Below, piece by piece: positions 1 to 64,000 of a stretch of 64,000 nucleotides of DNA (position 1 is the stretch's first letter; every line of letters starts with the position of its first letter). The notes below the pieces were generated by a model. The model was not told where the DNA came from. It did not search any database and worked only from the letters and a program-made list of their open reading frames with translations. The translations under genes were made by a program, and so were the position numbers. Origin of the DNA: Rhodanobacter fulvus Jip2 (lineage in GTDB: Bacteria > Pseudomonadota > Gammaproteobacteria > Xanthomonadales > Rhodanobacteraceae); assembly GCF_000264315.1 (NCBI RefSeq), contig NZ_AJXU01000028.1:1-64000 (forward strand). The letters run 5' to 3'.

Positions 1-1
1 G

Positions 2-26
2 AAAAGGCCGCTTTCGCGGCCTTTTT
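2..26. terminator. Bidirectional intrinsic terminator
   Basis: A perfect 10-bp stem (2-11 with 16-25) closes a four-base loop and is flanked by A and T runs, so it could act in either direction. On the minus strand it lies about 24 bp after the L36 stop codon and is the natural end of that transcript. The gene it may serve on the plus strand lies outside the window. Confidence 0.85.
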
Positions 27-49
27 CTTCAACTCAACCCTGGCTGAAA

Positions 50-175
50 TCAGCGCTGGCGAGCCTTGAAACGCGGGTTGCTCTTGCAAATCACGAACAC
101 CTTGCCGCGACGACGCACAATCTTGCAGTCGCGGTGCCGCGCCTTGGCGGACTTCAAAGAGTTAAGCACCTTCAC
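50..175 (-). CDS. rpmJ: 50S ribosomal protein L36, 41-residue type
   Basis: This is a small basic component of the large ribosomal subunit. The 41-residue product starts [20 protein letters not shown] and ends NPRFKARQR, the pattern of the longer L36 paralogue (E. coli YkgO type). It starts at a GTG with an AGGAG ribosome-binding site seven bases upstream. Only two cysteines (C17 and C30) are present, so the four-ligand zinc ribbon of classical L36 is missing and this is the zinc-independent form. The gene stands alone between a terminator-like hairpin upstream and a strong terminator downstream. Family identity is very secure; whether the genome also has a zinc-binding L36 cannot be told from this window. 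Confidence 0.93.
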
Positions 176-200
176 GGCCGGCTCCTGATACTAAACAATG

Positions 201-228
201 GACAAGCCAGCAAGTGTAATGGCTTGTC
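201..228. terminator. Hairpin between LysR gene and rpmJ
   Basis: A 9-bp perfect stem (201-209 with 220-228) with a 10-base loop sits directly after the LysR stop on the minus strand. It is followed there by a weak T-rich stretch. It may be a weak terminator separating the LysR gene from rpmJ. Confidence 0.4.
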
Positions 229-235
229 GCGTTTA

Positions 236-1147
236 TCACAAGCTGGACACCACCGCGACTTCCGCCACCGTGGCCAGGAATTTCTCCAGTGCCGGGGACT
301 GGTCCTGGATTCGGCTGGCGGCGGCCAGCAGCAGGTAGGCGTCGGCGTCTTCCAGCGGCACATAGCTGACCCCCGCCAGCCTCACCGTGCGCATGGTGGC
401 GGGCACCAGGGCCAGCCCGAGCCCAGCGGCCACCAGCGCCAGCAAGCCATTGATCTGCTGCGCGTGCTGGTTGATGCGCGGCTTGAACCCGGCCTTGGCG
501 GCCAGTTTCACCAGCCGGTCGTACAAGGTGGCGGCCAGTTCGCGCGGTTGCGTGATGAAGGCATCATCGGCAACTTCGGCCAGCCGCACGCTTTTCCTGG
601 CGGCCAGCGGATGGCCTGAGGGCAGCGCCAGCAGGAGTGGTTCGCGGTCGATCACGGTGAGGCGCAGGCTGCGGGCGTCCTTCGTGTGCTGCGGTTCGTC
701 ACGGACGAAGCCCACGTCGATCTGCCCGGCCAGCAACGCGGCGAACTGGGGTTCGCTGTACATCTCATTGAGCTGGATGCGCACGTTCGGCGCGATCTGG
801 CCGTAACGCAGCAAGGCCTGGGGCAGGGCGGGGTGAAACGACACCGATACGGTGTACGCCAGGCGCAGTTGCCCGCTGTAGCCGGCTGCGGCCGCCAGGA
901 CGTGGCTGCGTGCCTCTTCGGCTTTGGCCAGGATCTGCCGGGCCTCTTCCAGGAAAACCCTGCCTGCCTCGGTCAGCGCCACATTGCGCTTGTCGCGTTC
1001 CAGCAACCGAACCCCGAGGTCGCGTTCAAGTGCCTGGATTTGCTGCGAAAGGGGTGGTTGCGACAGATGCAGCCGGATGGCGGCGCGGGTGAAGCTGAGT
1101 TCCTCGGCGACGGCGACGAAGTAGCGTAACTGACGGAAATCGAACAT
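236..1147 (-). CDS. LysR-family transcriptional regulator
   Basis: A DNA-binding transcription factor of 303 residues, the standard LysR length. The N-terminal winged helix-turn-helix (about residues 3-62) is typical, with FDFRQLRYFVAVAEELSFTR and the recognition region SQPPLSQQIQALE. The rest is the LysR substrate-binding fold (about 90-295). The ATG has no obvious Shine-Dalgarno sequence. It lies downstream of fadH on the same strand, separated by 227 bp, so it may control fadH or simply be adjacent. The first residues (MFDFRQLRYF) resemble the CatR/BenM-like subgroup, but the effector cannot be read from sequence. Family call is secure; target unknown. Confidence 0.93.
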   Translation of the reverse strand: MFDFRQLRYFVAVAEELSFTRAAIRLHLSQPPLSQQIQALERDLGVRLLERDKRNVALTEAGRVFLEEARQILAKAEEARSHVLAAAAGYSGQLRLAYTVSVSFHPALPQALLRYGQIAPNVRIQLNEMYSEPQFAALLAGQIDVGFVRDEPQHTKDARSLRLTVIDREPLLLALPSGHPLAARKSVRLAEVADDAFITQPRELAATLYDRLVKLAAKAGFKPRINQHAQQINGLLALVAAGLGLALVPATMRTVRLAGVSYVPLEDADAYLLLAAASRIQDQSPALEKFLATVAEVAVVSSL

Positions 1148-1374
1148 ATAGCAATACCGACTAAGTGGAGCGCTAAATATATATTGGTTTCTTTATTGCG
1201 TCGGTCATAAACTGTCTCTGTCCCATCACTTCCTCCCCCTTGGTGATGGTGGCCCTCGCCCCGCAGCGACGCTATCGCGATATCTGGCTCCCCTCCCCCT
1301 CGGGCCCATATTGACGCGTCGCATTTGCGGGGCGTTCTTGTTTTGCGATCCGCCAATGCTGGCGGACCGTCGGG

Positions 1375-3405
<2,031 letters not shown>

Positions 3406-3571
3406 TCAAACGGTCGTATGAATGTGCCGGTATCGAGGCGGTAAAAGCAAGGGCGCCGGTCATGCGCGGGGCGGTTGCCGCCGGAATGCGCAAGGAAGCC
3501 GACGCCCGGGCCGGGCTTCGTGGCGATGACGGGTTAAACTTCGCGATTCGACGTTACGATCAGGAATTTCC

Positions 3572-4249
3572 ATGCCGCACGCTTCCTCCGTTCCCGTGTT
3601 GACCATCGACGGGCCGTCCGGATCGGGCAAGGGCACGATCAGCGCGCTGGTGGCGCAACAGCTTGGCTGGCATCTGCTGGATTCCGGCGCGCTGTACCGG
3701 GCGGTCGGCTACGCGGCCGGCATGGAAGGGCTGGACCTGTCGGATGTGGAGGCCGTGACGCGCTGCGCGCAGACCACCCGGATCCAGTTCCGCGCGAAGA
3801 AGGGCGCCGAGACGCGGGTGATCGTCAACGGCCACGATGCCACCGACGAATTGCGCACCGAGACAGCCGGGGCGGCGGCGTCGGCGATCGCTTCCGTGCC
3901 GTCGGTACGCGAGGCCCTGGTTTCCCTGCAATTGGGTTTCCGCAAGGCGCCCGGACTGGTAGCGGACGGGCGCGACATGGGTACGGTGATCTTTCCCGAT
4001 GCCGCGTTCAAGGTTTTCCTCACCGCCAGCGCCGCCGAACGCGCGAAAAGACGCTATAAGCAGTTGAAAGACAAGGGACTCAGCGTTACACTTTCCGGCC
4101 TTCAGCGCGAAATTGAGGCGCGTGACAGCCGCGATGCATCGCGCGCGGTCGCGCCGCTCAAGCCCGCCGCCGATGCGTTGCTGGTGGATACCACCGGCAT
4201 GGGCATCGACGAGGTCGTCGCGAAAGTACTCGCCGTCGTGCAGCCCTGA
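3572..4249 (+). CDS. cmk: Cytidylate kinase
   Basis: Phosphorylates CMP and dCMP to the diphosphates with ATP; a cytoplasmic pyrimidine-salvage enzyme. The P-loop GPSGSGKG is at residues 14-21, followed by [12 protein letters not shown] and the nucleotide-binding [11 protein letters not shown] segment; RAKRRYKQL lies in the lid. The length of 225 residues is normal. The ATG is preceded by AGGA at suitable spacing. It is followed by rpsA after a 169-base gap, the common cmk-rpsA order of gammaproteobacteria, so read-through into rpsA is likely. Confidence 0.96.
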
Positions 4250-4272
4250 CCGGTTGCACGGCGGTTTTTGCG

Positions 4273-4331
4273 CCCCTGCCGTGGCAGGGGATTTTGGCCA
4301 ACGGTGGCTTGCGACCGGTTCGACAGAACCG
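4273..4331 (+). promoter_or_regulatory. rpsA leader with two hairpins
   Basis: The 169-base cmk-rpsA spacer holds a 7-bp GC stem (4273-4279 with 4284-4290, followed by ATTTTGG) and a 6-bp stem (4316-4321 with 4326-4331). The rpsA start at 4419 has only a weak GGAA upstream. In E. coli, S1 represses its own translation through a structured leader with a poor Shine-Dalgarno sequence, and this leader has the same general character. The function here is inferred. Confidence 0.45.
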
Positions 4332-4418
4332 CCGAAGACACCCTCAACCGGTGGACCGATGATTTCGTGGCCGACACAGACGCCACAGCCAGCGGTCCTT
4401 TCCCACTATGGAATCAAC

Positions 4419-6092
4419 ATGACTGAAAGTTTTGCCGAACTGTTTGAACAGAGCCAACAGGCTATCTCCAAGCTGAAGCCCGGCGCCATCGTCACCGGCA
4501 TCGTTGTGGAAATCCGCAACGACGTCGTCGTGATCAATGCGGGCCTGAAGAGCGAAGGCATCGTCCCGATCGAGCAGTTCAAGGACGAGCAGGGCGTGCT
4601 GGAGGTGCAGGTTGGCGACGAGGTGAAGGTAGCCCTCGAAGCCTTGGAAGACGGATTCGGCGAAACCAAGCTGTCGCGCGAGAAGGCCAAGCGCTCGATG
4701 GTGTGGGACGACCTGGAGCAGGCGTTCGACAAGGAAGAAACGATCAAGGGCATGATCTCGGGCAAGGTCAAGGGCGGTTTCACCGTCGACATCAAGGACG
4801 TTCGCGCGTTCCTGCCCGGCTCGCTGGTCGACGTGCGCCCGGTGCGCGAGCCGACCTACCTCGAGGGCAAGGAGCTCGAGTTCAAGATCATCAAGCTGGA
4901 CCGCAAGCGCAACAACGTGGTGGTCAGCCGCCGCGCCGTCGTCGAGACCGAGTTCTCCGAGGAGCGCGAGAAGCTGCTTGAGCGCCTGACCGAGGGTGCC
5001 GTCGTCAAGGGTGTGGTGAAGAACCTCACCGATTACGGCGCATTCGTGGACCTGGGCGGCATCGACGGCCTGCTGCACATCACCGACATGGCGTGGAAGC
5101 GCGTGCGTCATCCTTCCGAAGTCGTCAACGTCGGCGACGAGCTGGACGTGCGCGTGCTGAAGTACGACAAGGAGCGCAACCGCGTTTCGCTGGGCCTGAA
5201 GCAGCTGGGCGACGACCCGTGGGTCGCCATTGCCCGCCGCTATCCGGTCGGCAGCCGTCTGTTCGGCAAGGTCTCCAACGTCACCGATTACGGCTGCTTC
5301 GTCGAGATCGAGCCGGGCGTGGAAGGCCTGGTGCACGTGTCCGAGATGGACTGGACCAACAAGAACGTCAACCCGGCCAAGGTGGTTCAGGTCGGTGACG
5401 AAACCGAAGTCACCGTGCTGGACGTGGACGAGGAGCGTCGCCGCATCTCGTTGGGCATCAAGCAGACGCGTTCCAATCCGTGGGAAGCGTTCGCCGCCAT
5501 GCACAAGAAGGGCGACAAGGTGTCCGGCCAGATCAAGTCGATCACCGACTTCGGCGTGTTCATCGGCCTGGACGGCGGTATCGATGGCCTGGTGCACCTG
5601 TCCGACATTTCCTGGCAGGTGTCCGGCGAAGATCTCGTGCGCGACTTCAAGAAGGGCGAAGAGATCGAGGCCGTGGTGCTGGCCGTCGACCCGGAGCGCG
5701 AGCGCATCTCGCTGGGCATCAAGCAGATGGAGCAGGATCCGTTCGGCCAGTTCATGGCCGCCAATCCGCGCGGCACGATCGTCAACGGCACCGTCAAGGA
5801 AGTCGATGCGAAGGGCGCCGTGATCGATCTGGGCGAGGGCGTCGAGGGTTACCTGCGTGCCAACGACATCGCCAAGGAGCGCATCGACGATGCCACCCAG
5901 CATCTGAAGGTGGGCGACGCGGTCGAAGCCAAGTTCACCGGCATGGATCGCAAGGGTCGCCAGCTGGCGCTCTCGATTCGCGCCAAGGACGAGGAAGATG
6001 CACCCGACGTGGCCGTCGATTATTCGGCAGCTGCAAGCGGTACGACCAAGCTTGGCGCCTTGCTCAAAGAGCAGTTCAACAAGGCTGATTGA
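4419..6092 (+). CDS. rpsA: 30S ribosomal protein S1
   Basis: An RNA-binding ribosomal protein that brings mRNA to the 30S subunit. The start [12 protein letters not shown] is the canonical S1 N-terminus, giving 557 residues, the normal length. Six S1 domains are visible at roughly residues 20-87, 105-171, 192-260, 277-347, 364-434 and 451-520. Domains 3 to 6 carry the strong signature (for example [19 protein letters not shown]). An upstream in-frame extension to 4113 is rejected because it lies in cmk-overlapping sequence unlike S1. A hairpin and ihfB follow directly. Confidence 0.97.
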
Positions 6093-6117
6093 TCGGCAGC
6101 GACATTGCCGAGTTGAC

Positions 6118-6142
6118 GCGGGGCGGCATCACGCCGCCCCGC
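6118..6142 (+). terminator. Hairpin between rpsA and ihfB
   Basis: A perfect 10-bp GC-rich stem (6118-6127 with 6133-6142) with loop ATCAC begins 25 bases after the rpsA stop and ends 27 bases before ihfB. The tail TGTTTC is only mildly T-rich. It may act as a partial terminator lowering ihfB relative to rpsA, or as an RNA-processing or stability element. Confidence 0.6.
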
Positions 6143-6169
6143 TGTTTCATGTCACGGACATTGGGGACC

Positions 6170-6469
6170 ATGACCAAATCCGAATTGATAGAAGCGCTGG
6201 CAAGACGCCAGACCCATCTTGCGTTCGCGGACGTCGAGATGGCCGTAAAAAGTGTGATCGAACAGATGAGTCACGCGCTGGCCCATGGCGAACGCATCGA
6301 AGTACGCGGTTTTGGCAGTTTCGCGTTGCATTACCGTCCGCCAAGGATGGGCCGCAATCCCAAGACGGGTGAAGCGGTTGCGCTCCCCGGCAAACATGTG
6401 CCGCACTTCAAGCCCGGCAAGGAATTGCGCGAACGCGTGAACCTGCAGCTGGAAAGCGCGACGGCCTGA
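6170..6469 (+). CDS. ihfB: Integration host factor subunit beta
   Basis: A DNA-bending nucleoid protein that works as a heterodimer with IhfA. The ATG at 6170 gives [14 protein letters not shown], the canonical IHF-beta start, and a 99-residue product. The signature [20 protein letters not shown] lies at about 46-65, including the Pro of the DNA-intercalating arm (RNPKTG). An upstream in-frame ATG at 6089 is rejected because it would lie inside the hairpin and add unrelated residues. A GGGG ribosome-binding site precedes 6170. It sits after rpsA, as in other gammaproteobacteria, and ends in a strong terminator. Confidence 0.96.
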
Positions 6470-6489
6470 ATCACGACCACGAGTTGATC

Positions 6490-6525
6490 AAGGCAGGCGA
6501 CAGGTGTCGTTCCTGCCTTTTTTTT
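6490..6525 (+). terminator. Intrinsic terminator after ihfB
   Basis: The outer stem AAGGCAGG (6490-6497) pairs with CCTGCCTT (6512-6519). An inner CGAC/GTCG stem sits inside it and a run of eight T follows. It is 20 bases after the ihfB stop. Confidence 0.9.
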
Positions 6526-6618
6526 GATGGATATCCATCCGCATCTTTTGCTGACCAGTGCCTGATCGTGCATGTGGCCCGGCTGTGACGACGTCAGTCA
6601 ATCAGGTAAAGTCCCGCC

Positions 6619-6867
6619 ATGCGATTGCTCGTATTGCTACTCCTCATTGCCTTCCTCGCTGCTGGCGTTTTGCTGGGGGCGTTGAATGCCGACCTCGTCG
6701 GTTACGACCTGGGCTTTGCGCGTATCCAGTTGCCCAAGGGCGCCGGCCTGCTGGGGAGTCTGGTCATCGGTTGGCTGCTCGGTGGTCTTACCGCCTGGTT
6801 CGGCGTGAGCACCGGCCATCGTCGCCAACAACGCAAGGCAAACAAGAAGCCAGCGGCTGGCGCATGA
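6619..6867 (+). CDS. lapA: Lipopolysaccharide assembly protein A (DUF1049)
   Basis: A small inner-membrane protein of the LapA/YciS family. With LapB it takes part in LPS assembly control and turnover of LpxC by FtsH. The 82 residues contain an N-terminal membrane helix (about 2-22), the family-typical short loop NADLVGYDLGFARIQLP and a second helix (about 42-62), then a basic C-terminal tail. The stop overlaps the lapB start as ATGA, so translation is coupled. The function is from family knowledge and synteny with lapB. Confidence 0.92.
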   Translation: MRLLVLLLLIAFLAAGVLLGALNADLVGYDLGFARIQLPKGAGLLGSLVIGWLLGGLTAWFGVSTGHRRQQRKANKKPAAGA

Positions 6868-8036
6868 GCTTCCTGTATCTGCTGGTGATGGCGGTGCCGG
6901 CGGCCTTCGCGCTCGGTTGGTGGACCTCGCGCCGGGCAGGTGTACGTCGCTCGGGCGCCAAGGTCAGCGAACTCTCATCCGACTATTTTCGTGGCCTGAA
7001 CTACCTGCTCAATGAAGAGCAGGACAAGGCGATCGAGGTGTTCCTCAAACTCGCCGAGTACAACCGCGACACGGTGGAAACCCACCTGGCGCTCGGCAAT
7101 CTGTTTCGCCGCCGCGGCGAAGTGGATCGTGCCATTCGCCTGCATCAGCACCTGGTGTCGCGCCCCGGCTTGAATGACGCCATGAAAACCGTGGCCTTGC
7201 TGGAACTGGGCGAGGATTACATGCGTGCCGGGCTGCTCGATCGCGCCGAGGCATTGTTCCGTGATCTGGTGGCGATGGACGCCCACGCGCCCTCGGCGTT
7301 GCGTCATCTCATCGCGATTTACCAGCACGAGCGCGATTGGCACAAGGCGATCGAACACGCGCGCCGGCTGGAGACCATGACGGGCGAGGACGAGACGCCG
7401 ATGATGGCGCAGTTCTACTGCGAACTCGCCGAACGTTCACGTCAGCACGGTGCGCGAAGCGAGGCGCGCGATTATCTCGCCCAGGCATTCGCGAGCCAGG
7501 CGCAATGCGTGCGCGCCTATATGCTGACCGGTCGCCTGCATTCGGAAGACGGCGCGTACGACGCGGCCGTGGAAGCCTACGAAGCCGCCGTCGAGGCGGA
7601 TGTGGCGTTTGTGCCGGATATTCTGCCGCCGCTGCTCGACAGTTATGAACGGTCACGGCAAATGGGCCGCGCGGAGCATTTTCTGCGAGGTTTGCTCGAT
7701 CGCTATCACGGTGTCTCGCCGGTTCTGGCGTTGACGAACTTGTATCGACAGCGCGACGGCGACCGGCAGGCGGTGGAATTTCTCACCGCGCAGTTGCGCC
7801 AGCGGCCGTCGGTGCGTGGGCTGATGACCTTGATCGACGCCACCATGGACAAGATCGACGGTGAGGCCAGAGAGAATTTCCAGATATTGCGCGAGTTGAT
7901 GCGCAAGCTGCTGGAAGGGCAGGCGATGTATCGCTGCAGCCGTTGTGGTTTCGGCGCCAAGGCCCATCATTGGCAATGCCCCAGTTGCAAGAACTGGAGC
8001 ACCATCCGGCCCATCCACGGGGTCGCCAATGAATGA
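6864..8036 (+). CDS. lapB: Lipopolysaccharide assembly protein B
   Basis: A TPR scaffold at the cytoplasmic face of the inner membrane. It promotes LpxC degradation by FtsH and coordinates LPS transport. The start MSFLYLLVMAVPAAFALGWW is the membrane anchor; the ATG overlaps the lapA stop. Tandem TPR repeats follow (about 40-330). The C-terminal rubredoxin-like knuckle has CSRCGFGAKAHHWQCPSCKNW (about 357-377), with the four metal-binding cysteines intact. Length is 390 residues, as in E. coli. The 3' end overlaps the next gene by eight bases, linking it to O-antigen genes. Confidence 0.95.
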   Translation: MSFLYLLVMAVPAAFALGWWTSRRAGVRRSGAKVSELSSDYFRGLNYLLNEEQDKAIEVFLKLAEYNRDTVETHLALGNLFRRRGEVDRAIRLHQHLVSRPGLNDAMKTVALLELGEDYMRAGLLDRAEALFRDLVAMDAHAPSALRHLIAIYQHERDWHKAIEHARRLETMTGEDETPMMAQFYCELAERSRQHGARSEARDYLAQAFASQAQCVRAYMLTGRLHSEDGAYDAAVEAYEAAVEADVAFVPDILPPLLDSYERSRQMGRAEHFLRGLLDRYHGVSPVLALTNLYRQRDGDRQAVEFLTAQLRQRPSVRGLMTLIDATMDKIDGEARENFQILRELMRKLLEGQAMYRCSRCGFGAKAHHWQCPSCKNWSTIRPIHGVANE

Positions 8037-9075
8037 GCATGGATTTGTCGTGCCAGGGCTGGCAGCGGGGTGGTTGGTATCGTCATTCGTTCTGACATCG
8101 CTGCTGGTGGGCGCCGCCATTTACTACGCGCGCCGACGCGGCATGCTCGATCAACCTGGTCACCGTCGGTCCCATCGCATTCCGACGCCGCGCGGTGGCG
8201 GCATCGGCGTGGTAGTGGCTGTGTTCATCTGCGCTTCGGGAGCGCTGCTGACCTTGTCGAGCCCAATATCCACGCTGGTTGTGGCGGGAATGGCGGCAGC
8301 GTTGTTTCTGGTGGCGTTGGTCGGGTGGTGGGATGATCATCGTCCATTGCCGGTATGGCCGCGATTGGGGACACAGGCGGCGGCCGTTGTTTTGTTTTCC
8401 TTCACGCTGATCGCTACAAACTTGTCGTGGTATTGGTTCCCGTTATTGCTGCTGGCGGGTATGTGGAGCATCAATTTGCACAACTTCATGGATGGCATCG
8501 ATGGCTTGCTTGCGCAGCAAATCGTTTTCGTGGCGGGCGCCCTTGGCTGCCTGGCCTGGTCCGTTGCAGAACCGGCTCTGGCAATCGGGGCGGGTACGGT
8601 CATGACGGCCGGTGTGGGTTTCTGGCTCTACAACCGATCGCCTGCGCGCATTTTCATGGGTGACGTCGGCAGCGGCAGTGCGGGACTGCTGGTATTTGTT
8701 TTTTCCGTCCTGCTGTGGCGCGTCGAACCGTCGCTGGCATGGGCGGCACTGGTGCTTTCGTCGGCGTTCGTGACCGATGCCAGCCTGACCCTCCTGACGA
8801 GAATGACGGGCGGGCGCTCGTGGCATAGCGCTCACCGTGAACATCTTTATCAATGGATGGTGCGCAGTGGCATGTCGCACGCTGGTGTTGATGCGCGTTA
8901 CCTCGGCTGGAACCTCTTGATAGCGGCGCCTGCCGCATGGTGGATGGCCAGCCATCCGGAGGCCGCCTTGCCGATTGCTGTCGCGATCTACGTAATGGCG
9001 GCGATGCTCTGGCTGGTCATGAAACGTCGCTGCCTGCAGCGCCCTGCAGCAGGAGGCCGCCATGTTGCTGCGTAA
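8029..9075 (+). CDS. Polyprenyl-phosphate sugar-1-phosphate transferase (WecA/WbpL-like)
   Basis: A multi-pass membrane enzyme of glycosyltransferase family 4. It is likely to transfer a GlcNAc- or related sugar-1-phosphate from UDP-sugar to undecaprenyl phosphate, the first step of O-antigen repeat assembly. Family motifs are intact: RSHRIPTPRGGG (about 45-56), WWDDHRPLP (about 98), NFMDGIDGL (about 152, the DD-like metal site), IFMGDVGSGSAG (about 207) and the C-terminal HREHLYQW. About ten hydrophobic segments are seen over 348 residues. The ATG at 8029 overlaps lapB by eight bases. It overlaps the dehydratase gene downstream by 14 bases. The exact sugar is unknown. Confidence 0.9.
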   Translation: MNEHGFVVPGLAAGWLVSSFVLTSLLVGAAIYYARRRGMLDQPGHRRSHRIPTPRGGGIGVVVAVFICASGALLTLSSPISTLVVAGMAAALFLVALVGWWDDHRPLPVWPRLGTQAAAVVLFSFTLIATNLSWYWFPLLLLAGMWSINLHNFMDGIDGLLAQQIVFVAGALGCLAWSVAEPALAIGAGTVMTAGVGFWLYNRSPARIFMGDVGSGSAGLLVFVFSVLLWRVEPSLAWAALVLSSAFVTDASLTLLTRMTGGRSWHSAHREHLYQWMVRSGMSHAGVDARYLGWNLLIAAPAAWWMASHPEAALPIAVAIYVMAAMLWLVMKRRCLQRPAAGGRHVAA

Positions 9076-10957
9076 GATGGCCGCCTTCATCCATCCGCGT
9101 GTCGCCGTGGTGCTGCATGATCTCGCGGCGACGGCGCTCGCCTGGTGGATCAGCAAGCTGCTGCGCTATGCGTTGAAGCCGGACGAGATCGTCAGCTTCA
9201 TGCTGTTCGAGTTTCCCATCGTGTTGCTGGTACAGGGCCTCATCTTCCGCTGGACGGGGTTGTACAAGGGCGTATGGCGCTTCGCCAGCCTGCCTGACCT
9301 GTGGAACATCCTGCGCGCGGTGCTCATGGGGGCGCTGGCGATCGGGTTGTCCCTGTTCCTCTACAACCGTCTGGAAGGCGTCCCGCGGTCGGTGTTGTTG
9401 ATGTATCCGATGGTCCTGGCCGGGTTGCTGGGCGTGCCGCGGCTCACCTACCGGTTTTGGAAAGACAGTCGGGACGACTCGCGTCGTGGCGTGTCCATCA
9501 AACGGGTTTTGATCGTCGGTGCCGACCGCGCCGGCGAGGTGCTGTCACGCGATCTGCGCCGCGACAGCGGCTACGCCGTGGTGGGTTTCGTGGATGACCG
9601 CATGACGTTGCGCGGTGCCAGCATCAACGGCCATCCCGTGCTGGGTGATCTGGAACAGTTGCCCGACGTGGCGCGGGAAGCGGCGGTGGACATGCTGTTG
9701 ATCGCCATGCCCGGTGCCTCGACCAACGAGATGCGCCGCGTGGTTGCCCTGTGCGACGCCACCGATTTGCCGTATCGCACCGTGCCACGTCTGGATGACG
9801 TCGTGGCCGGTCGCGCGCAGTTCAACGAAATCAAGGATGTGGCGATCGAGGATCTGCTGGGCCGCGACGCGGTGGAGCTGGACTGGACCGCGATCCGCCA
9901 GACGCTGACCACGCGCCGCGTCCTGGTTACCGGCGGTGGCGGTTCGATCGGTTCCGAATTGTGCCGGCAGTTGGCGAGGCTGGGTGCGCAATCGCTCGTC
10001 GTTGTCGACCAGAGCGAATACAACCTGTATCGCATCATCCAGGAATTGCGCGCCGACTTCCCCGAACTCATCCTGGACGGCGTGCTGGCCGACTGCGGCG
10101 ATCGCACCGCCATGCACAAGGTGTTCGTGGAGGCGCAGCCCCAGGTCGTATTCCACGCGGCAGCCTACAAGCATGTGCCGATGTTGCAGACGCAGCTGCG
10201 TTCGGCCTTCCGCAACAACGTGCTAGGCACGCGCACGGTGGCCGATCTGGCCAGCGAGACCGGTGTCGAATGCTTCGTGCTGATCTCCACCGACAAGGCG
10301 GTCAACCCGACCAGCGTCATGGGCGCCTGCAAGCGCGTGGCGGAAATCTATTGCCAGAACCTGGATGCCCAGACGTCGACGCGCTACATGACCGTGCGAT
10401 TTGGCAACGTGCTGGATTCGGCAGGATCCGTGGTGCCGCTGTTCCGCCGCCAGATCCGCGCCGGTGGCCCGGTGACGGTGACGCATCCAGAGATATCGCG
10501 TTACTTCATGACCATTCCGGAGGCATGCCAGCTGATCCTGCAGGCGGCGAGCCTCGGCAAGGGCGGCGAGATTTTCGCACTGGACATGGGCGAACCGGTT
10601 CGCATCCGCGACCTCGCCGAACAGATGATCAGGCTTGCCGGCAAAAAGCCGGGCAGCGAGATCCCCATCGTCTACACGGGGCTGCGCGCTGGCGAGAAGC
10701 TGTTCGAGGAATTGTTCCACCCGCTGGAAAACTACAGCGGCACCGCGCACGCCAAGATTTTCCTGGCGCAGCACCGCGAGGTGTCGTGGGAACTGCTGCA
10801 TGCGCTACTGAACAAATCCGTCGACGCGGTACGGGATTTCAGGGAGGAAGATCTGCGGCGCTGCGTTTCCAGCCTGCTGCCTTCGTTCCGCTGGAGCGAA
10901 GTGGCGCAGCCCGACAACGTGGTGTCCATCCGTCGCAATGAATCAGGAGACAAGTAA
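9062..10957 (+). CDS. UDP-sugar 4,6-dehydratase, CapD/WbpM family
   Basis: A membrane-anchored nucleoside-diphosphate-sugar dehydratase, likely making a 4-keto-6-deoxy UDP-HexNAc for O-antigen. The N-terminus has about four membrane helices (10-120). A first Rossmann-like region follows (VLIVGADRAGEVLSRDL, about 150). The catalytic short-chain-dehydrogenase domain has VTGGGGSIGSELCRQ near residue 289. The S-M-K arrangement (NPTSVMGACKR, about 415-425) replaces the usual S-Y-K, as in WbpM. The ATG has a perfect AGGAGG six bases upstream. At 631 residues it is full length for the large WbpM type. galU follows with no gap. Confidence 0.92.
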   Translation: MLLRKMAAFIHPRVAVVLHDLAATALAWWISKLLRYALKPDEIVSFMLFEFPIVLLVQGLIFRWTGLYKGVWRFASLPDLWNILRAVLMGALAIGLSLFLYNRLEGVPRSVLLMYPMVLAGLLGVPRLTYRFWKDSRDDSRRGVSIKRVLIVGADRAGEVLSRDLRRDSGYAVVGFVDDRMTLRGASINGHPVLGDLEQLPDVAREAAVDMLLIAMPGASTNEMRRVVALCDATDLPYRTVPRLDDVVAGRAQFNEIKDVAIEDLLGRDAVELDWTAIRQTLTTRRVLVTGGGGSIGSELCRQLARLGAQSLVVVDQSEYNLYRIIQELRADFPELILDGVLADCGDRTAMHKVFVEAQPQVVFHAAAYKHVPMLQTQLRSAFRNNVLGTRTVADLASETGVECFVLISTDKAVNPTSVMGACKRVAEIYCQNLDAQTSTRYMTVRFGNVLDSAGSVVPLFRRQIRAGGPVTVTHPEISRYFMTIPEACQLILQAASLGKGGEIFALDMGEPVRIRDLAEQMIRLAGKKPGSEIPIVYTGLRAGEKLFEELFHPLENYSGTAHAKIFLAQHREVSWELLHALLNKSVDAVRDFREEDLRRCVSSLLPSFRWSEVAQPDNVVSIRRNESGDK

Positions 10958-11833
10958 GTGAGCAAGCCTCTGCGCAAAGTGGTGTTTCCCGTGGCGGGGC
11001 TTGGTACACGCTTTCTTCCGGCAACCAAGGTGGTGGCCAAGGAAATGCTGCCGGTGCTGGACAAGCCGCTGATCCAGTACGCCGTCGACGAGGCGGTGGA
11101 TGCTGGCGCGGACACCTTGATCTTCGTGACCAACCGTTACAAGCACGCGATCGCCGACTACTTCGACAAGGCCTACGAGCTTGAGGCCAAGCTCCACGCC
11201 AAGGGCAAGGAGGCTTTGCTGGCGCTGGTGCAGGGGACGTTGCCCAAGAATGTCCGCGCCATCTTCGTCACGCAGCCGGAGGCCTTCGGCCTCGGTCATG
11301 CCGTGCTTTGCGCCAAGCCCGTCGTGGGCGATGAACCGTTTGGCATCGTGTTGCCGGACGATCTGATCTGGAACGGCCAAGGCAAGGGCGCGCTGCGGCA
11401 AATGGCCGAGCTGGGCGACGAGCAGCAGGCGGGCGTGATCGCGGTGGAAGAAGTCCCACCCAACGAAACCGACAAGTACGGCATCGTCGCGGCGACCGCG
11501 ATCGATGAGCGCAGCGCGCGCATCGACCACATGGTGGAGAAGCCCAAGCCCGCCGACGCGCCCTCGAACCTTGCCGTGGTGGGTCGATATGTCTTGCCCA
11601 GCCGGATTTTCCAGTTGCTTGAACAGACCGCGCCCGGTGCCGGTGGCGAGATCCAGCTGACCGACGCCATCGACGCACTGCTGAAAGAGCAGGGCAAGGT
11701 GCTGGCCTACCGCTTCGAAGGCACTCGTTTCGATTGCGGCAACAAGGCCGGCCTGGTGCGCGCCACCATGCACATGGCGATGCAGGACCCGACGCTGGAG
11801 CCGACGGTGCGCTCGTTTCTCGCGGACCTCTGA
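10958..11833 (+). CDS. galU: UTP-glucose-1-phosphate uridylyltransferase
   Basis: Makes UDP-glucose from UTP and glucose-1-phosphate for LPS, trehalose and other glycans. The start is GTG at 10958, directly after the dehydratase stop, with AGGAGA upstream. The nucleotidyltransferase motif VFPVAGLGTRFLPATK (about 9-24) and KEMLPVLDKPLIQY are present, with VEKPKPADAPSNL later. The length of 291 residues is normal. It is the last gene of the lapA-to-galU run, supplying sugar nucleotide to the same pathway. Confidence 0.95.
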   Translation: MSKPLRKVVFPVAGLGTRFLPATKVVAKEMLPVLDKPLIQYAVDEAVDAGADTLIFVTNRYKHAIADYFDKAYELEAKLHAKGKEALLALVQGTLPKNVRAIFVTQPEAFGLGHAVLCAKPVVGDEPFGIVLPDDLIWNGQGKGALRQMAELGDEQQAGVIAVEEVPPNETDKYGIVAATAIDERSARIDHMVEKPKPADAPSNLAVVGRYVLPSRIFQLLEQTAPGAGGEIQLTDAIDALLKEQGKVLAYRFEGTRFDCGNKAGLVRATMHMAMQDPTLEPTVRSFLADL

Positions 11834-11935
11834 CCGCGCGCCAGCGCATGCACCTGCGGTGATGAGCTGAAACCCGTGCGGCATCCCGACCTCCGGCACT
11901 CGTCGGGTTGCGCGCCCGGGTTGTAGGGTGACGCC

Positions 11936-13225
11936 ATGCCCCGCGGACTGCCTGCTTCCTATTACCGCGCCACCGCCACGCCGTATGCGCCGTATCCGAC
12001 GTTGCATGGCGCGCAGGAGGCCAAGGTGGTCGTCGTGGGTGGCGGCTACGCGGGGCTGAATACCGCGCTGGGCCTGGCCGAGCGCGATGTGCGCGGGGTG
12101 ATGTTGCTGGAGCGCGAGCAGGTCGGCTTCGGCGCGTCCGGACGCAACGGTGGCTTCGTTTTTGCCGGCTACTCGCTGGGCGAGCAGAGCCTGCTCGCTC
12201 AATCGGGTGGGCCGCGTGCCCGGGCATTGTTTGCGCTGACCACGGCAGCAGTGCAGCGCATCCGTCAACGTATCGCGCAATACGACATTGCTTGCGACAT
12301 GGTGGACGAGGGCGTGATCTGGGCCAACTGGTTTCGCGACCCGTCCATCCTGCGTCGACGCCAGCAGTTGCTTGCCGATCACTACGACGTGCACTGGGAG
12401 ACCCTGTCGCCGACGCAACTGCGTCAGGTGGTCGACAGCGCGCGGTACCACGGCGGGCTGTACGAATCCGATGCCTTGCATCTGCATCCGCTCAATTACG
12501 CGACCGGGTTGGCGCGTGCGGCGGCAAGCCGTGGCGTGACCCTGCACGAAAACAGCGGTGCGCTGCAGGTGCGCCGTGAGGGTTCGCGCTGGCGTGTCGA
12601 TACGGCGCACGGCAGCGTGCTTGCCGATCAGCTGGTGCTGGCCTGTGGCGGTTATCTGGCGGGGCTCGAAGAATCGATTGATCGCGCGATCCTGCCGATC
12701 GCCACCTATGTCATGGTGACCGAGCCGCTGGGCGAACGACTGCAAGCCTGTCTGCGGACCCGGGCGGCGGTGTACGACACCCGGTTTGCGTTCGATTACT
12801 ATCGACCACTGCCCGACACGCGCCTGCTGTGGGGCGCTCGCATCTCGATTCGCGAACGTTCCGCGCGTGCCATAGAACAGCTTCTCACCGCTGACATGCT
12901 GCGGGTGTTTCCTCAACTGCGGGGCGTGCGCATCGATTACGCGTGGTCGGGCCTGATGAGCTACGCGAGACACCAGATGCCCCAAATCGGTGGCAATACG
13001 GAAGGTTTGTGGTGGGCGCAGGCGTTCGGTGGGCACGGGCTGGCGCCAACCTGCGCCGCCGGCGAACTGCTTGCTGCCGCCATCGCGCACGGCGACGAGA
13101 GCTGGAAACAATTCCGCGATTACGGATTGCGCAGCACACATCGCCCCTGGGGCTACCTGGGGGCGCAAACCCACTACTGGTGGCAGCAAAGCCGCGACTG
13201 GTTGAAGAGTGAACTGGAACGATGA
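11936..13225 (+). CDS. FAD-dependent oxidoreductase, DAO/PuuB-like
   Basis: A flavoprotein amine or amino-acid oxidase-like enzyme. The ADP-binding motif [19 protein letters not shown] (about 30-48) is followed by the acidic residue of a Rossmann fold (LLERE). [12 protein letters not shown] (about 65-76) is the substrate-side signature shared with gamma-glutamylputrescine oxidoreductase and related DAO proteins. A C-terminal [14 protein letters not shown] completes the fold. At 429 residues it is a normal length. A TAGGGTG ribosome-binding site precedes the ATG, and the stop overlaps csaA as ATGA. The substrate is unproven: glutamyl-putrescine is the closest guess, but no other puu genes are nearby. 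Confidence 0.85.
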
Positions 13226-13590
13226 GCGATATCGGGCAACAAATCGCGCGCGCCCCCGGCGCCGAAATATCCTGGGCGGACTTCGAAAAGGTCGTCATGG
13301 TTGCGGGCACGGTCACGCGGGTGGAGGCATTTCCGGAAGCGCGCAAGCCTGCATGGAAGGTCTGGGTGGATTTCGGCCCGTACGGCGAGCGTAAAACCAG
13401 TGCGCAAATCGTGGCGCTCTACGGCGCCGCGGAGCTGGTCGGCCGGCAAATCGTGGGCGTCGTCAATTTCCCCGAAAAGCAGATAGGCCCGTTCCGTTCG
13501 CAGTTCCTGTTGACCGGTTTTGCGACGGAGCAGGGCGTGGTGATCACCACGCTGGAGAGGCCGGTGCCCAACGGTACGCGAATGGCTTGA
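13222..13590 (+). CDS. csaA: tRNA-binding domain protein CsaA
   Basis: A 122-residue protein of the CsaA type, an OB-fold related to the anticodon-independent tRNA-binding domain of EMAPII and PheRS beta. In B. subtilis CsaA has a chaperone or secretion-related role. Conserved stretches include [41 protein letters not shown] and the end [10 protein letters not shown]. It is translationally coupled to the upstream oxidoreductase and converges with the MBL gene with only six bases between stops. The cellular role in this organism is inferred from the family only. Confidence 0.9.
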
Positions 13591-13596
13591 GCGGAT

Positions 13597-14529
13597 TCAG
13601 TGCCGCGCTTGCCGATCCAGCCACACCAGCAATCCTTGCGCGTTGAGTTCGATATCCATGCCCAGCAGCTCGCACAGCGTTGCGCGGCTGCCGATCCAGC
13701 CGTGCGCGGCGGCGTGTTGGGCGTAAAGATCGGTGAGAGCCTCCATCAGGCGCGCTTGCCGGTCGGGCAACTCGCCTGCCGATCGGGCCAGCGCCACCAT
13801 GGCGTCGATCCGGCGGTGCAGATCGTCGGCAAGTTTTTCCACCTGCTCGACCGCGCCGTAGTGGGTGAGATGGATCGCCTCCGGCTGCAGGGCGATCAAA
13901 CGATGTAGCGATGCATGCAATGCCTCGGGGTCGAATTGCACCGGCGACGTGGTGGGAATGACGAACGGTCCGTTGGCGGTATCGAACTCGCGATAACTGA
14001 GGCCGAACGTATCGCCGCTGAAGCAGCGGTTGGAGCGCTCGTCGTAAACGCACAGGTGGTGCTTCGCGTGGCCGGGCGTATCCAGGCAGCGCAGCGGTCG
14101 CCCCGCCAGGTCGATCATGTGGTTGTCCGGCGCTTCCACCACGCGCTCCAACGGGACGGGCTGCAGCCGGCCATAGGTCTGCTCCATCACCGCCTCCCCA
14201 TAGACCGCGCTGGCGCCGGCCCAGAGTTGCGCGGGGTCGATCATGTGGCGTGCGCCGCGCGGGTGCACGGCCAGGCGTGCGTGGGGCAGTTGCGCCATCA
14301 ATGCACCGGCGCCGCCGGCATGGTCCAGATGGACGTGGGTGAGGATCAGCCAGTCCACATCATCCGCCGTGAGGCCTGCCTGGCGCAGTGCGTCGAGCAT
14401 GCGCGGCACGGCGAAATTCGTGCCGCAATCGATAAACGCGCCGCGTCCGTTTTCCACGATCAGGTAGGCGGCATCGAAACGCGGGCGCACGAAACCGGTG
14501 TCGATGGTGTGGATGCCGTGGACTGTCAT
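13597..14529 (-). CDS. MBL-fold metallohydrolase
   Basis: A metallo-beta-lactamase-fold hydrolase of 310 residues. The metal-binding motif is THVHLDHAGG (about 66-75); a downstream His sits in CLDTPGHAKHHLCVYD and an Asp in RCFSGDTFG. This places it in the glyoxalase II-like or lactonase-like group. The ATG at 14529 has a GGGAGG ribosome-binding site; reading further upstream is rejected because it enters unrelated sequence antisense to the next gene. The C-terminal 100 residues are helical and typical of hydrolases acting on acyl or sulfur compounds. The substrate is unknown. It is divergent from the thioredoxin-like gene. Confidence 0.85.
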   Translation of the reverse strand: MTVHGIHTIDTGFVRPRFDAAYLIVENGRGAFIDCGTNFAVPRMLDALRQAGLTADDVDWLILTHVHLDHAGGAGALMAQLPHARLAVHPRGARHMIDPAQLWAGASAVYGEAVMEQTYGRLQPVPLERVVEAPDNHMIDLAGRPLRCLDTPGHAKHHLCVYDERSNRCFSGDTFGLSYREFDTANGPFVIPTTSPVQFDPEALHASLHRLIALQPEAIHLTHYGAVEQVEKLADDLHRRIDAMVALARSAGELPDRQARLMEALTDLYAQHAAAHGWIGSRATLCELLGMDIELNAQGLLVWLDRQARH

Positions 14530-14640
14530 GGTGCCTCCCGATGCTTGTCGGGGCAGGTTAGCAAGTTGCCGCGTGGGGATCATCCGCCGCGCGTGCAGCG
14601 CGTAAACTGTGATGTCATGCAGTCTCGACAGGAGAAGGGT

Positions 14641-15123
14641 ATGACATCGCCCATGGCGCCCGCGTGGCAGGTGTCGCGCTGGTTCAACAGTGAACCGCTG
14701 GCCCTGGCCGACCTGCGCGGAAGGGTCGTGTTGCTGCATGCGTTCCAGATGTTGTGCCCCGCCTGCGCCATGCAGGCGCTGCCGCAGATGCAACGTGTAC
14801 GGCGCGCCTTTGCGGATGAGCGCCTCGCCGTCGTGGGATTGCACACCGTGTTCGAACATCACGACGCGCAGGGGCCGGTTTCGCTGGCGGCCTTCCTGCA
14901 TGAGTATCGCTACGACTTTCCGGTGGGCGTGGACGCACACGATGAGGGCGACCCGTTGCCCCGGACGATGCGCACCTATGCCATGCAAGGTACGCCAACC
15001 CTGGTTCTGATCGACGCGGAAGGACGTTTGCGCCAGCAGCATTTCGGTGTGGCGGATGATCTTGCGCTGGGCGCCAGCATCGGACGGCTTCTGGCCGAAT
15101 TGCCTGTGGCGGCCGACGCCTGA
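14641..15123 (+). CDS. Thioredoxin-like/AhpC-TSA family protein
   Basis: A 160-residue thioredoxin-fold protein. The redox-active pair is in LCPACAMQ (C40 and C43). The TlpA/AhpC-like core FQMLCPACAMQALPQMQRV is followed by the cis-Pro segment MQGTPTLVLIDAEGRLRQ. No signal peptide or membrane segment is seen, so it is probably cytoplasmic. The ATG at 14641 is chosen for its AGGAGAAGG ribosome-binding site; an in-frame ATG at 14617 has none. Its partner and role are unknown. Confidence 0.82.
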   Translation: MTSPMAPAWQVSRWFNSEPLALADLRGRVVLLHAFQMLCPACAMQALPQMQRVRRAFADERLAVVGLHTVFEHHDAQGPVSLAAFLHEYRYDFPVGVDAHDEGDPLPRTMRTYAMQGTPTLVLIDAEGRLRQQHFGVADDLALGASIGRLLAELPVAADA

Positions 15124-15207
15124 GTTCCGCGCAACGCCATCGCGGCGGAACAATTCAGATGAGGTCGTTTGCCCGCCAGCGCCGGTGCCGTTGTGCGGGC
15201 GTTCCGC

Positions 15208-16065
15208 TCAACCGGGCAACGATCGTTGTCGCTTGGCGGCGTACATGGTGCGGTCGGCGTGGGCCAGGAGGCTGTCCGCGTCGGTGCCATCCGTGGGGAA
15301 ACGGGCGATGCCGATGCTGACGTCCAGCAGGAACGGGCCATCGGGCAGGCTGAAAGGTTGCGTGAGGCGAGCGCGCAATGAATCGGCTACCCGCTGGGCC
15401 GAAGCCGTGTCGTGGCAAGCGGGAAGCAGCGCCACAAACTCGTCGCCGCCGATGCGGGCCAACACGTCGTCGGGATGGATGCTCTCTTGCAGGCGCACGG
15501 CAACGTCGCGCAACAGCTGGTCGCCGGCATCATGTCCGGCGCGATCGTTGGCAAACTTGAAGCCATCCAGGTCGAGGTAAAGCAGCGTGAAGCCATGATC
15601 GGCGTGCGCGGCTTGGTCGATGGCGGAGCGGATTTCCGCGCGCAGGCGATCACGGTTGGCCAGGCCGGTCAGGGAGTCGTGGTTCGCGCGATATTCCAGT
15701 TCGCACTCCAGACGCCGCAGCTCGGTCACTTCGCGGCCGACGCCGATACGCACGTGATGGTCGGGCAGCCAGCGCGCGGACCACTGGATGTCCACGTCAT
15801 GGCCGTCCTTGTGGATATAGCGGTTGCGAAAGTGGCGCTGCAGTTCGCCTGCCATGACCGATTCGGCCTGTCTGGCGGTGGCGTCGCGGTCATCGGGATG
15901 AACCAGGTCGAAGATCAGCCGGCCGAGCACCTCGTCGGGCATGTAGCCGAAAATGCGCTGGAAACTGGCATTGACGAACAGGAAACGTCCATCGGCATCG
16001 ACCACGCACACGGCATCGGGCATCAGGTCGAGTACGTCGGCAAGGGGCGGTAACGTCGGAGTCAT
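15208..16065 (-). CDS. PAS-GGDEF diguanylate cyclase
   Basis: Likely makes cyclic di-GMP from two GTP. The 285-residue protein has one PAS domain (about 8-118; VVDADGRFLFVNASFQRIFG) and a GGDEF domain (about 125-285). The active motif IGGDEF is intact at 206-210, with LDLDGFKFANDRAGHDAGD before it. The allosteric I-site position holds HPDD instead of RxxD, so product inhibition is probably lost. There is no membrane segment, so it is cytoplasmic. The ATG at 16065 is the best domain-based start but has a weak ribosome-binding site. It lies 122 bp after the LysR gene on the same strand. Confidence 0.88.
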   Translation of the reverse strand: MTPTLPPLADVLDLMPDAVCVVDADGRFLFVNASFQRIFGYMPDEVLGRLIFDLVHPDDRDATARQAESVMAGELQRHFRNRYIHKDGHDVDIQWSARWLPDHHVRIGVGREVTELRRLECELEYRANHDSLTGLANRDRLRAEIRSAIDQAAHADHGFTLLYLDLDGFKFANDRAGHDAGDQLLRDVAVRLQESIHPDDVLARIGGDEFVALLPACHDTASAQRVADSLRARLTQPFSLPDGPFLLDVSIGIARFPTDGTDADSLLAHADRTMYAAKRQRSLPG

Positions 16066-16187
16066 CAATCTGCGTTGGTGGCATGCCCGGCGGCGACATG
16101 ACGTCGCCGTTGCATGGATATCGAAATTACCAGAATCCTCTTCCTTCGCGGTGAAGTCGCTTCCGGCGGGTTGTCGATGCACCGGCA

Positions 16188-17090
16188 TCAGCTTGCATGG
16201 GTGAGCCCGGCGAAGGCGGCGGGCGAGGCGTTCTCGAACCGCTCCAGCAGCAGCTTCACGAACGCCGAGACGCGCGCGCTCACATGCCGATGCGAGGGGT
16301 ACAGCGCCCACACCTCCACCGGATGGGCGGCGAGCACGCCCCAGACGATCAGGCGACCGGCATCGATATCGGCCTGCACCAGCGAGCGTGGCATGGCGGC
16401 TGCACCGATGCCGGCAATGACTGCATCGCGGATCATCGACATCGACGACAACCGCAATACCGTACGGGTCGCGATGCTGCGCACGCCGCGCGCGCGGCTG
16501 AGCTGCCAGGAGGCGTCGGCCGGCGTGCGCGACAACGTGATGACCGGCACCGTGGCGTCAGCTCGTTTTGTCGGCAGAGGCAGCGACGGCGTGGCCACTG
16601 CCACCATCACGTCGCGCAGGAAGCATCGGCCGGACAACTCGGTTGAAGGGTCGGGGTTGGCGCGGATGATCAGGTCGAAATCGTCATCCACGGGATCGAC
16701 GAAGCGGTCTTCCGCCACCACCTCCAGTTGTACCTGCGGATAGGCGAGGGCGTAATCCGCGGCGATGCGGCCCAGGCCGCGCTGCCCGAACAGTACCGGC
16801 GCGCTGACCCGCAGCCGGCCGCGTGGCGTGCTGATCCCGCGCCGCAGCGCATCGCCCACTTCGTCGATGTGTTCCAGCAGCGACTGGGTGCGCTCCTGCA
16901 GCTCGCGCCCTTCCATCGTCAGACGCAAGGTGTGGCCGCCACGCTCGAACAGACGCACACCCAGCGCGTCCTCGAGCTGACGCACGCGACGCGAGAGCGT
17001 GGCCTTGGGGCGGCCGGTGATCCGCGCGGCGCGACCGAAGCCGCCATGTCGCGCCACGTCGTTGAAATCGGCCAGGGCGAGGAGATCCAT
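16188..17090 (-). CDS. LysR-family regulator divergent from NmrA-like gene
   Basis: A 300-residue LysR regulator. The helix-turn-helix covers about residues 1-60 (MDLLALADFNDVARHGGFGR, then RPKATLSRRVRQLEDALG), and the effector domain about 88-295. The start at 17090 is the only ATG giving a canonical LysR N-terminus. It is divergently transcribed from the NAD(P)-binding gene at 17196, with 105 bp between them. That arrangement is typical of a LysR regulator controlling its neighbour. A TTTCCATGA motif occurs in the spacer and at its own start. Confidence 0.92.
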   Translation of the reverse strand: MDLLALADFNDVARHGGFGRAARITGRPKATLSRRVRQLEDALGVRLFERGGHTLRLTMEGRELQERTQSLLEHIDEVGDALRRGISTPRGRLRVSAPVLFGQRGLGRIAADYALAYPQVQLEVVAEDRFVDPVDDDFDLIIRANPDPSTELSGRCFLRDVMVAVATPSLPLPTKRADATVPVITLSRTPADASWQLSRARGVRSIATRTVLRLSSMSMIRDAVIAGIGAAAMPRSLVQADIDAGRLIVWGVLAAHPVEVWALYPSHRHVSARVSAFVKLLLERFENASPAAFAGLTHAS

Positions 17091-17094
17091 GGGT

Positions 17095-17152
17095 GTTCCA
17101 TGAGTGAGACGGGATGTCCATATTATGCGGCTATCGCGCGTTTCCATGAAAC
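17095..17152. promoter_or_regulatory. Candidate LysR operator pair
   Basis: The 13-base palindrome GTTTCCATGAAAC (17140-17152) lies 44 bases before the NmrA-like ATG. A related half-site GTTCCATGA (17095-17103) lies beside the LysR start codon. Two spaced copies in a divergent LysR promoter fit the usual recognition and activation sites. Binding itself is inferred. Confidence 0.45.
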
Positions 17153-17195
17153 ACCAGGATGTGGCTCCCACATCCACAGAGACAGGAGACACCTC

Positions 17196-18071
17196 ATGAA
17201 CATTCTGGTCACGGGCAGTACCGGCACCATTGGCAGCTTGGTCGTACAAGGGCTGGCGGCACAGGGCGCCAGCGTCCATGCGCTGACGCGCAACCCAGAC
17301 AAGGCGTCGTTTCCCGCCGGCGTCACCGCCGTCAAGGGCGACATGACCGACATCCCCTCGATGCGGGCCGCATTGAAACAGGTCGATACGCTGTTTCTGC
17401 TCAACGCCGTGGTCGCCGACGAGGTGACCCAGGCGATCGGTACCCTGAGCCTGGCGCGCGAGGCGGGTATCGAACGCATCGTCTATCTGTCGGTGCTCAA
17501 CAGCGATACGTATACCGACGTGCCGCACTTCACCGGCAAGTACACCGTGGAACGGATGATCGAACAGCTCGACTTGCCGGTGACGGTGCTGCGCCCTTCG
17601 TACTTCATGCAGAACGACGCCAGGCTCAGGGACGGCTTGTTGCAGGGGCGCTACGGCATGCCGGTGGGCGACGTCGGGATATCGATGGTCGATGTGCGTG
17701 ACATCGCCGAGATCGCGGTCGCCGCGCTGCTGCGCCGCGCGAATGCGCCGACGCCGCTGCCGCGCGAGGTGATCGAAATCGTGGGGCCGGATGTATTGAC
17801 CGGCGATGCGCTGGCAACGCTCTGGTCCGGTGTGCTGGGCAAGCCGATAACGTACGCGGGCAATGACCTCGCTGCGTTCGAAGGTTTCATGGCCGGAATC
17901 ATGCCTTCGTGGTCGGCCTACGACCTGCGCCTGATGCTCGCGCGATTCCATGTCGATGGCATGCTCGGCAAACCGCTGGCGATGAAAACACTTGCGGGGC
18001 TGCTTGGCCATCCGCCCCGTCGCTATCGTGATTTCGCTGCCGAGCTGGCGCTGGCCTGGCAGGCGAACTGA
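17196..18071 (+). CDS. NmrA-like NAD(P)-binding protein
   Basis: A 291-residue atypical short-chain dehydrogenase of the NmrA/NAD(P)H-azoreductase-like group. The Rossmann motif LVTGSTGTIGSLV (about 4-16) is followed by ALTRNPDK, typical of NADP(H) preference. The central region has IVYLSVLNSDTY and KYTVERMIEQ, and the second half VLRPSYFMQN and ISMVDVRDIAE. Such proteins act as quinone or azo reductases or as redox sensors; the substrate is unknown. The ATG at 17196 has AGGAG upstream. It is probably regulated by the divergent LysR gene. Confidence 0.85.
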   Translation: MNILVTGSTGTIGSLVVQGLAAQGASVHALTRNPDKASFPAGVTAVKGDMTDIPSMRAALKQVDTLFLLNAVVADEVTQAIGTLSLAREAGIERIVYLSVLNSDTYTDVPHFTGKYTVERMIEQLDLPVTVLRPSYFMQNDARLRDGLLQGRYGMPVGDVGISMVDVRDIAEIAVAALLRRANAPTPLPREVIEIVGPDVLTGDALATLWSGVLGKPITYAGNDLAAFEGFMAGIMPSWSAYDLRLMLARFHVDGMLGKPLAMKTLAGLLGHPPRRYRDFAAELALAWQAN

Positions 18072-18077
18072 ACGGCA

Positions 18078-18108
18078 CGAGGCCGCCGGCGGTCATCCGG
18101 CGGCCTCG
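18078..18108. terminator. Hairpin between convergent genes
   Basis: A 12-bp perfect GC-rich stem (18078-18089 with 18097-18108) with a 7-base loop lies between the stop of the NmrA-like gene and the stop of the hydrolase, whose TGA is in the loop. There is no T-run, but the position suggests a shared bidirectional 3'-end structure. Confidence 0.6.
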
Positions 18109-19055
18109 TCCGAGGTTTGGAAGAAGGCTGCCAGCTCGGAGGCTACGGCGGCGGGCTGCTCCTCCGGCATGAAATGACCGCAGTTGGCGATCCTGCCTCC
18201 GCGTACGTCTTCAGCAAATGCTCTTAACGGTGCGGCCATATCGGGGATCGAACCCTGATCCGCACTCAGGGCCAGCACGGGCATCGCGAGTTTCCCCGTG
18301 TCGGCGAATGCGCGGTTCTGGCGTGCGGATTCGGGCGTTGCCCGGTAATAGGCCAGGCCGGAGCGCAGTCCACCGGGTAGCGTGAAGACGCGCAGGTATT
18401 CATCCAGATCCTGTTCGCTGAAAACCGACGGATCGGCCGCCTTTCGACGCAGAAACCAGGCCAGGTATTCGCGCTCGTGGCCGGCGATCAGCATCTCGGG
18501 CAAATCCGGAATCACATGGAAGGCGAAGTGCCAGGTGCGCCAAGCCTGTTCCGGCGCTACCGGCAGGCGATCAGGCAAGGTCACGCCCGGGATGCCGGCG
18601 TCGAGCAGCGCCAGCGCCCGTACTTCACTGCTGTAGCGGGCGGCAAGCGGGTAGGCGACCCAGGCGCCCACATCATGCGCGGCCAGCCCATAGCGATTAA
18701 CCCCGAGCTGTTGCAGCAGCGCGTGCACCTTCGCTGCCAGCGCGCCGGTATCGTAACCACCGTCGGGTCGGTCGGAATCACCTTGTCCGGGCAGGTCTAT
18801 CGCGATCACGTCGTGGGTCGATGCCAGGCAGGGCATGACCTGGCGCCATGCATACCAGCTCTGCGGAAAGCCGGCCAGAAGGACGATGGTGTCGCCCCCT
18901 GGCCGCCCGCCGCGGACGTAATGCAGCCGAACGCCGTCGACGTTTGCGAACCGGTGGACAAAGCCCGGTGACGACAGCTCGGGCCTCGCGCTCGACGGGA
19001 AATCAGGCAACCGTTCTCCAGCCTGTGCATTGTTGTCTTCCCGGTCTTTCATCAT
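18093..19055 (-). CDS. Alpha/beta hydrolase, epoxide hydrolase-like
   Basis: A 320-residue alpha/beta hydrolase. The nucleophile elbow is AAHDVGAWVAYPLA, with Asp in place of Ser, as in epoxide hydrolases and haloalkane or fluoroacetate dehalogenases. The oxyanion loop is LLAGFPQSWYAWRQV and the catalytic His is in NCGHFMPEEQP. The ATG at 19055 is chosen because GTAGAGG precedes it; a TTG 15 bases further upstream is less likely. It lies downstream of the TetR gene on the same strand, with a 57-base AT-rich gap holding a palindrome. The substrate is unknown; epoxide hydrolysis is the best guess. Confidence 0.85.
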   Translation of the reverse strand: MMKDREDNNAQAGERLPDFPSSARPELSSPGFVHRFANVDGVRLHYVRGGRPGGDTIVLLAGFPQSWYAWRQVMPCLASTHDVIAIDLPGQGDSDRPDGGYDTGALAAKVHALLQQLGVNRYGLAAHDVGAWVAYPLAARYSSEVRALALLDAGIPGVTLPDRLPVAPEQAWRTWHFAFHVIPDLPEMLIAGHEREYLAWFLRRKAADPSVFSEQDLDEYLRVFTLPGGLRSGLAYYRATPESARQNRAFADTGKLAMPVLALSADQGSIPDMAAPLRAFAEDVRGGRIANCGHFMPEEQPAAVASELAAFFQTSDEAAG

Positions 19056-19078
19056 GGATTCCTCTACCAATATAAAAA

Positions 19079-19096
19079 AGGAAATATTTATTTCCT
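19079..19096. promoter_or_regulatory. AT-rich palindrome upstream of hydrolase gene
   Basis: An 18-base perfect palindrome (AGGAAATA, two bases, TATTTCCT) lies 24 to 41 bases before the hydrolase start codon, in an unusually AT-rich patch. It is a plausible operator for the adjacent TetR protein or a promoter element. It shares the TTTCC core with the dyad upstream of the TetR gene. Confidence 0.45.
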
Positions 19097-19112
19097 AATA
19101 GGTCAAAAAAAA

Positions 19113-19736
19113 TCAATCGAGGACTTTCAGGGCGAGCGAGACCAGCGCGTTCATGTCGTCGTGCGATCGCCCGGTCTTGCCGACGACGCGCATGCCCTGC
19201 AGGACGCACAGCATCAGTCGACCGGCCGCTGCACTGTCCAGATCCGCACGGATCGATCCATCCGACTGACCATCGCGGATGGTGCGGACGAGCAGTCGTT
19301 CATTGCGGGCATAGGCGGCTCGCACGCGCCGTGCAGTGTCCGCGTCCATGGTTGCCAGCTCGGTCGCGCTACCGGCCACCATGCAACCCTGCTTTCCCTC
19401 TGCTCCGGAGGATGCCACGGCGTAGAGGCCAAGCAATTCCCCGAGCTGCTCACGCCCGTTGCCCGCATGGCGCAGGGCAAGACGGCGCATCGCGTCCCTT
19501 TCCTCGACATAACGGTCGAAGGCGGCCAGGAATATCCCGCGCTTGTCCTTGAACGCCTTGTAGATACTGCCCGCGACCAGCCCGGTGGCCTGGGTGAGAT
19601 CGGCAATCGTCGTTGCGTTGTAACCACGCTCGCGAAAAACCCGGACTGCTCCGTCCAGGGCTTTGGCCATGTCGAATTCTCGCGGCCGTCCGCGTCCTCG
19701 GGGGCGCGTGGTCATGGGCGGATTGGATGGACTCAT
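19113..19736 (-). CDS. TetR/AcrR-family transcriptional regulator
   Basis: A 207-residue repressor-type regulator. The helix-turn-helix is at about 27-60 (GYNATTIADLTQATGLVAGS, then YKAFKDKRGIF), and the C-terminal ligand domain has the TetR_C-like QGCMVAGSATELA segment. The N-terminus PRGRGRPREFD is a common basic TetR arm. The start may be M1 or M8. The gene and the hydrolase gene probably form an operon, and a dyad sits seven bases upstream of the start. Repression of the operon by this protein is inferred. Confidence 0.9.
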   Translation of the reverse strand: MSPSNPPMTTRPRGRGRPREFDMAKALDGAVRVFRERGYNATTIADLTQATGLVAGSIYKAFKDKRGIFLAAFDRYVEERDAMRRLALRHAGNGREQLGELLGLYAVASSGAEGKQGCMVAGSATELATMDADTARRVRAAYARNERLLVRTIRDGQSDGSIRADLDSAAAGRLMLCVLQGMRVVGKTGRSHDDMNALVSLALKVLD

Positions 19737-19742
19737 GCCGCC

Positions 19743-19768
19743 ATTTTGGAATGGATCGTTTCCAAAAT
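19743..19768. promoter_or_regulatory. Candidate TetR operator
   Basis: A perfect inverted repeat ATTTTGGAA (19743-19751) and TTCCAAAAT (19760-19768) with an 8-base spacer begins seven bases before the TetR start codon. The size and position suit an autorepression operator. Confidence 0.55.
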
Positions 19769-19857
19769 CAATGGCGATCGGCAGGCGATGGATCCGGACG
19801 GATATTCACTCTCGAGACATTCAGCAACCCACACACTGGAGGGCCTGATCCCGAGTC

Positions 19858-20961
19858 ATGCAAGTGCACCGCAATCCCGGCCCCATTTCGATTGTCCGCC
19901 ATGCCGCGCGCTGTGCCGCGCTGCTGTGCGCGCTGTTGCTCCTGTCTGTCGCGATGCCCGCGTTCGGCAGCGCGTCGACCGGCCGCGGAAAGCCACTGAA
20001 GATCGACGTCGTCCGCGATCGGCTGACGCTGTCATTGACGCATTACCCGCAGGTGTATCTGCATGGCGAGATCGATGCCGGCGCGCCGCAGCGATTTGCG
20101 GCGCTGGTTGCGTCCGGCCGCATCGAAAGAGGTTCGGACGTCTATCTCAACGCGCGCGGCGATGACCGCGCTGCTGGCATGGCGTTGGGCAGGATGTTTC
20201 GCGCTGGCGGCATGGCCACGCATCTGGGTACGCCGCGACAGCCGAAGCGGGCGAGCATCGAGGCCAAGACAGCTGTCTGCATGGATGCCTGCCTCTACGC
20301 CTATCTCGGTGGCCTGTATCGCTGGGTGCCCAGCGGGCGCGACCGTATCGGATTCAGCTCGCCGCAGACGCAGGCCACGCGTCATTCGCCCGATGCCGTC
20401 ACCTATCTGAAGGCAATGGGGATCAAGGATGAAATGCTTGGCAGCGAGGCGTGGCTGACGGCCGAAAAGATGACCGCTTCCGGTCTCGCCAACAATGGCC
20501 GGCTACCGACGACGGCCACTTACGATCTGTCCGCGCCGGCGCCCCGACTGGATTTGCGTCTGGCTGATCGCAAGGGAACGCACCGGCTCACGATTCAGTG
20601 CCAACCGGGCCGGACCACGGTGACGGCGTACGACGAAGTAGGCATCCCACGTGCGCGTCAGATTGCCTTGCGTGGTGGCAGCTCCTATTTTCAGCTCGGC
20701 GACGAAAAGCGTTTGAGCCAGCCGCGGGGCGGTGCGCAAGCGATTGGCAACGCGCTGGTGATCCGCCGTGATCTCCCGCCCGCCGATCTGGTGGATCTGA
20801 TTTCGGCCTGGTCGGTCGGCGCATGGGTGGGCGGTCGTAGTGACGCCTTCCGTGATGGCTTCACCATGCCGTTGCAGTCGGTGCGCGCACAGCTCAAGGT
20901 TTTCTATTACACCTGCTGGCGCGTTGCGCCATGGCCACCACGGTCGAAGAAGGCGCGCTGA
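19858..20961 (+). CDS. Secreted ClpP-like-fold protein, unknown function
   Basis: A 367-residue protein with a signal peptide (about 1-37, ALLCALLLLSVAMPAFG), so it is probably periplasmic. Residues about 55-170 resemble the ClpP/crotonase-like domain of uncharacterised periplasmic proteins (COG3904 type): YLHGEIDAG, VYLNARGDDRAAGMALGRMF and AVCMDACLYAYLGGLYR. In related sequences the last segment usually reads CxSAC with a potential nucleophile Ser; here it is CMDAC, so peptidase activity is doubtful. No specific function can be named. It is divergent from the TetR gene. Its ATG lies after a plain stretch with no strong ribosome-binding site. Confidence 0.7.
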   Translation: MQVHRNPGPISIVRHAARCAALLCALLLLSVAMPAFGSASTGRGKPLKIDVVRDRLTLSLTHYPQVYLHGEIDAGAPQRFAALVASGRIERGSDVYLNARGDDRAAGMALGRMFRAGGMATHLGTPRQPKRASIEAKTAVCMDACLYAYLGGLYRWVPSGRDRIGFSSPQTQATRHSPDAVTYLKAMGIKDEMLGSEAWLTAEKMTASGLANNGRLPTTATYDLSAPAPRLDLRLADRKGTHRLTIQCQPGRTTVTAYDEVGIPRARQIALRGGSSYFQLGDEKRLSQPRGGAQAIGNALVIRRDLPPADLVDLISAWSVGAWVGGRSDAFRDGFTMPLQSVRAQLKVFYYTCWRVAPWPPRSKKAR

Positions 20962-20963
20962 AA

Positions 20964-20999
20964 GTTGTCGTCCCGCGAACGCGCGAGCGGGGCGACAAC
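20964..20999. terminator. Hairpin between convergent genes
   Basis: A 13-bp stem with one T-G wobble (20964-20976 with 20987-20999) lies in the 56-base gap between the converging ClpP-like gene and msrA. There is no T-run. It probably protects or ends both transcripts. Confidence 0.55.
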
Positions 21000-21017
21000 G
21001 GTTGGCGACGTCGGGCT

Positions 21018-21524
21018 TCAGGCGCGCCGCGGCAGTTTCCAGTCCGGCCGGATGAAGTGGCAGGTGTAGCCGGTGGGGAAGTGTTCGAGATAGTCCTGGT
21101 GTTCGGGCTCGGCTTCCCAGAAGTCACCCGCCGGCGCCAGCTCGGTCACGACCTTGCCCGGCCACAAGCCCGACGCGTCGATGTCGGCCATGGTGTCTTC
21201 GGCCACTTCTTTCTGCGCTTCGCTGGTGTAGAAGATGGCCGACCGGTAGCTGGTGCCCCGGTCGTTCCCCTGTCGATTGACGGTGCTCGGGTCGTGGATC
21301 TGGAAGAAGAACTCCAGCAGGGTCCGATAACTGATGACCTGCGGATCGAACACGATCTCGATGGCCTCGGCATGGGTGCCGTGATGGCGATACGTCGCGT
21401 TCGGCACGTCACCGCCGGAGTAACCCACGCGGGTGGAGACGACGCCGGGCTGACGGCGCAGAAGATCCTGCATGCCCCAGAAACAGCCGCCGGCAAGGAT
21501 GGCGCGATCGGTGGTGGCTGTCAT
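21018..21524 (-). CDS. msrA: Peptide-methionine (S)-S-oxide reductase
   Basis: Repairs oxidised methionine (S-sulfoxide form) in proteins, using thioredoxin. The active-site GCFWG is at residues 13-17, with Cys14 as nucleophile. The typical [19 protein letters not shown] and [14 protein letters not shown] follow. At 168 residues it is a stand-alone MsrA with no fused MsrB. The ATG at 21524 has a GGAG ribosome-binding site. It is divergent from the TMEM175-like gene. Confidence 0.96.
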
Positions 21525-21675
21525 CGAAATCTCCGGTGGTTGGTGTGCGGTTGAAGATGGGGATGATGCGTGGCTTTGTCGAGTGCTGGAATGACGGGCA
21601 GCCCCATCCGACGCTCGCCGTGCAACCGCGTCGGTCGTGAGGCAAGCTGTGCCACCTGGGGCCACCGGGTGGCCG

Positions 21676-22266
21676 ATGGGGATCGACAACATGGGCAAGG
21701 GGCGGCTGGAAGCGTTCAGCGACGGCGTCATCGCGATCATCATCACCATCATGGTGCTGGAGCTGAAAGTGCCCGAAAGCCATGCGCTGGCATCGCTCGC
21801 GCCACTGGCTCCGGTACTGCTCAGCTACGTGCTGAGCTTCGTGTACGTGGGCATCTACTGGAACAACCATCACCACATGCTCTCGACCGTGCACCGGATA
21901 TCGGGGCGCGTGTTGTGGGCGAACCTGCACCTGCTGTTCTGGCTGTCGCTGCTTCCGTTCACCACGGCCTGGATGGGCGAAAACCACTTCGCCGCATCAC
22001 CGACGGCTGTCTATGGCGTGGTGCTGTTGATGGCGGCGGTCGCCTATTGGTTGCTGCAGCGCACGCTTATCGTGGCTGATGGCCGCGACGCCGTGCTCGC
22101 CACGGCGATCGGGTCGGATTGGAAGGGCAAAGTGTCACCGCTGCTCTATCTGACGGGCATTGCGTTGACGTTCTGGCGGCCGTGGGCGGGCCAGGCCATG
22201 TACGTGCTGGCCGCGTTGTTGTGGCTGATTCCGGATCGCCGCATCGAACGCGCCAGCAATTCCTGA
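21676..22266 (+). CDS. TMEM175-family (DUF1211) membrane protein
   Basis: A predicted six-helix membrane protein of the bacterial TMEM175 family, a group that includes potassium channels lacking the TVGYG filter. The family hallmark [17 protein letters not shown] is in helix 1. Later helices include [19 protein letters not shown] and [15 protein letters not shown]. The product is 196 residues from 21676; starts at 21637 and 21691 are also possible because the ribosome-binding sites are weak. The channel function is from family knowledge. The gene converges with the SDR gene. Confidence 0.85.
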
Positions 22267-22272
22267 GCACCA

Positions 22273-22292
22273 CAGCTCCCTCCGTGGAGCTG
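22273..22292. terminator. Short hairpin between convergent genes
   Basis: A 7-bp stem (22273-22279 with 22286-22292) and 6-base loop lie just after the channel gene stop. There is no T-run, so support is weak. Confidence 0.35.
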
Positions 22293-22337
22293 GCAGCGGT
22301 GGCGTCGCGACCAGCGCCGTAGAACTTCCGTCGATGA

Positions 22338-23105
22338 TTACAGGAACATGCCGCCGGAGGCCTCGATCCGCTGGCCATTGATCCAGCCATTGGCGGACGT
22401 CAGCAGCGACGCCACCACGCCTCCAATATCGTCCGCTTCGCCGACCCGGCCCAAGGCGGTCTGCGATGCCACGAAGGCATTCAACTGCGCGTTGTCGCGC
22501 ACCGCGCCGCCACCAAAATCGGTGGCGATGGCACCCGGCGCCAGGACGTTCACGGCGATGCCGCGCGGGCCCAGTTCCTTGGCCAGGTAACGCGTGAGTA
22601 CCTCGATGGCACCTTTCATCGCCGCATAAGCGGTGTAGCCGGGCAGGGTGAATCGAGTCAGGCCGCTGGAGACGTTGAGAATGCGTCCGCCATCGGCGAT
22701 CAGCGGCAACAGCTTCTGGGTGAGGAAAAACACGCCCTTGAAGTGCACGTTGACCAGTTCGTCGAACTGCGCTTCCGTCGTCTCGGCAAAGCCGGCGTGC
22801 CCGCCAGTACCCGCGTTGTTGACGAGAAAGTCGAACTGCTGGCGCTGCCAGCGGCTTTCGAGCACCTCACCCACCTGTCGAACGAAGGCATCGAAGCGCT
22901 GGCTGTCGGCCATGTCGAGCGCCAGCGCCACCGCCCGGCGGCCCATGGCCTCGACCTGCGCCACCACAGCCTCGGCCTCGGTGCGATTGGTGCGGTACGT
23001 GATGATGACGTCGGTGCCCTGTTCGGCCAGTTTCAGTACGGCGTTCCTGCCCAGGCCGCGGCTGCCGCCGGTGACGAGTGCGATGGGGGATGCGTTGCGA
23101 GTCAT
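22338..23105 (-). CDS. Short-chain dehydrogenase/reductase
   Basis: A 255-residue classical SDR. It has the cofactor motif VTGGSRGLGRNA (about 11-22), the structural NNAG motif and the catalytic Tyr and Lys in YTAYAAMKGAIE after SSG. The arginine in TYRTNR after beta-2 suggests NADP(H). The substrate is unknown; it resembles the generic 3-oxoacyl-ACP reductase or glucose dehydrogenase-like group. The ATG has a GGAG ribosome-binding site. It is divergent from a LysR regulator that probably controls it. Confidence 0.9.
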   Translation of the reverse strand: MTRNASPIALVTGGSRGLGRNAVLKLAEQGTDVIITYRTNRTEAEAVVAQVEAMGRRAVALALDMADSQRFDAFVRQVGEVLESRWQRQQFDFLVNNAGTGGHAGFAETTEAQFDELVNVHFKGVFFLTQKLLPLIADGGRILNVSSGLTRFTLPGYTAYAAMKGAIEVLTRYLAKELGPRGIAVNVLAPGAIATDFGGGAVRDNAQLNAFVASQTALGRVGEADDIGGVVASLLTSANGWINGQRIEASGGMFL

Positions 23106-23184
23106 GGATGTCTCCGATGAATAAGGGAGAGGCCACTTTATTGATCGAGGAACAAGGGATAAATTGGCATTAGTTGATTTGTAT

Positions 23185-23203
23185 GTTCGTCATTTTTGAA
23201 CAA
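23185..23203. promoter_or_regulatory. Candidate LysR box in divergent promoter
   Basis: TGTTC and GAACA flank nine bases (23185-23203) in the 139-base spacer between the SDR and LysR genes. This contains the T-N11-A pattern expected of a LysR site. It lies about 80 bases from the SDR start and 41 from the LysR start. Regulation is inferred. Confidence 0.5.
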
Positions 23204-23244
23204 TAGCTGCTCAGCCAGACCTGAGCACCTCCACGGGAAGGCGC

Positions 23245-24147
23245 GTGAACAAACTCGATGCGATGCGGATATTCCTGCGGGTGGCGGAAATGGCCAGCTT
23301 CACGCGCGCCGCCGAGAGCCTGGCGATGCCCAAGGCCAGCGCGTCCATGGCCGTGCAACAGCTGGAAAGCCTGCTCGGCACGCGGTTGCTGCACCGGACG
23401 ACGCGCAAGGTCAGCCTGACCCACGACGGCCAGGCTTTCTACGAGCGCAGCAAGGACTTGCTGGGGGACATGGACGAGTTGCAGTCGATGTTCCAGCAAG
23501 GTGGCCAATCGCTGCGCGGGCGCTTGCGGGTGGACATGTCCACCGGCATGGCCTGCAACATCGTGATCAGGCGATTGCCGGAATTCCTGCAGGCGCATCC
23601 ATCGATCGAGCTGGAGTTGAGCAGCACCGATCGCCTGGTCGATCTGGTACGTGAGGGTTTCGACTGCGTGTTGCGCGCCGGCCCGCTGGCGGAAAACAAC
23701 CTCGTGGCCCGTCCGCTCGGCAACCTGCGCGTCATCAATTGCGCCAGCCCCGACTATCTGCGCCGCCACGGCACGCCGCAAACGTTGGAGGATCTCTCGG
23801 CACATCGACTGATCCACTACGCGTCCACGCTGGGCAGTAAACCGCCGGGGTGGGAATATCCCACCGCCACGGGATACGCGTGCCTGCCGATGGAGGGCGT
23901 GCTGACGGTCAACAACACCGAGGCCTATACGACGGCCTGCCTGGCCGGGTTGGGGCTGATCCAGTCGCCCGTTGCAAGCCTGCAGCCGTGGATCGAGCAG
24001 GGGCAACTGGTGGAAGTGCTGCCGCAATTTCCAGCCGAGCCGATGCCGCTGTCGATCCTGTACGCCAACCGCCGCAACCTGCCCGGTCGGGTTCGCGAGT
24101 TCATGGGTTGGCTGGAAGGTTTGCTGGCGCCTTATCTGCAGTTGTGA
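23245..24147 (+). CDS. LysR-family regulator divergent from SDR gene
   Basis: A 300-residue LysR regulator of the large CrgA/AaeR-like group. The helix-turn-helix is at about 1-60 (MNKLDAMRIFLRVAEMASFT, then KASASMAVQQLESLLGTRLL), and the effector domain about 90-290. The start is GTG at 23245 with GGAAGG upstream. It is divergent from the SDR gene, the usual partner of such regulators in this group. The effector is unknown. Confidence 0.92.
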   Translation: MNKLDAMRIFLRVAEMASFTRAAESLAMPKASASMAVQQLESLLGTRLLHRTTRKVSLTHDGQAFYERSKDLLGDMDELQSMFQQGGQSLRGRLRVDMSTGMACNIVIRRLPEFLQAHPSIELELSSTDRLVDLVREGFDCVLRAGPLAENNLVARPLGNLRVINCASPDYLRRHGTPQTLEDLSAHRLIHYASTLGSKPPGWEYPTATGYACLPMEGVLTVNNTEAYTTACLAGLGLIQSPVASLQPWIEQGQLVEVLPQFPAEPMPLSILYANRRNLPGRVREFMGWLEGLLAPYLQL

Positions 24148-24375
24148 CGGTCCTCGCGTGGGTGATCCCGGCTCCAACATGCGTTCCTGGCCCTCGCCGA
24201 TCTCCAACCCTCACGACTCGGGATCGCGCACAAATGTGAATTGGTATGGTCCGATGGTGCCCGTGGTATCAATTTATAGGCAAAGTGGTACTGGATTGCG
24301 GCGGGCGGCATGACCAGTTTGCCGGGGGGCAGGGGCATCAGTAAGCTTGCCGCTCGCTCGCCTATGAAGCAGACC

Positions 24376-25134
24376 ATGCGCAGAAAACTTGTGGCCGGAA
24401 ACTGGAAGATGTACGGCAGTCGCTCGATGGCCTCGGACCTGGCCGGCGCCATTGCCGCCAGCATGCCGACCGACATCGATGTAGCCGTGTTTCCCCCGTA
24501 TCCATACATCAACACCTTGAGCGAACAACTTGCCGGCACGGCCCTGCAATGGGGCGCGCAGGATGTAAGCGAACATGAAGGTCAGGGCGCCTATACCGGC
24601 GAGGTAAGCGCCGCGATGCTGGCGGAAGTCGGTGTGGACTATGTATTGGTGGGTCATTCGGAGCGCCGCCGCTATCACGGCGAAAGCAACGAATGCGTCG
24701 CGCGAAAATTCGCGGCCGCGAGGGCGGGAGGACTTACCCCCATCCTTTGTGTCGGTGAAACCCGCCAGCAGCGTGACAGTGGTGAAACCGAAAACGTCAT
24801 CGGCGAACAACTCGAAGCGGTCCTGCGACTCAGCGGAATTGCGAGTTTCGACACGGCGCTGGTCGGGTACGAACCGGTGTGGGCGATCGGCTCCGGCGAG
24901 ACGGCAACGCCGCAACAGGCGCAGGACGTTCACGCGTTCATTCGTAGCAAACTCGAAAAAGAAGATGTTACAATCGCCCGTCTGACTAGGCTGCTTTATG
25001 GCGGCAGCGTCACCGCGGTCAACGCCGCAAAGCTGTTTGCGCAACCGGACGTCGATGGCGGATTGGTCGGCGGCGCAGCCTTGACTGCAACCGACTTCCT
25101 AGACATCTGCGCCGCGGCGCACCAAGCGCCATAG
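24376..25134 (+). CDS. tpiA: Triosephosphate isomerase
   Basis: Interconverts dihydroxyacetone phosphate and glyceraldehyde-3-phosphate in glycolysis. The start MRRKLVAGNWKMYG is chosen by homology (252 residues); an ATG 12 bases upstream is also possible, and neither has a clear ribosome-binding site. Catalytic residues are all present: Lys in AGNWKM (about 11), His in VGHSERR (about 94) and Glu in YEPVWAIG (about 166). The phosphate-binding LLYGGSV and GGLVGGAAL are intact. secG follows after 13 bases, as in many proteobacteria. Confidence 0.96.
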   Translation: MRRKLVAGNWKMYGSRSMASDLAGAIAASMPTDIDVAVFPPYPYINTLSEQLAGTALQWGAQDVSEHEGQGAYTGEVSAAMLAEVGVDYVLVGHSERRRYHGESNECVARKFAAARAGGLTPILCVGETRQQRDSGETENVIGEQLEAVLRLSGIASFDTALVGYEPVWAIGSGETATPQQAQDVHAFIRSKLEKEDVTIARLTRLLYGGSVTAVNAAKLFAQPDVDGGLVGGAALTATDFLDICAAAHQAP

Positions 25135-25147
25135 GCTCCGAGAAATC

Positions 25148-25591
25148 ATGTTCGTCATCTTCAGCGTCTTCTACATTCTGGTCGCGGCGGCAATGACCGT
25201 GCTGATCCTGTTGCAAAACGGGCAGGGCGCCAGCGCCGGCTCCGGTTTCGGCGGCGGTGCTTCTGCCACCGTGTTCGGTGCGCGTGGTTCGGCCAACTTC
25301 CTGACCCGGGCCACCGGCGCGCTCGCCGCGGTGTTCTTTGCCCTCAGCCTGGGTATGGGCATTTACCTGAACTACAACGGCAACGCTCATCAGGACGCCG
25401 TCGATCTTGGCGTGATGTCCGGCATGGCCACCAAGCCCGCTGAAGCACCCGCCGGCAAGACAGCCGTCAGCTCGGAAGTGCCGCAAGCCACCTCGCCGGC
25501 CACGACCGTGCCCGAGGCCGCAACGGCTCCCGCCGGCAACCAAGGCGAAGTTCCGGCTGTACCCCAGCCGAAACCTGCGACAAAACCCTGA
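25148..25591 (+). CDS. secG: Preprotein translocase subunit SecG
   Basis: A two-helix inner-membrane subunit of the SecYEG translocon. Helix 1 is FVIFSVFYILVAAAMTVLIL and helix 2 is ALAAVFFALSLGMGIYL. The conserved loop LLQNGQGASAGSGFGGGAS lies between them. The 147-residue length includes a low-complexity Ala/Pro/Thr C-terminal tail (about 95-147), longer than in E. coli but common in this order. It is co-directional with tpiA and followed 24 bases later by a tRNA-Leu gene. Confidence 0.94.
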   Translation: MFVIFSVFYILVAAAMTVLILLQNGQGASAGSGFGGGASATVFGARGSANFLTRATGALAAVFFALSLGMGIYLNYNGNAHQDAVDLGVMSGMATKPAEAPAGKTAVSSEVPQATSPATTVPEAATAPAGNQGEVPAVPQPKPATKP

Positions 25592-25615
25592 AAAGGGCGC
25601 GGTAGAAACACACCT

Positions 25616-25700
25616 GCCCAGGTGGCGGAATTGGTAGACGCACTACCTTGAGGTGGTAGCGACGAGAGTCGTAGGGGTTCGAGTCCCCTCTTGGGCACCA
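25616..25700 (+). tRNA. tRNA-Leu (anticodon GAG)
   Basis: An 85-base tRNA with encoded CCA. The acceptor stem GCCCAGG pairs with CTTGGGC (one G-T). The anticodon arm CTACC-TTGAGGT-GGTAG gives anticodon GAG, reading CUU and CUC. A long variable arm (CGACGAGAGTCG) and the T-loop GTTCGAGTC are typical of class II leucine tRNA. The secG-tRNA-Leu order is common in proteobacteria. Confidence 0.97.
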
Positions 25701-25737
25701 TTTGATACTTTCGCAGCGGACTGCTGCGGAATGGAAG

Positions 25738-25762
25738 AACCCGCCGCTCGGCGGGTTTTTTT
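25738..25762 (+). terminator. Intrinsic terminator after tRNA-Leu
   Basis: An 8-bp stem AACCCGCC/GGCGGGTT with loop GCTC and seven T lies 37 bases after the tRNA end. It closes the tpiA-secG-tRNA unit. Confidence 0.9.
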
Positions 25763-26052
25763 ATGCCGCCGCCATCGTCTTTGGTATCCGAGCGGGGATC
25801 CGGATACCACCGATGGCTTGCAGGCCAGACATTCCCGCACGGTATGCCAGGGCGAGCGCTTACATAAGAGGTAAGGGCGGGCGTGGCAAATTTTGGTGAT
25901 CGATTTGCCGCAGCGATGATTGGCGGGGATGCCAGATCACGATGCGTGACGTCGGCAGGTGGCTGCCTGTTTTCGCGGGCAGCACCTCCATGGCTTGCAA
26001 TGATTTGTTCAGCAGCCTAATTTCACTAAGCCTAACCAGGGAGGGGCATGCG
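25763..26052 (+). promoter_or_regulatory. Upstream region of the GacA-like gene
   Basis: This 290-base stretch between the tRNA terminator and the response-regulator gene holds no convincing gene. It has an 8-bp inverted repeat GGTATCCG/CGGATACC (25783-25790 with 25801-25808, 10-base loop). It must contain the promoter of the regulator. I could not pick a -35/-10 pair with confidence. Confidence 0.4.
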
Positions 26053-26706
26053 GTGATCAATGTCATATTGGTGGACGATCATGAGCTGGTGCGCACCGGC
26101 TTCCGGATGATTTTGCAGCAGCAGTCGGACATCTGTATCCAGGGCGAAGCGGGAAATGCGGAAGACGGCTTGCGATTGATTCGCACGTTGAAGCCGGACA
26201 TCGCGCTGGTGGACGTCCATATGCAGGGCATGAGCGGCATCGAACTTACCGAACGCGTCAATCGCGCGAAGATGTCGACCCGCATCGTGGTGGTCACCGT
26301 GGTCGATGACGCGCGCTTTCCGAAACGGCTGCTGGACGCAGGGGCGCTGGGCTACCTCACCAAGGGATGCAGGGCCGAGGAGCTGGTTACCGCCATACGC
26401 CAGGTTTCGACCGGTCGGCGCTACCTGGCGCCTGCCGTGGCGCAACAACTGGCGTTGGCGACTCTCGATGGCAGCACCTCGCCATTCGACGCATTGTCCA
26501 GCCGTGAGCTGGAGGTGGCGATGATGCTGGTGTGCGGCAAGCCACTGACGCTGATCGGCGAGCAGCTCAACCTGAGTCCGAAAACCGTGTCGACGTACAA
26601 GCAGCGCCTGATGGAAAAATTGCGGGTGGATCACGTGCTCAACCTGGCGCACCTGATGACGGTGCATGGATTGATCGACAATCCGGGCCACGCCATCGGC
26701 AGTTGA
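26053..26706 (+). CDS. GacA/UvrY-like response regulator
   Basis: A NarL/FixJ-type two-component regulator of 217 residues, the length of GacA/UvrY. The receiver domain has the acidic pair in LVDDHELVRTGF, the phosphoacceptor Asp54 in ALVDVHMQGM and the switch Thr in VVTVVDD. The LuxR-type helix-turn-helix is at about 150-205 (LSSRELEVAMMLVCGKPL, LSPKTVSTYKQRLMEKL). The start is GTG at 26053 with GGGAGGGG upstream. In related bacteria GacA/UvrY switches on small RNAs that titrate CsrA. No sensor kinase, small RNA or uvrC gene is adjacent, so the GacA assignment rests on sequence style alone. Confidence 0.82.
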   Translation: MINVILVDDHELVRTGFRMILQQQSDICIQGEAGNAEDGLRLIRTLKPDIALVDVHMQGMSGIELTERVNRAKMSTRIVVVTVVDDARFPKRLLDAGALGYLTKGCRAEELVTAIRQVSTGRRYLAPAVAQQLALATLDGSTSPFDALSSRELEVAMMLVCGKPLTLIGEQLNLSPKTVSTYKQRLMEKLRVDHVLNLAHLMTVHGLIDNPGHAIGS

Positions 26707-26720
26707 TCGCAGAGGATGGG

Positions 26721-26758
26721 GCAAACAAAAAGCCGGGCAATGCCCGGCTTTTGTTTGC
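26721..26758. terminator. Bidirectional terminator between response regulator and rne
   Basis: A long hairpin: an 18-bp stem with one bulged A (26721-26739 with 26741-26758), flanked by A-rich and T-rich arms. It can end both the plus-strand regulator and the minus-strand rne transcript, whose stop is at 26777. Confidence 0.9.
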
Positions 26759-26776
26759 ACAGCTGTGCCGCGGGGT

Positions 26777-29700
26777 TCAGTCAGCTTGCGGCTGTCCGGC
26801 CGGGCGATTGGCCTCGGTCGTGTTGATGTTGTGGCTTACGGAAGCAGCGCGATTGGCGGCCAACAGGTCACCTTGTTCCGGTGCCGGGGTCGCGGGTGCT
26901 GGCGCGGGTGAAGGCTCCGCCACTTCAGGCGCCGCTTCTTCGGCGACGACCGCGATCATCGGTTTTGCTGCGGGCGCCGGCGTGGAGACGGTTGCGAAAG
27001 CGACGTCCTCACGACGCGGTCCGTTGATCGCAGCCGCCACCGCTGCTACCAGCGGGGTATGCACACCGGGCGTCGCGACGGTGTTCGTCTTCTCGCTTGC
27101 GGCTGCTTCATGCGCTGGCTGCTTGGCGGGCGCCTGTGCGGGTGCGTCGGCCGATGTCGTCGATGTCGGGATGGCAGCCACTGGCGGCGCTACCGACGGT
27201 GCAACAGGCGATGCCTTGACCACGATATCGGTGTCGTCTGGTACGGCCGCCGAGTCCGCAATGGAGGCGGGAATGGGCGGGAGCGGAGGCAGCTCGAGTT
27301 CGGTGACAGCCGCTGCGGCGACGACGGGTGCGGGGCGATCCTGCTGCGGGATGTTGTCGGATACGCCGGCGACGGCAGCGGCGGTGGCTGCTACGGCGAC
27401 GTTGGACGATTCCACCGCGACGCGGGGCGCGGGCTCGGAGGTAGCCGCCGTGTCGACTGCCTTTGGCGCGCTCTGGCTGGGCGTCGTGGGCTTCGGCTTC
27501 TCGGTGCCGACGTCGCTGGTTGCGTCGTGGTCCTCATCGTCGACGGACTGCGCCTGGGCTTCCGTACCACCCTCTGCGACGGTTGTTTCGTCGTGTCGGC
27601 GCCGACGGCGACCACCACGGCGACCCCGGCGGCGGCGGGACGGGCTGCCGTCGGCATCGAGTGCTTCTTCGGCTTCCGGTGCGACCGAGGTCACGGCCGG
27701 TGCGAGCTGCTTCGCTTCCAGCGCGGCATCGGCCAGCGGTGCGGCTTCCAGCGGCTCGGCAACGGGTGGGCGCGGCTGGCGCTCGGGCTTGGCCTGCGGC
27801 TGGGTATTGGGGCGCGGGGTGACGGCAGCGGCACTTTCCGTGGCAGCCGGACGTGGCGGACGTGGCTGGCGAGCCGGGGCGGCATTCTGCGCCGGCTGCG
27901 ATTGCCGCGACTGGCCGGGCTCGCTGTTGCGCTGGCGGTTGCCCTTGGGCTGTTGTGATGAAGAGGATTTGGCTGCTGACGGCGATGCGCCGTCGCGACG
28001 GGGCTGGCGCGCCGGTGTGCCGTTCTGCTGCGCAGGCTGGCCCGAACGGCCGCGGTTGGAGCGCTCGTCGCGGTGGTTATTGCGATTGGCACCGCTGGCC
28101 GGGGATTTTTCGGCGGACTTTTCCACCGGCGCCGCTTCCATGCTGCTGCGGAACCAGCCCAGCATGCGCGCGATCAGGCCGCCGGTGGACGCGGTCGGCG
28201 ATGGCTTGGCGCGTGCTGTCGATTTGGCCGACGGAATTGCGGCCACGGGGGCTGCGGCGATTTCTTCGCGGATCGGCGCGGGGCTGGCGGGCATGATGCC
28301 GCTGACCGCCGGCTGTTCGCTGCTGCCCAGGGTCTGGCCCATTTTCGGCAGTTCAGTGGCAGTGACTGCGGTGAGGCGCTCGTAGCTGGGCTTGCTGTGC
28401 TCGCCCATCTCCGCTTCCTTGATGCGCATGATCTCGATGTGCGGCGTTTCCAGCTTGTCATCGGCCACCACGACCACGTGCACCTTGTGGCGCAGTTCGA
28501 TCTCCACCACGCTGACGCGCTTTTCGTTGAGCAGGAAGTTGGCGACGGCCGGCGGTGCCTGCACCAGCACCTGGCCGGTGTTGTCCTTCATCGCGTGCTC
28601 TTCGATCAGGCGCAGCGTCGACAGCGACAGCGATTCCACGCCGCGGATGTGGCCGTGGCCTTCGCAACGCGGGCAAACGATTTCGCTGGCTTCGCCCAAG
28701 CTCGGGCGCAGCCGCTGGCGCGACATTTCCAGCAGGCCGAAGCGGGAGATGCGGCCGATCTGCACGCGGGCGCGGTCGAGCTTCAGCGCCTCTTTCAGGC
28801 GGTCTTCCACTTCGCGCTGATGGCGCGGGCTGTCCATGTCGATGAAGTCGATCACGATCAGGCCGCCGGCATCGCGGATGCGCGCCTGGCGGGCGATCTC
28901 CACCGCGGCCTCGCAGTTCGTGTTGAACGCGGTGTCCTCGATGTCGCTGCCCTTGGTCGCCTTCGACGAGTTGATGTCGATGGCGGTGAGCGCCTCGGTT
29001 TGGTCGATCACGATCGAGCCACCGGAGGGCAGCCGCACCTGGCGGTCGAACGCGCTCTCGATCTGGGTTTCGATCTGATAGCGGGTGAACAGCGGGGTGT
29101 CGTCCTTGTACAGCTTCAGCTTGCGCAGGGCGTTGGGCATGACCTGCTGCATGAAATCGCGGGCGTCGTTGTACAGCGATTCCTCGTCGATCAGGATCTC
29201 GCCGATGTCGCTGCGCAGGTAGTCGCGCAGGGCGCGGATGAACAGCTTCGATTCCTGATAGATCAGGAACGGCGCCTTCTGCTTGCTGGCCGCTTCGGAG
29301 ATCGATTTCCACAGCTGCAGCAGGTAATCCAGATCCCACTGCAGTTCTTCGGCGTCGCGGCCGAGGCCGGCGGTGCGCACGATCAGGCCGACGTCGTCGG
29401 GTACGGTGACGTGCTCCAGCGCTTCCTTCAGCGCCTGCCGGTCTTCACCCTCGATACGGCGCGAGACGCCGCCCGCCTTCGGGTTGTTGGGCATCAGCAC
29501 CATGTAGCGGCCGGCCAGGCTGATGAAGGTGGTCAGGGCGGCGCCCTTGTTGCCGCGCTCTTCCTTCTCGACCTGGACGACGACTTCCTGGCCTTCCTTC
29601 AGCAGCTCACGGATGTTGGACTTGTGCGGGTCCAGGCCGGCGGTGAAGTACTCGCGGGAGATTTCCTTCAGCGGCAGGAAGCCGTGGCGTTCGGCGCCAT

Positions 29701-29878
29701 ACTCGACGAAACAGGCTTCAAGTGAAGCCTCAACCCGCGTGATGCGGCCCTTGTAAATATTGGACTTTTTCTGTTCCCGCGAAGGGATTTCGATGTCCAG
29801 GTCGTACAGGTTCTGGCCATCGACAATGGCCACACGCAACTCTTCACGCTGAGTCGCGTTGATCAACATACGTTTCAT
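26777..29878 (-). CDS. rne: Ribonuclease E
   Basis: The endoribonuclease at the core of mRNA decay and rRNA/tRNA processing. The N-terminus [20 protein letters not shown] and the S1 domain (about 38-120) precede the catalytic DNase I-like domain. Magnesium-binding Asp residues are in [14 protein letters not shown] and [10 protein letters not shown]. The zinc-link cysteines are in [12 protein letters not shown] (about 403). Residues beyond about 520 form a disordered scaffold rich in Ala, Pro and Arg, including an arginine-rich RNA-binding patch, [14 protein letters not shown]. At 1033 residues it is a full-size RNase E. The start has GAGGAAAT. It is divergent from rluC, as in E. coli. Confidence 0.97.
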
Positions 29879-30213
29879 GGTGGATTTCCTCGGCTTGCCG
29901 CGCGTCGCGTGCCGCGGTGGCGCCTCAATGGCGGCCTGCCGGGGATCGCGCCGCAGCGGTTAAGCGGCAAAATGACGGCACCGTTCCCGGTGTCGGGGAT
30001 GATTCGATCTACTTGCGTTGTCGTATCCGACCCCACATGGCATCGGACAAACAACAACCCAACCGTTACGATGAAAGGGAGATCGTGGTCGGTGCCGAAC
30101 GGGCAACCGCCGCCATCCTCGCCGACGTTGCGGGTGGGCCACCTCTCCCGAGCCATGTAACGGCGGGCCAAGTGGACGCCCGCCGAGTATCCTATTTAAG
30201 CAGGTTTTTTTCA
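29879..30213. promoter_or_regulatory. rne/rluC divergent leader region
   Basis: A 335-base non-coding stretch between the starts of rne and rluC. It must hold both promoters and, on the minus strand, the rne 5' untranslated region, which in E. coli mediates autoregulated rne mRNA decay. I see no conserved hairpin that I can assign with confidence, and no gene. Confidence 0.5.
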
Positions 30214-31212
30214 ATGCAAACGGTAACTTCCCCCGATGCACCTCAAGGTGTGCGTCAAGTCGTGGTTGGCCCTGAACGGGATGGCCAGCGAATCGACAAT
30301 GCGTTGATGACCCTGCTCAAAGGCGTTCCCAAGAGCATGATCTACCGGTTGCTGCGCACCGGTCAGGTGCGCGTCAACGGCAAGCGGGCCAAGCCGGATA
30401 CGCGTCTCGCGGACGGTGATACGTTGCGCATCCCTCCGGTCCGGGTGGCCGAGCGTGAGGAAGGCAAGGCGCCCGCCAGCGGTCTGGTGGCCTCGGTGGC
30501 CGATGCGATCCTGTTCGAGGACAAGCATTTCCTGGTGATCGACAAGCCCTCCGGCGTGGCCAGCCACGGCGGCAGCGGTGTCAGCCATGGCGCCATCGAA
30601 CTGCTGCGCGCCGCCCGGCCGCAGGAACACCTGGAACTGGTGCACCGGCTGGACCGCGATACCAGCGGTGTATTGGTCTTTGCCCGCACGCGTGCCGGTT
30701 TGACCGGTTTGCAGGCGCTGATCCGCGCCGGCGAGGTCACCAAACAATACCTGTGCCTGATGCTCGGGCACCCGTCCAAGGCCAAGTTCGACGTGAATGC
30801 GCCGCTGCTGAAGTCGGTGCTGCAAGGGGGCGAGCGGATGGTACGGGTGGCCGAAAGCGGCAAGCCGTCGCTGACATTCTTCCGCGAGATGGAACAGTAC
30901 CCGGGCGCGCGCCTGATGCAGGCCACGCTGGGTACCGGTCGCACCCATCAGATCCGCGTGCATGCGGCCCATATCGGCCATCCGCTGGCGGGCGACCCGA
31001 AATACGGCGATCGGGAGATGAACAAGCGTTTCCGCGAGATGGGCCTGCAGCGCCTGTTCCTGCACGCGGCGCATCTCAGCTTCGAGCTGGACGGGCGTTC
31101 GTACAGCTTTTCCACGCCGCTGCCGGACGACCTGAAGGCCTTCCTCGACGTGCTGGCGGTCAAAGGCAAGCGCTTGGTCTATACCCGCGACAAGTCGCGT
31201 ACGGACATTTGA
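30214..31212 (+). CDS. rluC: 23S rRNA pseudouridine synthase RluC
   Basis: Converts uridines of 23S rRNA (955, 2504 and 2580 in E. coli numbering) to pseudouridine. The 332-residue protein starts at the ATG at 30214. An S4-like RNA-binding domain (about 15-75) is followed by the RluA-family catalytic domain. The active-site Asp is in HRLDRDTSGVLVF (about 144-156), and GTGRTHQIRVHAAHIGHPLA lies further on. Position divergent from rne supports RluC over RluD or RluA. The stop directly abuts the convergent phhB stop. Confidence 0.94.
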   Translation: MQTVTSPDAPQGVRQVVVGPERDGQRIDNALMTLLKGVPKSMIYRLLRTGQVRVNGKRAKPDTRLADGDTLRIPPVRVAEREEGKAPASGLVASVADAILFEDKHFLVIDKPSGVASHGGSGVSHGAIELLRAARPQEHLELVHRLDRDTSGVLVFARTRAGLTGLQALIRAGEVTKQYLCLMLGHPSKAKFDVNAPLLKSVLQGGERMVRVAESGKPSLTFFREMEQYPGARLMQATLGTGRTHQIRVHAAHIGHPLAGDPKYGDREMNKRFREMGLQRLFLHAAHLSFELDGRSYSFSTPLPDDLKAFLDVLAVKGKRLVYTRDKSRTDI

Positions 31213-31554
31213 TCAGCGCTCAAGCAGCGCCTCGACCCGCGCCGCGCAGATGAAATCGTTCATCGACAATCCGCCCACATCGTGGGTCGACCACGTCAGC
31301 TGGCAGTGGCCGTAGCCGGCTTCGAGATCAGGATGATGGTCTTGCTGATTGGCCATGAAACCGACGGCGGCGATAAAGCCCAGCGTGTGGTGGAAGTCGT
31401 CAAAGCGGAAATCCTTGGCGACGGCCTTTCCATCGTCGCTGAGTTTCCAGCCGGGCAATTGCTGCAACAACTCCGCCGTCTGTGACGCGTCCACCGCATC
31501 CGCCTTTCCCTTGCGCGGCTGGCAATGCTGCGCGGACAAATGGTTCGCTTTCAT
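31213..31554 (-). CDS. phhB: Pterin-4-alpha-carbinolamine dehydratase
   Basis: A 113-residue enzyme that recycles the carbinolamine form of tetrahydropterin produced by phenylalanine hydroxylase. The core motif FMANQQDHHPDLE (about 65-77) with the adjacent His pair is characteristic, followed by VQLTWSTHD-like CQLTWSTHDVGGLS. The ATG at 31554 is supported by CGGAG. No phhA is adjacent in this window. The family call is certain; whether a pterin-dependent hydroxylase exists cannot be told. Confidence 0.92.
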   Translation of the reverse strand: MKANHLSAQHCQPRKGKADAVDASQTAELLQQLPGWKLSDDGKAVAKDFRFDDFHHTLGFIAAVGFMANQQDHHPDLEAGYGHCQLTWSTHDVGGLSMNDFICAARVEALLER

Positions 31555-31695
31555 GCGGTACTCCGGGGATCCGTGGTGAAGCCATGCAGCGTTGATGTTG
31601 CCGCCTGAAAAGTCAAAGCCGCGCGTGCAAACGGAAACTGGACTAAAATGGTGCTGATTAGCCGCAGCAGCGGCGCAAGCTTTGGCGGAGTGGGC

Positions 31696-32304
31696 ATGAT
31701 CGACATCTCGGAACGCGCACAGCAGCATTTCCTGCGCCTTCTTTCACAACAGGGCATCGACGATTTGAGCATTCGCCTGCGCGTTACGGCGCCAGGCACA
31801 CCGGCGGCGAACTGCGAGCTGGAGTTCTGCGAGCCGGTCGACCTGATCGGTGGTGAATGGACCATCGAGTGCGCCGGTTTCAACTTCCATATCGACGGCG
31901 ACAGTGCACGCTGGCTGGACAACGCCACCATCGATTTCGAGCCGACCTCCACCGGCGGCCAGCTCAACATCCGCGCACCGATGATCAAGGGTCACGTGCC
32001 GGGTGCGGAAGCGGGTCTGATCGAGCGCGTGCGCTATGTGCTGGAGGCCGAGGTGAACCCGAAGCTGGCATCGCATGGCGGCCGTGTCAGCCTGCTGGAA
32101 ATCGATGCCGATGGCGTGGTGCTGTTGCAGTTTGGCGGTGGTTGCCACGGTTGCGGCATGGTCGATGTGACGCTGAAGCAGGGCGTGGAAAAAACCTTGC
32201 GCGAGCGGGTACCCGAGATCACCGCCGTTCGCGACGCGACCGATCACGCGGGCGGTGAAAAGCCGTATTACCGCAAGCATGAGGGTACATCCGCCGCGGT
32301 TTGA
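31696..32304 (+). CDS. nfuA: Fe/S biogenesis protein NfuA
   Basis: A 4Fe-4S carrier that delivers clusters to target enzymes under stress. The 202-residue protein has an N-terminal degenerate A-type (HesB-like) domain (about 1-95) and a C-terminal Nfu domain with the cluster-binding CxxC in GGGCHGCGMVDVTL (about 152-165). The ATG at 31696 (MIDISERAQQHF) is chosen by family N-terminus and has GGAG upstream. It is divergent from phhB and ends at a strong terminator. Confidence 0.95.
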   Translation: MIDISERAQQHFLRLLSQQGIDDLSIRLRVTAPGTPAANCELEFCEPVDLIGGEWTIECAGFNFHIDGDSARWLDNATIDFEPTSTGGQLNIRAPMIKGHVPGAEAGLIERVRYVLEAEVNPKLASHGGRVSLLEIDADGVVLLQFGGGCHGCGMVDVTLKQGVEKTLRERVPEITAVRDATDHAGGEKPYYRKHEGTSAAV

Positions 32305-32326
32305 GTCAGGCCGGGTCACCGGAAAC

Positions 32327-32355
32327 AAAAAAGCCCGCCGAAGCGGGCTTTTTTT
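32327..32355. terminator. Bidirectional terminator after nfuA
   Basis: A 12-bp stem AAAAAAGCCCGC/GCGGGCTTTTTT with loop CGAA is followed by T. It lies between the convergent nfuA and cytochrome c genes and should serve both. Confidence 0.92.
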
Positions 32356-32374
32356 CGATCGTGGATCGAGCGGC

Positions 32375-32734
32375 TCAGTTGTCGCCCTGCAGATGACCCT
32401 TGAGCGTATCCAGCTTGGTCGGCAGGCCGGCGAAGTACGCGGACACATCCGCAATATCCTGGTCGGACAAGGTGGAAACCATGCCCTTCATGATCGGGTT
32501 GTTGCGTTGGCCGCTCTTGTACTCGTGCAGCACGTGGGAAAGGTACAGCTGATACTGACCGGCCAGGCGCGGATACTGCGGATCAACCGCGTTGCCGTCG
32601 GTGCCGTGGCAGGCGAAACAGGTGGCGGCCTTTTCCTTGCCATTCGCCGCGTTGCCCGCGTCGGCGGCCAGCAACGATGTGGAGGCGAACGCCAGGACGG
32701 CGCCGAATGAAAGCAGAATGCGTGCATGTTTCAT
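32375..32734 (-). CDS. Periplasmic c-type cytochrome (c4/c5-like)
   Basis: A single-haem class I cytochrome c of 119 residues. A signal peptide (about 1-23, ending SLLAADA) directs it to the periplasm. The haem site is CFACH (about 39-43), with LAGQYQLYLSHVL downstream and a distal Met in NPIMKGMV. It resembles one half of cytochrome c4. An AGGGAC ribosome-binding site precedes the ATG. The second cytochrome gene lies just upstream on the same strand, 15 bp away, so the two are co-transcribed. Likely an electron donor to a terminal oxidase; the partner is not in the window. Confidence 0.88.
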   Translation of the reverse strand: MKHARILLSFGAVLAFASTSLLAADAGNAANGKEKAATCFACHGTDGNAVDPQYPRLAGQYQLYLSHVLHEYKSGQRNNPIMKGMVSTLSDQDIADVSAYFAGLPTKLDTLKGHLQGDN

Positions 32735-32749
32735 GCGGAAGTCCCTGAC

Positions 32750-33076
32750 TTATTTGCTGGCGAGGCTGGAGAGATAGGCGGCGATGTTCTGGATGTCCGT
32801 ATCGGACAAGCTCTCGGCCTGGGCATCCATCGTGGGATGGACGCGATCGCCACTCTTGTACCCGTGCAGGGCATTGACGATGTATTGCTCATTCTGCCCG
32901 GCGATCTTGGGCACCGGATATTGCGGATAAGCATTGGTGTAACCGGGTACGCCATGGCAGCCGGCGCAGGTGTAAACCAGCTTGCGGCCGGCGGCCTTGT
33001 CGCCCTCGGCATGTGCGCTGGTAGCGGCAAAAAGAGTAGTCGCCACGGCCAGGCCGAGCAATTGCAGTCGAGTCAT
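32750..33076 (-). CDS. Periplasmic c-type cytochrome, second copy
   Basis: A 108-residue single-haem cytochrome c. The signal peptide is about residues 1-24 (LLGLAVATTLFAATSAHA). The haem motif CAGCH (about 37-41) is followed by GVPGYTNAYPQYPVPKIAGQ. A distal Met lies in HPTMDAQAE. The start at 33076 is preferred over an upstream ATG because it gives a clean signal peptide and has GGGA upstream. It looks like the other half of a split diheme c4-like protein. It forms an operon with the cytochrome gene at 32375. Confidence 0.87.
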   Translation of the reverse strand: MTRLQLLGLAVATTLFAATSAHAEGDKAAGRKLVYTCAGCHGVPGYTNAYPQYPVPKIAGQNEQYIVNALHGYKSGDRVHPTMDAQAESLSDTDIQNIAAYLSSLASK

Positions 33077-33184
33077 CGAATTCGTTCCCACGGGTGCGAC
33101 GGTGTGGAGTGTATGCAACCGGCCAAGTATAGACGTTGCGTTGACGCGGGGACAACACGAGTACGTCGGCGCCTGTCCGACGGC

Positions 33185-34429
33185 TCAGACCAGACTCTTG
33201 AAAATATGGATGCCGGCGCTGTACTCGCCGATGATCGTGCCCACGCTGACAAGAAAGAAATTCAGCAGCGTGCGGGCGACACGATTTTTCCACCAACCGC
33301 TCCAGTGCACGATGTCGTCGCGCAGCGTATCGAAATCGACCACGCGCGGACGCCGCACCCAGGCCTCGGCCATCGCACTGATGCCGCCGGCGGGAATGCC
33401 GGGGCGGAAGGGCTTGATGGGCGCGGCGATGAAAGCCGCCACGATGCTCAGCGGATGCCCGCCCGCCGCCAGTGCGCCGAGCGCCGCGAAGCCACCGGTG
33501 AACAACACCCAGTCGCGCAACGCCTGCGCACCCAGCGCCGTATTTCGATGGAAGGCGTAGGCGATTGCCGCGAATACCAGCAATACCAGCGCCACCGCCA
33601 ACCATTTCGGCCAGCGCGCCTTGGGCGGCGTGGTGGCCAGCTCCGTGACCTTGGCGGAGGGATCATCCTGCTGCGTGCGCAACTGCTCGCCCAGCCCCTT
33701 GAGGTGCCCGGCGCCGATCACCACCAGCACGCGCCGCGCCGGCGTGTCCGATGTCGATGAACGTGCCGACTCCTGCCGCAATCGCGCAGCCATGAACGCA
33801 TCGCGCTCACCGATCAGGCTGTCGTACAGCGGCTTGGATTCGCTGGCGAATTCACTGAAGGCACTCTCCAGCAGGTCACCCTGTTTCAGCTTCTCGATCT
33901 CGACCTGTTCGATCTGCTCGCGCTCGAACACGCTGGCAAGCAGGCCGCCGAGCAAGCCGAAGCGTTGCCAGAAACCCACGCTGCGCCAGGCGCGTTTCAG
34001 TGTGGTGCCCACCTCGCGGTCGATCAGCCACAGCGGCAAGTGGCGTTGTTCGGCGCCATCCATCGCCGCCTTCATTTCCGCGCCGGGCTGGATGCCGGAC
34101 TGGTCGGCCAGGCGTTTCTGGAAGGTCGACAGCACCAGGCTGGCGGCGACCATGCCGGCCTTGCCCTCGCGGATCACCTTGAACAGATCCATCTGCTTGA
34201 ACGCTTCGGGATCACGCATGCCCTGGGCGCGGCTCTCGCACAACTCCACGGCGACCGCATCGAAGCTCTCGTGCGCCAGCATCGCCTCCACCGCTTCCAT
34301 GCTGCTGCGCGATACATGCGCGGTGCCCAGCACCACGTATTCCACGCCGCCGCGGATCACCCGCTCGACGGGTTGGTCCTGCAACGCCGGCGGTGCAGAC
34401 AAGGTGGAGTCAGTATCAGGAACACTCAT
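33185..34429 (-). CDS. TraB/PrgY-family membrane protein
   Basis: A 414-residue TraB-family protein. The N-terminal domain has the hallmark VVLGTAHVSRSS (about 32-43) with a catalytic-type His, AVELCESR, and GAGHLKGLGEQL (about 245). Members of this superfamily (TIKI, PrgY) are predicted or shown metalloproteases. The C-terminal third has several membrane helices (about 280-400). In this genome it follows aguB by 80 bases, with no sign of a functional link. No clear ribosome-binding site is seen. Activity is inferred from the family. Confidence 0.85.
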   Translation of the reverse strand: MSVPDTDSTLSAPPALQDQPVERVIRGGVEYVVLGTAHVSRSSMEAVEAMLAHESFDAVAVELCESRAQGMRDPEAFKQMDLFKVIREGKAGMVAASLVLSTFQKRLADQSGIQPGAEMKAAMDGAEQRHLPLWLIDREVGTTLKRAWRSVGFWQRFGLLGGLLASVFEREQIEQVEIEKLKQGDLLESAFSEFASESKPLYDSLIGERDAFMAARLRQESARSSTSDTPARRVLVVIGAGHLKGLGEQLRTQQDDPSAKVTELATTPPKARWPKWLAVALVLLVFAAIAYAFHRNTALGAQALRDWVLFTGGFAALGALAAGGHPLSIVAAFIAAPIKPFRPGIPAGGISAMAEAWVRRPRVVDFDTLRDDIVHWSGWWKNRVARTLLNFFLVSVGTIIGEYSAGIHIFKSLV

Positions 34430-34509
34430 GCGTCAGCAAGCCGGTCGGGGTGAAGTTCAAGCATGGGGATGACCGGCATGCGGAACAAGCGGGATGAAGT
34501 GGTGCCAGC

Positions 34510-35400
34510 TCAATCGCGGAAGCGCTTGAGCAGGTCGGCGTAGGCGTCGATGCGGCGGTCGCGCAGAAACGGCCAGATGCGGCGCACGTGCTCGCTGCGT
34601 TGCAGGTCGATATCGGCCAGCAGCAGCTCGCGCTGGTCGGTGCCCGCCTGCGCCAGGAATTCACCCTGCGGCCCGGCCACGAAACTGCTGCCCCAGAACT
34701 GGATGCCTGCGCCGACGCCGCTGGGATCGGCCTCGTAGCCGGTGCGGTTGCACGCCAGCAGCGGCAAGCCATTGGCCACGGCGTGGCCGCGCTGCACCGT
34801 GATCCAGGCGTCGCGCTGGCGATCCTTCTCCGGCTGCTCGTCGGTGGGATCCCAGCCGATCGCGGTGGGGTAGAGCAGCAATTCGGCGCCGGCCAGCGCC
34901 ATCAGGCGCGCGGCTTCGGGATACCACTGATCCCAGCACACCAGCACGCCGAGCCGGCCTACCGAGGTGTCGATGGGGTCAAAGCCCAGGTCGCCCGGGG
35001 TGAAGTAGAACTTTTCGTAGAACGCCGGATCGTCCGGGATGTGCATCTTGCGGTATTTGCCGGCGATCTCGGCCGAGCGGTCGAACACCACCGCCGTGTT
35101 GTGATACAGGCCCGCGGCGCGCTTCTCGAACAACGACGCCACCACCACCAGCTGCAGCTCCTGCGCCAGCTTGCCGATGCGCGCGGTGCCGGGGCCGGGG
35201 ATCGTTTCGGCCTGGTCGAAGACCTCCACCGATTCGCGCTGGCAGAAATACGGCCCGTTGTGCAGCTCCTGCAACAACACGAGCTCCGCACCGGCGCCGG
35301 CCGCTTCGCGCAGGCCGGCTTCGATGGCGTCGAGGTTGGCGTCGCGGCTGCCGCGGTCGGTTTCCTGCAGCAGCGCGACCTTGAGGGTCTTGCGGGTCAT
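34510..35400 (-). CDS. aguB: N-carbamoylputrescine amidase
   Basis: Hydrolyses N-carbamoylputrescine to putrescine, carbon dioxide and ammonia, the last step from agmatine to putrescine. The nitrilase-fold triad is intact: Glu45 in LLQELHNGP, the Lys in KYRKMHIPDD (about 118) and Cys155 in VLVCWDQWYPEAA. The length of 296 residues is normal. The ATG at 35400 has an AGGA ribosome-binding site; a longer N-terminus is rejected as unlike the family. It follows aguA at a 91-base distance on the same strand. Confidence 0.95.
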   Translation of the reverse strand: MTRKTLKVALLQETDRGSRDANLDAIEAGLREAAGAGAELVLLQELHNGPYFCQRESVEVFDQAETIPGPGTARIGKLAQELQLVVVASLFEKRAAGLYHNTAVVFDRSAEIAGKYRKMHIPDDPAFYEKFYFTPGDLGFDPIDTSVGRLGVLVCWDQWYPEAARLMALAGAELLLYPTAIGWDPTDEQPEKDRQRDAWITVQRGHAVANGLPLLACNRTGYEADPSGVGAGIQFWGSSFVAGPQGEFLAQAGTDQRELLLADIDLQRSEHVRRIWPFLRDRRIDAYADLLKRFRD

Positions 35401-35491
35401 GGGATGTCCTGCCGAATGGGCCAATCGGCTCAGTTTAGCGGGTGGGGGTGATGGCGCCGCCAAGGCCGTCGCATGGGCGGCGAGCCACTTG

Positions 35492-36529
35492 TCAGTGCGC
35501 CATGCCTGCGGGCAATTGCATGGTGATGCAATGCAGGCTGCCGTTCTGCCAGATCAGTGCCCGGCACGGCACCTGCACTACCTCGCGCCCGGGATGCGCC
35601 GTGCCGATGATGCGCGCGGCTTCGTCGTCGGCCGCATCGCCATAGGCGGGTACCAGCACGGCGCCGTTGACGATCAGGTAGTTCGCATAGGACGCGGCGA
35701 GCCGGCGGCCTTCGTCGATGATCGGTTGCGCCCACGGTAGCGGGTACAGATGGTATGGACGGCCATCCGCGGTGCGCAGCGCGGCCAGTTCGGCGGCCAT
35801 GCGTCGCAGTTCGTCGTGGTGCGGGTCGCTGGTGTCGTCGCAGGCCTGGTAGACGATGCGGTCGCCGGGCGCGAAGCGGGCGAGGGTGTCGATGTGCGCG
35901 TCGGTGTCGTCGCCTTCGAGGTAGCCGTAATCCAGCCACAGCACGCGCTCGGCGTGCAGGCCGTCGCGCAGGATCGTGCTCATCTCCTCGCGCGACTGGT
36001 CCGGATGACGCTGCACCAGGCAGCGCCAGGTGGTGAGGATCGTGCCGGCGCCATCGCTTTCGATGCCACCGCCTTCCAGCGCCCAGTCGATGCGCTTGTG
36101 GGCGGCGTGGCCGAACACCCCGGCGTCGACCAGCCCGGCCACCAGCGCGTCATCCTGCGCGGCGCCGAACTTGCCGCCCCAGCCGGTGAAGCGGAAATCG
36201 GTGAGTTGGAAACGGTCTCCGCCGGCCAGCGTGATCGGGCCGGAATCGCGCAGCCAGGTGTCGTCGTACGGCAGCTCGACGAAACGGATGCGCGACAGAT
36301 CGGCGCCCGCGGCGGCGAGCTTTTCCCGTGCATGTGCCTTCAATGTGGCGTCGGCCACCACGATGATCAGCGACTGGAACCGGGTGACCGCGGCAGCCAG
36401 CGCCACGTAGGTGGATTCCACCGCGGCCAGGCGGTCGGCCCAGTCGGTGCCGCCGTGCGGCCAGGCGATCAGCACGGCGGATTGCGGCTCCCATTCCGCC
36501 GGCAGGCGTAGTTGGGGAATGGCGGTCAT
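35492..36529 (-). CDS. aguA: Agmatine deiminase
   Basis: Converts agmatine to N-carbamoylputrescine and ammonia. The 345-residue protein is of the peptidylarginine deiminase superfamily. LPYDDTWLRDSGPI (about 84-97), the WALEGGGIESDGAG segment, GDDTDAHIDT and the catalytic Cys near the end (SLHCITMQLP, about C334) are all present. The start at 36529 (MTAIPQLRLPAEWEPQ) matches the family. With aguB it forms a two-gene route from arginine-derived agmatine to putrescine. No argininine decarboxylase is in this window. Confidence 0.95.
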   Translation of the reverse strand: MTAIPQLRLPAEWEPQSAVLIAWPHGGTDWADRLAAVESTYVALAAAVTRFQSLIIVVADATLKAHAREKLAAAGADLSRIRFVELPYDDTWLRDSGPITLAGGDRFQLTDFRFTGWGGKFGAAQDDALVAGLVDAGVFGHAAHKRIDWALEGGGIESDGAGTILTTWRCLVQRHPDQSREEMSTILRDGLHAERVLWLDYGYLEGDDTDAHIDTLARFAPGDRIVYQACDDTSDPHHDELRRMAAELAALRTADGRPYHLYPLPWAQPIIDEGRRLAASYANYLIVNGAVLVPAYGDAADDEAARIIGTAHPGREVVQVPCRALIWQNGSLHCITMQLPAGMAH

Positions 36530-36623
36530 GTCGGCACTCGCGTTTCGAAGCCCGGGCGGGCGAAACGGCAAGTGTAAAGCGAGCGGCACCGGTCGCGATG
36601 CCGGTGGGCTTCATCCAGCGCTG

Positions 36624-36992
36624 TTACTGCACCGCCGCCGGGTTGGTGTTGTTGCCCGCGGGCGTGTTGAGCACCGAATGGATTACGTGGTTGTGCTCGA
36701 AATACACGATGAACTTGGCGTAGTCCCAGCGATTGATGACCGGGTGTTTCTTGGTATCGCCACCGCGTGGCGACAGCTTGCGCAACGGCGCGCCGTAATC
36801 ACGTTCGACCTGCGCCATGCTGAGGCCGCGGCTGGGCAGGTTCATGCCCTTTTCCTGCTGCACGCGGTGGATCAGCAGATTGTCACCGTGCGTGGTGCGG
36901 GATTGAAGGGCGTGGGCCGCGGGCGAGGCCGCGAAACCGGTGAGCGCAGCCAGCATGACGATGATCGGCAAGCCGTTCGTGGACGTGACCAT
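36624..36992 (-). CDS. Conserved secreted hypothetical protein
   Basis: A 122-residue protein with a signal peptide (about 1-29, PIIVMLAALTGFAASPAAHA). The mature part has RGLSMAQVERDYGAPLRKL, then RGGDTKKHPVINRWDY and FIVYFEHNHVIHSVL, a pattern of a small lipoprotein-like or SmpA/BamE-like fold, which often starts MSMAQVxxxYG. No function is assigned. The ATG at 36992 has AGGGGA. It is divergent from the ABC-F gene. Confidence 0.75.
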   Translation of the reverse strand: MVTSTNGLPIIVMLAALTGFAASPAAHALQSRTTHGDNLLIHRVQQEKGMNLPSRGLSMAQVERDYGAPLRKLSPRGGDTKKHPVINRWDYAKFIVYFEHNHVIHSVLNTPAGNNTNPAAVQ

Positions 36993-37192
36993 GGATTCCC
37001 CTCTCCATACAAGCTGTATGCGGCGTCGTTTTATCAGAACTGCCGATGCTACGCCATGTCCGGCGGCGCCGGGTGCGACGTGATCGGCATTCACCTGCGT
37101 GATCATCGCCCGAATCGGCGGTGGCATGGCCGGGCGGCTATCATGGGCGGCTGTGGCGACCGCACGCCTGCTTCCGGATACCCGCTCATTCC

Positions 37193-39127
37193 ATGATTGC
37201 TTTTCGACACTTCGCGCTGCGCCGTGGCAGCCGCCTGCTGCTTTCCGATATCGACCTGGTGATCCAGGCTGGCTGGCGGCTGGGCGTGATCGGCCGCAAC
37301 GGCTGCGGCAAGTCCAGCCTGTTCGCCGCCTTGCAGGGGAAGCTGGAAAGCGACGCCGGCGAACTCGACATGCCGGCCAAGCTGCGGCTGGCGTCGGTGG
37401 ACCAGGAAACCCCTGCGCTGCCCGATGCCGCTATCGACTACGTGTTGGGCGGCGACGAGGAACTGGCCGCGGCCCTGGCCGCCGAGGCGGATGCCGGCGA
37501 GCGCGGCGACATGGAGGCGATGGCTGCCGCCCATCACCGCATCGAGGAATTGCACGGCTACGACGGCCGCGCCCGCGCCGGCAAGTTGATGCACGGGCTG
37601 GGCTTCTCGCCCGAGACGCACGAGCGCGCCGTGCAGGAATTCTCCGGCGGCTGGCGCGGGCGCCTGAACCTGGCACGCGCACTGATGTGCCCCTCGGACC
37701 TGCTGCTGCTGGACGAGCCCACCAACCATCTCGATCTCGACGCTGTGTTGTGGCTGGAGGAATGGCTGCGCCGTTACCAGGGCACCTTGCTGATCATCTC
37801 GCACGATCGCGAATTTCTCGACGGCGTGATCACCCACACCATGCACCTCGATGGCGGCGGCGCGAAGCTGTACACCGGCAACTACAGCGCGTTCGAACGC
37901 CTGCGTGCCGAGCAGTTGCGCCAGCAGCAGATCTCACACGAGCGCGAGCAGGCCGAGCGTGCGCACCTGCAATCCTTCGTGGACCGTTTCAAGGCCAAGG
38001 CCAGCAAGGCCAAGCAGGCACAGTCGCGCATGAAGCGGCTGGAGAAACTGGCCGGCACCGAAGCGGTGCGCGCCGAGCGGCCTTTCAGCTTCCAGTTCCC
38101 CGCACCCGGGCGGCTGCCCGATTCCATGCTGCAGCTGGAAGACGTCACTGCGGGCTACGCAGTCGACCCCGCCAGCCGCGAGGGCAACGGCGAAGTTGCC
38201 CATATCGTGCTGGCCGACGTGCGTTTTTCCATTGAAGCGGGCGAGCGAATCGGTCTGCTGGGTCCGAACGGCGCCGGTAAATCCACCCTGGTGAAAACCC
38301 TCGTGGGTGAGCTGGAACCCTTCAGCGGCGAGCGCAAGGCGCACAAGGACCTGAAGATCGGCTATTTCGCCCAGCACACGGTGGAAAGCCTGCGCGAGGG
38401 GTCGAGCCCGCTCGATCACCTGCAGGACAAGGCGCCAGGTGTGGCCACCCAGGTGATGCGCGACTTCCTGGGTACCTGGAATTTCGCCGGCGACCGTGCC
38501 TTCGAATCCGTCGACGGTTTCTCCGGCGGCGAGCGGGCGCGCCTGGCATTGGCGTTGATCGCGTGGGACAAGCCGAATCTGCTGCTGCTGGATGAGCCCA
38601 CCAACCATCTCGACCTGGACATGCGCGAGGCGCTGGCCGATGCGCTGGCCGATTTTGACGGCGCGCTGGTGCTGGTCTCGCATGACCGCCACCTGCTCGG
38701 CCTGGTCTGCGACAGCTTCTGGCGCGTGGCCGACGGCACGGTGGAAAGCTTCGATGGCGATCTGGACGATTACGCCAAGTGGTTGCGTACCCGGGGCTCG
38801 GCCAACAAGAAGGCGGCCAAGGCCAGCGCCACGGTCAAGCCGGTGCCAAAAACGCCGGAGGTGTCGCCCGAGGAGCGTCGCCGCCAGGCGGCCGCCCAGC
38901 GCGAGGACGAGAAAACCTCGCGCCAGCGGGTGAAGCGCATCGAAACCCGTACCGCCAGCATCGATACCGAGCTGGCCGCGCTGGAAAACCAGCTGGCCGA
39001 CCCGGCAACCTACAACGGTCCCACCCAGGAAATGATGCGGCTGGGCCAGCGCCAGACGGAATTGCGCCGCGAGAAGGAAGCACTCGAAACCGAGTGGCTG
39101 GAACTGGTCGAGCGGCTGGAAGCCTAG
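37193..39127 (+). CDS. ABC-F family ATPase, YheS-like
   Basis: A 644-residue ribosome-associated ABC-F protein without membrane segments. Two ATPase domains are seen: Walker A GRNGCGKSS (about 34-42) and signature FSGGWRGRLNLARAL; then GPNGAGKSTLV (about 350) and signature FSGGERARLALAL. Walker B LLLDEPTNHLDLD is found in both. The linker (about 245-300) is charged and helical. A C-terminal coiled-coil (about 560-644) is present. It resembles E. coli YheS. The ABC-F group tunes translation at the ribosome; the specific role is unknown. The ATG has no clear ribosome-binding site. Confidence 0.9.
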   Translation: MIAFRHFALRRGSRLLLSDIDLVIQAGWRLGVIGRNGCGKSSLFAALQGKLESDAGELDMPAKLRLASVDQETPALPDAAIDYVLGGDEELAAALAAEADAGERGDMEAMAAAHHRIEELHGYDGRARAGKLMHGLGFSPETHERAVQEFSGGWRGRLNLARALMCPSDLLLLDEPTNHLDLDAVLWLEEWLRRYQGTLLIISHDREFLDGVITHTMHLDGGGAKLYTGNYSAFERLRAEQLRQQQISHEREQAERAHLQSFVDRFKAKASKAKQAQSRMKRLEKLAGTEAVRAERPFSFQFPAPGRLPDSMLQLEDVTAGYAVDPASREGNGEVAHIVLADVRFSIEAGERIGLLGPNGAGKSTLVKTLVGELEPFSGERKAHKDLKIGYFAQHTVESLREGSSPLDHLQDKAPGVATQVMRDFLGTWNFAGDRAFESVDGFSGGERARLALALIAWDKPNLLLLDEPTNHLDLDMREALADALADFDGALVLVSHDRHLLGLVCDSFWRVADGTVESFDGDLDDYAKWLRTRGSANKKAAKASATVKPVPKTPEVSPEERRRQAAAQREDEKTSRQRVKRIETRTASIDTELAALENQLADPATYNGPTQEMMRLGQRQTELRREKEALETEWLELVERLEA

Positions 39128-39140
39128 GAGCGATAAAGTC

Positions 39141-40064
39141 GTGAGTGCGAAGCCCGAACGTCCGCTGCACCTGTGGTTACCCGCACTGCCACGCTTCGCG
39201 CCGGATCATCCGCTGCGCCAGTTGCTGGTTCGCGCAGATCGGCTGGCCGATGGTTCCACCGGGTATCTCGACGGGCTTGGCGATCATTTTTCCGGTGCGG
39301 GCTCGCCGCTGCCGGCAGCGGCGTTGACGCGCGATTACCTCAGCGGTGACGCGGCGGGACATGGCTGGTTGTCGGCCGACCCGGCCTGGGTGCAGCCGGA
39401 CATCAACGGCGTGCGCCTGCTGGCATGCGGCCAGATGGAGCTGAGCATGGCCGACGCACAGGCGCTGGCCGCTCCCCTGAAACCCGTGTTCGGCGACGCC
39501 GGCATGCTGCTGGAAATCACGTCCCCCGATCGCTGGCATCTACGGCTGGCCAAGGACAGTCCGCTGCCAACGTTCGCCGCGCCGGAGCAGGCGATGGGCG
39601 AGGATCTGGCACAGCATCTGCCGCAAGGTCCGCAAGGCAAGCGCTGGCGCGTGCTGCTCAATGAAGTGCAGATCCTGCTGCACCAACATCCCTTGAATGC
39701 GCAGCGGCGGGCCCAGGGGCTGTCGCCGGTCAACAGCCTGTGGCTGTGGGGTGGCGGCGTGTTGCCGGGTCCGTTGCACAGCGAATGGGCTGGCGTGGTC
39801 AGTGACGATGTGGTGCTCAACGCGCTGGCGGCACGCGCCGGAACTCCGCATCGATCGCGCACGGCCGAGACGGTGGCGGCGGCGGGCAAGGGCTGGCTGA
39901 TCGACTTGCAGGATCTGCCGGCCGGCGACATCGCCACCCAATGGTGGCCCGCGCTGCAATCGCTGTTGGCGCGTCAGCCGGTGGTGCTGCACTTCGCCAG
40001 CGGCGAGCGCTGGCAGCGCAAACCCTGGCATCGCTGGCGCTTCTGGTGCGGGGTGGGCGGTTGA
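39141..40064 (+). CDS. RpfE-like protein (phosphoglycerate mutase-like)
   Basis: A 307-residue cytoplasmic protein. It opens LHLWLPALPRFAPDHPLRQ, and contains SLWLWGGGVLPG (about 207), a motif of an uncharacterised family in Xanthomonadales and relatives annotated as phosphoglycerate mutase-like or RpfE. It starts at GTG 39141 with TAGGAG upstream. It sits directly before recJ, overlapping its likely start. In Xanthomonas rpfE also neighbours recJ. No catalytic function can be stated from the sequence; the name rests on gene order and general resemblance. Confidence 0.7.
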   Translation: MSAKPERPLHLWLPALPRFAPDHPLRQLLVRADRLADGSTGYLDGLGDHFSGAGSPLPAAALTRDYLSGDAAGHGWLSADPAWVQPDINGVRLLACGQMELSMADAQALAAPLKPVFGDAGMLLEITSPDRWHLRLAKDSPLPTFAAPEQAMGEDLAQHLPQGPQGKRWRVLLNEVQILLHQHPLNAQRRAQGLSPVNSLWLWGGGVLPGPLHSEWAGVVSDDVVLNALAARAGTPHRSRTAETVAAAGKGWLIDLQDLPAGDIATQWWPALQSLLARQPVVLHFASGERWQRKPWHRWRFWCGVGG

Positions 40065-41782
40065 GCGCGGTGGCGTCGAGCCCGCTGCAATTGCGTCGTC
40101 GCGCCAGCCTGGGCGAAGCCAGTGGCTGGCCCGATTCCGTGCACCCGGTATTGCAGCGGATCTACGCCGCCCGCGGCGTGTTCGGCCCCGATCAGGTGGA
40201 ACACCGGCTGGCCCGGCTGCTGTCGCCGCAGATGCTGGGCGGCATGGAGCAGGCGGTCGACTTGCTGGTACAGGCGATCGAAGGCGACTGGAGCATCCTG
40301 ATCGCCGGCGACTACGACTGCGACGGCGCCACCGGTACCGCCGTGGCGGTGCGCGGGTTGCGGCTGCTGGGCGCGCGGCATCTCGGCTATGCGGTGCCCA
40401 ATCGCTTCATCCACGGCTACGGGCTGAGCCCGGCGCTGGTGGCATCGCTGCAACCCACGCCGCAACTCATCGTCACCGTGGACAACGGCGTGGCCAGCGT
40501 GGCCGGCGTGGCGGCGGCGAAGGCACGCGGTATCCGCGTCATCGTCACCGATCACCATCTGCCCGGCGAGCAACTGCCCGATTGCGATGCAATGGTGAAC
40601 CCCAACCTGGCCGGCGACGGTTTTCCCAGCAAGGCGCTGGCGGGCGTGGGGGTGATGTTCTACCTGTTGCTGGCGTTGCGTGGGCGACTTTTTCCGGCCG
40701 GATCGCCAGCGCGGCCCGATCTTTCCAGCTTGCTGGATCTGGTGGCGCTGGGCACGGTGGCCGATCTGGTGCCGCTGGATTTCAACAACCGCGTGCTGGT
40801 GGCTGCCGGCTTGCAGCGCATCCGCAGCGGTCAGGCCTGCGCCGGCATCACCGCCCTGGTCGAATCGGGCAAGCGCAGTCTGGCGACACTGTGCGCCAGC
40901 GACCTGGGCTTTGCCGTCGGCCCGCGCCTGAACGCGGCAGGGCGGTTGGAAGACATGCGCCTCGGCGTCGAATGCCTGCTCACCGACGACGTGGGGCGGG
41001 CGCGCCGCTACGCCGAAGAGCTCAGCGCGATCAACCAGGAACGGCGCGACCTGCAGGCCTCGATGGTGGCCGAGGCCGAGGTGATGGCCGCCAACATGGC
41101 GTACACCGATGCGATCGGCGTGGCCTTGTACGAGCCGTCCTGGCATGCCGGTGTGGTGGGCCTGGTGGCGTCGAAATTGAAGGATCGCCTGCATCGGCCG
41201 GTGATCGCGTTCGCGCCCGCCAGCGAGGACAACGCCGACGACCTGCGCGGTTCGGCCCGCTCGATCGCCGGCTTCCATATTCGCGACGCGTTGGCCGTGA
41301 TCGACGCGCGCCATCCGGGCCTGATCGAGCGCTTCGGCGGCCACGCGATGGCGGCCGGGCTGAGTCTGAAGACGTGCGACTACCCGCGCTTCGCGGCGGC
41401 ATTCGACGCGGTCGCGCAGGAGTTGATCGAGGCGGAGCGGCTGCAGGCTGTGCTGCTCACCGACGGCGGCCTGCCACCCGGTGCGGCCTCGCTGGCGCTG
41501 GCGCGGCAACTGCGCCACGCCGGCCCCTGGGGCCAGGCTTTCCCCGAGCCGTTGTTCGACGACGTCTTCGACTGCACCAGCTGGAAGGTGATGGGCGAGC
41601 GCCACCTGCGCCTGCAGTTACGCGACCCGCGCGACGGCGCCCAGCACGACGCGGTGATGTTCAACGCCTACCAGGGCCAGCCGCCGCCGAGCTCGCTGCG
41701 CGCGGCTTACGAACTGACCATCAACGACTGGCAGGGGCGGGAATCGCCGCGACTGCTGTTGCGCCACATCGAGCCCGCCTGA
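40061..41782 (+). CDS. recJ: Single-stranded-DNA-specific exonuclease RecJ
   Basis: A 5'-3' ssDNA exonuclease of recombination and mismatch repair. It has 573 residues from the TTG at 40061, which overlaps the upstream stop; a GTG at 40070 is an equal alternative. DHH-family motifs are intact: GDYDCDGATGTAVA (about 84), VTDHHLPG (about 166) and the DHHA1 GGHAMAAG (about 427). A C-terminal OB-like region (about 465-573) is present. It follows the rpfE-like gene, as in Xanthomonas. Confidence 0.95.
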   Translation: MSAVASSPLQLRRRASLGEASGWPDSVHPVLQRIYAARGVFGPDQVEHRLARLLSPQMLGGMEQAVDLLVQAIEGDWSILIAGDYDCDGATGTAVAVRGLRLLGARHLGYAVPNRFIHGYGLSPALVASLQPTPQLIVTVDNGVASVAGVAAAKARGIRVIVTDHHLPGEQLPDCDAMVNPNLAGDGFPSKALAGVGVMFYLLLALRGRLFPAGSPARPDLSSLLDLVALGTVADLVPLDFNNRVLVAAGLQRIRSGQACAGITALVESGKRSLATLCASDLGFAVGPRLNAAGRLEDMRLGVECLLTDDVGRARRYAEELSAINQERRDLQASMVAEAEVMAANMAYTDAIGVALYEPSWHAGVVGLVASKLKDRLHRPVIAFAPASEDNADDLRGSARSIAGFHIRDALAVIDARHPGLIERFGGHAMAAGLSLKTCDYPRFAAAFDAVAQELIEAERLQAVLLTDGGLPPGAASLALARQLRHAGPWGQAFPEPLFDDVFDCTSWKVMGERHLRLQLRDPRDGAQHDAVMFNAYQGQPPPSSLRAAYELTINDWQGRESPRLLLRHIEPA

Positions 41783-41798
41783 CCACGCCTCACCTTGA

Positions 41799-41880
41799 CC
41801 TGTGGGAGCGGCTTCAGCCGCGATGCTTTGTTGGTTGCCGATGGAAGCACGAGCATCGCGGCTGAAGCCGCTCCCACAGG
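41799..41880. repeat. REP-like palindromic pair
   Basis: A perfect 29-bp inverted repeat (41799-41827 and 41852-41880) separated by 24 bases. Each arm carries TGTGGGAGCGGCTTCAGCCG and continues CGATGCT, with an internal small palindrome. Single or paired copies recur at 44333, 52933 and 57098. This is the form of a bacterial REP doublet (BIME-like). It lies after recJ and may form a strong RNA hairpin that stabilises or ends the recJ transcript. Confidence 0.88.
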
Positions 41881-41954
41881 GATCGCGACGAACCTTGCAT
41901 GGTTTTCACGGTACGTCGGTCAAGCTCATCGGCAGTCACTCATGGAGAACGCCC

Positions 41955-42329
41955 GTGATCGCACAAATGGATGGATTGCCCGCTGGCACGCTGGGTTTCC
42001 GCGCCCACGGCCAGGTCACCGCCGCCGACTACGAGCGCGTGGTCGTACCCGACGTGGAAGCCGCGTTCGCGCTCAACCGCAAATTGCGCTTGCTGTACGT
42101 GATCGACGAGGACTTCACCGGATTCGATCCCGGCGCGATGTGGGACGACCTGAAGATGGGCGCGCGCCACTTCAGCGGCTGGGAGCGGGTGGCGCTGGTG
42201 ACCGACGTGACCTGGCTGCGCGCCACGGCCAACGCCATGGGTTTCATGGTACCCGGCGAGTTCCGCCTGTTTTCGCTGGCCGACCTGGAGACGGCCAAAC
42301 GCTGGGTCGCCGAATTGCTGCCGGGTTAA
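41955..42329 (+). CDS. SpoIIAA-like (STAS-like, DUF3478) protein
   Basis: A 124-residue cytoplasmic protein of the SpoIIAA-like family. Conserved features are GTLGFRAHGQVTAADYERVV, the LRLLYVIDEDFTGFD strand and AMWDDLKMGARHFSGWERVA, then ALVTDVTWLRATANAMGFM. The start is GTG at 41955 with GGAGA upstream; a longer reading frame through the REP repeat to 41802 is rejected. The role is unknown; some relatives are membrane-associated or regulatory. It is followed by the asn leader and asnB. Confidence 0.85.
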   Translation: MIAQMDGLPAGTLGFRAHGQVTAADYERVVVPDVEAAFALNRKLRLLYVIDEDFTGFDPGAMWDDLKMGARHFSGWERVALVTDVTWLRATANAMGFMVPGEFRLFSLADLETAKRWVAELLPG

Positions 42330-42358
42330 GGCATCGCCTTAATGTTGCAACGCGGCAC

Positions 42359-42387
42359 TTGCGTATGGACGTCCAATCTGTTCTATT
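42359..42387 (+). promoter_or_regulatory. Candidate promoter for the asn leader
   Basis: TTGCGT (42359-42364) and TCTATT (42382-42387) are spaced 17 bases, and TGT directly before the second gives an extended -10. The transcript would begin at about 42393-42395, that is at the leader ATG itself. No other Shine-Dalgarno-preceded start fits. Match to consensus is only moderate. Confidence 0.45.
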
Positions 42388-42394
42388 GACCAGC

Positions 42395-42517
42395 ATGCAT
42401 TTTCAGCCCGCCAGTTTTTTCATCGACGCCGCCGCTCTGGCGCGTCCTGGTGTGCTGGTCGGTCGCAATAATAATCGCGCGAATAATAACGCCAACCATT
42501 GGCGGGCCGGCGCGTAG
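42395..42517 (+). CDS. Asparagine-rich leader peptide of asnB
   Basis: A 40-residue frame ending GRNNNRANNNANHWRAGA. Seven of ten residues from position 25 to 34 are Asn (codons AAT and AAC at 42467-42496), an unlikely run by chance in GC-rich DNA. It lies 125 bases before asnB, on the same strand, followed by a terminator. This matches the leader peptides of trp, his and leu attenuators, in which codons of the regulated amino acid stall the ribosome. There is no Shine-Dalgarno sequence; an in-frame ATG at 42365 would give 50 residues. The coding function is inferred from position and codon content. Confidence 0.75.
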   Translation: MHFQPASFFIDAAALARPGVLVGRNNNRANNNANHWRAGA

Positions 42518-42551
42518 CTGAAGTTTCATCCCATACGCGAGAAGGCCCGCC
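42501..42551 (+). promoter_or_regulatory. Antiterminator pairing region
   Basis: GGCGGGCC (42501-42508), just after the last Asn codon, is perfectly complementary to GGCCCGCC (42544-42551), the 5' arm of the terminator. If a ribosome stalls at the Asn codons, the upstream segment is free to pair and blocks terminator formation. If it runs to the stop codon at 42515, it covers the segment and the terminator forms. Confidence 0.65.
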
Positions 42552-42572
42552 CAGTGCGGGCCTTTTTGTTTT
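42542..42572 (+). terminator. Attenuator terminator upstream of asnB
   Basis: A 9-bp stem AAGGCCCGC/GCGGGCCTT (42542-42550 with 42556-42564), loop CCAGT, then TTTGTTTT. It begins 25 bases after the leader stop and ends 70 bases before the asnB ATG. Its place between leader and gene shows it is an attenuator rather than an end terminator. Confidence 0.85.
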
Positions 42573-42641
42573 CGGGCGCGACAAAATCTTGCCGGGCAAC
42601 CGGCGACACCATCAATCACATTGACGAGAAGGGGTAGTGGC

Positions 42642-44324
42642 ATGTGTTCGATTTTCGGGATGTTTGATCTGCAGCCGGGCGACGACCTGGGCGCGTTGCG
42701 CCGCCAGGCACTGGAACTGTCGCAGCGCCAGCGCCACCGCGGCCCGGACTGGAGCGGCGTGTTCGTCGATGAGGGCGCGATCCTGGTGCACGAACGACTG
42801 GCCATCGTCGACCCGACCAGCGGCGCCCAGCCGCTGCGTTCGCGCGACGGCGTGCTGGCGCTGGCGGTCAACGGCGAGATCTACAACCACCGCGAACTGC
42901 GTGCCGCCAGCAGCTACGACTTCACCACTGGCTCCGACTGCGAAGTGATCAATGCGCTGTACCGCGAGCAGGCGGCCACCGATGTTGCGGGCGATTTCGT
43001 CAACAAGCTCAACGGCATCTTCGCGTTCGCGCTGTGGGACGGCGCGGCGAAGCGCTATGTGATTGCCCGCGATCCGATCGGCGTCTGCCCGCTGTACTGG
43101 GGTCACGACGCACAAGGTCGTCTGTGCGTGGCATCGGAGATGAAAGCGTTGGCCACGCTGTGCGCCGATGTGGCGCCGTTCCCGCCCGGCCATGTTTACG
43201 ACAGCGCCGTCGGCGAGCTGCGTCAGTACTACAAGAAGGACTGGCGCGAGTACGAAAACACGCGCGGCCATGACCTCACTCCCGCCGCCCTGCGCCAGGC
43301 GTTCGAGCAGGCGGTGCATCGCCAACTGATGACCGACGTGCCGTATGGCGTGCTGCTTTCCGGTGGCCTGGATTCATCGCTGGTGGCTGCCTGCGCCGCC
43401 CAGTTCGCCCGCGAGCGGATCGAGGACAACGACCGCAGCGAAGCGTGGTGGCCGCGCCTGCATTCGTTCGCGATCGGGCTGGAGGGCTCGCCCGATCTGG
43501 CCGCCGCGCAAATCGCCGCCGACGCGCTGGGCACCGTGCACCACGGCTTCATCTACACCTTCGCCGAAGGCCTGGACGCGATTCCCGAGGTGATCCGCCA
43601 CATCGAAACCTATGACGTCACCACCATCCGCGCCGCCACGCCGATGTACCTGCTGGCGCGCCGGATCAAGGCGATGGGCGTGAAGATGGTGCTGTCGGGC
43701 GAGGGCTCGGACGAAATCTTCGGTGGCTACCTGTACTTCCACAAGGCACCGTCGGCCGAAGCGTTCCACGAGGAAACCGTGCGCAAGCTCGACACCTTGC
43801 ACAGCTACGACTGCCTGCGCGCCAACAAGTCGATGATGGCCTGGGGCGTGGAGGCACGGGTGCCGTTCCTGGATCTGGAATTCCTCGACACCGCGATGGG
43901 CCTGGACGCGAAACACAAGATGGCCGGCAACGGCAAGATCGAGAAGCACGTGTTGCGCGAAGCGTTCGATGGCGCGCTGCCGAAGGAAATCCTGTGGCGG
44001 CAGAAAGAGCAGTTCAGCGATGGCGTGGGCTACGGCTGGATCGATGGCCTGAAGGACCATGCCGAACAGTCGGTCAGCGATCGCGAGTTCGCCGCCGCGG
44101 CGGCGCGCTACCCGTTCAACACGCCGACCACCAAGGAAGCGTATTTCTACCGCCGCATCTTCGAGCAGCACTATCCGAGCGAAGCCTGCGCCGCCACCGT
44201 GCCGGGCGGCAAGTCGATCGCCTGCTCGTCGCCGGCGGCCATCGCCTGGGATCCGTCCTTCGCTGCGGCCGCCGATCCGTCCGGCCGCGCGGTGAAGGGC
44301 GTGCACGAAAAAGCGCTGGCTTGA
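42642..44324 (+). CDS. asnB: Asparagine synthetase B (glutamine-hydrolysing)
   Basis: Makes asparagine from aspartate, ATP and glutamine. The start MCSIFGMFD leaves Cys as the N-terminal nucleophile of the class II glutaminase domain (about 1-190), with RHRGPDWSG and NGEIYNHRELR. The synthetase domain has the pyrophosphate loop LLSGGLDSSLVA (about 237) and SGEGSDEIFGGYLYFH. The 560 residues match E. coli AsnB (554). A GAAGGGG ribosome-binding site precedes the ATG. Its transcription is probably controlled by the leader and terminator just upstream. A REP doublet follows. Confidence 0.97.
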   Translation: MCSIFGMFDLQPGDDLGALRRQALELSQRQRHRGPDWSGVFVDEGAILVHERLAIVDPTSGAQPLRSRDGVLALAVNGEIYNHRELRAASSYDFTTGSDCEVINALYREQAATDVAGDFVNKLNGIFAFALWDGAAKRYVIARDPIGVCPLYWGHDAQGRLCVASEMKALATLCADVAPFPPGHVYDSAVGELRQYYKKDWREYENTRGHDLTPAALRQAFEQAVHRQLMTDVPYGVLLSGGLDSSLVAACAAQFARERIEDNDRSEAWWPRLHSFAIGLEGSPDLAAAQIAADALGTVHHGFIYTFAEGLDAIPEVIRHIETYDVTTIRAATPMYLLARRIKAMGVKMVLSGEGSDEIFGGYLYFHKAPSAEAFHEETVRKLDTLHSYDCLRANKSMMAWGVEARVPFLDLEFLDTAMGLDAKHKMAGNGKIEKHVLREAFDGALPKEILWRQKEQFSDGVGYGWIDGLKDHAEQSVSDREFAAAAARYPFNTPTTKEAYFYRRIFEQHYPSEACAATVPGGKSIACSSPAAIAWDPSFAAAADPSGRAVKGVHEKALA

Positions 44325-44332
44325 GGCACCCT

Positions 44333-44393
44333 TGTGGGAGCGACTTCAGTCGCGATGCTCTTGAAAGGCATCGCGGCTGAAGCCGCTCCCACA
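44333..44393. repeat. REP-like palindromic pair after asnB
   Basis: Inverted copies TGTGGGAGCGACTTCAGTCG... (44333-44358) and its near complement (44368-44393) with a nine-base spacer. It is the same family as at 41799, with a compensating A/T pair change inside the left arm. It lies eight bases after the asnB stop. Confidence 0.85.
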
Positions 44394-44440
44394 GACGCGT
44401 CTGGTATCCTTGGCGGCTTGCATCCCTCACCGACCTCATC

Positions 44441-45566
44441 ATGATCGAGACCAATCCCATCCATGCGCAGATCGCGGACCTTCGGGACCGCGTCGAGTCG
44501 CTTAGGGGGTACCTTTGACTACGCTACAAAAAGCGAACGTCTGGAAGAAGTAACCCGCGAACTGGAAAGCCCCACCGTGTGGGACGATCCGGCCCGCGCG
44601 CAGGAACTGGGCCGCGAACGCGCCCGCCTGCACACCATCGTCAACGGCATCGACACGCTCACCGCCGGGCTCACCGACGCCGGTGAATTGCTGGAAATGG
44701 CCATCGCCGACGAGGACGACGAGACGGCGCAGTCGGTCATCGCCGATCTGGCGCGGCTCGAAAGCCAGGTCGGCAAGCTGGAATTCCAGCGCATGTTCTC
44801 CGGCAAGATGGACGCGATGAATGCGTTCGTCGATATCCAGGCTGGCGCCGGCGGTACCGAGGCGCAGGACTGGGCCGAGATGCTGCTGCGCATGTACCTG
44901 CGCTGGTGCGAAAACCGTGGCTGGAAGACCGAGCTGATGGAAGTCTCCGGCGGCGACGTGGCCGGCGTGAAGTCGGCCACCTTCCGCGTCGAGGGCGACT
45001 ACGCCTACGGCTGGCTGAAGACCGAGATCGGCGTGCACCGGTTGGTGCGCAAGTCGCCGTTCGATTCGGACAACCGCCGCCATACCAGCTTCACCTCGGT
45101 ATTCGTGTCGCCCGAAGTCGATGACGACATCGACATCGACATCAACCCCGCGGACCTGCGAACGGACGTCTATCGGTCCTCCGGTGCCGGTGGTCAGCAC
45201 GTCAACAAGACCGAATCGGCCGTGCGCATCACGCACATCCCCACCAACACCGTGGTCGCCTGCCAGACCGGCCGCAGCCAGCACGCCAACCGCGATACCG
45301 CGATGAAGATGCTGGCGGCAAAGCTGTACGAGCTGGAAGTGCAGAAGCGCAACGCCGAGAAGGATGCGCTGGAAGCGACCAAGTCCGATATCGGCTGGGG
45401 CAGCCAGATCCGCAACTACGTGCTGGACCAGAGCCGCATCAAGGACCTGCGCACCGGCATCGAACGCACCGATACGCAGAAAGTGCTGGATGGCGACCTG
45501 GACGAATTCATCGAGGCAAGTTTGAAATCGGGCCTCGAAGCCGGCTCCAAACGCAGTGACGCCTGA
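44441..45566 (+). CDS. prfB: Peptide chain release factor 2 (programmed frameshift)
   Basis: Recognises UGA and UAA stop codons and releases the peptide. Translation starts at ATG 44441 ([14 protein letters not shown]), reads 25 codons to CTT at 44513-44515, then meets an in-frame TGA. A +1 shift continues at GAC (44517) into [12 protein letters not shown], giving 374 residues. Release features are intact: the SPF stop-recognition tripeptide ([12 protein letters not shown]) and GGQ ([14 protein letters not shown]). Regulation is the classical autoregulatory frameshift. It precedes the lysS gene, with one small gene in between. Confidence 0.96.
44504..44519 (+). promoter_or_regulatory. prfB +1 frameshift signal
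   Basis: AGGGGG (44504-44509) acts as an internal Shine-Dalgarno sequence. It is followed after three bases by CTTTGAC (44513-44519), the conserved slippery Leu codon, TGA and C. The spacing is the same as in E. coli. When RF2 is scarce the ribosome pauses at TGA and shifts forward by one. Confidence 0.95.
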
Positions 45567-45622
45567 GTGCCGTGTGGGTTCCCCGTGCTACCAATCCGTA
45601 TTGCCCGAATGGGAGTGAAGCC

Positions 45623-45949
45623 ATGAACCGCAAGAAGAACGGCATCCTGCTGGCGATGTGCACCGGATTTGCCATGTTCGGCATGGCCGCCCACGCGGGC
45701 CAGGAAAGCTTCGGCCAGAGCGTCAAGCAGGGCGCGAAATCGGCGGGCCACGGCATCGCCGACGGCGCCCGCGACGTGGGGCATGCCAGTGCCCACGTGG
45801 GCAAGAAAATCGGTCATGGTGCGAAGGACGCCGGCGTGGGAATCGGGCACGGCGCCCGGGACGCAGGCGTGGCCGTGGGGCATGGCGCGCGCGACGGCTG
45901 GAACGTCACCACGCATGCGGTCAAACAGGTTTTCAGCAAGGGCGACTGA
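45623..45949 (+). CDS. Secreted Gly/His-repeat protein, unknown
   Basis: A 108-residue protein with a signal peptide (about 1-25, LLAMCTGFAMFGMAAHA). The mature part is made of imperfect repeats of about 10-11 residues around GHGARDAGVAV, GHGAKDAGVGI and GHASAHVGKKI. The pattern of Gly, His, Asp and Lys suggests a repetitive amphipathic or flexible protein, not an enzyme. I do not recognise the family. A GGGAG ribosome-binding site precedes the ATG. It lies between prfB and lysS. Confidence 0.75.
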   Translation: MNRKKNGILLAMCTGFAMFGMAAHAGQESFGQSVKQGAKSAGHGIADGARDVGHASAHVGKKIGHGAKDAGVGIGHGARDAGVAVGHGARDGWNVTTHAVKQVFSKGD

Positions 45950-45967
45950 CGCGCGCGAGCCGTCATC

Positions 45968-46005
45968 CGACAACAGCCATCGACAACAGCCATCGACAAC
46001 AGCCA
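45968..46005 (+). repeat. Tandem 13-base repeat before lysS
   Basis: Three tandem copies of CGACAACAGCCAT (45968-45980, 45981-45993 and 45994-46005, the last one base short) lie in the gap before lysS. It may be a slippage-prone tract. No protein or structure is assigned. Confidence 0.8.
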
Positions 46006-46045
46006 CACGCCCCTCGCGGTGGCTGCCCGGAGCAACAGAGTTTCC

Positions 46046-47593
<1,548 letters not shown>

Positions 47594-47602
47594 CATCGCG
47601 CC

Positions 47603-47622
47603 TGTGTAGGAGCGGCCTCAAT
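47603..47622 (+). repeat. Decayed REP half-unit
   Basis: TGTGTAGGAGCGGCCTCAA after the lysS stop resembles the first part of the REP family but lacks the palindromic second half. It may be a remnant. Confidence 0.45.
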
Positions 47623-47648
47623 CTCATCAACCTCAACGGGAGTTCGCC

Positions 47649-47954
47649 ATGTGGTATGCCATCGTCGGCACTGACAATCCGGAATCGCTGGCGGGACGCA
47701 AGTCCGCGCGCCCGGCCCATATCGCCCGGCTGAAGCAGTTGCAGGATGAAGGCCGCTTGCTGCTGGCGGGCCCGTTCCCTGCCATCGACTCGCCCGAGCC
47801 GGGTCCGGCCGGTTTCAGTGGCAGCCTGATCGTGGCTGAATTCGCCTCGCTGGCGCAGGCGCAGGAATGGGCGGGGGCCGATCCGTATATCGCTGCCGGC
47901 GTCTATCGCGAAACCTCGGTCAAGCCGTTCCTCAAGGCGCTGCCGGCGGCATGA
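47649..47954 (+). CDS. YciI family protein
   Basis: A 101-residue dimeric alpha-beta barrel protein of the YciI family. It begins [20 protein letters not shown], with the conserved His in [18 protein letters not shown] (about 24) and the family GPFPAID and [17 protein letters not shown]. Relatives include possible cis-prolyl or dehalogenase-like activities, none proven here. The stop overlaps the bolA-like start as ATGA. Confidence 0.9.
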
Positions 47955-48211
47955 ACGGGTCGCCGGTCATCGCGCAGATCCGCGCGCGGCTGGAGGCGGC
48001 CTTCGCCCCGACCGCGCTGGAAATCCTCGACGAAGGGCACAAGCACGCCGGCCACGCGGGTGAGGGCAAGGGCCATTTCCACGTGCGCATCGTCAGTGCC
48101 GCGTTTGCCGGCCAGCTGCCGCTGAAGCGTCACCGGATGATCTATGCGGCGCTTGAAGGGCTGATGGACAACGGCATTCATGCGCTGTCGATAGACGCAA
48201 AAACAGAATAA
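47951..48211 (+). CDS. BolA family protein
   Basis: An 86-residue BolA-like protein that may cooperate with monothiol glutaredoxin in Fe-S or redox regulation. The BolA pattern is clear: [20 protein letters not shown] followed by [26 protein letters not shown]. Length fits BolA or IbaG. It is translationally coupled to yciI through ATGA. Confidence 0.9.
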
Positions 48212-48340
48212 ACAATCACATAGAAGTTATACTTGAAGCTGTTTAGCATGCCGGAACGCGTTGCAGCCGCGGCCACCGTTTGGCACAGTGCCCTGTCGCC
48301 CGCTGCCATGGGCACCACCCGATGATCCACCGATGACCGC

Positions 48341-51300
48341 ATGCGCCTGAGCACGATCAAACTCGCCGGTTTCAAGTCCTTCGTGGACCCGACCACCCTG
48401 CACCTGCCCAGCAACATGATCGGCGTGGTGGGGCCCAACGGCTGCGGCAAATCCAACATCATCGATGCGATCCGCTGGGTGATGGGCGAAAGCGCGGCCA
48501 GCCGGTTGCGCGGCGATTCGCTGACCGACGTGATCTTCTCCGGCTCCAACTCGCGCAAGCCGGTGGGGCAGGCCACGGTCGAGCTGATCTTCGACAACGC
48601 CGACGGCACCATCCAGGGCGAATACGGCCAGTACGCCGAGATCTCGGTGAAGCGCCAGGTCACCCGCGACGGCCAGTCGGCGTACTACCTCAACGGCGCG
48701 CGCTGCCGCCGGCGCGACATCACCGATCTGTTCCTGGGCACCGGCCTGGGCCCGCGCAGCTACTCGATCATCGAGCAGGGCATGATCAGCCAGATCATCG
48801 AGGCGCACCCGGAAGAGTTGCGCACGCATCTGGAGGAAGCGGCCGGCATCTCCAAGTACAAGGAGCGCCGCAAGGAAACCGAAAGCCGCATCAAGGCCAC
48901 CCGCGAGAACCTCGACCGCGTGCGCGACGTGCGCGACGAGGTGGACAAGCAGCTCGAGCACCTCAATCGCCAGGCCCGCGCCGCCGAACGCTGGAAAGCG
49001 CTGAAGGAGGAGCAGACGCGCAAGGAAGCCGAACTTCGCGCGCTCGAATACCGTGGCCTCAAAAGCCAGCACGAGGGCGAAGGCGCCGGCCTGTCCGCGG
49101 CCGAAATCGAGATCGAGAAACAGCTGGCCGGCCAGCGCGAGATCGAGGCGCAACTGGAAACCGTGCGCGAGCGCCACACCGATGCCAGCGAGCATCTCAA
49201 TGCGGTGCAGGCCGACGTCTACAAGGTCGGCGCCGAGATCGCCCGCGTCGAGCAGCAGGTACACCACAACCGCGAAACCGCCGAGCGCCTGCAACGCGCC
49301 CAAGGCGAGGCCGAGCGCGAACACGCAGAGCTGGCCGCGCACATCGCCACCGATCGCGAGCAGGTCGAAACGCTGCGCATGGCGCTGGCCGAGGGCGAGC
49401 CCAAGCTGGAAGCCCTGCAGCAGATGCAGGACGACACCGCCGAGGCCCAGCGCAGCACCGAGGCAAAACTGGGCGACTGGCAGCAGCGCTGGGACAACCA
49501 CACGCGCAGCGCCGGCGAGTCCAACCGCGCCGCCGAAGTGGAGCGCACCAAACTCAACTACCTCGACCGCCAGGCCATCGACCTGTCGCGCCGCCGCGAG
49601 GCGCTGGAAACCGAACAGAAAGCCACCGACGTGGCCGCGCTGGACGCCGCCGGCGAGCAACTGCATACCGAGCACGATACCCAGCGCGAACGCGTGGAAG
49701 CGCTGGGCAGCCTGCTCGACCAGCACAAGACCAGCCACGAAAAGGTGCAGGAGGAAGAGCGCCAGCTGCAGTCCGCCCTGAACGAGGCGCGCCAGCAACT
49801 GCAATCCGCCCGTGGTCGCCACGCTTCGCTGGAAGCGCTGCAGAACGCCGCGCTGGGCCAGGAGGAAAGTGCGGCCAGCGGCTGGCTGGCGCGGCTGGGT
49901 CTGGACAAGGCGCGCCGCCTCGGTGCCGCGCTGCAAGTGGATAACGGTTGGGAATCGGCCGTCGAAACCGTGCTCGCCGGCCTGCTCGATGGCGTGCTGG
50001 TGGACGATCCGCTGGGCCTGGTGTCCGAATTCGACAGCCTGGGCGAAGCCGATCTTGCCTTGCTCAATGCCGTCGACGGCGGGCAGGGCGCCAACGGCAC
50101 GCTGGCCGCCCGCGTGCGCGGCCCCGCGGCGGCCCTGCAGTTGCTGTCCAACGTACAGACGGCCGAAACCCTGGGCGAAGCGCGCAACCGTGTCGGCGCG
50201 CTGGCACCGCAGCAATCCATCATCACCCGCGACGGCGACTGGCTGGCGCCGCAGTGGGCGCGCGTGCGCCGCGCGCAGGGCAACCAGGTGGGCGTGCTGG
50301 CGCGCGAGCGCGACCTGCGCCTGCTCACTGATCAGATCGCCCTGCTGGAAGGCCAACTGGAAGAAGCCGCCGGCCAGCTCGACGACCTGCGCACGCGCAA
50401 GTTCGAAGCCGAGCGCGCCCGTGACGACGCCCAGCGCGAGTTGTACAACGCGCATCGCCGCCAGTCCGAACTGGCCGGCCAGCTGCAGAGCCACCGCGGC
50501 AAGCTGGAAGCCGCCCGCGCCCGCGCCGACAAGGTCAGCGGCGAACTGAACGACCTGGCGGCCCAGCTCGAAGAGCTGCAAACCCAGACCCGCGACGCCC
50601 GCGCCCGGCTGGACGAATCGGTTGGCCTGATGGGCGACATGGAAGACCAGCGTCGCGAACTTGAAAACGAGCGCCGCGCCCTGCTCGAAGCACGCGAGGA
50701 AGCGCGCATGAACGCGCGCGAAGCCGCCGACCAGTCGCACTCGCTTGCCCTGTCACTGGAGTCCAAGCGCTCATCGCTGGCCTCGCTGGACCAGTCGCTG
50801 AGCCGCATGGACGCGCAGCTGCGCCAGATCGAGTCGCGTCGTGACCAGATCAACGAGCAACTGGCGGCCGGCTCCGACCCGATCGCCGAACTCGAAGCCG
50901 AGCGCCAGACCTACCTCGACCAGCGCCTGCTGGTGGACAAGCAACTGGTGGAAGCCCGCCGCGCACTGGAGGAATGCGACATCGCGTTCCGCCAACTGGA
51001 GCAGCAACGCCACCTGGCCGAACAGGGCCTGGCGGCGTTGCGCGAAAGCCTGTCCGAGAAGCGCCTCGCCGCGCAGGCGTTGCACTTGCGCGCCGAACAA
51101 CTGGCGCAGGCGATCGCCGAGTCCGGCCTGGAGCTGGAAACCCTGCTGGCCGAGCTGGCCGAGGACATCGACGCCAACCAGTGGCGCGCGCAGCTCACCG
51201 ACATCGGCCAGAAAATCGCCCGGATCGAGCCGGTCAACCTGGCCGCGATCCAGGAACATGCCGAGCAGAGCGAGCGCAAGACCTACCTCGACAACCAGCT

Positions 51301-51841
51301 GGCCGACCTGGTCAGCGCCATGGAAACGCTGGAAGGCGCGATCAAGAAGATCGACCGCGAAACCCGCCAGCGCTTCAAGGAAACCTTCGACAAGGTCAAC
51401 GCCGGCGTGCAGGAGCTGTTCCCGCGCCTGTTCGGCGGCGGCCATGCGTACCTGGAGCTGACCGGCGACGACCTGCTCAATACCGGCGTGTCGATCATGG
51501 CGCGCCCGCCCGGCAAGCGGCCGTCCAACATCTCGCTGCTTTCCGGCGGCGAGAAGGCGCTCACCGCGGTGGCGCTGGTGTTTTCCATCTTCGGCCTCAA
51601 CCCTGCGCCGTTCTGCCTGCTCGACGAGGTAGACGCGCCGCTGGACGAGGCCAACGTGGGCCGCTTCTCCGCCATGGTGCGCGAGATGAGCGAGAAGGTG
51701 CAGTTCATCTTCATCAGCCACAACAAGGCCACCATGGAAGCGGCCAGCCAATTGTGCGGCGTGACCATGCGCGAGCCGGGCGTGTCGCGTCTGGTACAGG
51801 TCGATCTGGCTGAAGCAGCTAAACTGGCGGGGGCCGCCTGA
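48341..51841 (+). CDS. smc: Chromosome partition protein SMC
   Basis: A 1166-residue SMC ATPase for chromosome organisation, working with ScpA and ScpB. Walker A GPNGCGKSN is at 31-39, and the N-terminal region ends near 170. Long coiled coils (about 170-510 and 660-1010) flank a hinge (about 515-650, GWESAVETVLAGLLDGVLVD). The ABC signature LLSGGEKALTAVAL and Walker B FCLLDEVDAPLDEAN lie near 1070-1105. The ATG at 48341 has a weak ribosome-binding site. zipA follows after seven bases, as in Xanthomonadales. It is a full-length true SMC, unlike the MukB system of enterobacteria. Confidence 0.97.
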   Translation: MRLSTIKLAGFKSFVDPTTLHLPSNMIGVVGPNGCGKSNIIDAIRWVMGESAASRLRGDSLTDVIFSGSNSRKPVGQATVELIFDNADGTIQGEYGQYAEISVKRQVTRDGQSAYYLNGARCRRRDITDLFLGTGLGPRSYSIIEQGMISQIIEAHPEELRTHLEEAAGISKYKERRKETESRIKATRENLDRVRDVRDEVDKQLEHLNRQARAAERWKALKEEQTRKEAELRALEYRGLKSQHEGEGAGLSAAEIEIEKQLAGQREIEAQLETVRERHTDASEHLNAVQADVYKVGAEIARVEQQVHHNRETAERLQRAQGEAEREHAELAAHIATDREQVETLRMALAEGEPKLEALQQMQDDTAEAQRSTEAKLGDWQQRWDNHTRSAGESNRAAEVERTKLNYLDRQAIDLSRRREALETEQKATDVAALDAAGEQLHTEHDTQRERVEALGSLLDQHKTSHEKVQEEERQLQSALNEARQQLQSARGRHASLEALQNAALGQEESAASGWLARLGLDKARRLGAALQVDNGWESAVETVLAGLLDGVLVDDPLGLVSEFDSLGEADLALLNAVDGGQGANGTLAARVRGPAAALQLLSNVQTAETLGEARNRVGALAPQQSIITRDGDWLAPQWARVRRAQGNQVGVLARERDLRLLTDQIALLEGQLEEAAGQLDDLRTRKFEAERARDDAQRELYNAHRRQSELAGQLQSHRGKLEAARARADKVSGELNDLAAQLEELQTQTRDARARLDESVGLMGDMEDQRRELENERRALLEAREEARMNAREAADQSHSLALSLESKRSSLASLDQSLSRMDAQLRQIESRRDQINEQLAAGSDPIAELEAERQTYLDQRLLVDKQLVEARRALEECDIAFRQLEQQRHLAEQGLAALRESLSEKRLAAQALHLRAEQLAQAIAESGLELETLLAELAEDIDANQWRAQLTDIGQKIARIEPVNLAAIQEHAEQSERKTYLDNQLADLVSAMETLEGAIKKIDRETRQRFKETFDKVNAGVQELFPRLFGGGHAYLELTGDDLLNTGVSIMARPPGKRPSNISLLSGGEKALTAVALVFSIFGLNPAPFCLLDEVDAPLDEANVGRFSAMVREMSEKVQFIFISHNKATMEAASQLCGVTMREPGVSRLVQVDLAEAAKLAGAA

Positions 51842-51848
51842 GGACATC

Positions 51849-52853
51849 ATGATGACGCTGCAACCCGTGCTCGCCTTTGCCTGGAATCCCGCCGTCGGCA
51901 TTCCCATGCTGATCGTGGGTCTGATCGTGCTGGCGCTGATCTGGCTGTTCGGTCAGCCGAAGAAGGAGCCCGGCGCACGACGCGCGTCCAGCCACCCGAA
52001 TCCCGGCGAGCGGCGCGAGCCCAGCCTGGCCGACGATGCCGCCTTCGATCCTGCGTTCAACATCTCCGGACCACGCGGTTCGGAAGCGCAGCAGGGCGAA
52101 CTCGACATCGGCCTGCGCGAGGAACTTGAACGGCTGGGCGCCACGCTGTCCGGCGAACGCACCTCCGCCACGCCGGTATCAAAACCGCAGCCGAAGCCGA
52201 AGCTGGCCGACCACGTGGCATCCATCGTCGATGTGCTGCGCGCGCCCAGCTCGCGCGATGAAGCCGCGGCGCCGGAACCAGCCGTCGAAGCTTCCATCAC
52301 ACCTGCGCCAGCAGCGCCGATTGCCAGCGCACCCGTGCCGCCGCCAGCCGCCGTTGCACCGCCGCCGCCGCCACGCTCCGAGTTGGGCAAGCGCCCAGCC
52401 CAGTTCCCGGTGGAGCGCATCGTGACGTTGTTCGTGGTGGCCCGCGATGGCGGCCATTTCAACGGCTCCGACCTGGTGGTTGCCGCCGAAAAAGCCGGTC
52501 TCGAGTACGGCGACATGGGCATCTATCACCGCCTGGTGGACGGCAAGCGCGAGCTGGGGCCGATCTTCAGCGTCGCCAACATGTTGAAGCCAGGCAATTT
52601 CGACCTGGCCCGACTCGACAGCGTGCGCACGCTGGGCGTCAGCTTTTTCATGACCCTGCCGGCACCGCTGTCCGCACTCGACGCGTGGGACGCCATGCTG
52701 CCTACCGCGCAACGACTGGCCGAACTGCTCGATGGCCAGGTGCTGGACGAGGAACGCAACGCACTCGGCCGCCAGCGCGTCGCCCACATCCGCGACGAAC
52801 TGCGCGGCTGGGACCGCGAACACGAAGGCCAGGAAATCATCTTCGGCCGCTGA
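51849..52853 (+). CDS. zipA: Cell division protein ZipA
   Basis: Anchors FtsZ to the inner membrane in the divisome. It has an N-terminal membrane helix (about 17-36, IPMLIVGLIVLALIWLFG), a Pro/Ala-rich linker (about 40-185), and a C-terminal FtsZ-binding domain (about 190-334; VERIVTLFVVARDGGHFNGS, SVANMLKPGNFDL). The 334-residue length is normal. GAGG precedes the ATG. In related genomes ligA usually follows, but here a REP copy and copper genes do. Confidence 0.93.
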   Translation: MMTLQPVLAFAWNPAVGIPMLIVGLIVLALIWLFGQPKKEPGARRASSHPNPGERREPSLADDAAFDPAFNISGPRGSEAQQGELDIGLREELERLGATLSGERTSATPVSKPQPKPKLADHVASIVDVLRAPSSRDEAAAPEPAVEASITPAPAAPIASAPVPPPAAVAPPPPPRSELGKRPAQFPVERIVTLFVVARDGGHFNGSDLVVAAEKAGLEYGDMGIYHRLVDGKRELGPIFSVANMLKPGNFDLARLDSVRTLGVSFFMTLPAPLSALDAWDAMLPTAQRLAELLDGQVLDEERNALGRQRVAHIRDELRGWDREHEGQEIIFGR

Positions 52854-52932
52854 TCGGCGTTCAGCCCACATCCCACGAGCGACAGCAGGAACGCACCATG
52901 GGCGCGATGCTCTTGCTCCTGCCTGGACTATC

Positions 52933-52958
52933 TGTGGGAGCGGCTTCAGCCGCGATGC
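52933..52958 (+). repeat. Solo REP-like element
   Basis: A single copy of the family found at 41799 (TGTGGGAGCGGCTTCAGCCG, then CGATGC). It carries its small palindrome but no inverted partner. It is in the spacer between zipA and the cueR-like gene. Confidence 0.85.
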
Positions 52959-53015
52959 TTTTCGGTTTGATGTGGCTTTGAAGCAAGCGCTTTCGATCTG
53001 TCGCCTTGACTTCGC

Positions 53016-53047
53016 TTGACTCTTGACCTTGATCAAGGGTCTAGACT
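53016..53047 (+). promoter_or_regulatory. MerR-type promoter with long spacer
   Basis: TTGACT (53016-53021) and TAGACT (53042-53047) are 20 bases apart. The spacer contains GACCTTGATCAAGGGTC (53025-53041), a near-palindrome. An over-long spacer with a dyad inside is the hallmark of MerR/CueR-controlled promoters. The predicted transcript start is at about 53053-53055, the ATG of the regulator, so its mRNA may be leaderless. Confidence 0.6.
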
Positions 53048-53054
53048 ATGCCGC

Positions 53055-53480
53055 ATGAACATCCAGCCTGCTTCCCTGACTATCGGTGCCGTCGCCAAGC
53101 GCGTCGGCGTGGCGATCGACACCATCCGCTATTACGAGCGCGAAGGGCTGTTGCCCGAGCCGCAGCGGCGCGCGTCGGGTTATCGCAGTTATGACGAGAG
53201 TGCGGTCGCGCAATTGCGCTTTATCCGGCGTGCCAAGGATCTGGGTTTTACGCTGGAGGAGATTCGCGAGTTGCTGGCGTTGTCGGCGGATCGCCAGCGC
53301 GGCGTGAAAGCGGTGAAGCGGCGGGCGCAGCAGCGGTTGGCCGCGATCGAGCAGCGCATTGTCGAACTGCAACGCGTGCGCGACGGCCTGGCGCAACTGG
53401 TGGCGTCGTGCCCGGGGCACGGCAAACCCGAGGACTGCCCGATCCTGCGTGCGTTGGCTGATGACGAGGTGAAGGCATGA
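53055..53480 (+). CDS. CueR-like MerR-family regulator
   Basis: A 141-residue metal-responsive activator. The MerR helix-turn-helix is [20 protein letters not shown] (about 8-27). A coiled-coil dimer region follows. The metal loop is [12 protein letters not shown], close to the CueR loop CPGDDSADCPI but one residue longer. The residue equivalent to Ser77 of CueR appears to be Val, a departure from the canonical Cu(I) sensor. No Shine-Dalgarno sequence is seen. It overlaps copA as ATGA, so the operon probably senses copper or silver; the exact metal is inferred. Confidence 0.88.
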
Positions 53481-55822
53481 GTGCGTCATGTTGTGGTGGC
53501 GCAGCGGCTGCTGCGGTGAAGGATCCGGTCTGCGGTATGTCCGTCGACCCGGCGACGGCCAAACATCACGCCGAACACGAGGGCCATACGTATTACTTCT
53601 GCGCGGCCCGCTGCCGCGAGAAGTTCGTGGCTGATCCGTCGGCGTACCTGGAAGAGAAAGTGGCTCCCGTCGCGGCGCCCGCGGGCACGATCTACACCTG
53701 CCCGATGCATCCGGAAGTGCGGCAGGTCGGCCCGGGCGAATGTCCCAAGTGCGGCATGGCGCTGGAGCCGATGATGCCGAACCTGGACGAGGACGACGCG
53801 GGTGAGCTGAACGCCATGGCACGACGGTTCTGGACGCTGCTGGCGCTGACCTTGCCCGTATTCGCGCTGGCGATGGGGCCGCATCTGTTCGGTTGGCATC
53901 TGCCGTCGCCGTGGGCCGGTATCGCAGGCTGGATCGAGGCCGTGCTGGCGACGGTGGTGGTGCTGTGGGGCGGGGCGCCGTTCTTCCGGCGTGGGTGGCA
54001 TTCGCTGAAGCCATGGCATCCGAACATGTACACGCTGATCGCGCTGGGTACGGGCGTGGCGTGGGTCTACAGCGTCGTGGCATTTCTGTGGCCGGGCCTG
54101 TTTCCGGCCGGTTTCCGTGATGTGCACGGCCGAGTGGCGGTGTATTTCGAATCGGCGGCGGTGATCATCACCCTGGTGACCCTGGGCGATTTTCTGGAGT
54201 TGCGTGCACGGCGGCGCACGGGCGCGGCCCTGAAGGCCTTGCTGGGATTGGCGCCGAAAAGCGCGCGACGGATTGCCGGCGACGGCAGCGAAAGCGACGT
54301 GCCGCTGGACGCGCTGCAAGTGGGCGACGTGCTGCGCGTGCGTCCGGGCGAGAAAATACCGGTGGACGGCGTGGTGCTGGAGGGCGAAAGCCACGTCGAC
54401 GAATCCATGCTCACAGGCGAGCCGATGCCGGCGGTCAAGGCGGCGGGTGATTCGCTGGTCGGTGGCACGGTCAACCAGGATGGCGGCCTGACGATGCGCG
54501 CGCAGCGGATCGGCAGCGACACCATGCTGGCGCAGATCGTGGCGCTGGTGGCGCAGGCGCAGCGCAGCAAGGCACTGTTGCAGCGTGTGGCGGATCGTGT
54601 GGCGGCGTGGTTCGTGCCGGCGGTGGTGGCGGTCGCGGTGCTGGCGTTTATCGCGTGGGCGGTTGTCGGGCCCGCGCCGGCATTGACCCATGCGCTGATC
54701 GCGGCGGTGTCCGTGTTGATCATCGCGTGCCCTTGCGCATTGGGGCTGGCCACGCCGATCTCGATCATGGTCGCCAGCGGTCGCGGTGCGCAGCACGGCG
54801 TGCTGTTCAAGGACGCCGGCGCCATCGAAACCCTGCGCGATATCGACACGCTGGTGGTGGACAAGACCGGCACCCTGACGCTGGGCAAGCCCGTGCTGAC
54901 CGAGCTGGTGAGTCTGTCTGGACGGTCGCGCGAACAACTGTTGGCGATGGCGGCGGCGCTGGAGCGTCCCAGCGAACACCCGCTGGCGCGGGCGATCGTG
55001 ATGGCGGCGGACGGCGAGAACGCGCCGGTACTCAAGGTTACGGATTTCCGCTCGCTGACCGGCCGTGGCGTCAGCGCCGTGGTTGCCGGGGCCGACCTGT
55101 CGGCGGTCGGTCATGCCGCCGCGCTCGGCAACGCAAAACTCATGACCGAGTTGCGCATCGCGGTGGACGAACGCGCGATGGTCCACGCCGAAACACTGCG
55201 CGCCGTCGGCGCCACGGTGATGTTTCTGGCCATCGACGGCGAACTCACCGCCTTGCTGGCGGTGGCCGATCGCATCAAGCCCGATACGCCCGCGGCAATC
55301 AATGCATTGCACGCCGCCGGCTTGCATCTGGTCATGCTGACCGGCGACAGCGCCACCACCGCGCAGAAGGTGGCGCGCGAGCTGGGTATCGACGAAGTTC
55401 ACGCCGAGGTCTCACCCGCCCGCAAGGCTGAAGTGGTGAACGCATTGCGTGCCGAGGGTCGCCGCGTGGCGATGGCCGGTGACGGCATCAACGATGCGCC
55501 CGCGCTGGCTGCTGCGGACATCGGCATCGCCATGGGCAGCGGCACCGACGTGGCGATGGAAAGTGCCGGCGTCACGCTGGTGAAAGGCGAGCTGGGTGCG
55601 ATCGTGCGGGCTCGTGCGCTGTCGCAGGCCACCGTGCGCAACATCCACCAGAACCTGTTTTTCGCCTTCGTCTACAACGCCGTCGGCGTGCCCGTGGCGG
55701 CGGGCGTGCTGTATCCGTGGTTCGGTATCGTGTTGTCACCGATGTTCGCGGCGCTGGCCATGAGCTTGAGTTCGGTATCGGTGGTGAGCAACGCGCTGCG
55801 GTTGCGGCGAACGGCGTTGTGA
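53477..55822 (+). CDS. copA: Copper-exporting P1B-type ATPase
   Basis: A 781-residue P-type ATPase that exports Cu(I) or Ag(I). Instead of HMA domains the N-terminus has a YHS domain (about 15-62, [20 protein letters not shown]) and a heavy-metal-binding domain (about 73-97, [20 protein letters not shown]). It has eight membrane helices, the CPC transport motif ([13 protein letters not shown]), the phosphorylated Asp ([12 protein letters not shown]), the HP motif (SEHPLARA) and the GDGINDAP hinge. It is coupled to the CueR-like regulator through ATGA. It is likely to act in copper tolerance. Confidence 0.95.
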
Positions 55823-55999
55823 TCGGTGGATACCCGTGTATTGAATGCGTGAAAGCCTCTTCATGCCGCGCAGCCGCGACCGCAACAAGCAGGCGGTTAG
55901 GTTCTGCGGCGCGGGCGCGGTGTCATGGTTTTGCCGTGGAACGTGAGCTGTGACTATCGTGATTGCCGCGCTCGCACCTTCTTGCACCGAGGAATTCCC

Positions 56000-56248
56000 A
56001 TGAAAATTGTGATCGTTGCAGGGTTGGTCGTTGCGTCCACGGTGGCGCTGTCGGCCTGTGGCAAACACGACGACACCGCGAACACTTCCGACACAGTGCC
56101 CGGCACCGCGGCGACGGCTTATCCACCGACCGCCCCGGCGGCTCCCGCGATGCCACCGGCCAACGCATCGACAGCCCCGACCTATCCGCCACCGGCGACG
56201 ACCGCAGGCATGGATAACGTCCCGCCACCGGCGCGAACCAGTCCGTAA
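56000..56248 (+). CDS. Small putative lipoprotein
   Basis: An 82-residue protein with a signal peptide and lipobox (STVALSACGKHDD, Cys about 20), so it is probably lipidated. The mature part is low-complexity, rich in Pro, Ala and Thr (PPTAPAAPAMPPANAS), with no known domain. A GAGGAATT ribosome-binding site precedes the ATG. It follows copA but is separated by 177 bases. Function unknown. Confidence 0.65.
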   Translation: MKIVIVAGLVVASTVALSACGKHDDTANTSDTVPGTAATAYPPTAPAAPAMPPANASTAPTYPPPATTAGMDNVPPPARTSP

Positions 56249-56390
56249 GGCAGGCCTTGCGCAACGGATTTGCAAGGCGAAGCGGGGCTTGTTCGGGCCT
56301 CGCTGCGTCTTGCTGCATGTTGACGTTACGATTGCCCGATCTTCAGGCTCGCCGTGCACAGGCTCGCGGGCTGCTACCCAAGGAGCAACC

Positions 56391-57095
56391 ATGTCAGACC
56401 TTTCCCGCTTTCCGATCGCCCAGCGCTGGCCGGCGCAGCATCCTGATCGGATCCAGCTGTATTCGCTCAATACGCCCAACGGCGTAAAGGCGTCGATCAT
56501 GCTGGAGGAGACGGGCCTGCCGTACGAGCCGCACCTGGTCGATATCACCCGCAACGAAAGCCACACGCCGGAGTTTCTTTCGCTGAACCCCAACGGCAAG
56601 ATCCCCGCGATCATCGACCCCGATGGGCCGCGCGGCGAACCGCTGGCGTTGTTCGAGTCCGGCGCCATCCTGATGTACCTGGCCGACAAGACGGGCAAGT
56701 TCATCTCCACCGATCCGGCCCAGCGCTGGCACACGATCCAGTGGGTGTTTTTCCAGATGGCGTCGATCGGCCCGATGTTCGGCCAAGTCGGTTTCTTCAA
56801 CAAGTTCGCCGGCAAGGAGTACGCCGACAAGCGTCCGCTGCGGCGCTACGTGGACGAATCGAAGCGGCTTCTCGGCGTATTGAATGGACGTCTGGACGGC
56901 CGTGACTGGATCATGGGGGATGACTACAGCATTGCCGACATCGCCACCGTCGGCTGGGTCAACAACCTGATCACCTTCTACGAGGCGCGCGAGCTGGTCG
57001 GTTACGACGCGTTTGCCAGCGTCGGGCGCTGGCTCAATCGGGCGCTGGAACGCCCGGCGGTGCAGCGTGGCCTGAAGATTCCCAGCCGCGACTGA
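56391..57095 (+). CDS. Glutathione S-transferase-like protein, Nu-class
   Basis: A 234-residue protein of the YghU/YfcG (Nu-class) group of GST-fold disulfide reductases. The thioredoxin-like N-terminus has IQLYSLNTPNGVKASIMLEE (about 21-40), with the Asn-Gly motif that replaces the GST catalytic residue. NPNGKIPAIIDPDG (about 66-79) and FESGAILMYLADKTG follow. The C-terminal helical domain (about 115-220) has the DYSIADIATVGW motif. The ATG at 56391 has AAGGAG upstream. The substrate is unknown. Confidence 0.9.
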   Translation: MSDLSRFPIAQRWPAQHPDRIQLYSLNTPNGVKASIMLEETGLPYEPHLVDITRNESHTPEFLSLNPNGKIPAIIDPDGPRGEPLALFESGAILMYLADKTGKFISTDPAQRWHTIQWVFFQMASIGPMFGQVGFFNKFAGKEYADKRPLRRYVDESKRLLGVLNGRLDGRDWIMGDDYSIADIATVGWVNNLITFYEARELVGYDAFASVGRWLNRALERPAVQRGLKIPSRD

Positions 57096-57097
57096 CT

Positions 57098-57124
57098 TGC
57101 GGGAGCGGCTTCAGCCGCGATGCT
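57098..57124 (+). repeat. Solo REP-like element after GST gene
   Basis: TGCGGGAGCGGCTTCAGCCG followed by CGATGCT: one copy of the REP family, with a C in place of T near the start. It lies between the convergent GST-like and trehalase genes. Confidence 0.83.
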
Positions 57125-57142
57125 CTTCAATCCACAGCACGA

Positions 57143-58831
57143 TCAATGAACCGCGTAGCCCGCGCGCCGCTCGTGGTCGGGTTGCGCAGCGTGCAACAAC
57201 TGCTGCAACTTCAGGTACACGCCATTGGTCCAGCCGAAGCCGATGACGTTGTCCTTGTAGCCGGCGCTGATCTTCACGTCGGCGTTGCCGCTGACCATGT
57301 TGTATTTCTCGCGGATGGTGCCGTCGGCGGCCAGGCTGCGGTCGATGGTGGCGGTGAACGCGCGGGCGATCCGCCGTGCGTCGGTGTGGAAACCGTAGGC
57401 ATCGAGGCCGGCCACGGCCAGCCAGTTGGTGGGTGCCCAGCCGAACGGCGCATCCCATTGCGCGCCGCTGACGTGATCGCTCATCGCCAACCCGCCCATG
57501 TGTTCGAACACCGGCAGCTTCGCGCGTACCGCCTCGGCTTGCCGCGGCGACGCGGCGCCGGCCCATAGCGGATAGAAGGTGGTCAGGTAGGCGTAGTTCG
57601 ATGACGTCTTGTTGACGAAGTCGTAGTCCATGTACATCCCGCGGTCGGCGCGCCACAGGTAGGTGTCGATCGCGCGTCGCCGCGCATCGGCGGCGCTGGC
57701 CCAGCGCTGCGCGTCGTCATCGAGATCGAGCCGCGCCGCGAAATCGTGCAGGTCGCGCTCGTAGCGGTAGAGCAGGCTGTTCAATCCCACCGGCGCGTAG
57801 TGATGGGTGGACCCGCCAAACGGGCCGAAGCGGAAACTGGTGTCGAAGCCGGATTCGCGCATGGCGCGGTCGCCCAGGTAGAAATCCGCGCTGAGGCGGT
57901 AGCCGTTGGACCACGCCGCGGCGCATACGGCCGAGGCCTGCACGTCGCAGCTGACGGTTTTCAGGTGCGCGGCCTCGGCCGCGTCAGGATGCTCGGGCGC
58001 CTTGACCAGGTAATCGCGGTGAATCGACGGGTGCGCCAGCAGCCAATCGATGGCCGTGACCAGATAGTCGCTGTCGGGAATCTCCTGCACCGGTCGTGCG
58101 CCACCCAGGTCGAAATAGCGGGCCAGGCCGGTGTCGCCGGCGCGATGCTCCTTGCGCAGCCAGATGTCATGGTCCCTGACCGCCAGCGGGTAGGCATGCC
58201 GCAGCCATGCCTGCGCCTCGGCGCGGTTGCGGAAAGCGGCGGGGTCATCCAGCAGGGCGCGGATCATCGCGCCCAGGAACGGAGGTTGCGAACGGGTGAG
58301 GTAATAGGTTCGATTGGCGTTGAGCACGGCGCCGTAATGCGCCACCTCGAACAGGAAATTGTCGACCATGCCGCGCGCCAGGGCAGGGCGGTGATCGGCC
58401 AGCAGGCCCAGCACGATGAAATAGCTGTCCCAGCCGTACATCTCGTTGAAGAAACCACCCGGCACCACGTAGGGATGGGGCAGATACAGCAAACCCTGGA
58501 CGTCCAATCGGGTGGGCGAGAGGCCGGCCAGTTCGGTGATCGGACGCGGCAGCTTGCGCACATCGACGCCGCATGGCTGCTTCAGCCGGGCAACCTTCGG
58601 CGGTGTCGGTACGTTCGCCGGCAGGTACAGCACGGGATGGCTGGCGATCTTGCTGTCCGCCAGCGAGGCGCAGTCGTCCATCGAGCGCGTCAGCGTGCTC
58701 CACGCATGATCGATATAGGCACGGGTGCGTTGCGGATCAGGCTGGGCGCTCCCAGGCTGGGCGCCCCAGGCGCCCGCCGCAAGCGCCAGCGACAAAGCGG
58801 TGGCAAACGCGCATCGGAAAAAAATCTTCAT
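57143..58831 (-). CDS. treA: Periplasmic trehalase
   Basis: Hydrolyses trehalose to two glucose molecules. It is a GH37 enzyme of 562 residues with a signal peptide (about 1-23, FATALSLALAAGAWG). The family signatures are PGGFFNEMYGWDSYF (about 137) and QWDAPFGWAPTNW (about 467). The catalytic Asp and Glu lie in the regions of DSTHHY-like GGSTHHYAP and QWD. A GGGAGGGG ribosome-binding site precedes the ATG. It is convergent with the GST-like gene, with a REP copy near the stop. Confidence 0.94.
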   Translation of the reverse strand: MKIFFRCAFATALSLALAAGAWGAQPGSAQPDPQRTRAYIDHAWSTLTRSMDDCASLADSKIASHPVLYLPANVPTPPKVARLKQPCGVDVRKLPRPITELAGLSPTRLDVQGLLYLPHPYVVPGGFFNEMYGWDSYFIVLGLLADHRPALARGMVDNFLFEVAHYGAVLNANRTYYLTRSQPPFLGAMIRALLDDPAAFRNRAEAQAWLRHAYPLAVRDHDIWLRKEHRAGDTGLARYFDLGGARPVQEIPDSDYLVTAIDWLLAHPSIHRDYLVKAPEHPDAAEAAHLKTVSCDVQASAVCAAAWSNGYRLSADFYLGDRAMRESGFDTSFRFGPFGGSTHHYAPVGLNSLLYRYERDLHDFAARLDLDDDAQRWASAADARRRAIDTYLWRADRGMYMDYDFVNKTSSNYAYLTTFYPLWAGAASPRQAEAVRAKLPVFEHMGGLAMSDHVSGAQWDAPFGWAPTNWLAVAGLDAYGFHTDARRIARAFTATIDRSLAADGTIREKYNMVSGNADVKISAGYKDNVIGFGWTNGVYLKLQQLLHAAQPDHERRAGYAVH

Positions 58832-59039
58832 CGGAATGCTGCCCCTCCCAGGCTTGCGTCCCTCGCGGTGACACACCCTCGACTTTGGAAGCGGCGTGCC
58901 GCTCTCGAGCCACCGTTCAGATCGGAGTCCCTCCCGCTCTCGACCGCTGCCAATGGCCGCCCAGCGTGACGACAAGCCTCGATCTCGGCACTTCGCAAAG
59001 AGAGGTGCCGATACCTCCCCGCCCAGGATGCGGCGATCG

Positions 59040-59222
59040 CTATCGGGAACCCGCCGTACCGCTGTCGTTGCAGGCCGGATGTCCGCAGCGGCAATCGTCG
59101 GGCTCGTCGGACAACGGGGATTCCACCCGCTTGCGGCAGTGTTCGCTGCAATACGCTTCACCCTTCGGTACGGTGCAGCGGCAGGCGGGATGGGCGCATT
59201 GCTGGTTGGCGGTGGCATTCAT
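59040..59222 (-). CDS. Metallothionein-like peptide
   Basis: A 60-residue cysteine-rich protein with eight Cys (C9, C14, C16, C25, C29, C44, C46 and C51) and several His. The start MNATANQQCAHPACRCTVPK resembles bacterial zinc-type metallothioneins (SmtA/PmtA family). GEAYCSEHC and DDCRCGHPAC are shared with it. The ATG at 59222 has GAGGA. It probably binds Zn, Cd or Cu. It directly follows the truncated DUF4142 gene, ten bases away, forming a likely operon. Confidence 0.85.
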   Translation of the reverse strand: MNATANQQCAHPACRCTVPKGEAYCSEHCRKRVESPLSDEPDDCRCGHPACNDSGTAGSR

Positions 59223-59232
59223 GGAAGCGTCC

Positions 59233-59433
59233 TCATTGGCCGGTGGCATCGTTCATGGAAGATTCGCCCGTGAGCTTCTGGGCCATCTGCACTTCGGCGA
59301 TGCCATCAGCGGTGGCGCGGATCATGAAGTTGCTGTCGGTCGCATTCACGGAGTGCGGCCGTGCGGAGGCGGCGCAGACAAAACCAGGCGCCAAGGCGCT
59401 GGCGGCGAGTGTGGCGAGGAACCGACGGGACAT
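59233..59433 (-). CDS. Short DUF4142-like secreted protein, probably truncated
   Basis: A 66-residue product with a signal peptide (about 1-22, RRFLATLAASALAPGFVCA). The mature part SNFMIRATADGIAEVQMAQK is the opening of DUF4142 (usual length about 140-180), then it stops at TGESSMNDATGQ. No further DUF4142 sequence is found in any frame downstream. It is probably a truncated remnant, or a minimal form kept for translation coupling to the metallothionein gene. Function unknown. Confidence 0.6.
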   Translation of the reverse strand: MSRRFLATLAASALAPGFVCAASARPHSVNATDSNFMIRATADGIAEVQMAQKLTGESSMNDATGQ

Positions 59434-59596
59434 TTCGCTCTCCTTGGAGATGGCCGTCCAAGCAAAACCCACGTCGGGGCAAGGAGGCGTGATCTTTTCG
59501 TCGACCGGACATGACGCGAGGCGGCGGCGCGCTCCATTTGCTTGCTGCCACGGAATGCGTCCGCCGTTATCGCACCGGGCGGGGACTTTGGCGACA

Positions 59597-60964
59597 TCAG
59601 TGGTCCGGAGGCCGATGCCGATTCCTGCCGGTGCGCTCGATGCGTCGCTGGCGCCATGCCAGCAGCGGCGGCGTGGAAATGCCGTGGACGATGATGCTGA
59701 GCACGACGGTCGTTATCGCGAAATGGGAGACCAGCGCGGCATCATCGCCATCGAGCCCGCAGGTCATCGCGAAAGCCAGGTAGTTCAGGCTGCCGATGCC
59801 GCGCACGCCGAGCCAGCCGATCAGCAGCCGCCGTCGCAGCGGTATGCCGCTGCCGATCGTCGACAGGTAGACCGACAGCGGACGCACACCCACAAACAGC
59901 ACCAGCGCCAACGTCATGCCCGCCATGTGCCAGTAGCGGGCAAACGCGGCCCCCAGCAGCAGTACCAGCGCGGCAGCCATCAGTCGCTCGAGGGTGGTGC
60001 CGAACGACAGCGCGTCGGACACCACCAGGCCCGCCGATGTGGCCGGGTGGCTGATGTCGTCCGGGCCGACCCGATTCGGGTTCACGAGCATCTCCGCGGG
60101 TGGATGCTCAAGCGGTTCGCCAGCTTGCCCCAGGCGCGGGTGTGGATGCTGCGCGACCACGCGCAGTTCGGCGTGGCGCAAACCCAGGCCCGCGGCAAAG
60201 GCCGCGAGAAAGCTGGATGCGGACACCGCCTGGGCGGCGGCATAGGCCAGCGCCATCAATCCCAGCGCCAGGAAGTCGCTGGGCGCGGTGTCCTTGCTGG
60301 TGGCTTTCAGCCTCACGCCCAACAGCCCTGTCGCCCGGCCCAGGGCAAACCCGATGCCCAGGCCGCCCAGCAGCGACCAGGCGAAATCGCGCCACGCCCA
60401 CGACGCGACATCCGCGCTCGAAACCGGGCCGGGCATCATCAACAACGCAAGCGCCAGAAATGGCAGCGCCGTGCCGTCGTTCAGCCCGGCCTCGCCCGAA
60501 AGCGCGAGCCGCAAGGCATCCTTGTCGCGCGCATCGTCGACGGCCACCATGCTGGCAAGCACGGGGTCGGTCGGCGCCGCGATGGCACCCAGCAACAACG
60601 CCAACGGCCATGGGAAGCCGAACACTCCATGCGCCACCGCGCACAGGCCCAACACCGTCAACACCATCGCCGGCAACGCCAGCCGCGCCGCCGTGCGCCA
60701 CATCGCTCCATGAAAACCCACACGCAGTTTCAGGCCGGTCAGAAACAGCGAGATGACCAACGCCATCTCGGTCAGTCGCGCCGTGCTCAGGGCGTGCTCG
60801 GCAAAATCCACGTCCATCAGGTCCAGCACCCACGGACCGGCGATGATGCCGGCCAGCAGGTAGAGGCTGAACGAGGTCACCGGCAACCGGTGAATCCACC
60901 CGGAGGCCAGCGACATCAGCAACAACAAGCCGCCGATCAACGCAGACCATGCGGTAAAGCCCAT
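59597..60964 (-). CDS. Cation/proton antiporter (CPA1-type)
   Basis: A 455-residue membrane protein with about 12 helices. It resembles NhaP/CPA1 sodium or potassium/proton antiporters: GAIAAPTDPVLASMV (about 136-150) contains the conserved Thr-Asp-Pro, followed by LSGEAGLNDGTALPF with conserved Glu and Asp. RLLIGWLGVRGIGSLNYL (about 385) is another family motif. The ATG has an AGGA ribosome-binding site. The cytoplasmic loop (about 275-310) is His- and Pro-rich. Substrate ion is not certain. Confidence 0.9.
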   Translation of the reverse strand: MGFTAWSALIGGLLLLMSLASGWIHRLPVTSFSLYLLAGIIAGPWVLDLMDVDFAEHALSTARLTEMALVISLFLTGLKLRVGFHGAMWRTAARLALPAMVLTVLGLCAVAHGVFGFPWPLALLLGAIAAPTDPVLASMVAVDDARDKDALRLALSGEAGLNDGTALPFLALALLMMPGPVSSADVASWAWRDFAWSLLGGLGIGFALGRATGLLGVRLKATSKDTAPSDFLALGLMALAYAAAQAVSASSFLAAFAAGLGLRHAELRVVAQHPHPRLGQAGEPLEHPPAEMLVNPNRVGPDDISHPATSAGLVVSDALSFGTTLERLMAAALVLLLGAAFARYWHMAGMTLALVLFVGVRPLSVYLSTIGSGIPLRRRLLIGWLGVRGIGSLNYLAFAMTCGLDGDDAALVSHFAITTVVLSIIVHGISTPPLLAWRQRRIERTGRNRHRPPDH

Positions 60965-61160
60965 GGGCGGGATCCTGGCGAAGTGGGCGGATGGTTGACT
61001 ACGCAGGGCCGCGAATGGCGCCCCGACGGTTACGGGAGGATCAAGCCCTCAACGCGAAGGCACGCGGCGAAGGCACGCGCGCGGCCGGAATGGCAAGCGC
61101 GCGCGTGGTGCCCTGTGCGGCATCGGTTGCGCCGCGCAAGGCTGTGGATCGGTCGCGCCC

Positions 61161-61580
61161 TCAATGCGGCGTGGAAACGCGTTCGGCGACCTGCTGCTTG
61201 AGTGAGCGTGCGTCGGTGGCCTCGAGATCGGCCTGGGCCACGATGCCGCAGATGGCGCCATTCGCATCGACGATGGGCACCCGGCGAATGCGGTGCCTGG
61301 CCATCAATTGGGCGCATTCCTCCAGCGTGGCGTCGTCGCGAACCGTCTGCGCCGGCGCCGTCATGCAACTGTCGACGGTCACGTCCTGCGCGCTGCCACC
61401 CACGGCCACGCAGCGCAGCACGATGTCGCGATCGGTGATCACGCCGATCGGCCGCATCTCGTCGTCCGTGACCGGGATCTCGCCCACGTCCTGCTCCAGC
61501 ATCAGCCGGGCGGCATGGGCCAGCGGGACGCCGGCGGAACACACGCGTGGACGGGGCGTCATGATGCTCTGAACGTTCAT
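61161..61580 (-). CDS. CBS domain pair protein
   Basis: A 139-residue soluble protein made of two CBS domains (about 6-62 and 71-130): IMTPRPRVCSAGVPLAHAAR with IPVTDDEMRPIGVITDRD, and CMTAPAQTVRDDATLEECAQ with RRVPIVDANGAICGIVAQAD. CBS pairs bind adenosine nucleotides and sense energy or stress. The ATG at 61580 has AGGAGA. It lies upstream of the antiporter gene on the same strand, with 196 bases between. Function inferred. Confidence 0.9.
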   Translation of the reverse strand: MNVQSIMTPRPRVCSAGVPLAHAARLMLEQDVGEIPVTDDEMRPIGVITDRDIVLRCVAVGGSAQDVTVDSCMTAPAQTVRDDATLEECAQLMARHRIRRVPIVDANGAICGIVAQADLEATDARSLKQQVAERVSTPH

Positions 61581-61760
61581 GCTTTCTCCTGGCTGCTTCG
61601 CTAAAAGCGCGGGGTCGATCGACCGCGTCGTGTCCGCAGAGATTGCACTGGCCCCGTTCAACAAAAGGTGTGCGAAGTGTCAAAGCTGCCACGGTTCACA
61701 GGCCGGTTGGGCGTGAGCAGGCCGACGATCGGTGCGTTCCTCGACCATGAAGCACGGCGC

Positions 61761-61794
61761 CGACGACCGCCCGGTTCATTTCCGGCGGTCGTCG
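61761..61794. terminator. Hairpin after the catalase gene
   Basis: An 11-bp perfect stem (61761-61771 with 61784-61794) and 12-base loop lies 17 bases after the catalase stop on the minus strand. There is no T-run, but the place suits a 3' end. Confidence 0.55.
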
Positions 61795-61810
61795 TGCCGC
61801 GCTGGCAACG

Positions 61811-63325
61811 TCAGCCGTCGCCCATGCCCTGGACCGGCTCCGGCGCGCTGCCGGCTTTCACCCGGGCTTCGATCCGCTGACCGATGTCGCTGTCGACGTG
61901 TTTCCAGTAATCGAATGCACGCTCCAGCACGGGGCTGCGCACGCCGCCAAGCAGGCTGCCGGCGACCTGTTCCACGAACTGCGCGCGCTGGGCGTCGTTC
62001 CACACCTCACGAACCAGCGTACCGGGCTGGCCAAAGTCGTCGTCCTGCGCATGCAGGGTGTAGGCACTGCGGGTCATCTCACCATCCGCCTCCCAGCCAT
62101 CAGCCACCGGGCCGGTCTGGTCCGACCAGCTGTGGCCGCCGCTGTTGGGTGCGTATACCGGCGCATTGCCCTGATGGTGGTACGCCATCTGGCCATCGAA
62201 CATGTAGCTGTTCACCGGCACCTTGGGCTGGTTCACCGGCAGCTGGTGGAAGTTGGTGCCGATGCGGTGGCGCTGTGCGTCGGCGTAGGCGAATGCACGG
62301 CCGAGCAGCATCTTGTCCGGCGACAGGCCGATGCCCGGCACCGTGTTGCCGGGGGAAAATGCCGCCTGCTCGATCTGCGCGAAGAAGTTGTCGGGGTTGC
62401 GGTTCAACGTCATCGTGCCGACCTTGATCAGCGGGTAATCCTTGTGCGGCCACACCTTGGTCAGGTCGAACGGATTGAAGCGGTAGTTTTTTGCCTCGGC
62501 ATACGGCATCACCTGCACCGATAGATCCCACGCGGGATGCTCGCCGCGGGCGATGGCCTCGAACAGGTCGCGGCGGTGGAAGTCCGCGTCCGTTCCGGCC
62601 ATCGCGGCGGCTTCGGCATTGTCGAAAAACGCCATGCCCTGACGTGTGTGGAAGTGGTACTTCACCCAGAACTTCTCGCCGGCGGCGTTGATCCACATGT
62701 AGGTATGCGAGCCGTAACCGTTCATGTGCCGCCACGTGCGCGGCAGGCCGCGTTCGCCCATGACGTAGGTGACCTGGTGCGCGCTTTCGGGGTTGCTGGT
62801 CCAGAAGTCCCACTGCATGTGGTTGTCGCGCAGGCCGGAGTCCGGCAGTCGCTTCTGGCTGCGGATGAAATGGGGAAACTTGATCGGGTCACGCAGGAAG
62901 AAGATCGGCGTGTTGTTGCCGACCAGATCGTAGTTGCCCTCGTCGGTGTAGAACTTCAGCGAGAAGCCGCGCACGTCGCGCCAGGTATCCGGGCTGCCCG
63001 ATTCGCCGGCCACGGTGGAGAAGCGCGCCAGCATGTCGGTCTTCGCACTTTTCTGGAACAGCGCCGCGCGGGTGTAGCGCGAGACATCCTCGGTGATTTC
63101 CAGCACGCCGAACGCGCCCGCACCCTTGGCATGCGGTTGCCGTTCGGGAACCTTCTCGCGGTTGAAGTGGGCCAGCTGCTCCAGCAGGTGCACGTCATGC
63201 AGCAGAATCGGACCGTCGGGCCCCAGCGTCAGCGAGTTGCGATCGCTGACCGCGGGTGCGCCCGTGCCGGTGGTCGAGCCGGTGGCGGGCGAACCGTTCC
63301 GGGGTGGGTTGCTGGAATTGCTCAT
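61811..63325 (-). CDS. Monofunctional haem catalase
   Basis: Breaks down hydrogen peroxide. The 504-residue small-subunit catalase has the active-site His65 ([14 protein letters not shown]), Asn at about 138 ([12 protein letters not shown]) and the haem-ligand Tyr347 ([14 protein letters not shown]). A short low-complexity N-terminal tail precedes it ([16 protein letters not shown]). The start at 63325 has GAGGAG. It is divergent from the alpha/beta hydrolase gene; the promoter region holds a small dyad at 63376. OxyR control is likely but not shown. Confidence 0.95.
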
Positions 63326-63375
63326 GAGTCGCTCCTCGGTCAGTGGGCCAGCCAGTTTGCTCGCCCGGTCGTTGG

Positions 63376-63391
63376 GGTTGTGTCATCAACC
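63376..63391. promoter_or_regulatory. Small dyad in catalase promoter region
   Basis: GGTTG (63376-63380) and CAACC (63387-63391) flank six bases about 50-65 bases before the catalase start. It could be a regulatory site. I cannot match it to a known operator. Confidence 0.3.
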
Positions 63392-63552
63392 TTCGTTGCT
63401 GCAGATGCCATCCCATCAGAAGCCGTGTGAGGCGGCCATTGCACGTTAGGATGATGGTTGGCGCAACCCATGGCGCACACACAACCAGGGGGTGGTTGCC
63501 CCTGCCGAAACGGCGCAGCGCTCTGCCGGCCCTCAACCCAAGGAGATCGCCC

Positions 63553-64000
63553 ATGTCCCGCACCGACAGCAGCTTCACCACCCGTTCCGGGCATGTGCTG
63601 AGCGGCACCGTCGTGCAGCCGGTGGGCCCGGTTCGCGCGGTGGCGTTGTTCGCGCACTGCTTCACCTGCACCCGCGCCAGCCTGGCCGCGGTGAGGATCA
63701 CCGACGAGCTGGCACGGCTGGGCATTGCCACATTGCGTTTCGATTTCACCGGGCTGGGCTCGAGCGAGGGCGATTTCGCCAGCGTGGGTTTTCCCGGCGA
63801 CGTGGATGACCTGATCGACGCGTCGGAACATTTGGCCGCCACCATCGGTGCGCCGCAGTTGCTGATCGGCCACAGCCTGGGCGGCGCGGCCGTACTCGCG
63901 GCGGCGGCGCGTATTCCGTCGACGCGCGTGGTGGCCACCATCGGCGCGCCTTCCGACGTCAGCCATGTGCTGGACAGCATCGACGGCGACCTGCAGGCGA
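63553..64000 (+). CDS. Alpha/beta hydrolase (OsmC-fusion type), partial
   Basis: The first 149 codons of a gene that runs off the window. The start MSRTDSSFTTRSGHVL has AGGAG upstream. Motifs are FAHCFTCTRASLAAVR (the oxyanion region with a Cys-x-x-Cys-like CFTC), LRFDFTGLGSSEGDF and the nucleophile elbow LIGHSLGGAAVLAAAAR. This pattern matches the fused alpha/beta hydrolase-OsmC proteins of proteobacteria (about 400 residues), so an OsmC peroxidase domain may follow. That part is not visible here. It is divergent from the catalase gene. Confidence 0.85.
   Translation, partial: MSRTDSSFTTRSGHVLSGTVVQPVGPVRAVALFAHCFTCTRASLAAVRITDELARLGIATLRFDFTGLGSSEGDFASVGFPGDVDDLIDASEHLAATIGAPQLLIGHSLGGAAVLAAAARIPSTRVVATIGAPSDVSHVLDSIDGDLQA

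Follow-up and report, generated by a model that had tools for sequence, protein, structure and literature searches.

In the trp/his model of transcription attenuation, a leader rich in the product amino acid is combined with a protector stem (I:II), an antiterminator stem (II:III) and a terminator stem (III:IV), as outlined in passages of PMC1183508. The trpL leader of Sinorhizobium meliloti is part of a leaderless mRNA whose attenuation releases a short RNA, and a trans-acting role is reported for both this RNA and the peptide, according to sections of PMC7298713. A broad survey of terminators has also predicted attenuators, among them that of hisS/hisZ in bacilli, with a His leader (parts of PMC2965389). 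The main text of that survey holds none of the terms asparagin, asnA or asnB, no asn-type term occurs in the main texts of PMC1262725, PMC8632094, PMC11109978 and PMC1183508, and in PMC3771888 asnB occurs once, in a table. Searches of open-licence papers yielded no attenuator for asparagine, and an earlier report may exist elsewhere. The Vitreschak et al. 2004 survey of proteobacterial attenuators reportedly includes no Asn case.

Here we describe a locus in a 64,000-nucleotide stretch of DNA, analysed as a whole and called the window, at which a ribosome-mediated transcription attenuator very probably senses charged tRNA-Asn and controls asnB. Its anatomy, as read from the sequence, comprises an Asn-rich leader open reading frame (ORF), a terminator before asnB and complementarity between the leader and the terminator. 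A preliminary description had proposed the logic of trp/his/leu-type attenuators for asparagine at this site; the conserved anatomy reported below supports that proposal, and we infer the corresponding response of asnB to asparagine.

An Asn-rich leader upstream of asnB

The proposed elements of the locus are as follows.

42359–42364, + strand: −35-like hexamer (TTGCGT), 17 nt before the −10-like hexamer; similar pairs occur in relatives
42382–42387, + strand: −10-like hexamer (TCTATT), ending 7 nt before the ATG
42395–42517, + strand: leader peptide ORF, 40 codons plus TAG, with counterparts in relatives
42467–42496, + strand: putative regulatory Asn codons (7 of 10); the residue is kept while AAC and AAT are swapped in relatives
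42490–42504, + strand: protector hairpin 1:2 (CGCCAA/TTGGCG), with arms 42490–42495 and 42499–42504, in the predicted fold without a ribosome
42501–42516, + strand: predicted antiterminator 5′ strand, GGCGGGCC (42501–42508) plus CGCGTA (42511–42516)
42534–42551, + strand: predicted antiterminator 3′ strand, TACGCG (42534–42539) plus GGCCCGCC (42544–42551)
42542–42572, + strand: intrinsic terminator, stem 42542–42550/42556–42564 and then T-rich; its lower stem covaries, and it is absent from the consensus-scan listing
42642–44324, + strand: asnB, glutamine-hydrolysing asparagine synthase B (NCBIfam NF006949, Pfam PF00733), the putative regulated gene

The leader ORF runs from an ATG at 42395 to a TAG at 42515–42517 and is translated as MHFQPASFFIDAAALARPGVLVGRNNNRANNNANHWRAGA followed by the stop. 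Its 40 codons, with seven Asn codons among ten, had been noted in the preliminary description, as had the terminator and the perfect complementarity of 42501–42508 to 42544–42551. We reproduced the coordinates of the frame, confirmed the terminator stem and its T-rich run to 42572, and found that the complementary segments (GGCGGGCC and GGCCCGCC) hold. The protector hairpin and the promoter-like pair of hexamers are additions to that description.

The product of the downstream gene scores 860 bits against NCBIfam NF006949 (cut-off 499) and also matches Pfam PF00733. The closest named relative found, Rhodanobacter sp. Root480, carries an asnB that is 99% identical. The gene 5′ of the leader is SpoIIAA-like, and prfB begins at 44463, 3′ of asnB; among the 79 loci with 1000 nt of room, 63 likewise have prfB 3′ of their asnB and in the same orientation (42642–45566 in the window).

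Conservation of the leader with one asnB lineage

Among 80 related asnB loci chosen from 537, mostly of Rhodanobacter, Dyella, Frateuria and MAGs, 76 carry an Asn-rich short ORF (4–9 Asn in 13 codons) upstream of asnB. The four other loci, which were left out (L023, L051, L068 and L079), have 123, 60, 250 and 3000 nt upstream, respectively, and no Asn leader was found in the 250 nt of L068 or the 3000 nt of L079. The latter (2500–3030) is from a record titled Rhodococcus maanshanensis, with an asnB 82% identical to that of the window, and reflects either horizontal transfer or a mislabelled record.

Across the order, AsnB matches were obtained in 170 of 200 genomes, some only to distant relatives of AsnB, and 80 further upstream regions were taken, mainly outside the closest relatives. 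A leader and terminator are present in 55 of these regions: 18 of 20 in the window's own family (f1), 34 of 36 in a second family (f2, apparently Xanthomonadaceae) and 3 of 3 in a third (f3). Other families yielded 0 of 12 (f10), 0 of 1 (f6) and one weak candidate of 8 (f8), with none clear in these 21. The exceptions in f1 and f2 (genomes G061, G180, G082 and G187) carry an AsnB that is 63–64% identical, and the leader thus tracks one asnB lineage. When 25 asnB genes of at most 71% identity were fetched, 24 were without such a leader and one had a weak candidate.

This weak candidate, MFAIYNTINTTNNRLLRSAGSF in L159 (genome G073 of f8, a more distant family), ends 75 nt before asnB and is directly followed by a terminator. 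The 25 regions left out of the second set are L104, L105, L141 and L142, the members of families f6, f8 and f10 (L146–L158 and L160–L166), excluded by family label, none of which showed more than three Asn in 13 codons, and L159, set aside as the weak candidate; L104, re-examined as L173, has no leader. In a draw from the class, 4 of 150 genomes matched at 1e-100, namely the source genome itself, two of the order and G307. This sole match from outside the order was rejected, as no short ORF with at least four Asn lies upstream.

The 76 loci, the window and the 55 regions make up a set of 132 sequences, some of which come from the same species (L101 and L078 share a leader) and hence are not independent; a non-redundant set holds 57 sequences at 85% identity. 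The Asn codons, the terminator and the leader/terminator complementarity, whose conservation had been put forward beforehand as a test of the attenuator, are kept in three families.

A scan of the 64-kb window on both strands and in all frames revealed no other site with five Asn in ten codons. Control segments of 700 nt, drawn from loci of at least 7600 nt and scanned in the same manner as the stretches upstream of asnB, contained a short ORF with at least four Asn in 13 codons in 7 of 780 cases, and five Asn were reached in one of those seven. Asn accounts for 17.8% of the 132 leaders versus 2.4% of five long ORFs of the window, and AAT for 410 of 898 Asn codons in the leaders versus 7 of 69 in those ORFs; 12 of the 132 leaders have just three or four Asn in 13 codons. 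With the leaders anchored at the stop codon, columns −16, −15, −11 and −10 hold Asn in 69, 73, 72 and 73 of 77 rows, and codon choice at these columns is split between AAC and AAT (40 and 29 at column −16).

A covariance model (R1) built from 42 leaders matched 101 of the 200 genomes of the order at E ≤ 0.01. Its best 50 places (E ≤ 7.2e-6), one per genome, lie directly upstream of asnB, 48 of them in f1 or f3 and two in f2; the model mostly misses f2 leaders and so cannot show absence of a second Asn leader elsewhere. Weaker matches in G051 (the 51st), G178, G152, G005 and G154 were discarded, being by eye terminators downstream of other genes with no Asn run. The G051 match lies between genes that we take to be rpmA and obg.

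A putative promoter close to the leader start codon

In 119 of 133 sequences, an in-frame ATG follows the end of the −10 element of the best −35/−10 pair by 6 or 7 nt, this ATG having been picked by the same promoter score, with a few choices that look wrong (L036 and L123). The spacer of the pair is 17 nt in 95 of the 133. For the non-redundant set, the 6 or 7 nt distance is found in 51 of 57 sequences versus 19% of 2850 shuffles. Because the conserved promoter sits so near the leader ATG, the mRNA is probably leaderless or nearly so, with its start at or next to this codon. A simple consensus scan listed no + strand promoter or terminator in 42000–43000, the leader promoter and terminator included, which we read as a result of the stem pairing into the T tract and of hexamers that fall under the thresholds.

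Predicted competing terminator and antiterminator structures

A hairpin precedes asnB in the window and, by a terminator finder, in the 132 retained sequences. The T tract is poor in L041, L043 and L054, all three missed by a first terminator pattern; for L041 and L054 the later finder took longer folds. RNAalifold returned 13 pairs, four with compensatory change, of which three are in the lower stem of the terminator and one is in a small unused hairpin. Between the terminator and asnB, L002 (~2780–3000) carries repeated palindromic units around GGCCATCCATGGCCG; similar words follow the terminator in L011, L020, L041 and L043 and look like dispersed extragenic repeats.

The segment GGCCCGCC is shared between the 3′ strand of the antiterminator and the 5′ arm of the terminator. 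The 8-bp antiterminator stem of the preliminary description stands, but its extent was understated, as a second stem of 6 bp (42511–42516/42534–42539) had been overlooked. The 5′ strand of this second stem, CGCGTA, takes in the first two bases of the leader stop codon. Stop codons of the 132 leaders are TAG in 117, TAA in 13 and TGA in 2; that of the window (42515–42517) extends into the antiterminator stem, and the speed of release there could matter.

The antiterminator strands vary together among relatives. In Dyella-like sequences GCGTGT pairs with ACACGC in the second stem, and many f2 sequences have a core of GATGCGGGT with ACCCGCATC, located within codons for P-M-R-V. The second stem has at least five pairs in 42 of 42 non-redundant sequences, some with an internal mismatch. 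In the same 42 sequences its own duplexes average −9.30 versus −8.56 for swapped ones, and 0 of 5000 permutations were as good, a test that kinship makes too generous. For the whole antiterminator, own and swapped duplexes average −21.98 versus −19.72 kcal/mol, with 0 of 10000 permutations as good (57 sequences, three families). The same test within families is less extreme (45 of 10000 in f1 and 29 of 10000 in f2), and relatedness makes these permutations, too, overly generous. Compared with dinucleotide-shuffled leader ends, 32 of the 57 sequences reach five or fewer of 100, and an antiterminator hairpin of at least 10 pairs is available in 55 of 57, the exceptions being L041 and L096.

These swap tests were used in place of column-based covariation on a MAFFT alignment, which understated the antiterminator because Rhodanobacter-like and Dyella-like sequences differ by 2 nt in its pairing register. 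The conservation of pairing anticipated earlier is borne out by compensatory change in the stems, and the Asn positions show synonymous codon swaps. The antiterminator appears both to exclude the terminator and to have been kept in evolution.

Ribosome position and folding order

Transcription is predicted to begin at or beside the leader ATG. On Asn shortage, the ribosome would stall at Asn codons, for example in the second Asn run (42482–42490), whereupon the antiterminator could form before the 3′ arm of the terminator is made and asnB would be transcribed. With ample Asn, the ribosome would reach the stop codon and the terminator would form, ending transcription roughly 175 nt from its start. 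An RNA without a ribosome would adopt the protector hairpin and the terminator.

The whole leader is predicted to fold into the protector hairpin and the terminator (191 nt: z −2.43, equalled by 3 of 200 shuffles). The protector hairpin is clear in the window; over 57 sequences it has a mean z of −0.53, with values below 0 in 39, and some relatives carry similar hairpins while in others it is weak or different. Ribosome cover was represented by footprints of our own modelling. A cover up to 42495, such as a ribosome held at the second Asn run would give, yields the antiterminator fold, at −28.6 kcal/mol for an RNA that ends at 42555 and −31.0 for one that ends at 42572. A cover up to 42527, as for a ribosome at the stop codon, yields the terminator fold (−24.4). 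Covering bases to 42497, 42499 or 42500 lets the terminator win at full length (−30.5, versus −31.0 for the antiterminator with cover to 42495). When the stall is modelled at the first Asn run, the antiterminator is favoured in RNA transcribed to 42555 but no longer in RNA transcribed to 42572. The full-length fold retains at least eight antiterminator pairs in 26 of 57 sequences. The two full-length folds are so close in energy that the outcome must depend on the order of folding and not just on stability. This near tie, and the listing of neither promoter nor terminator by the consensus scan, slightly reduce our certainty in the attenuator.

The last Asn–Asn pair lies a median of 14 nt before segment 2 (10th–90th percentile 14 to 19; 128 leaders with such a pair), and segment 2 starts a median of 16 nt before the end of the stop codon (n = 132), segment 2 being located by its best 9-nt match. 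With such spacing, segment 2 would be free when the ribosome is stalled at the regulatory codons and covered once it has reached the stop codon.

Alternative explanations

The terminator could merely end transcription from upstream, either of the SpoIIAA-like gene or of the leader ORF, while asnB is served by a downstream promoter of its own. There is room for such a promoter, with 72 nt between the end of the terminator stem and the asnB start in the window and up to 384 nt in some relatives. However, 52 of 132 loci leave no more than 45 nt (the shortest being 25 nt with the extended stem counted, then 28 nt), where a promoter is hard to fit together with the ribosome binding site. The scan of 42000–43000 returned none on the + strand, but the proposed leader promoter had escaped it as well. 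As this arrangement also leaves the Asn codons and the leader/terminator complementarity unexplained, we give it a slim chance. An equally slim chance attaches to a leader that responds to slow translation in general, or to a drug acting on the ribosome, with the Asn-rich stretch acting as a pausing sequence. Leader peptides that respond to such drugs are known, for example upstream of msrD, and the high share of AAT among leader Asn codons might slow decoding. But the repeated residue is the very product of the next gene, its identity is kept through synonymous exchange, and the asnB genes of at most 71% identity are without such a leader in every case save the weak candidate noted above.

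T-boxes control Asn genes in Firmicutes, and regulation of asnB by a riboswitch or T-box, that is, by a ligand- or tRNA-binding RNA beside which the ORF is incidental, has this precedent in its favour. Nevertheless, we find it barely credible here, as base conservation is located at the stop codon, at the Asn codons and within the stems, and at Rfam gathering thresholds the sole match in the window is a tRNA at 25616–25697, with none at the leader. It is also very unlikely that the ORF encodes a small protein functional in its own right. A similar-sized open frame is present at this place in 132 sequences, although the search itself required an open frame. By eye, the N-terminal half is variable and conservation is concentrated in the Asn runs and the last codons, which make up the antiterminator strand; the peptide has no match in Pfam or NCBIfam.

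Likely source of Asn-tRNA

Of 200 genomes of the order, 191 have AsnRS (TIGR00457) above its cut-off; in the genome from which the window comes it is found at 6.1e-187. One full-length asnB of this type and two distant relatives are present in this genome, and neither gatB nor asnA was found in it (draft assembly in 130 contigs, completeness 99.94%). Asn-tRNA should therefore be supplied by way of AsnRS, with asparagine from AsnB or from uptake; transamidation was set aside as a source because gatB was not found.

Comparison with known attenuators

The asnB leader very probably belongs with the trp/his attenuators but serves an amino acid new to that group. It is conserved in three families of one order, and asparagine would join the amino acids for which ribosome-mediated attenuation acts as a sensor. 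Why attenuation senses an amino acid in one lineage, and other means do so elsewhere, thereby becomes testable. The proposal predicts a short RNA, possibly already present as an unexplained sRNA in RNA-seq surveys of these bacteria, and the leader may offer a natural sensor of Asn charging.

The trpL system of S. meliloti, as covered in sections of PMC7298713, senses Trp, whereas the asnB leader would sense Asn; a leaderless start, probable for the asnB leader, would be common to both. By analogy, the terminated leaderless RNA (~175 nt) and the Asn-rich peptide of an attenuator ancestral to the order might also act in trans, a prospect we consider unlikely. Like the attenuators predicted in the terminator survey (parts of PMC2965389), the asnB leader combines a short ORF containing cognate codons with a premature terminator. 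As with E. coli trp and Salmonella his, to the extent described in passages of PMC1183508, region I carries the regulatory codons immediately ahead of region II, and the plan of leader and hairpins is the same. Unlike these two, the asnB leader has asparagine as its amino acid, asnB as its target, a probable leaderless start and a protector hairpin that is not uniform among relatives.
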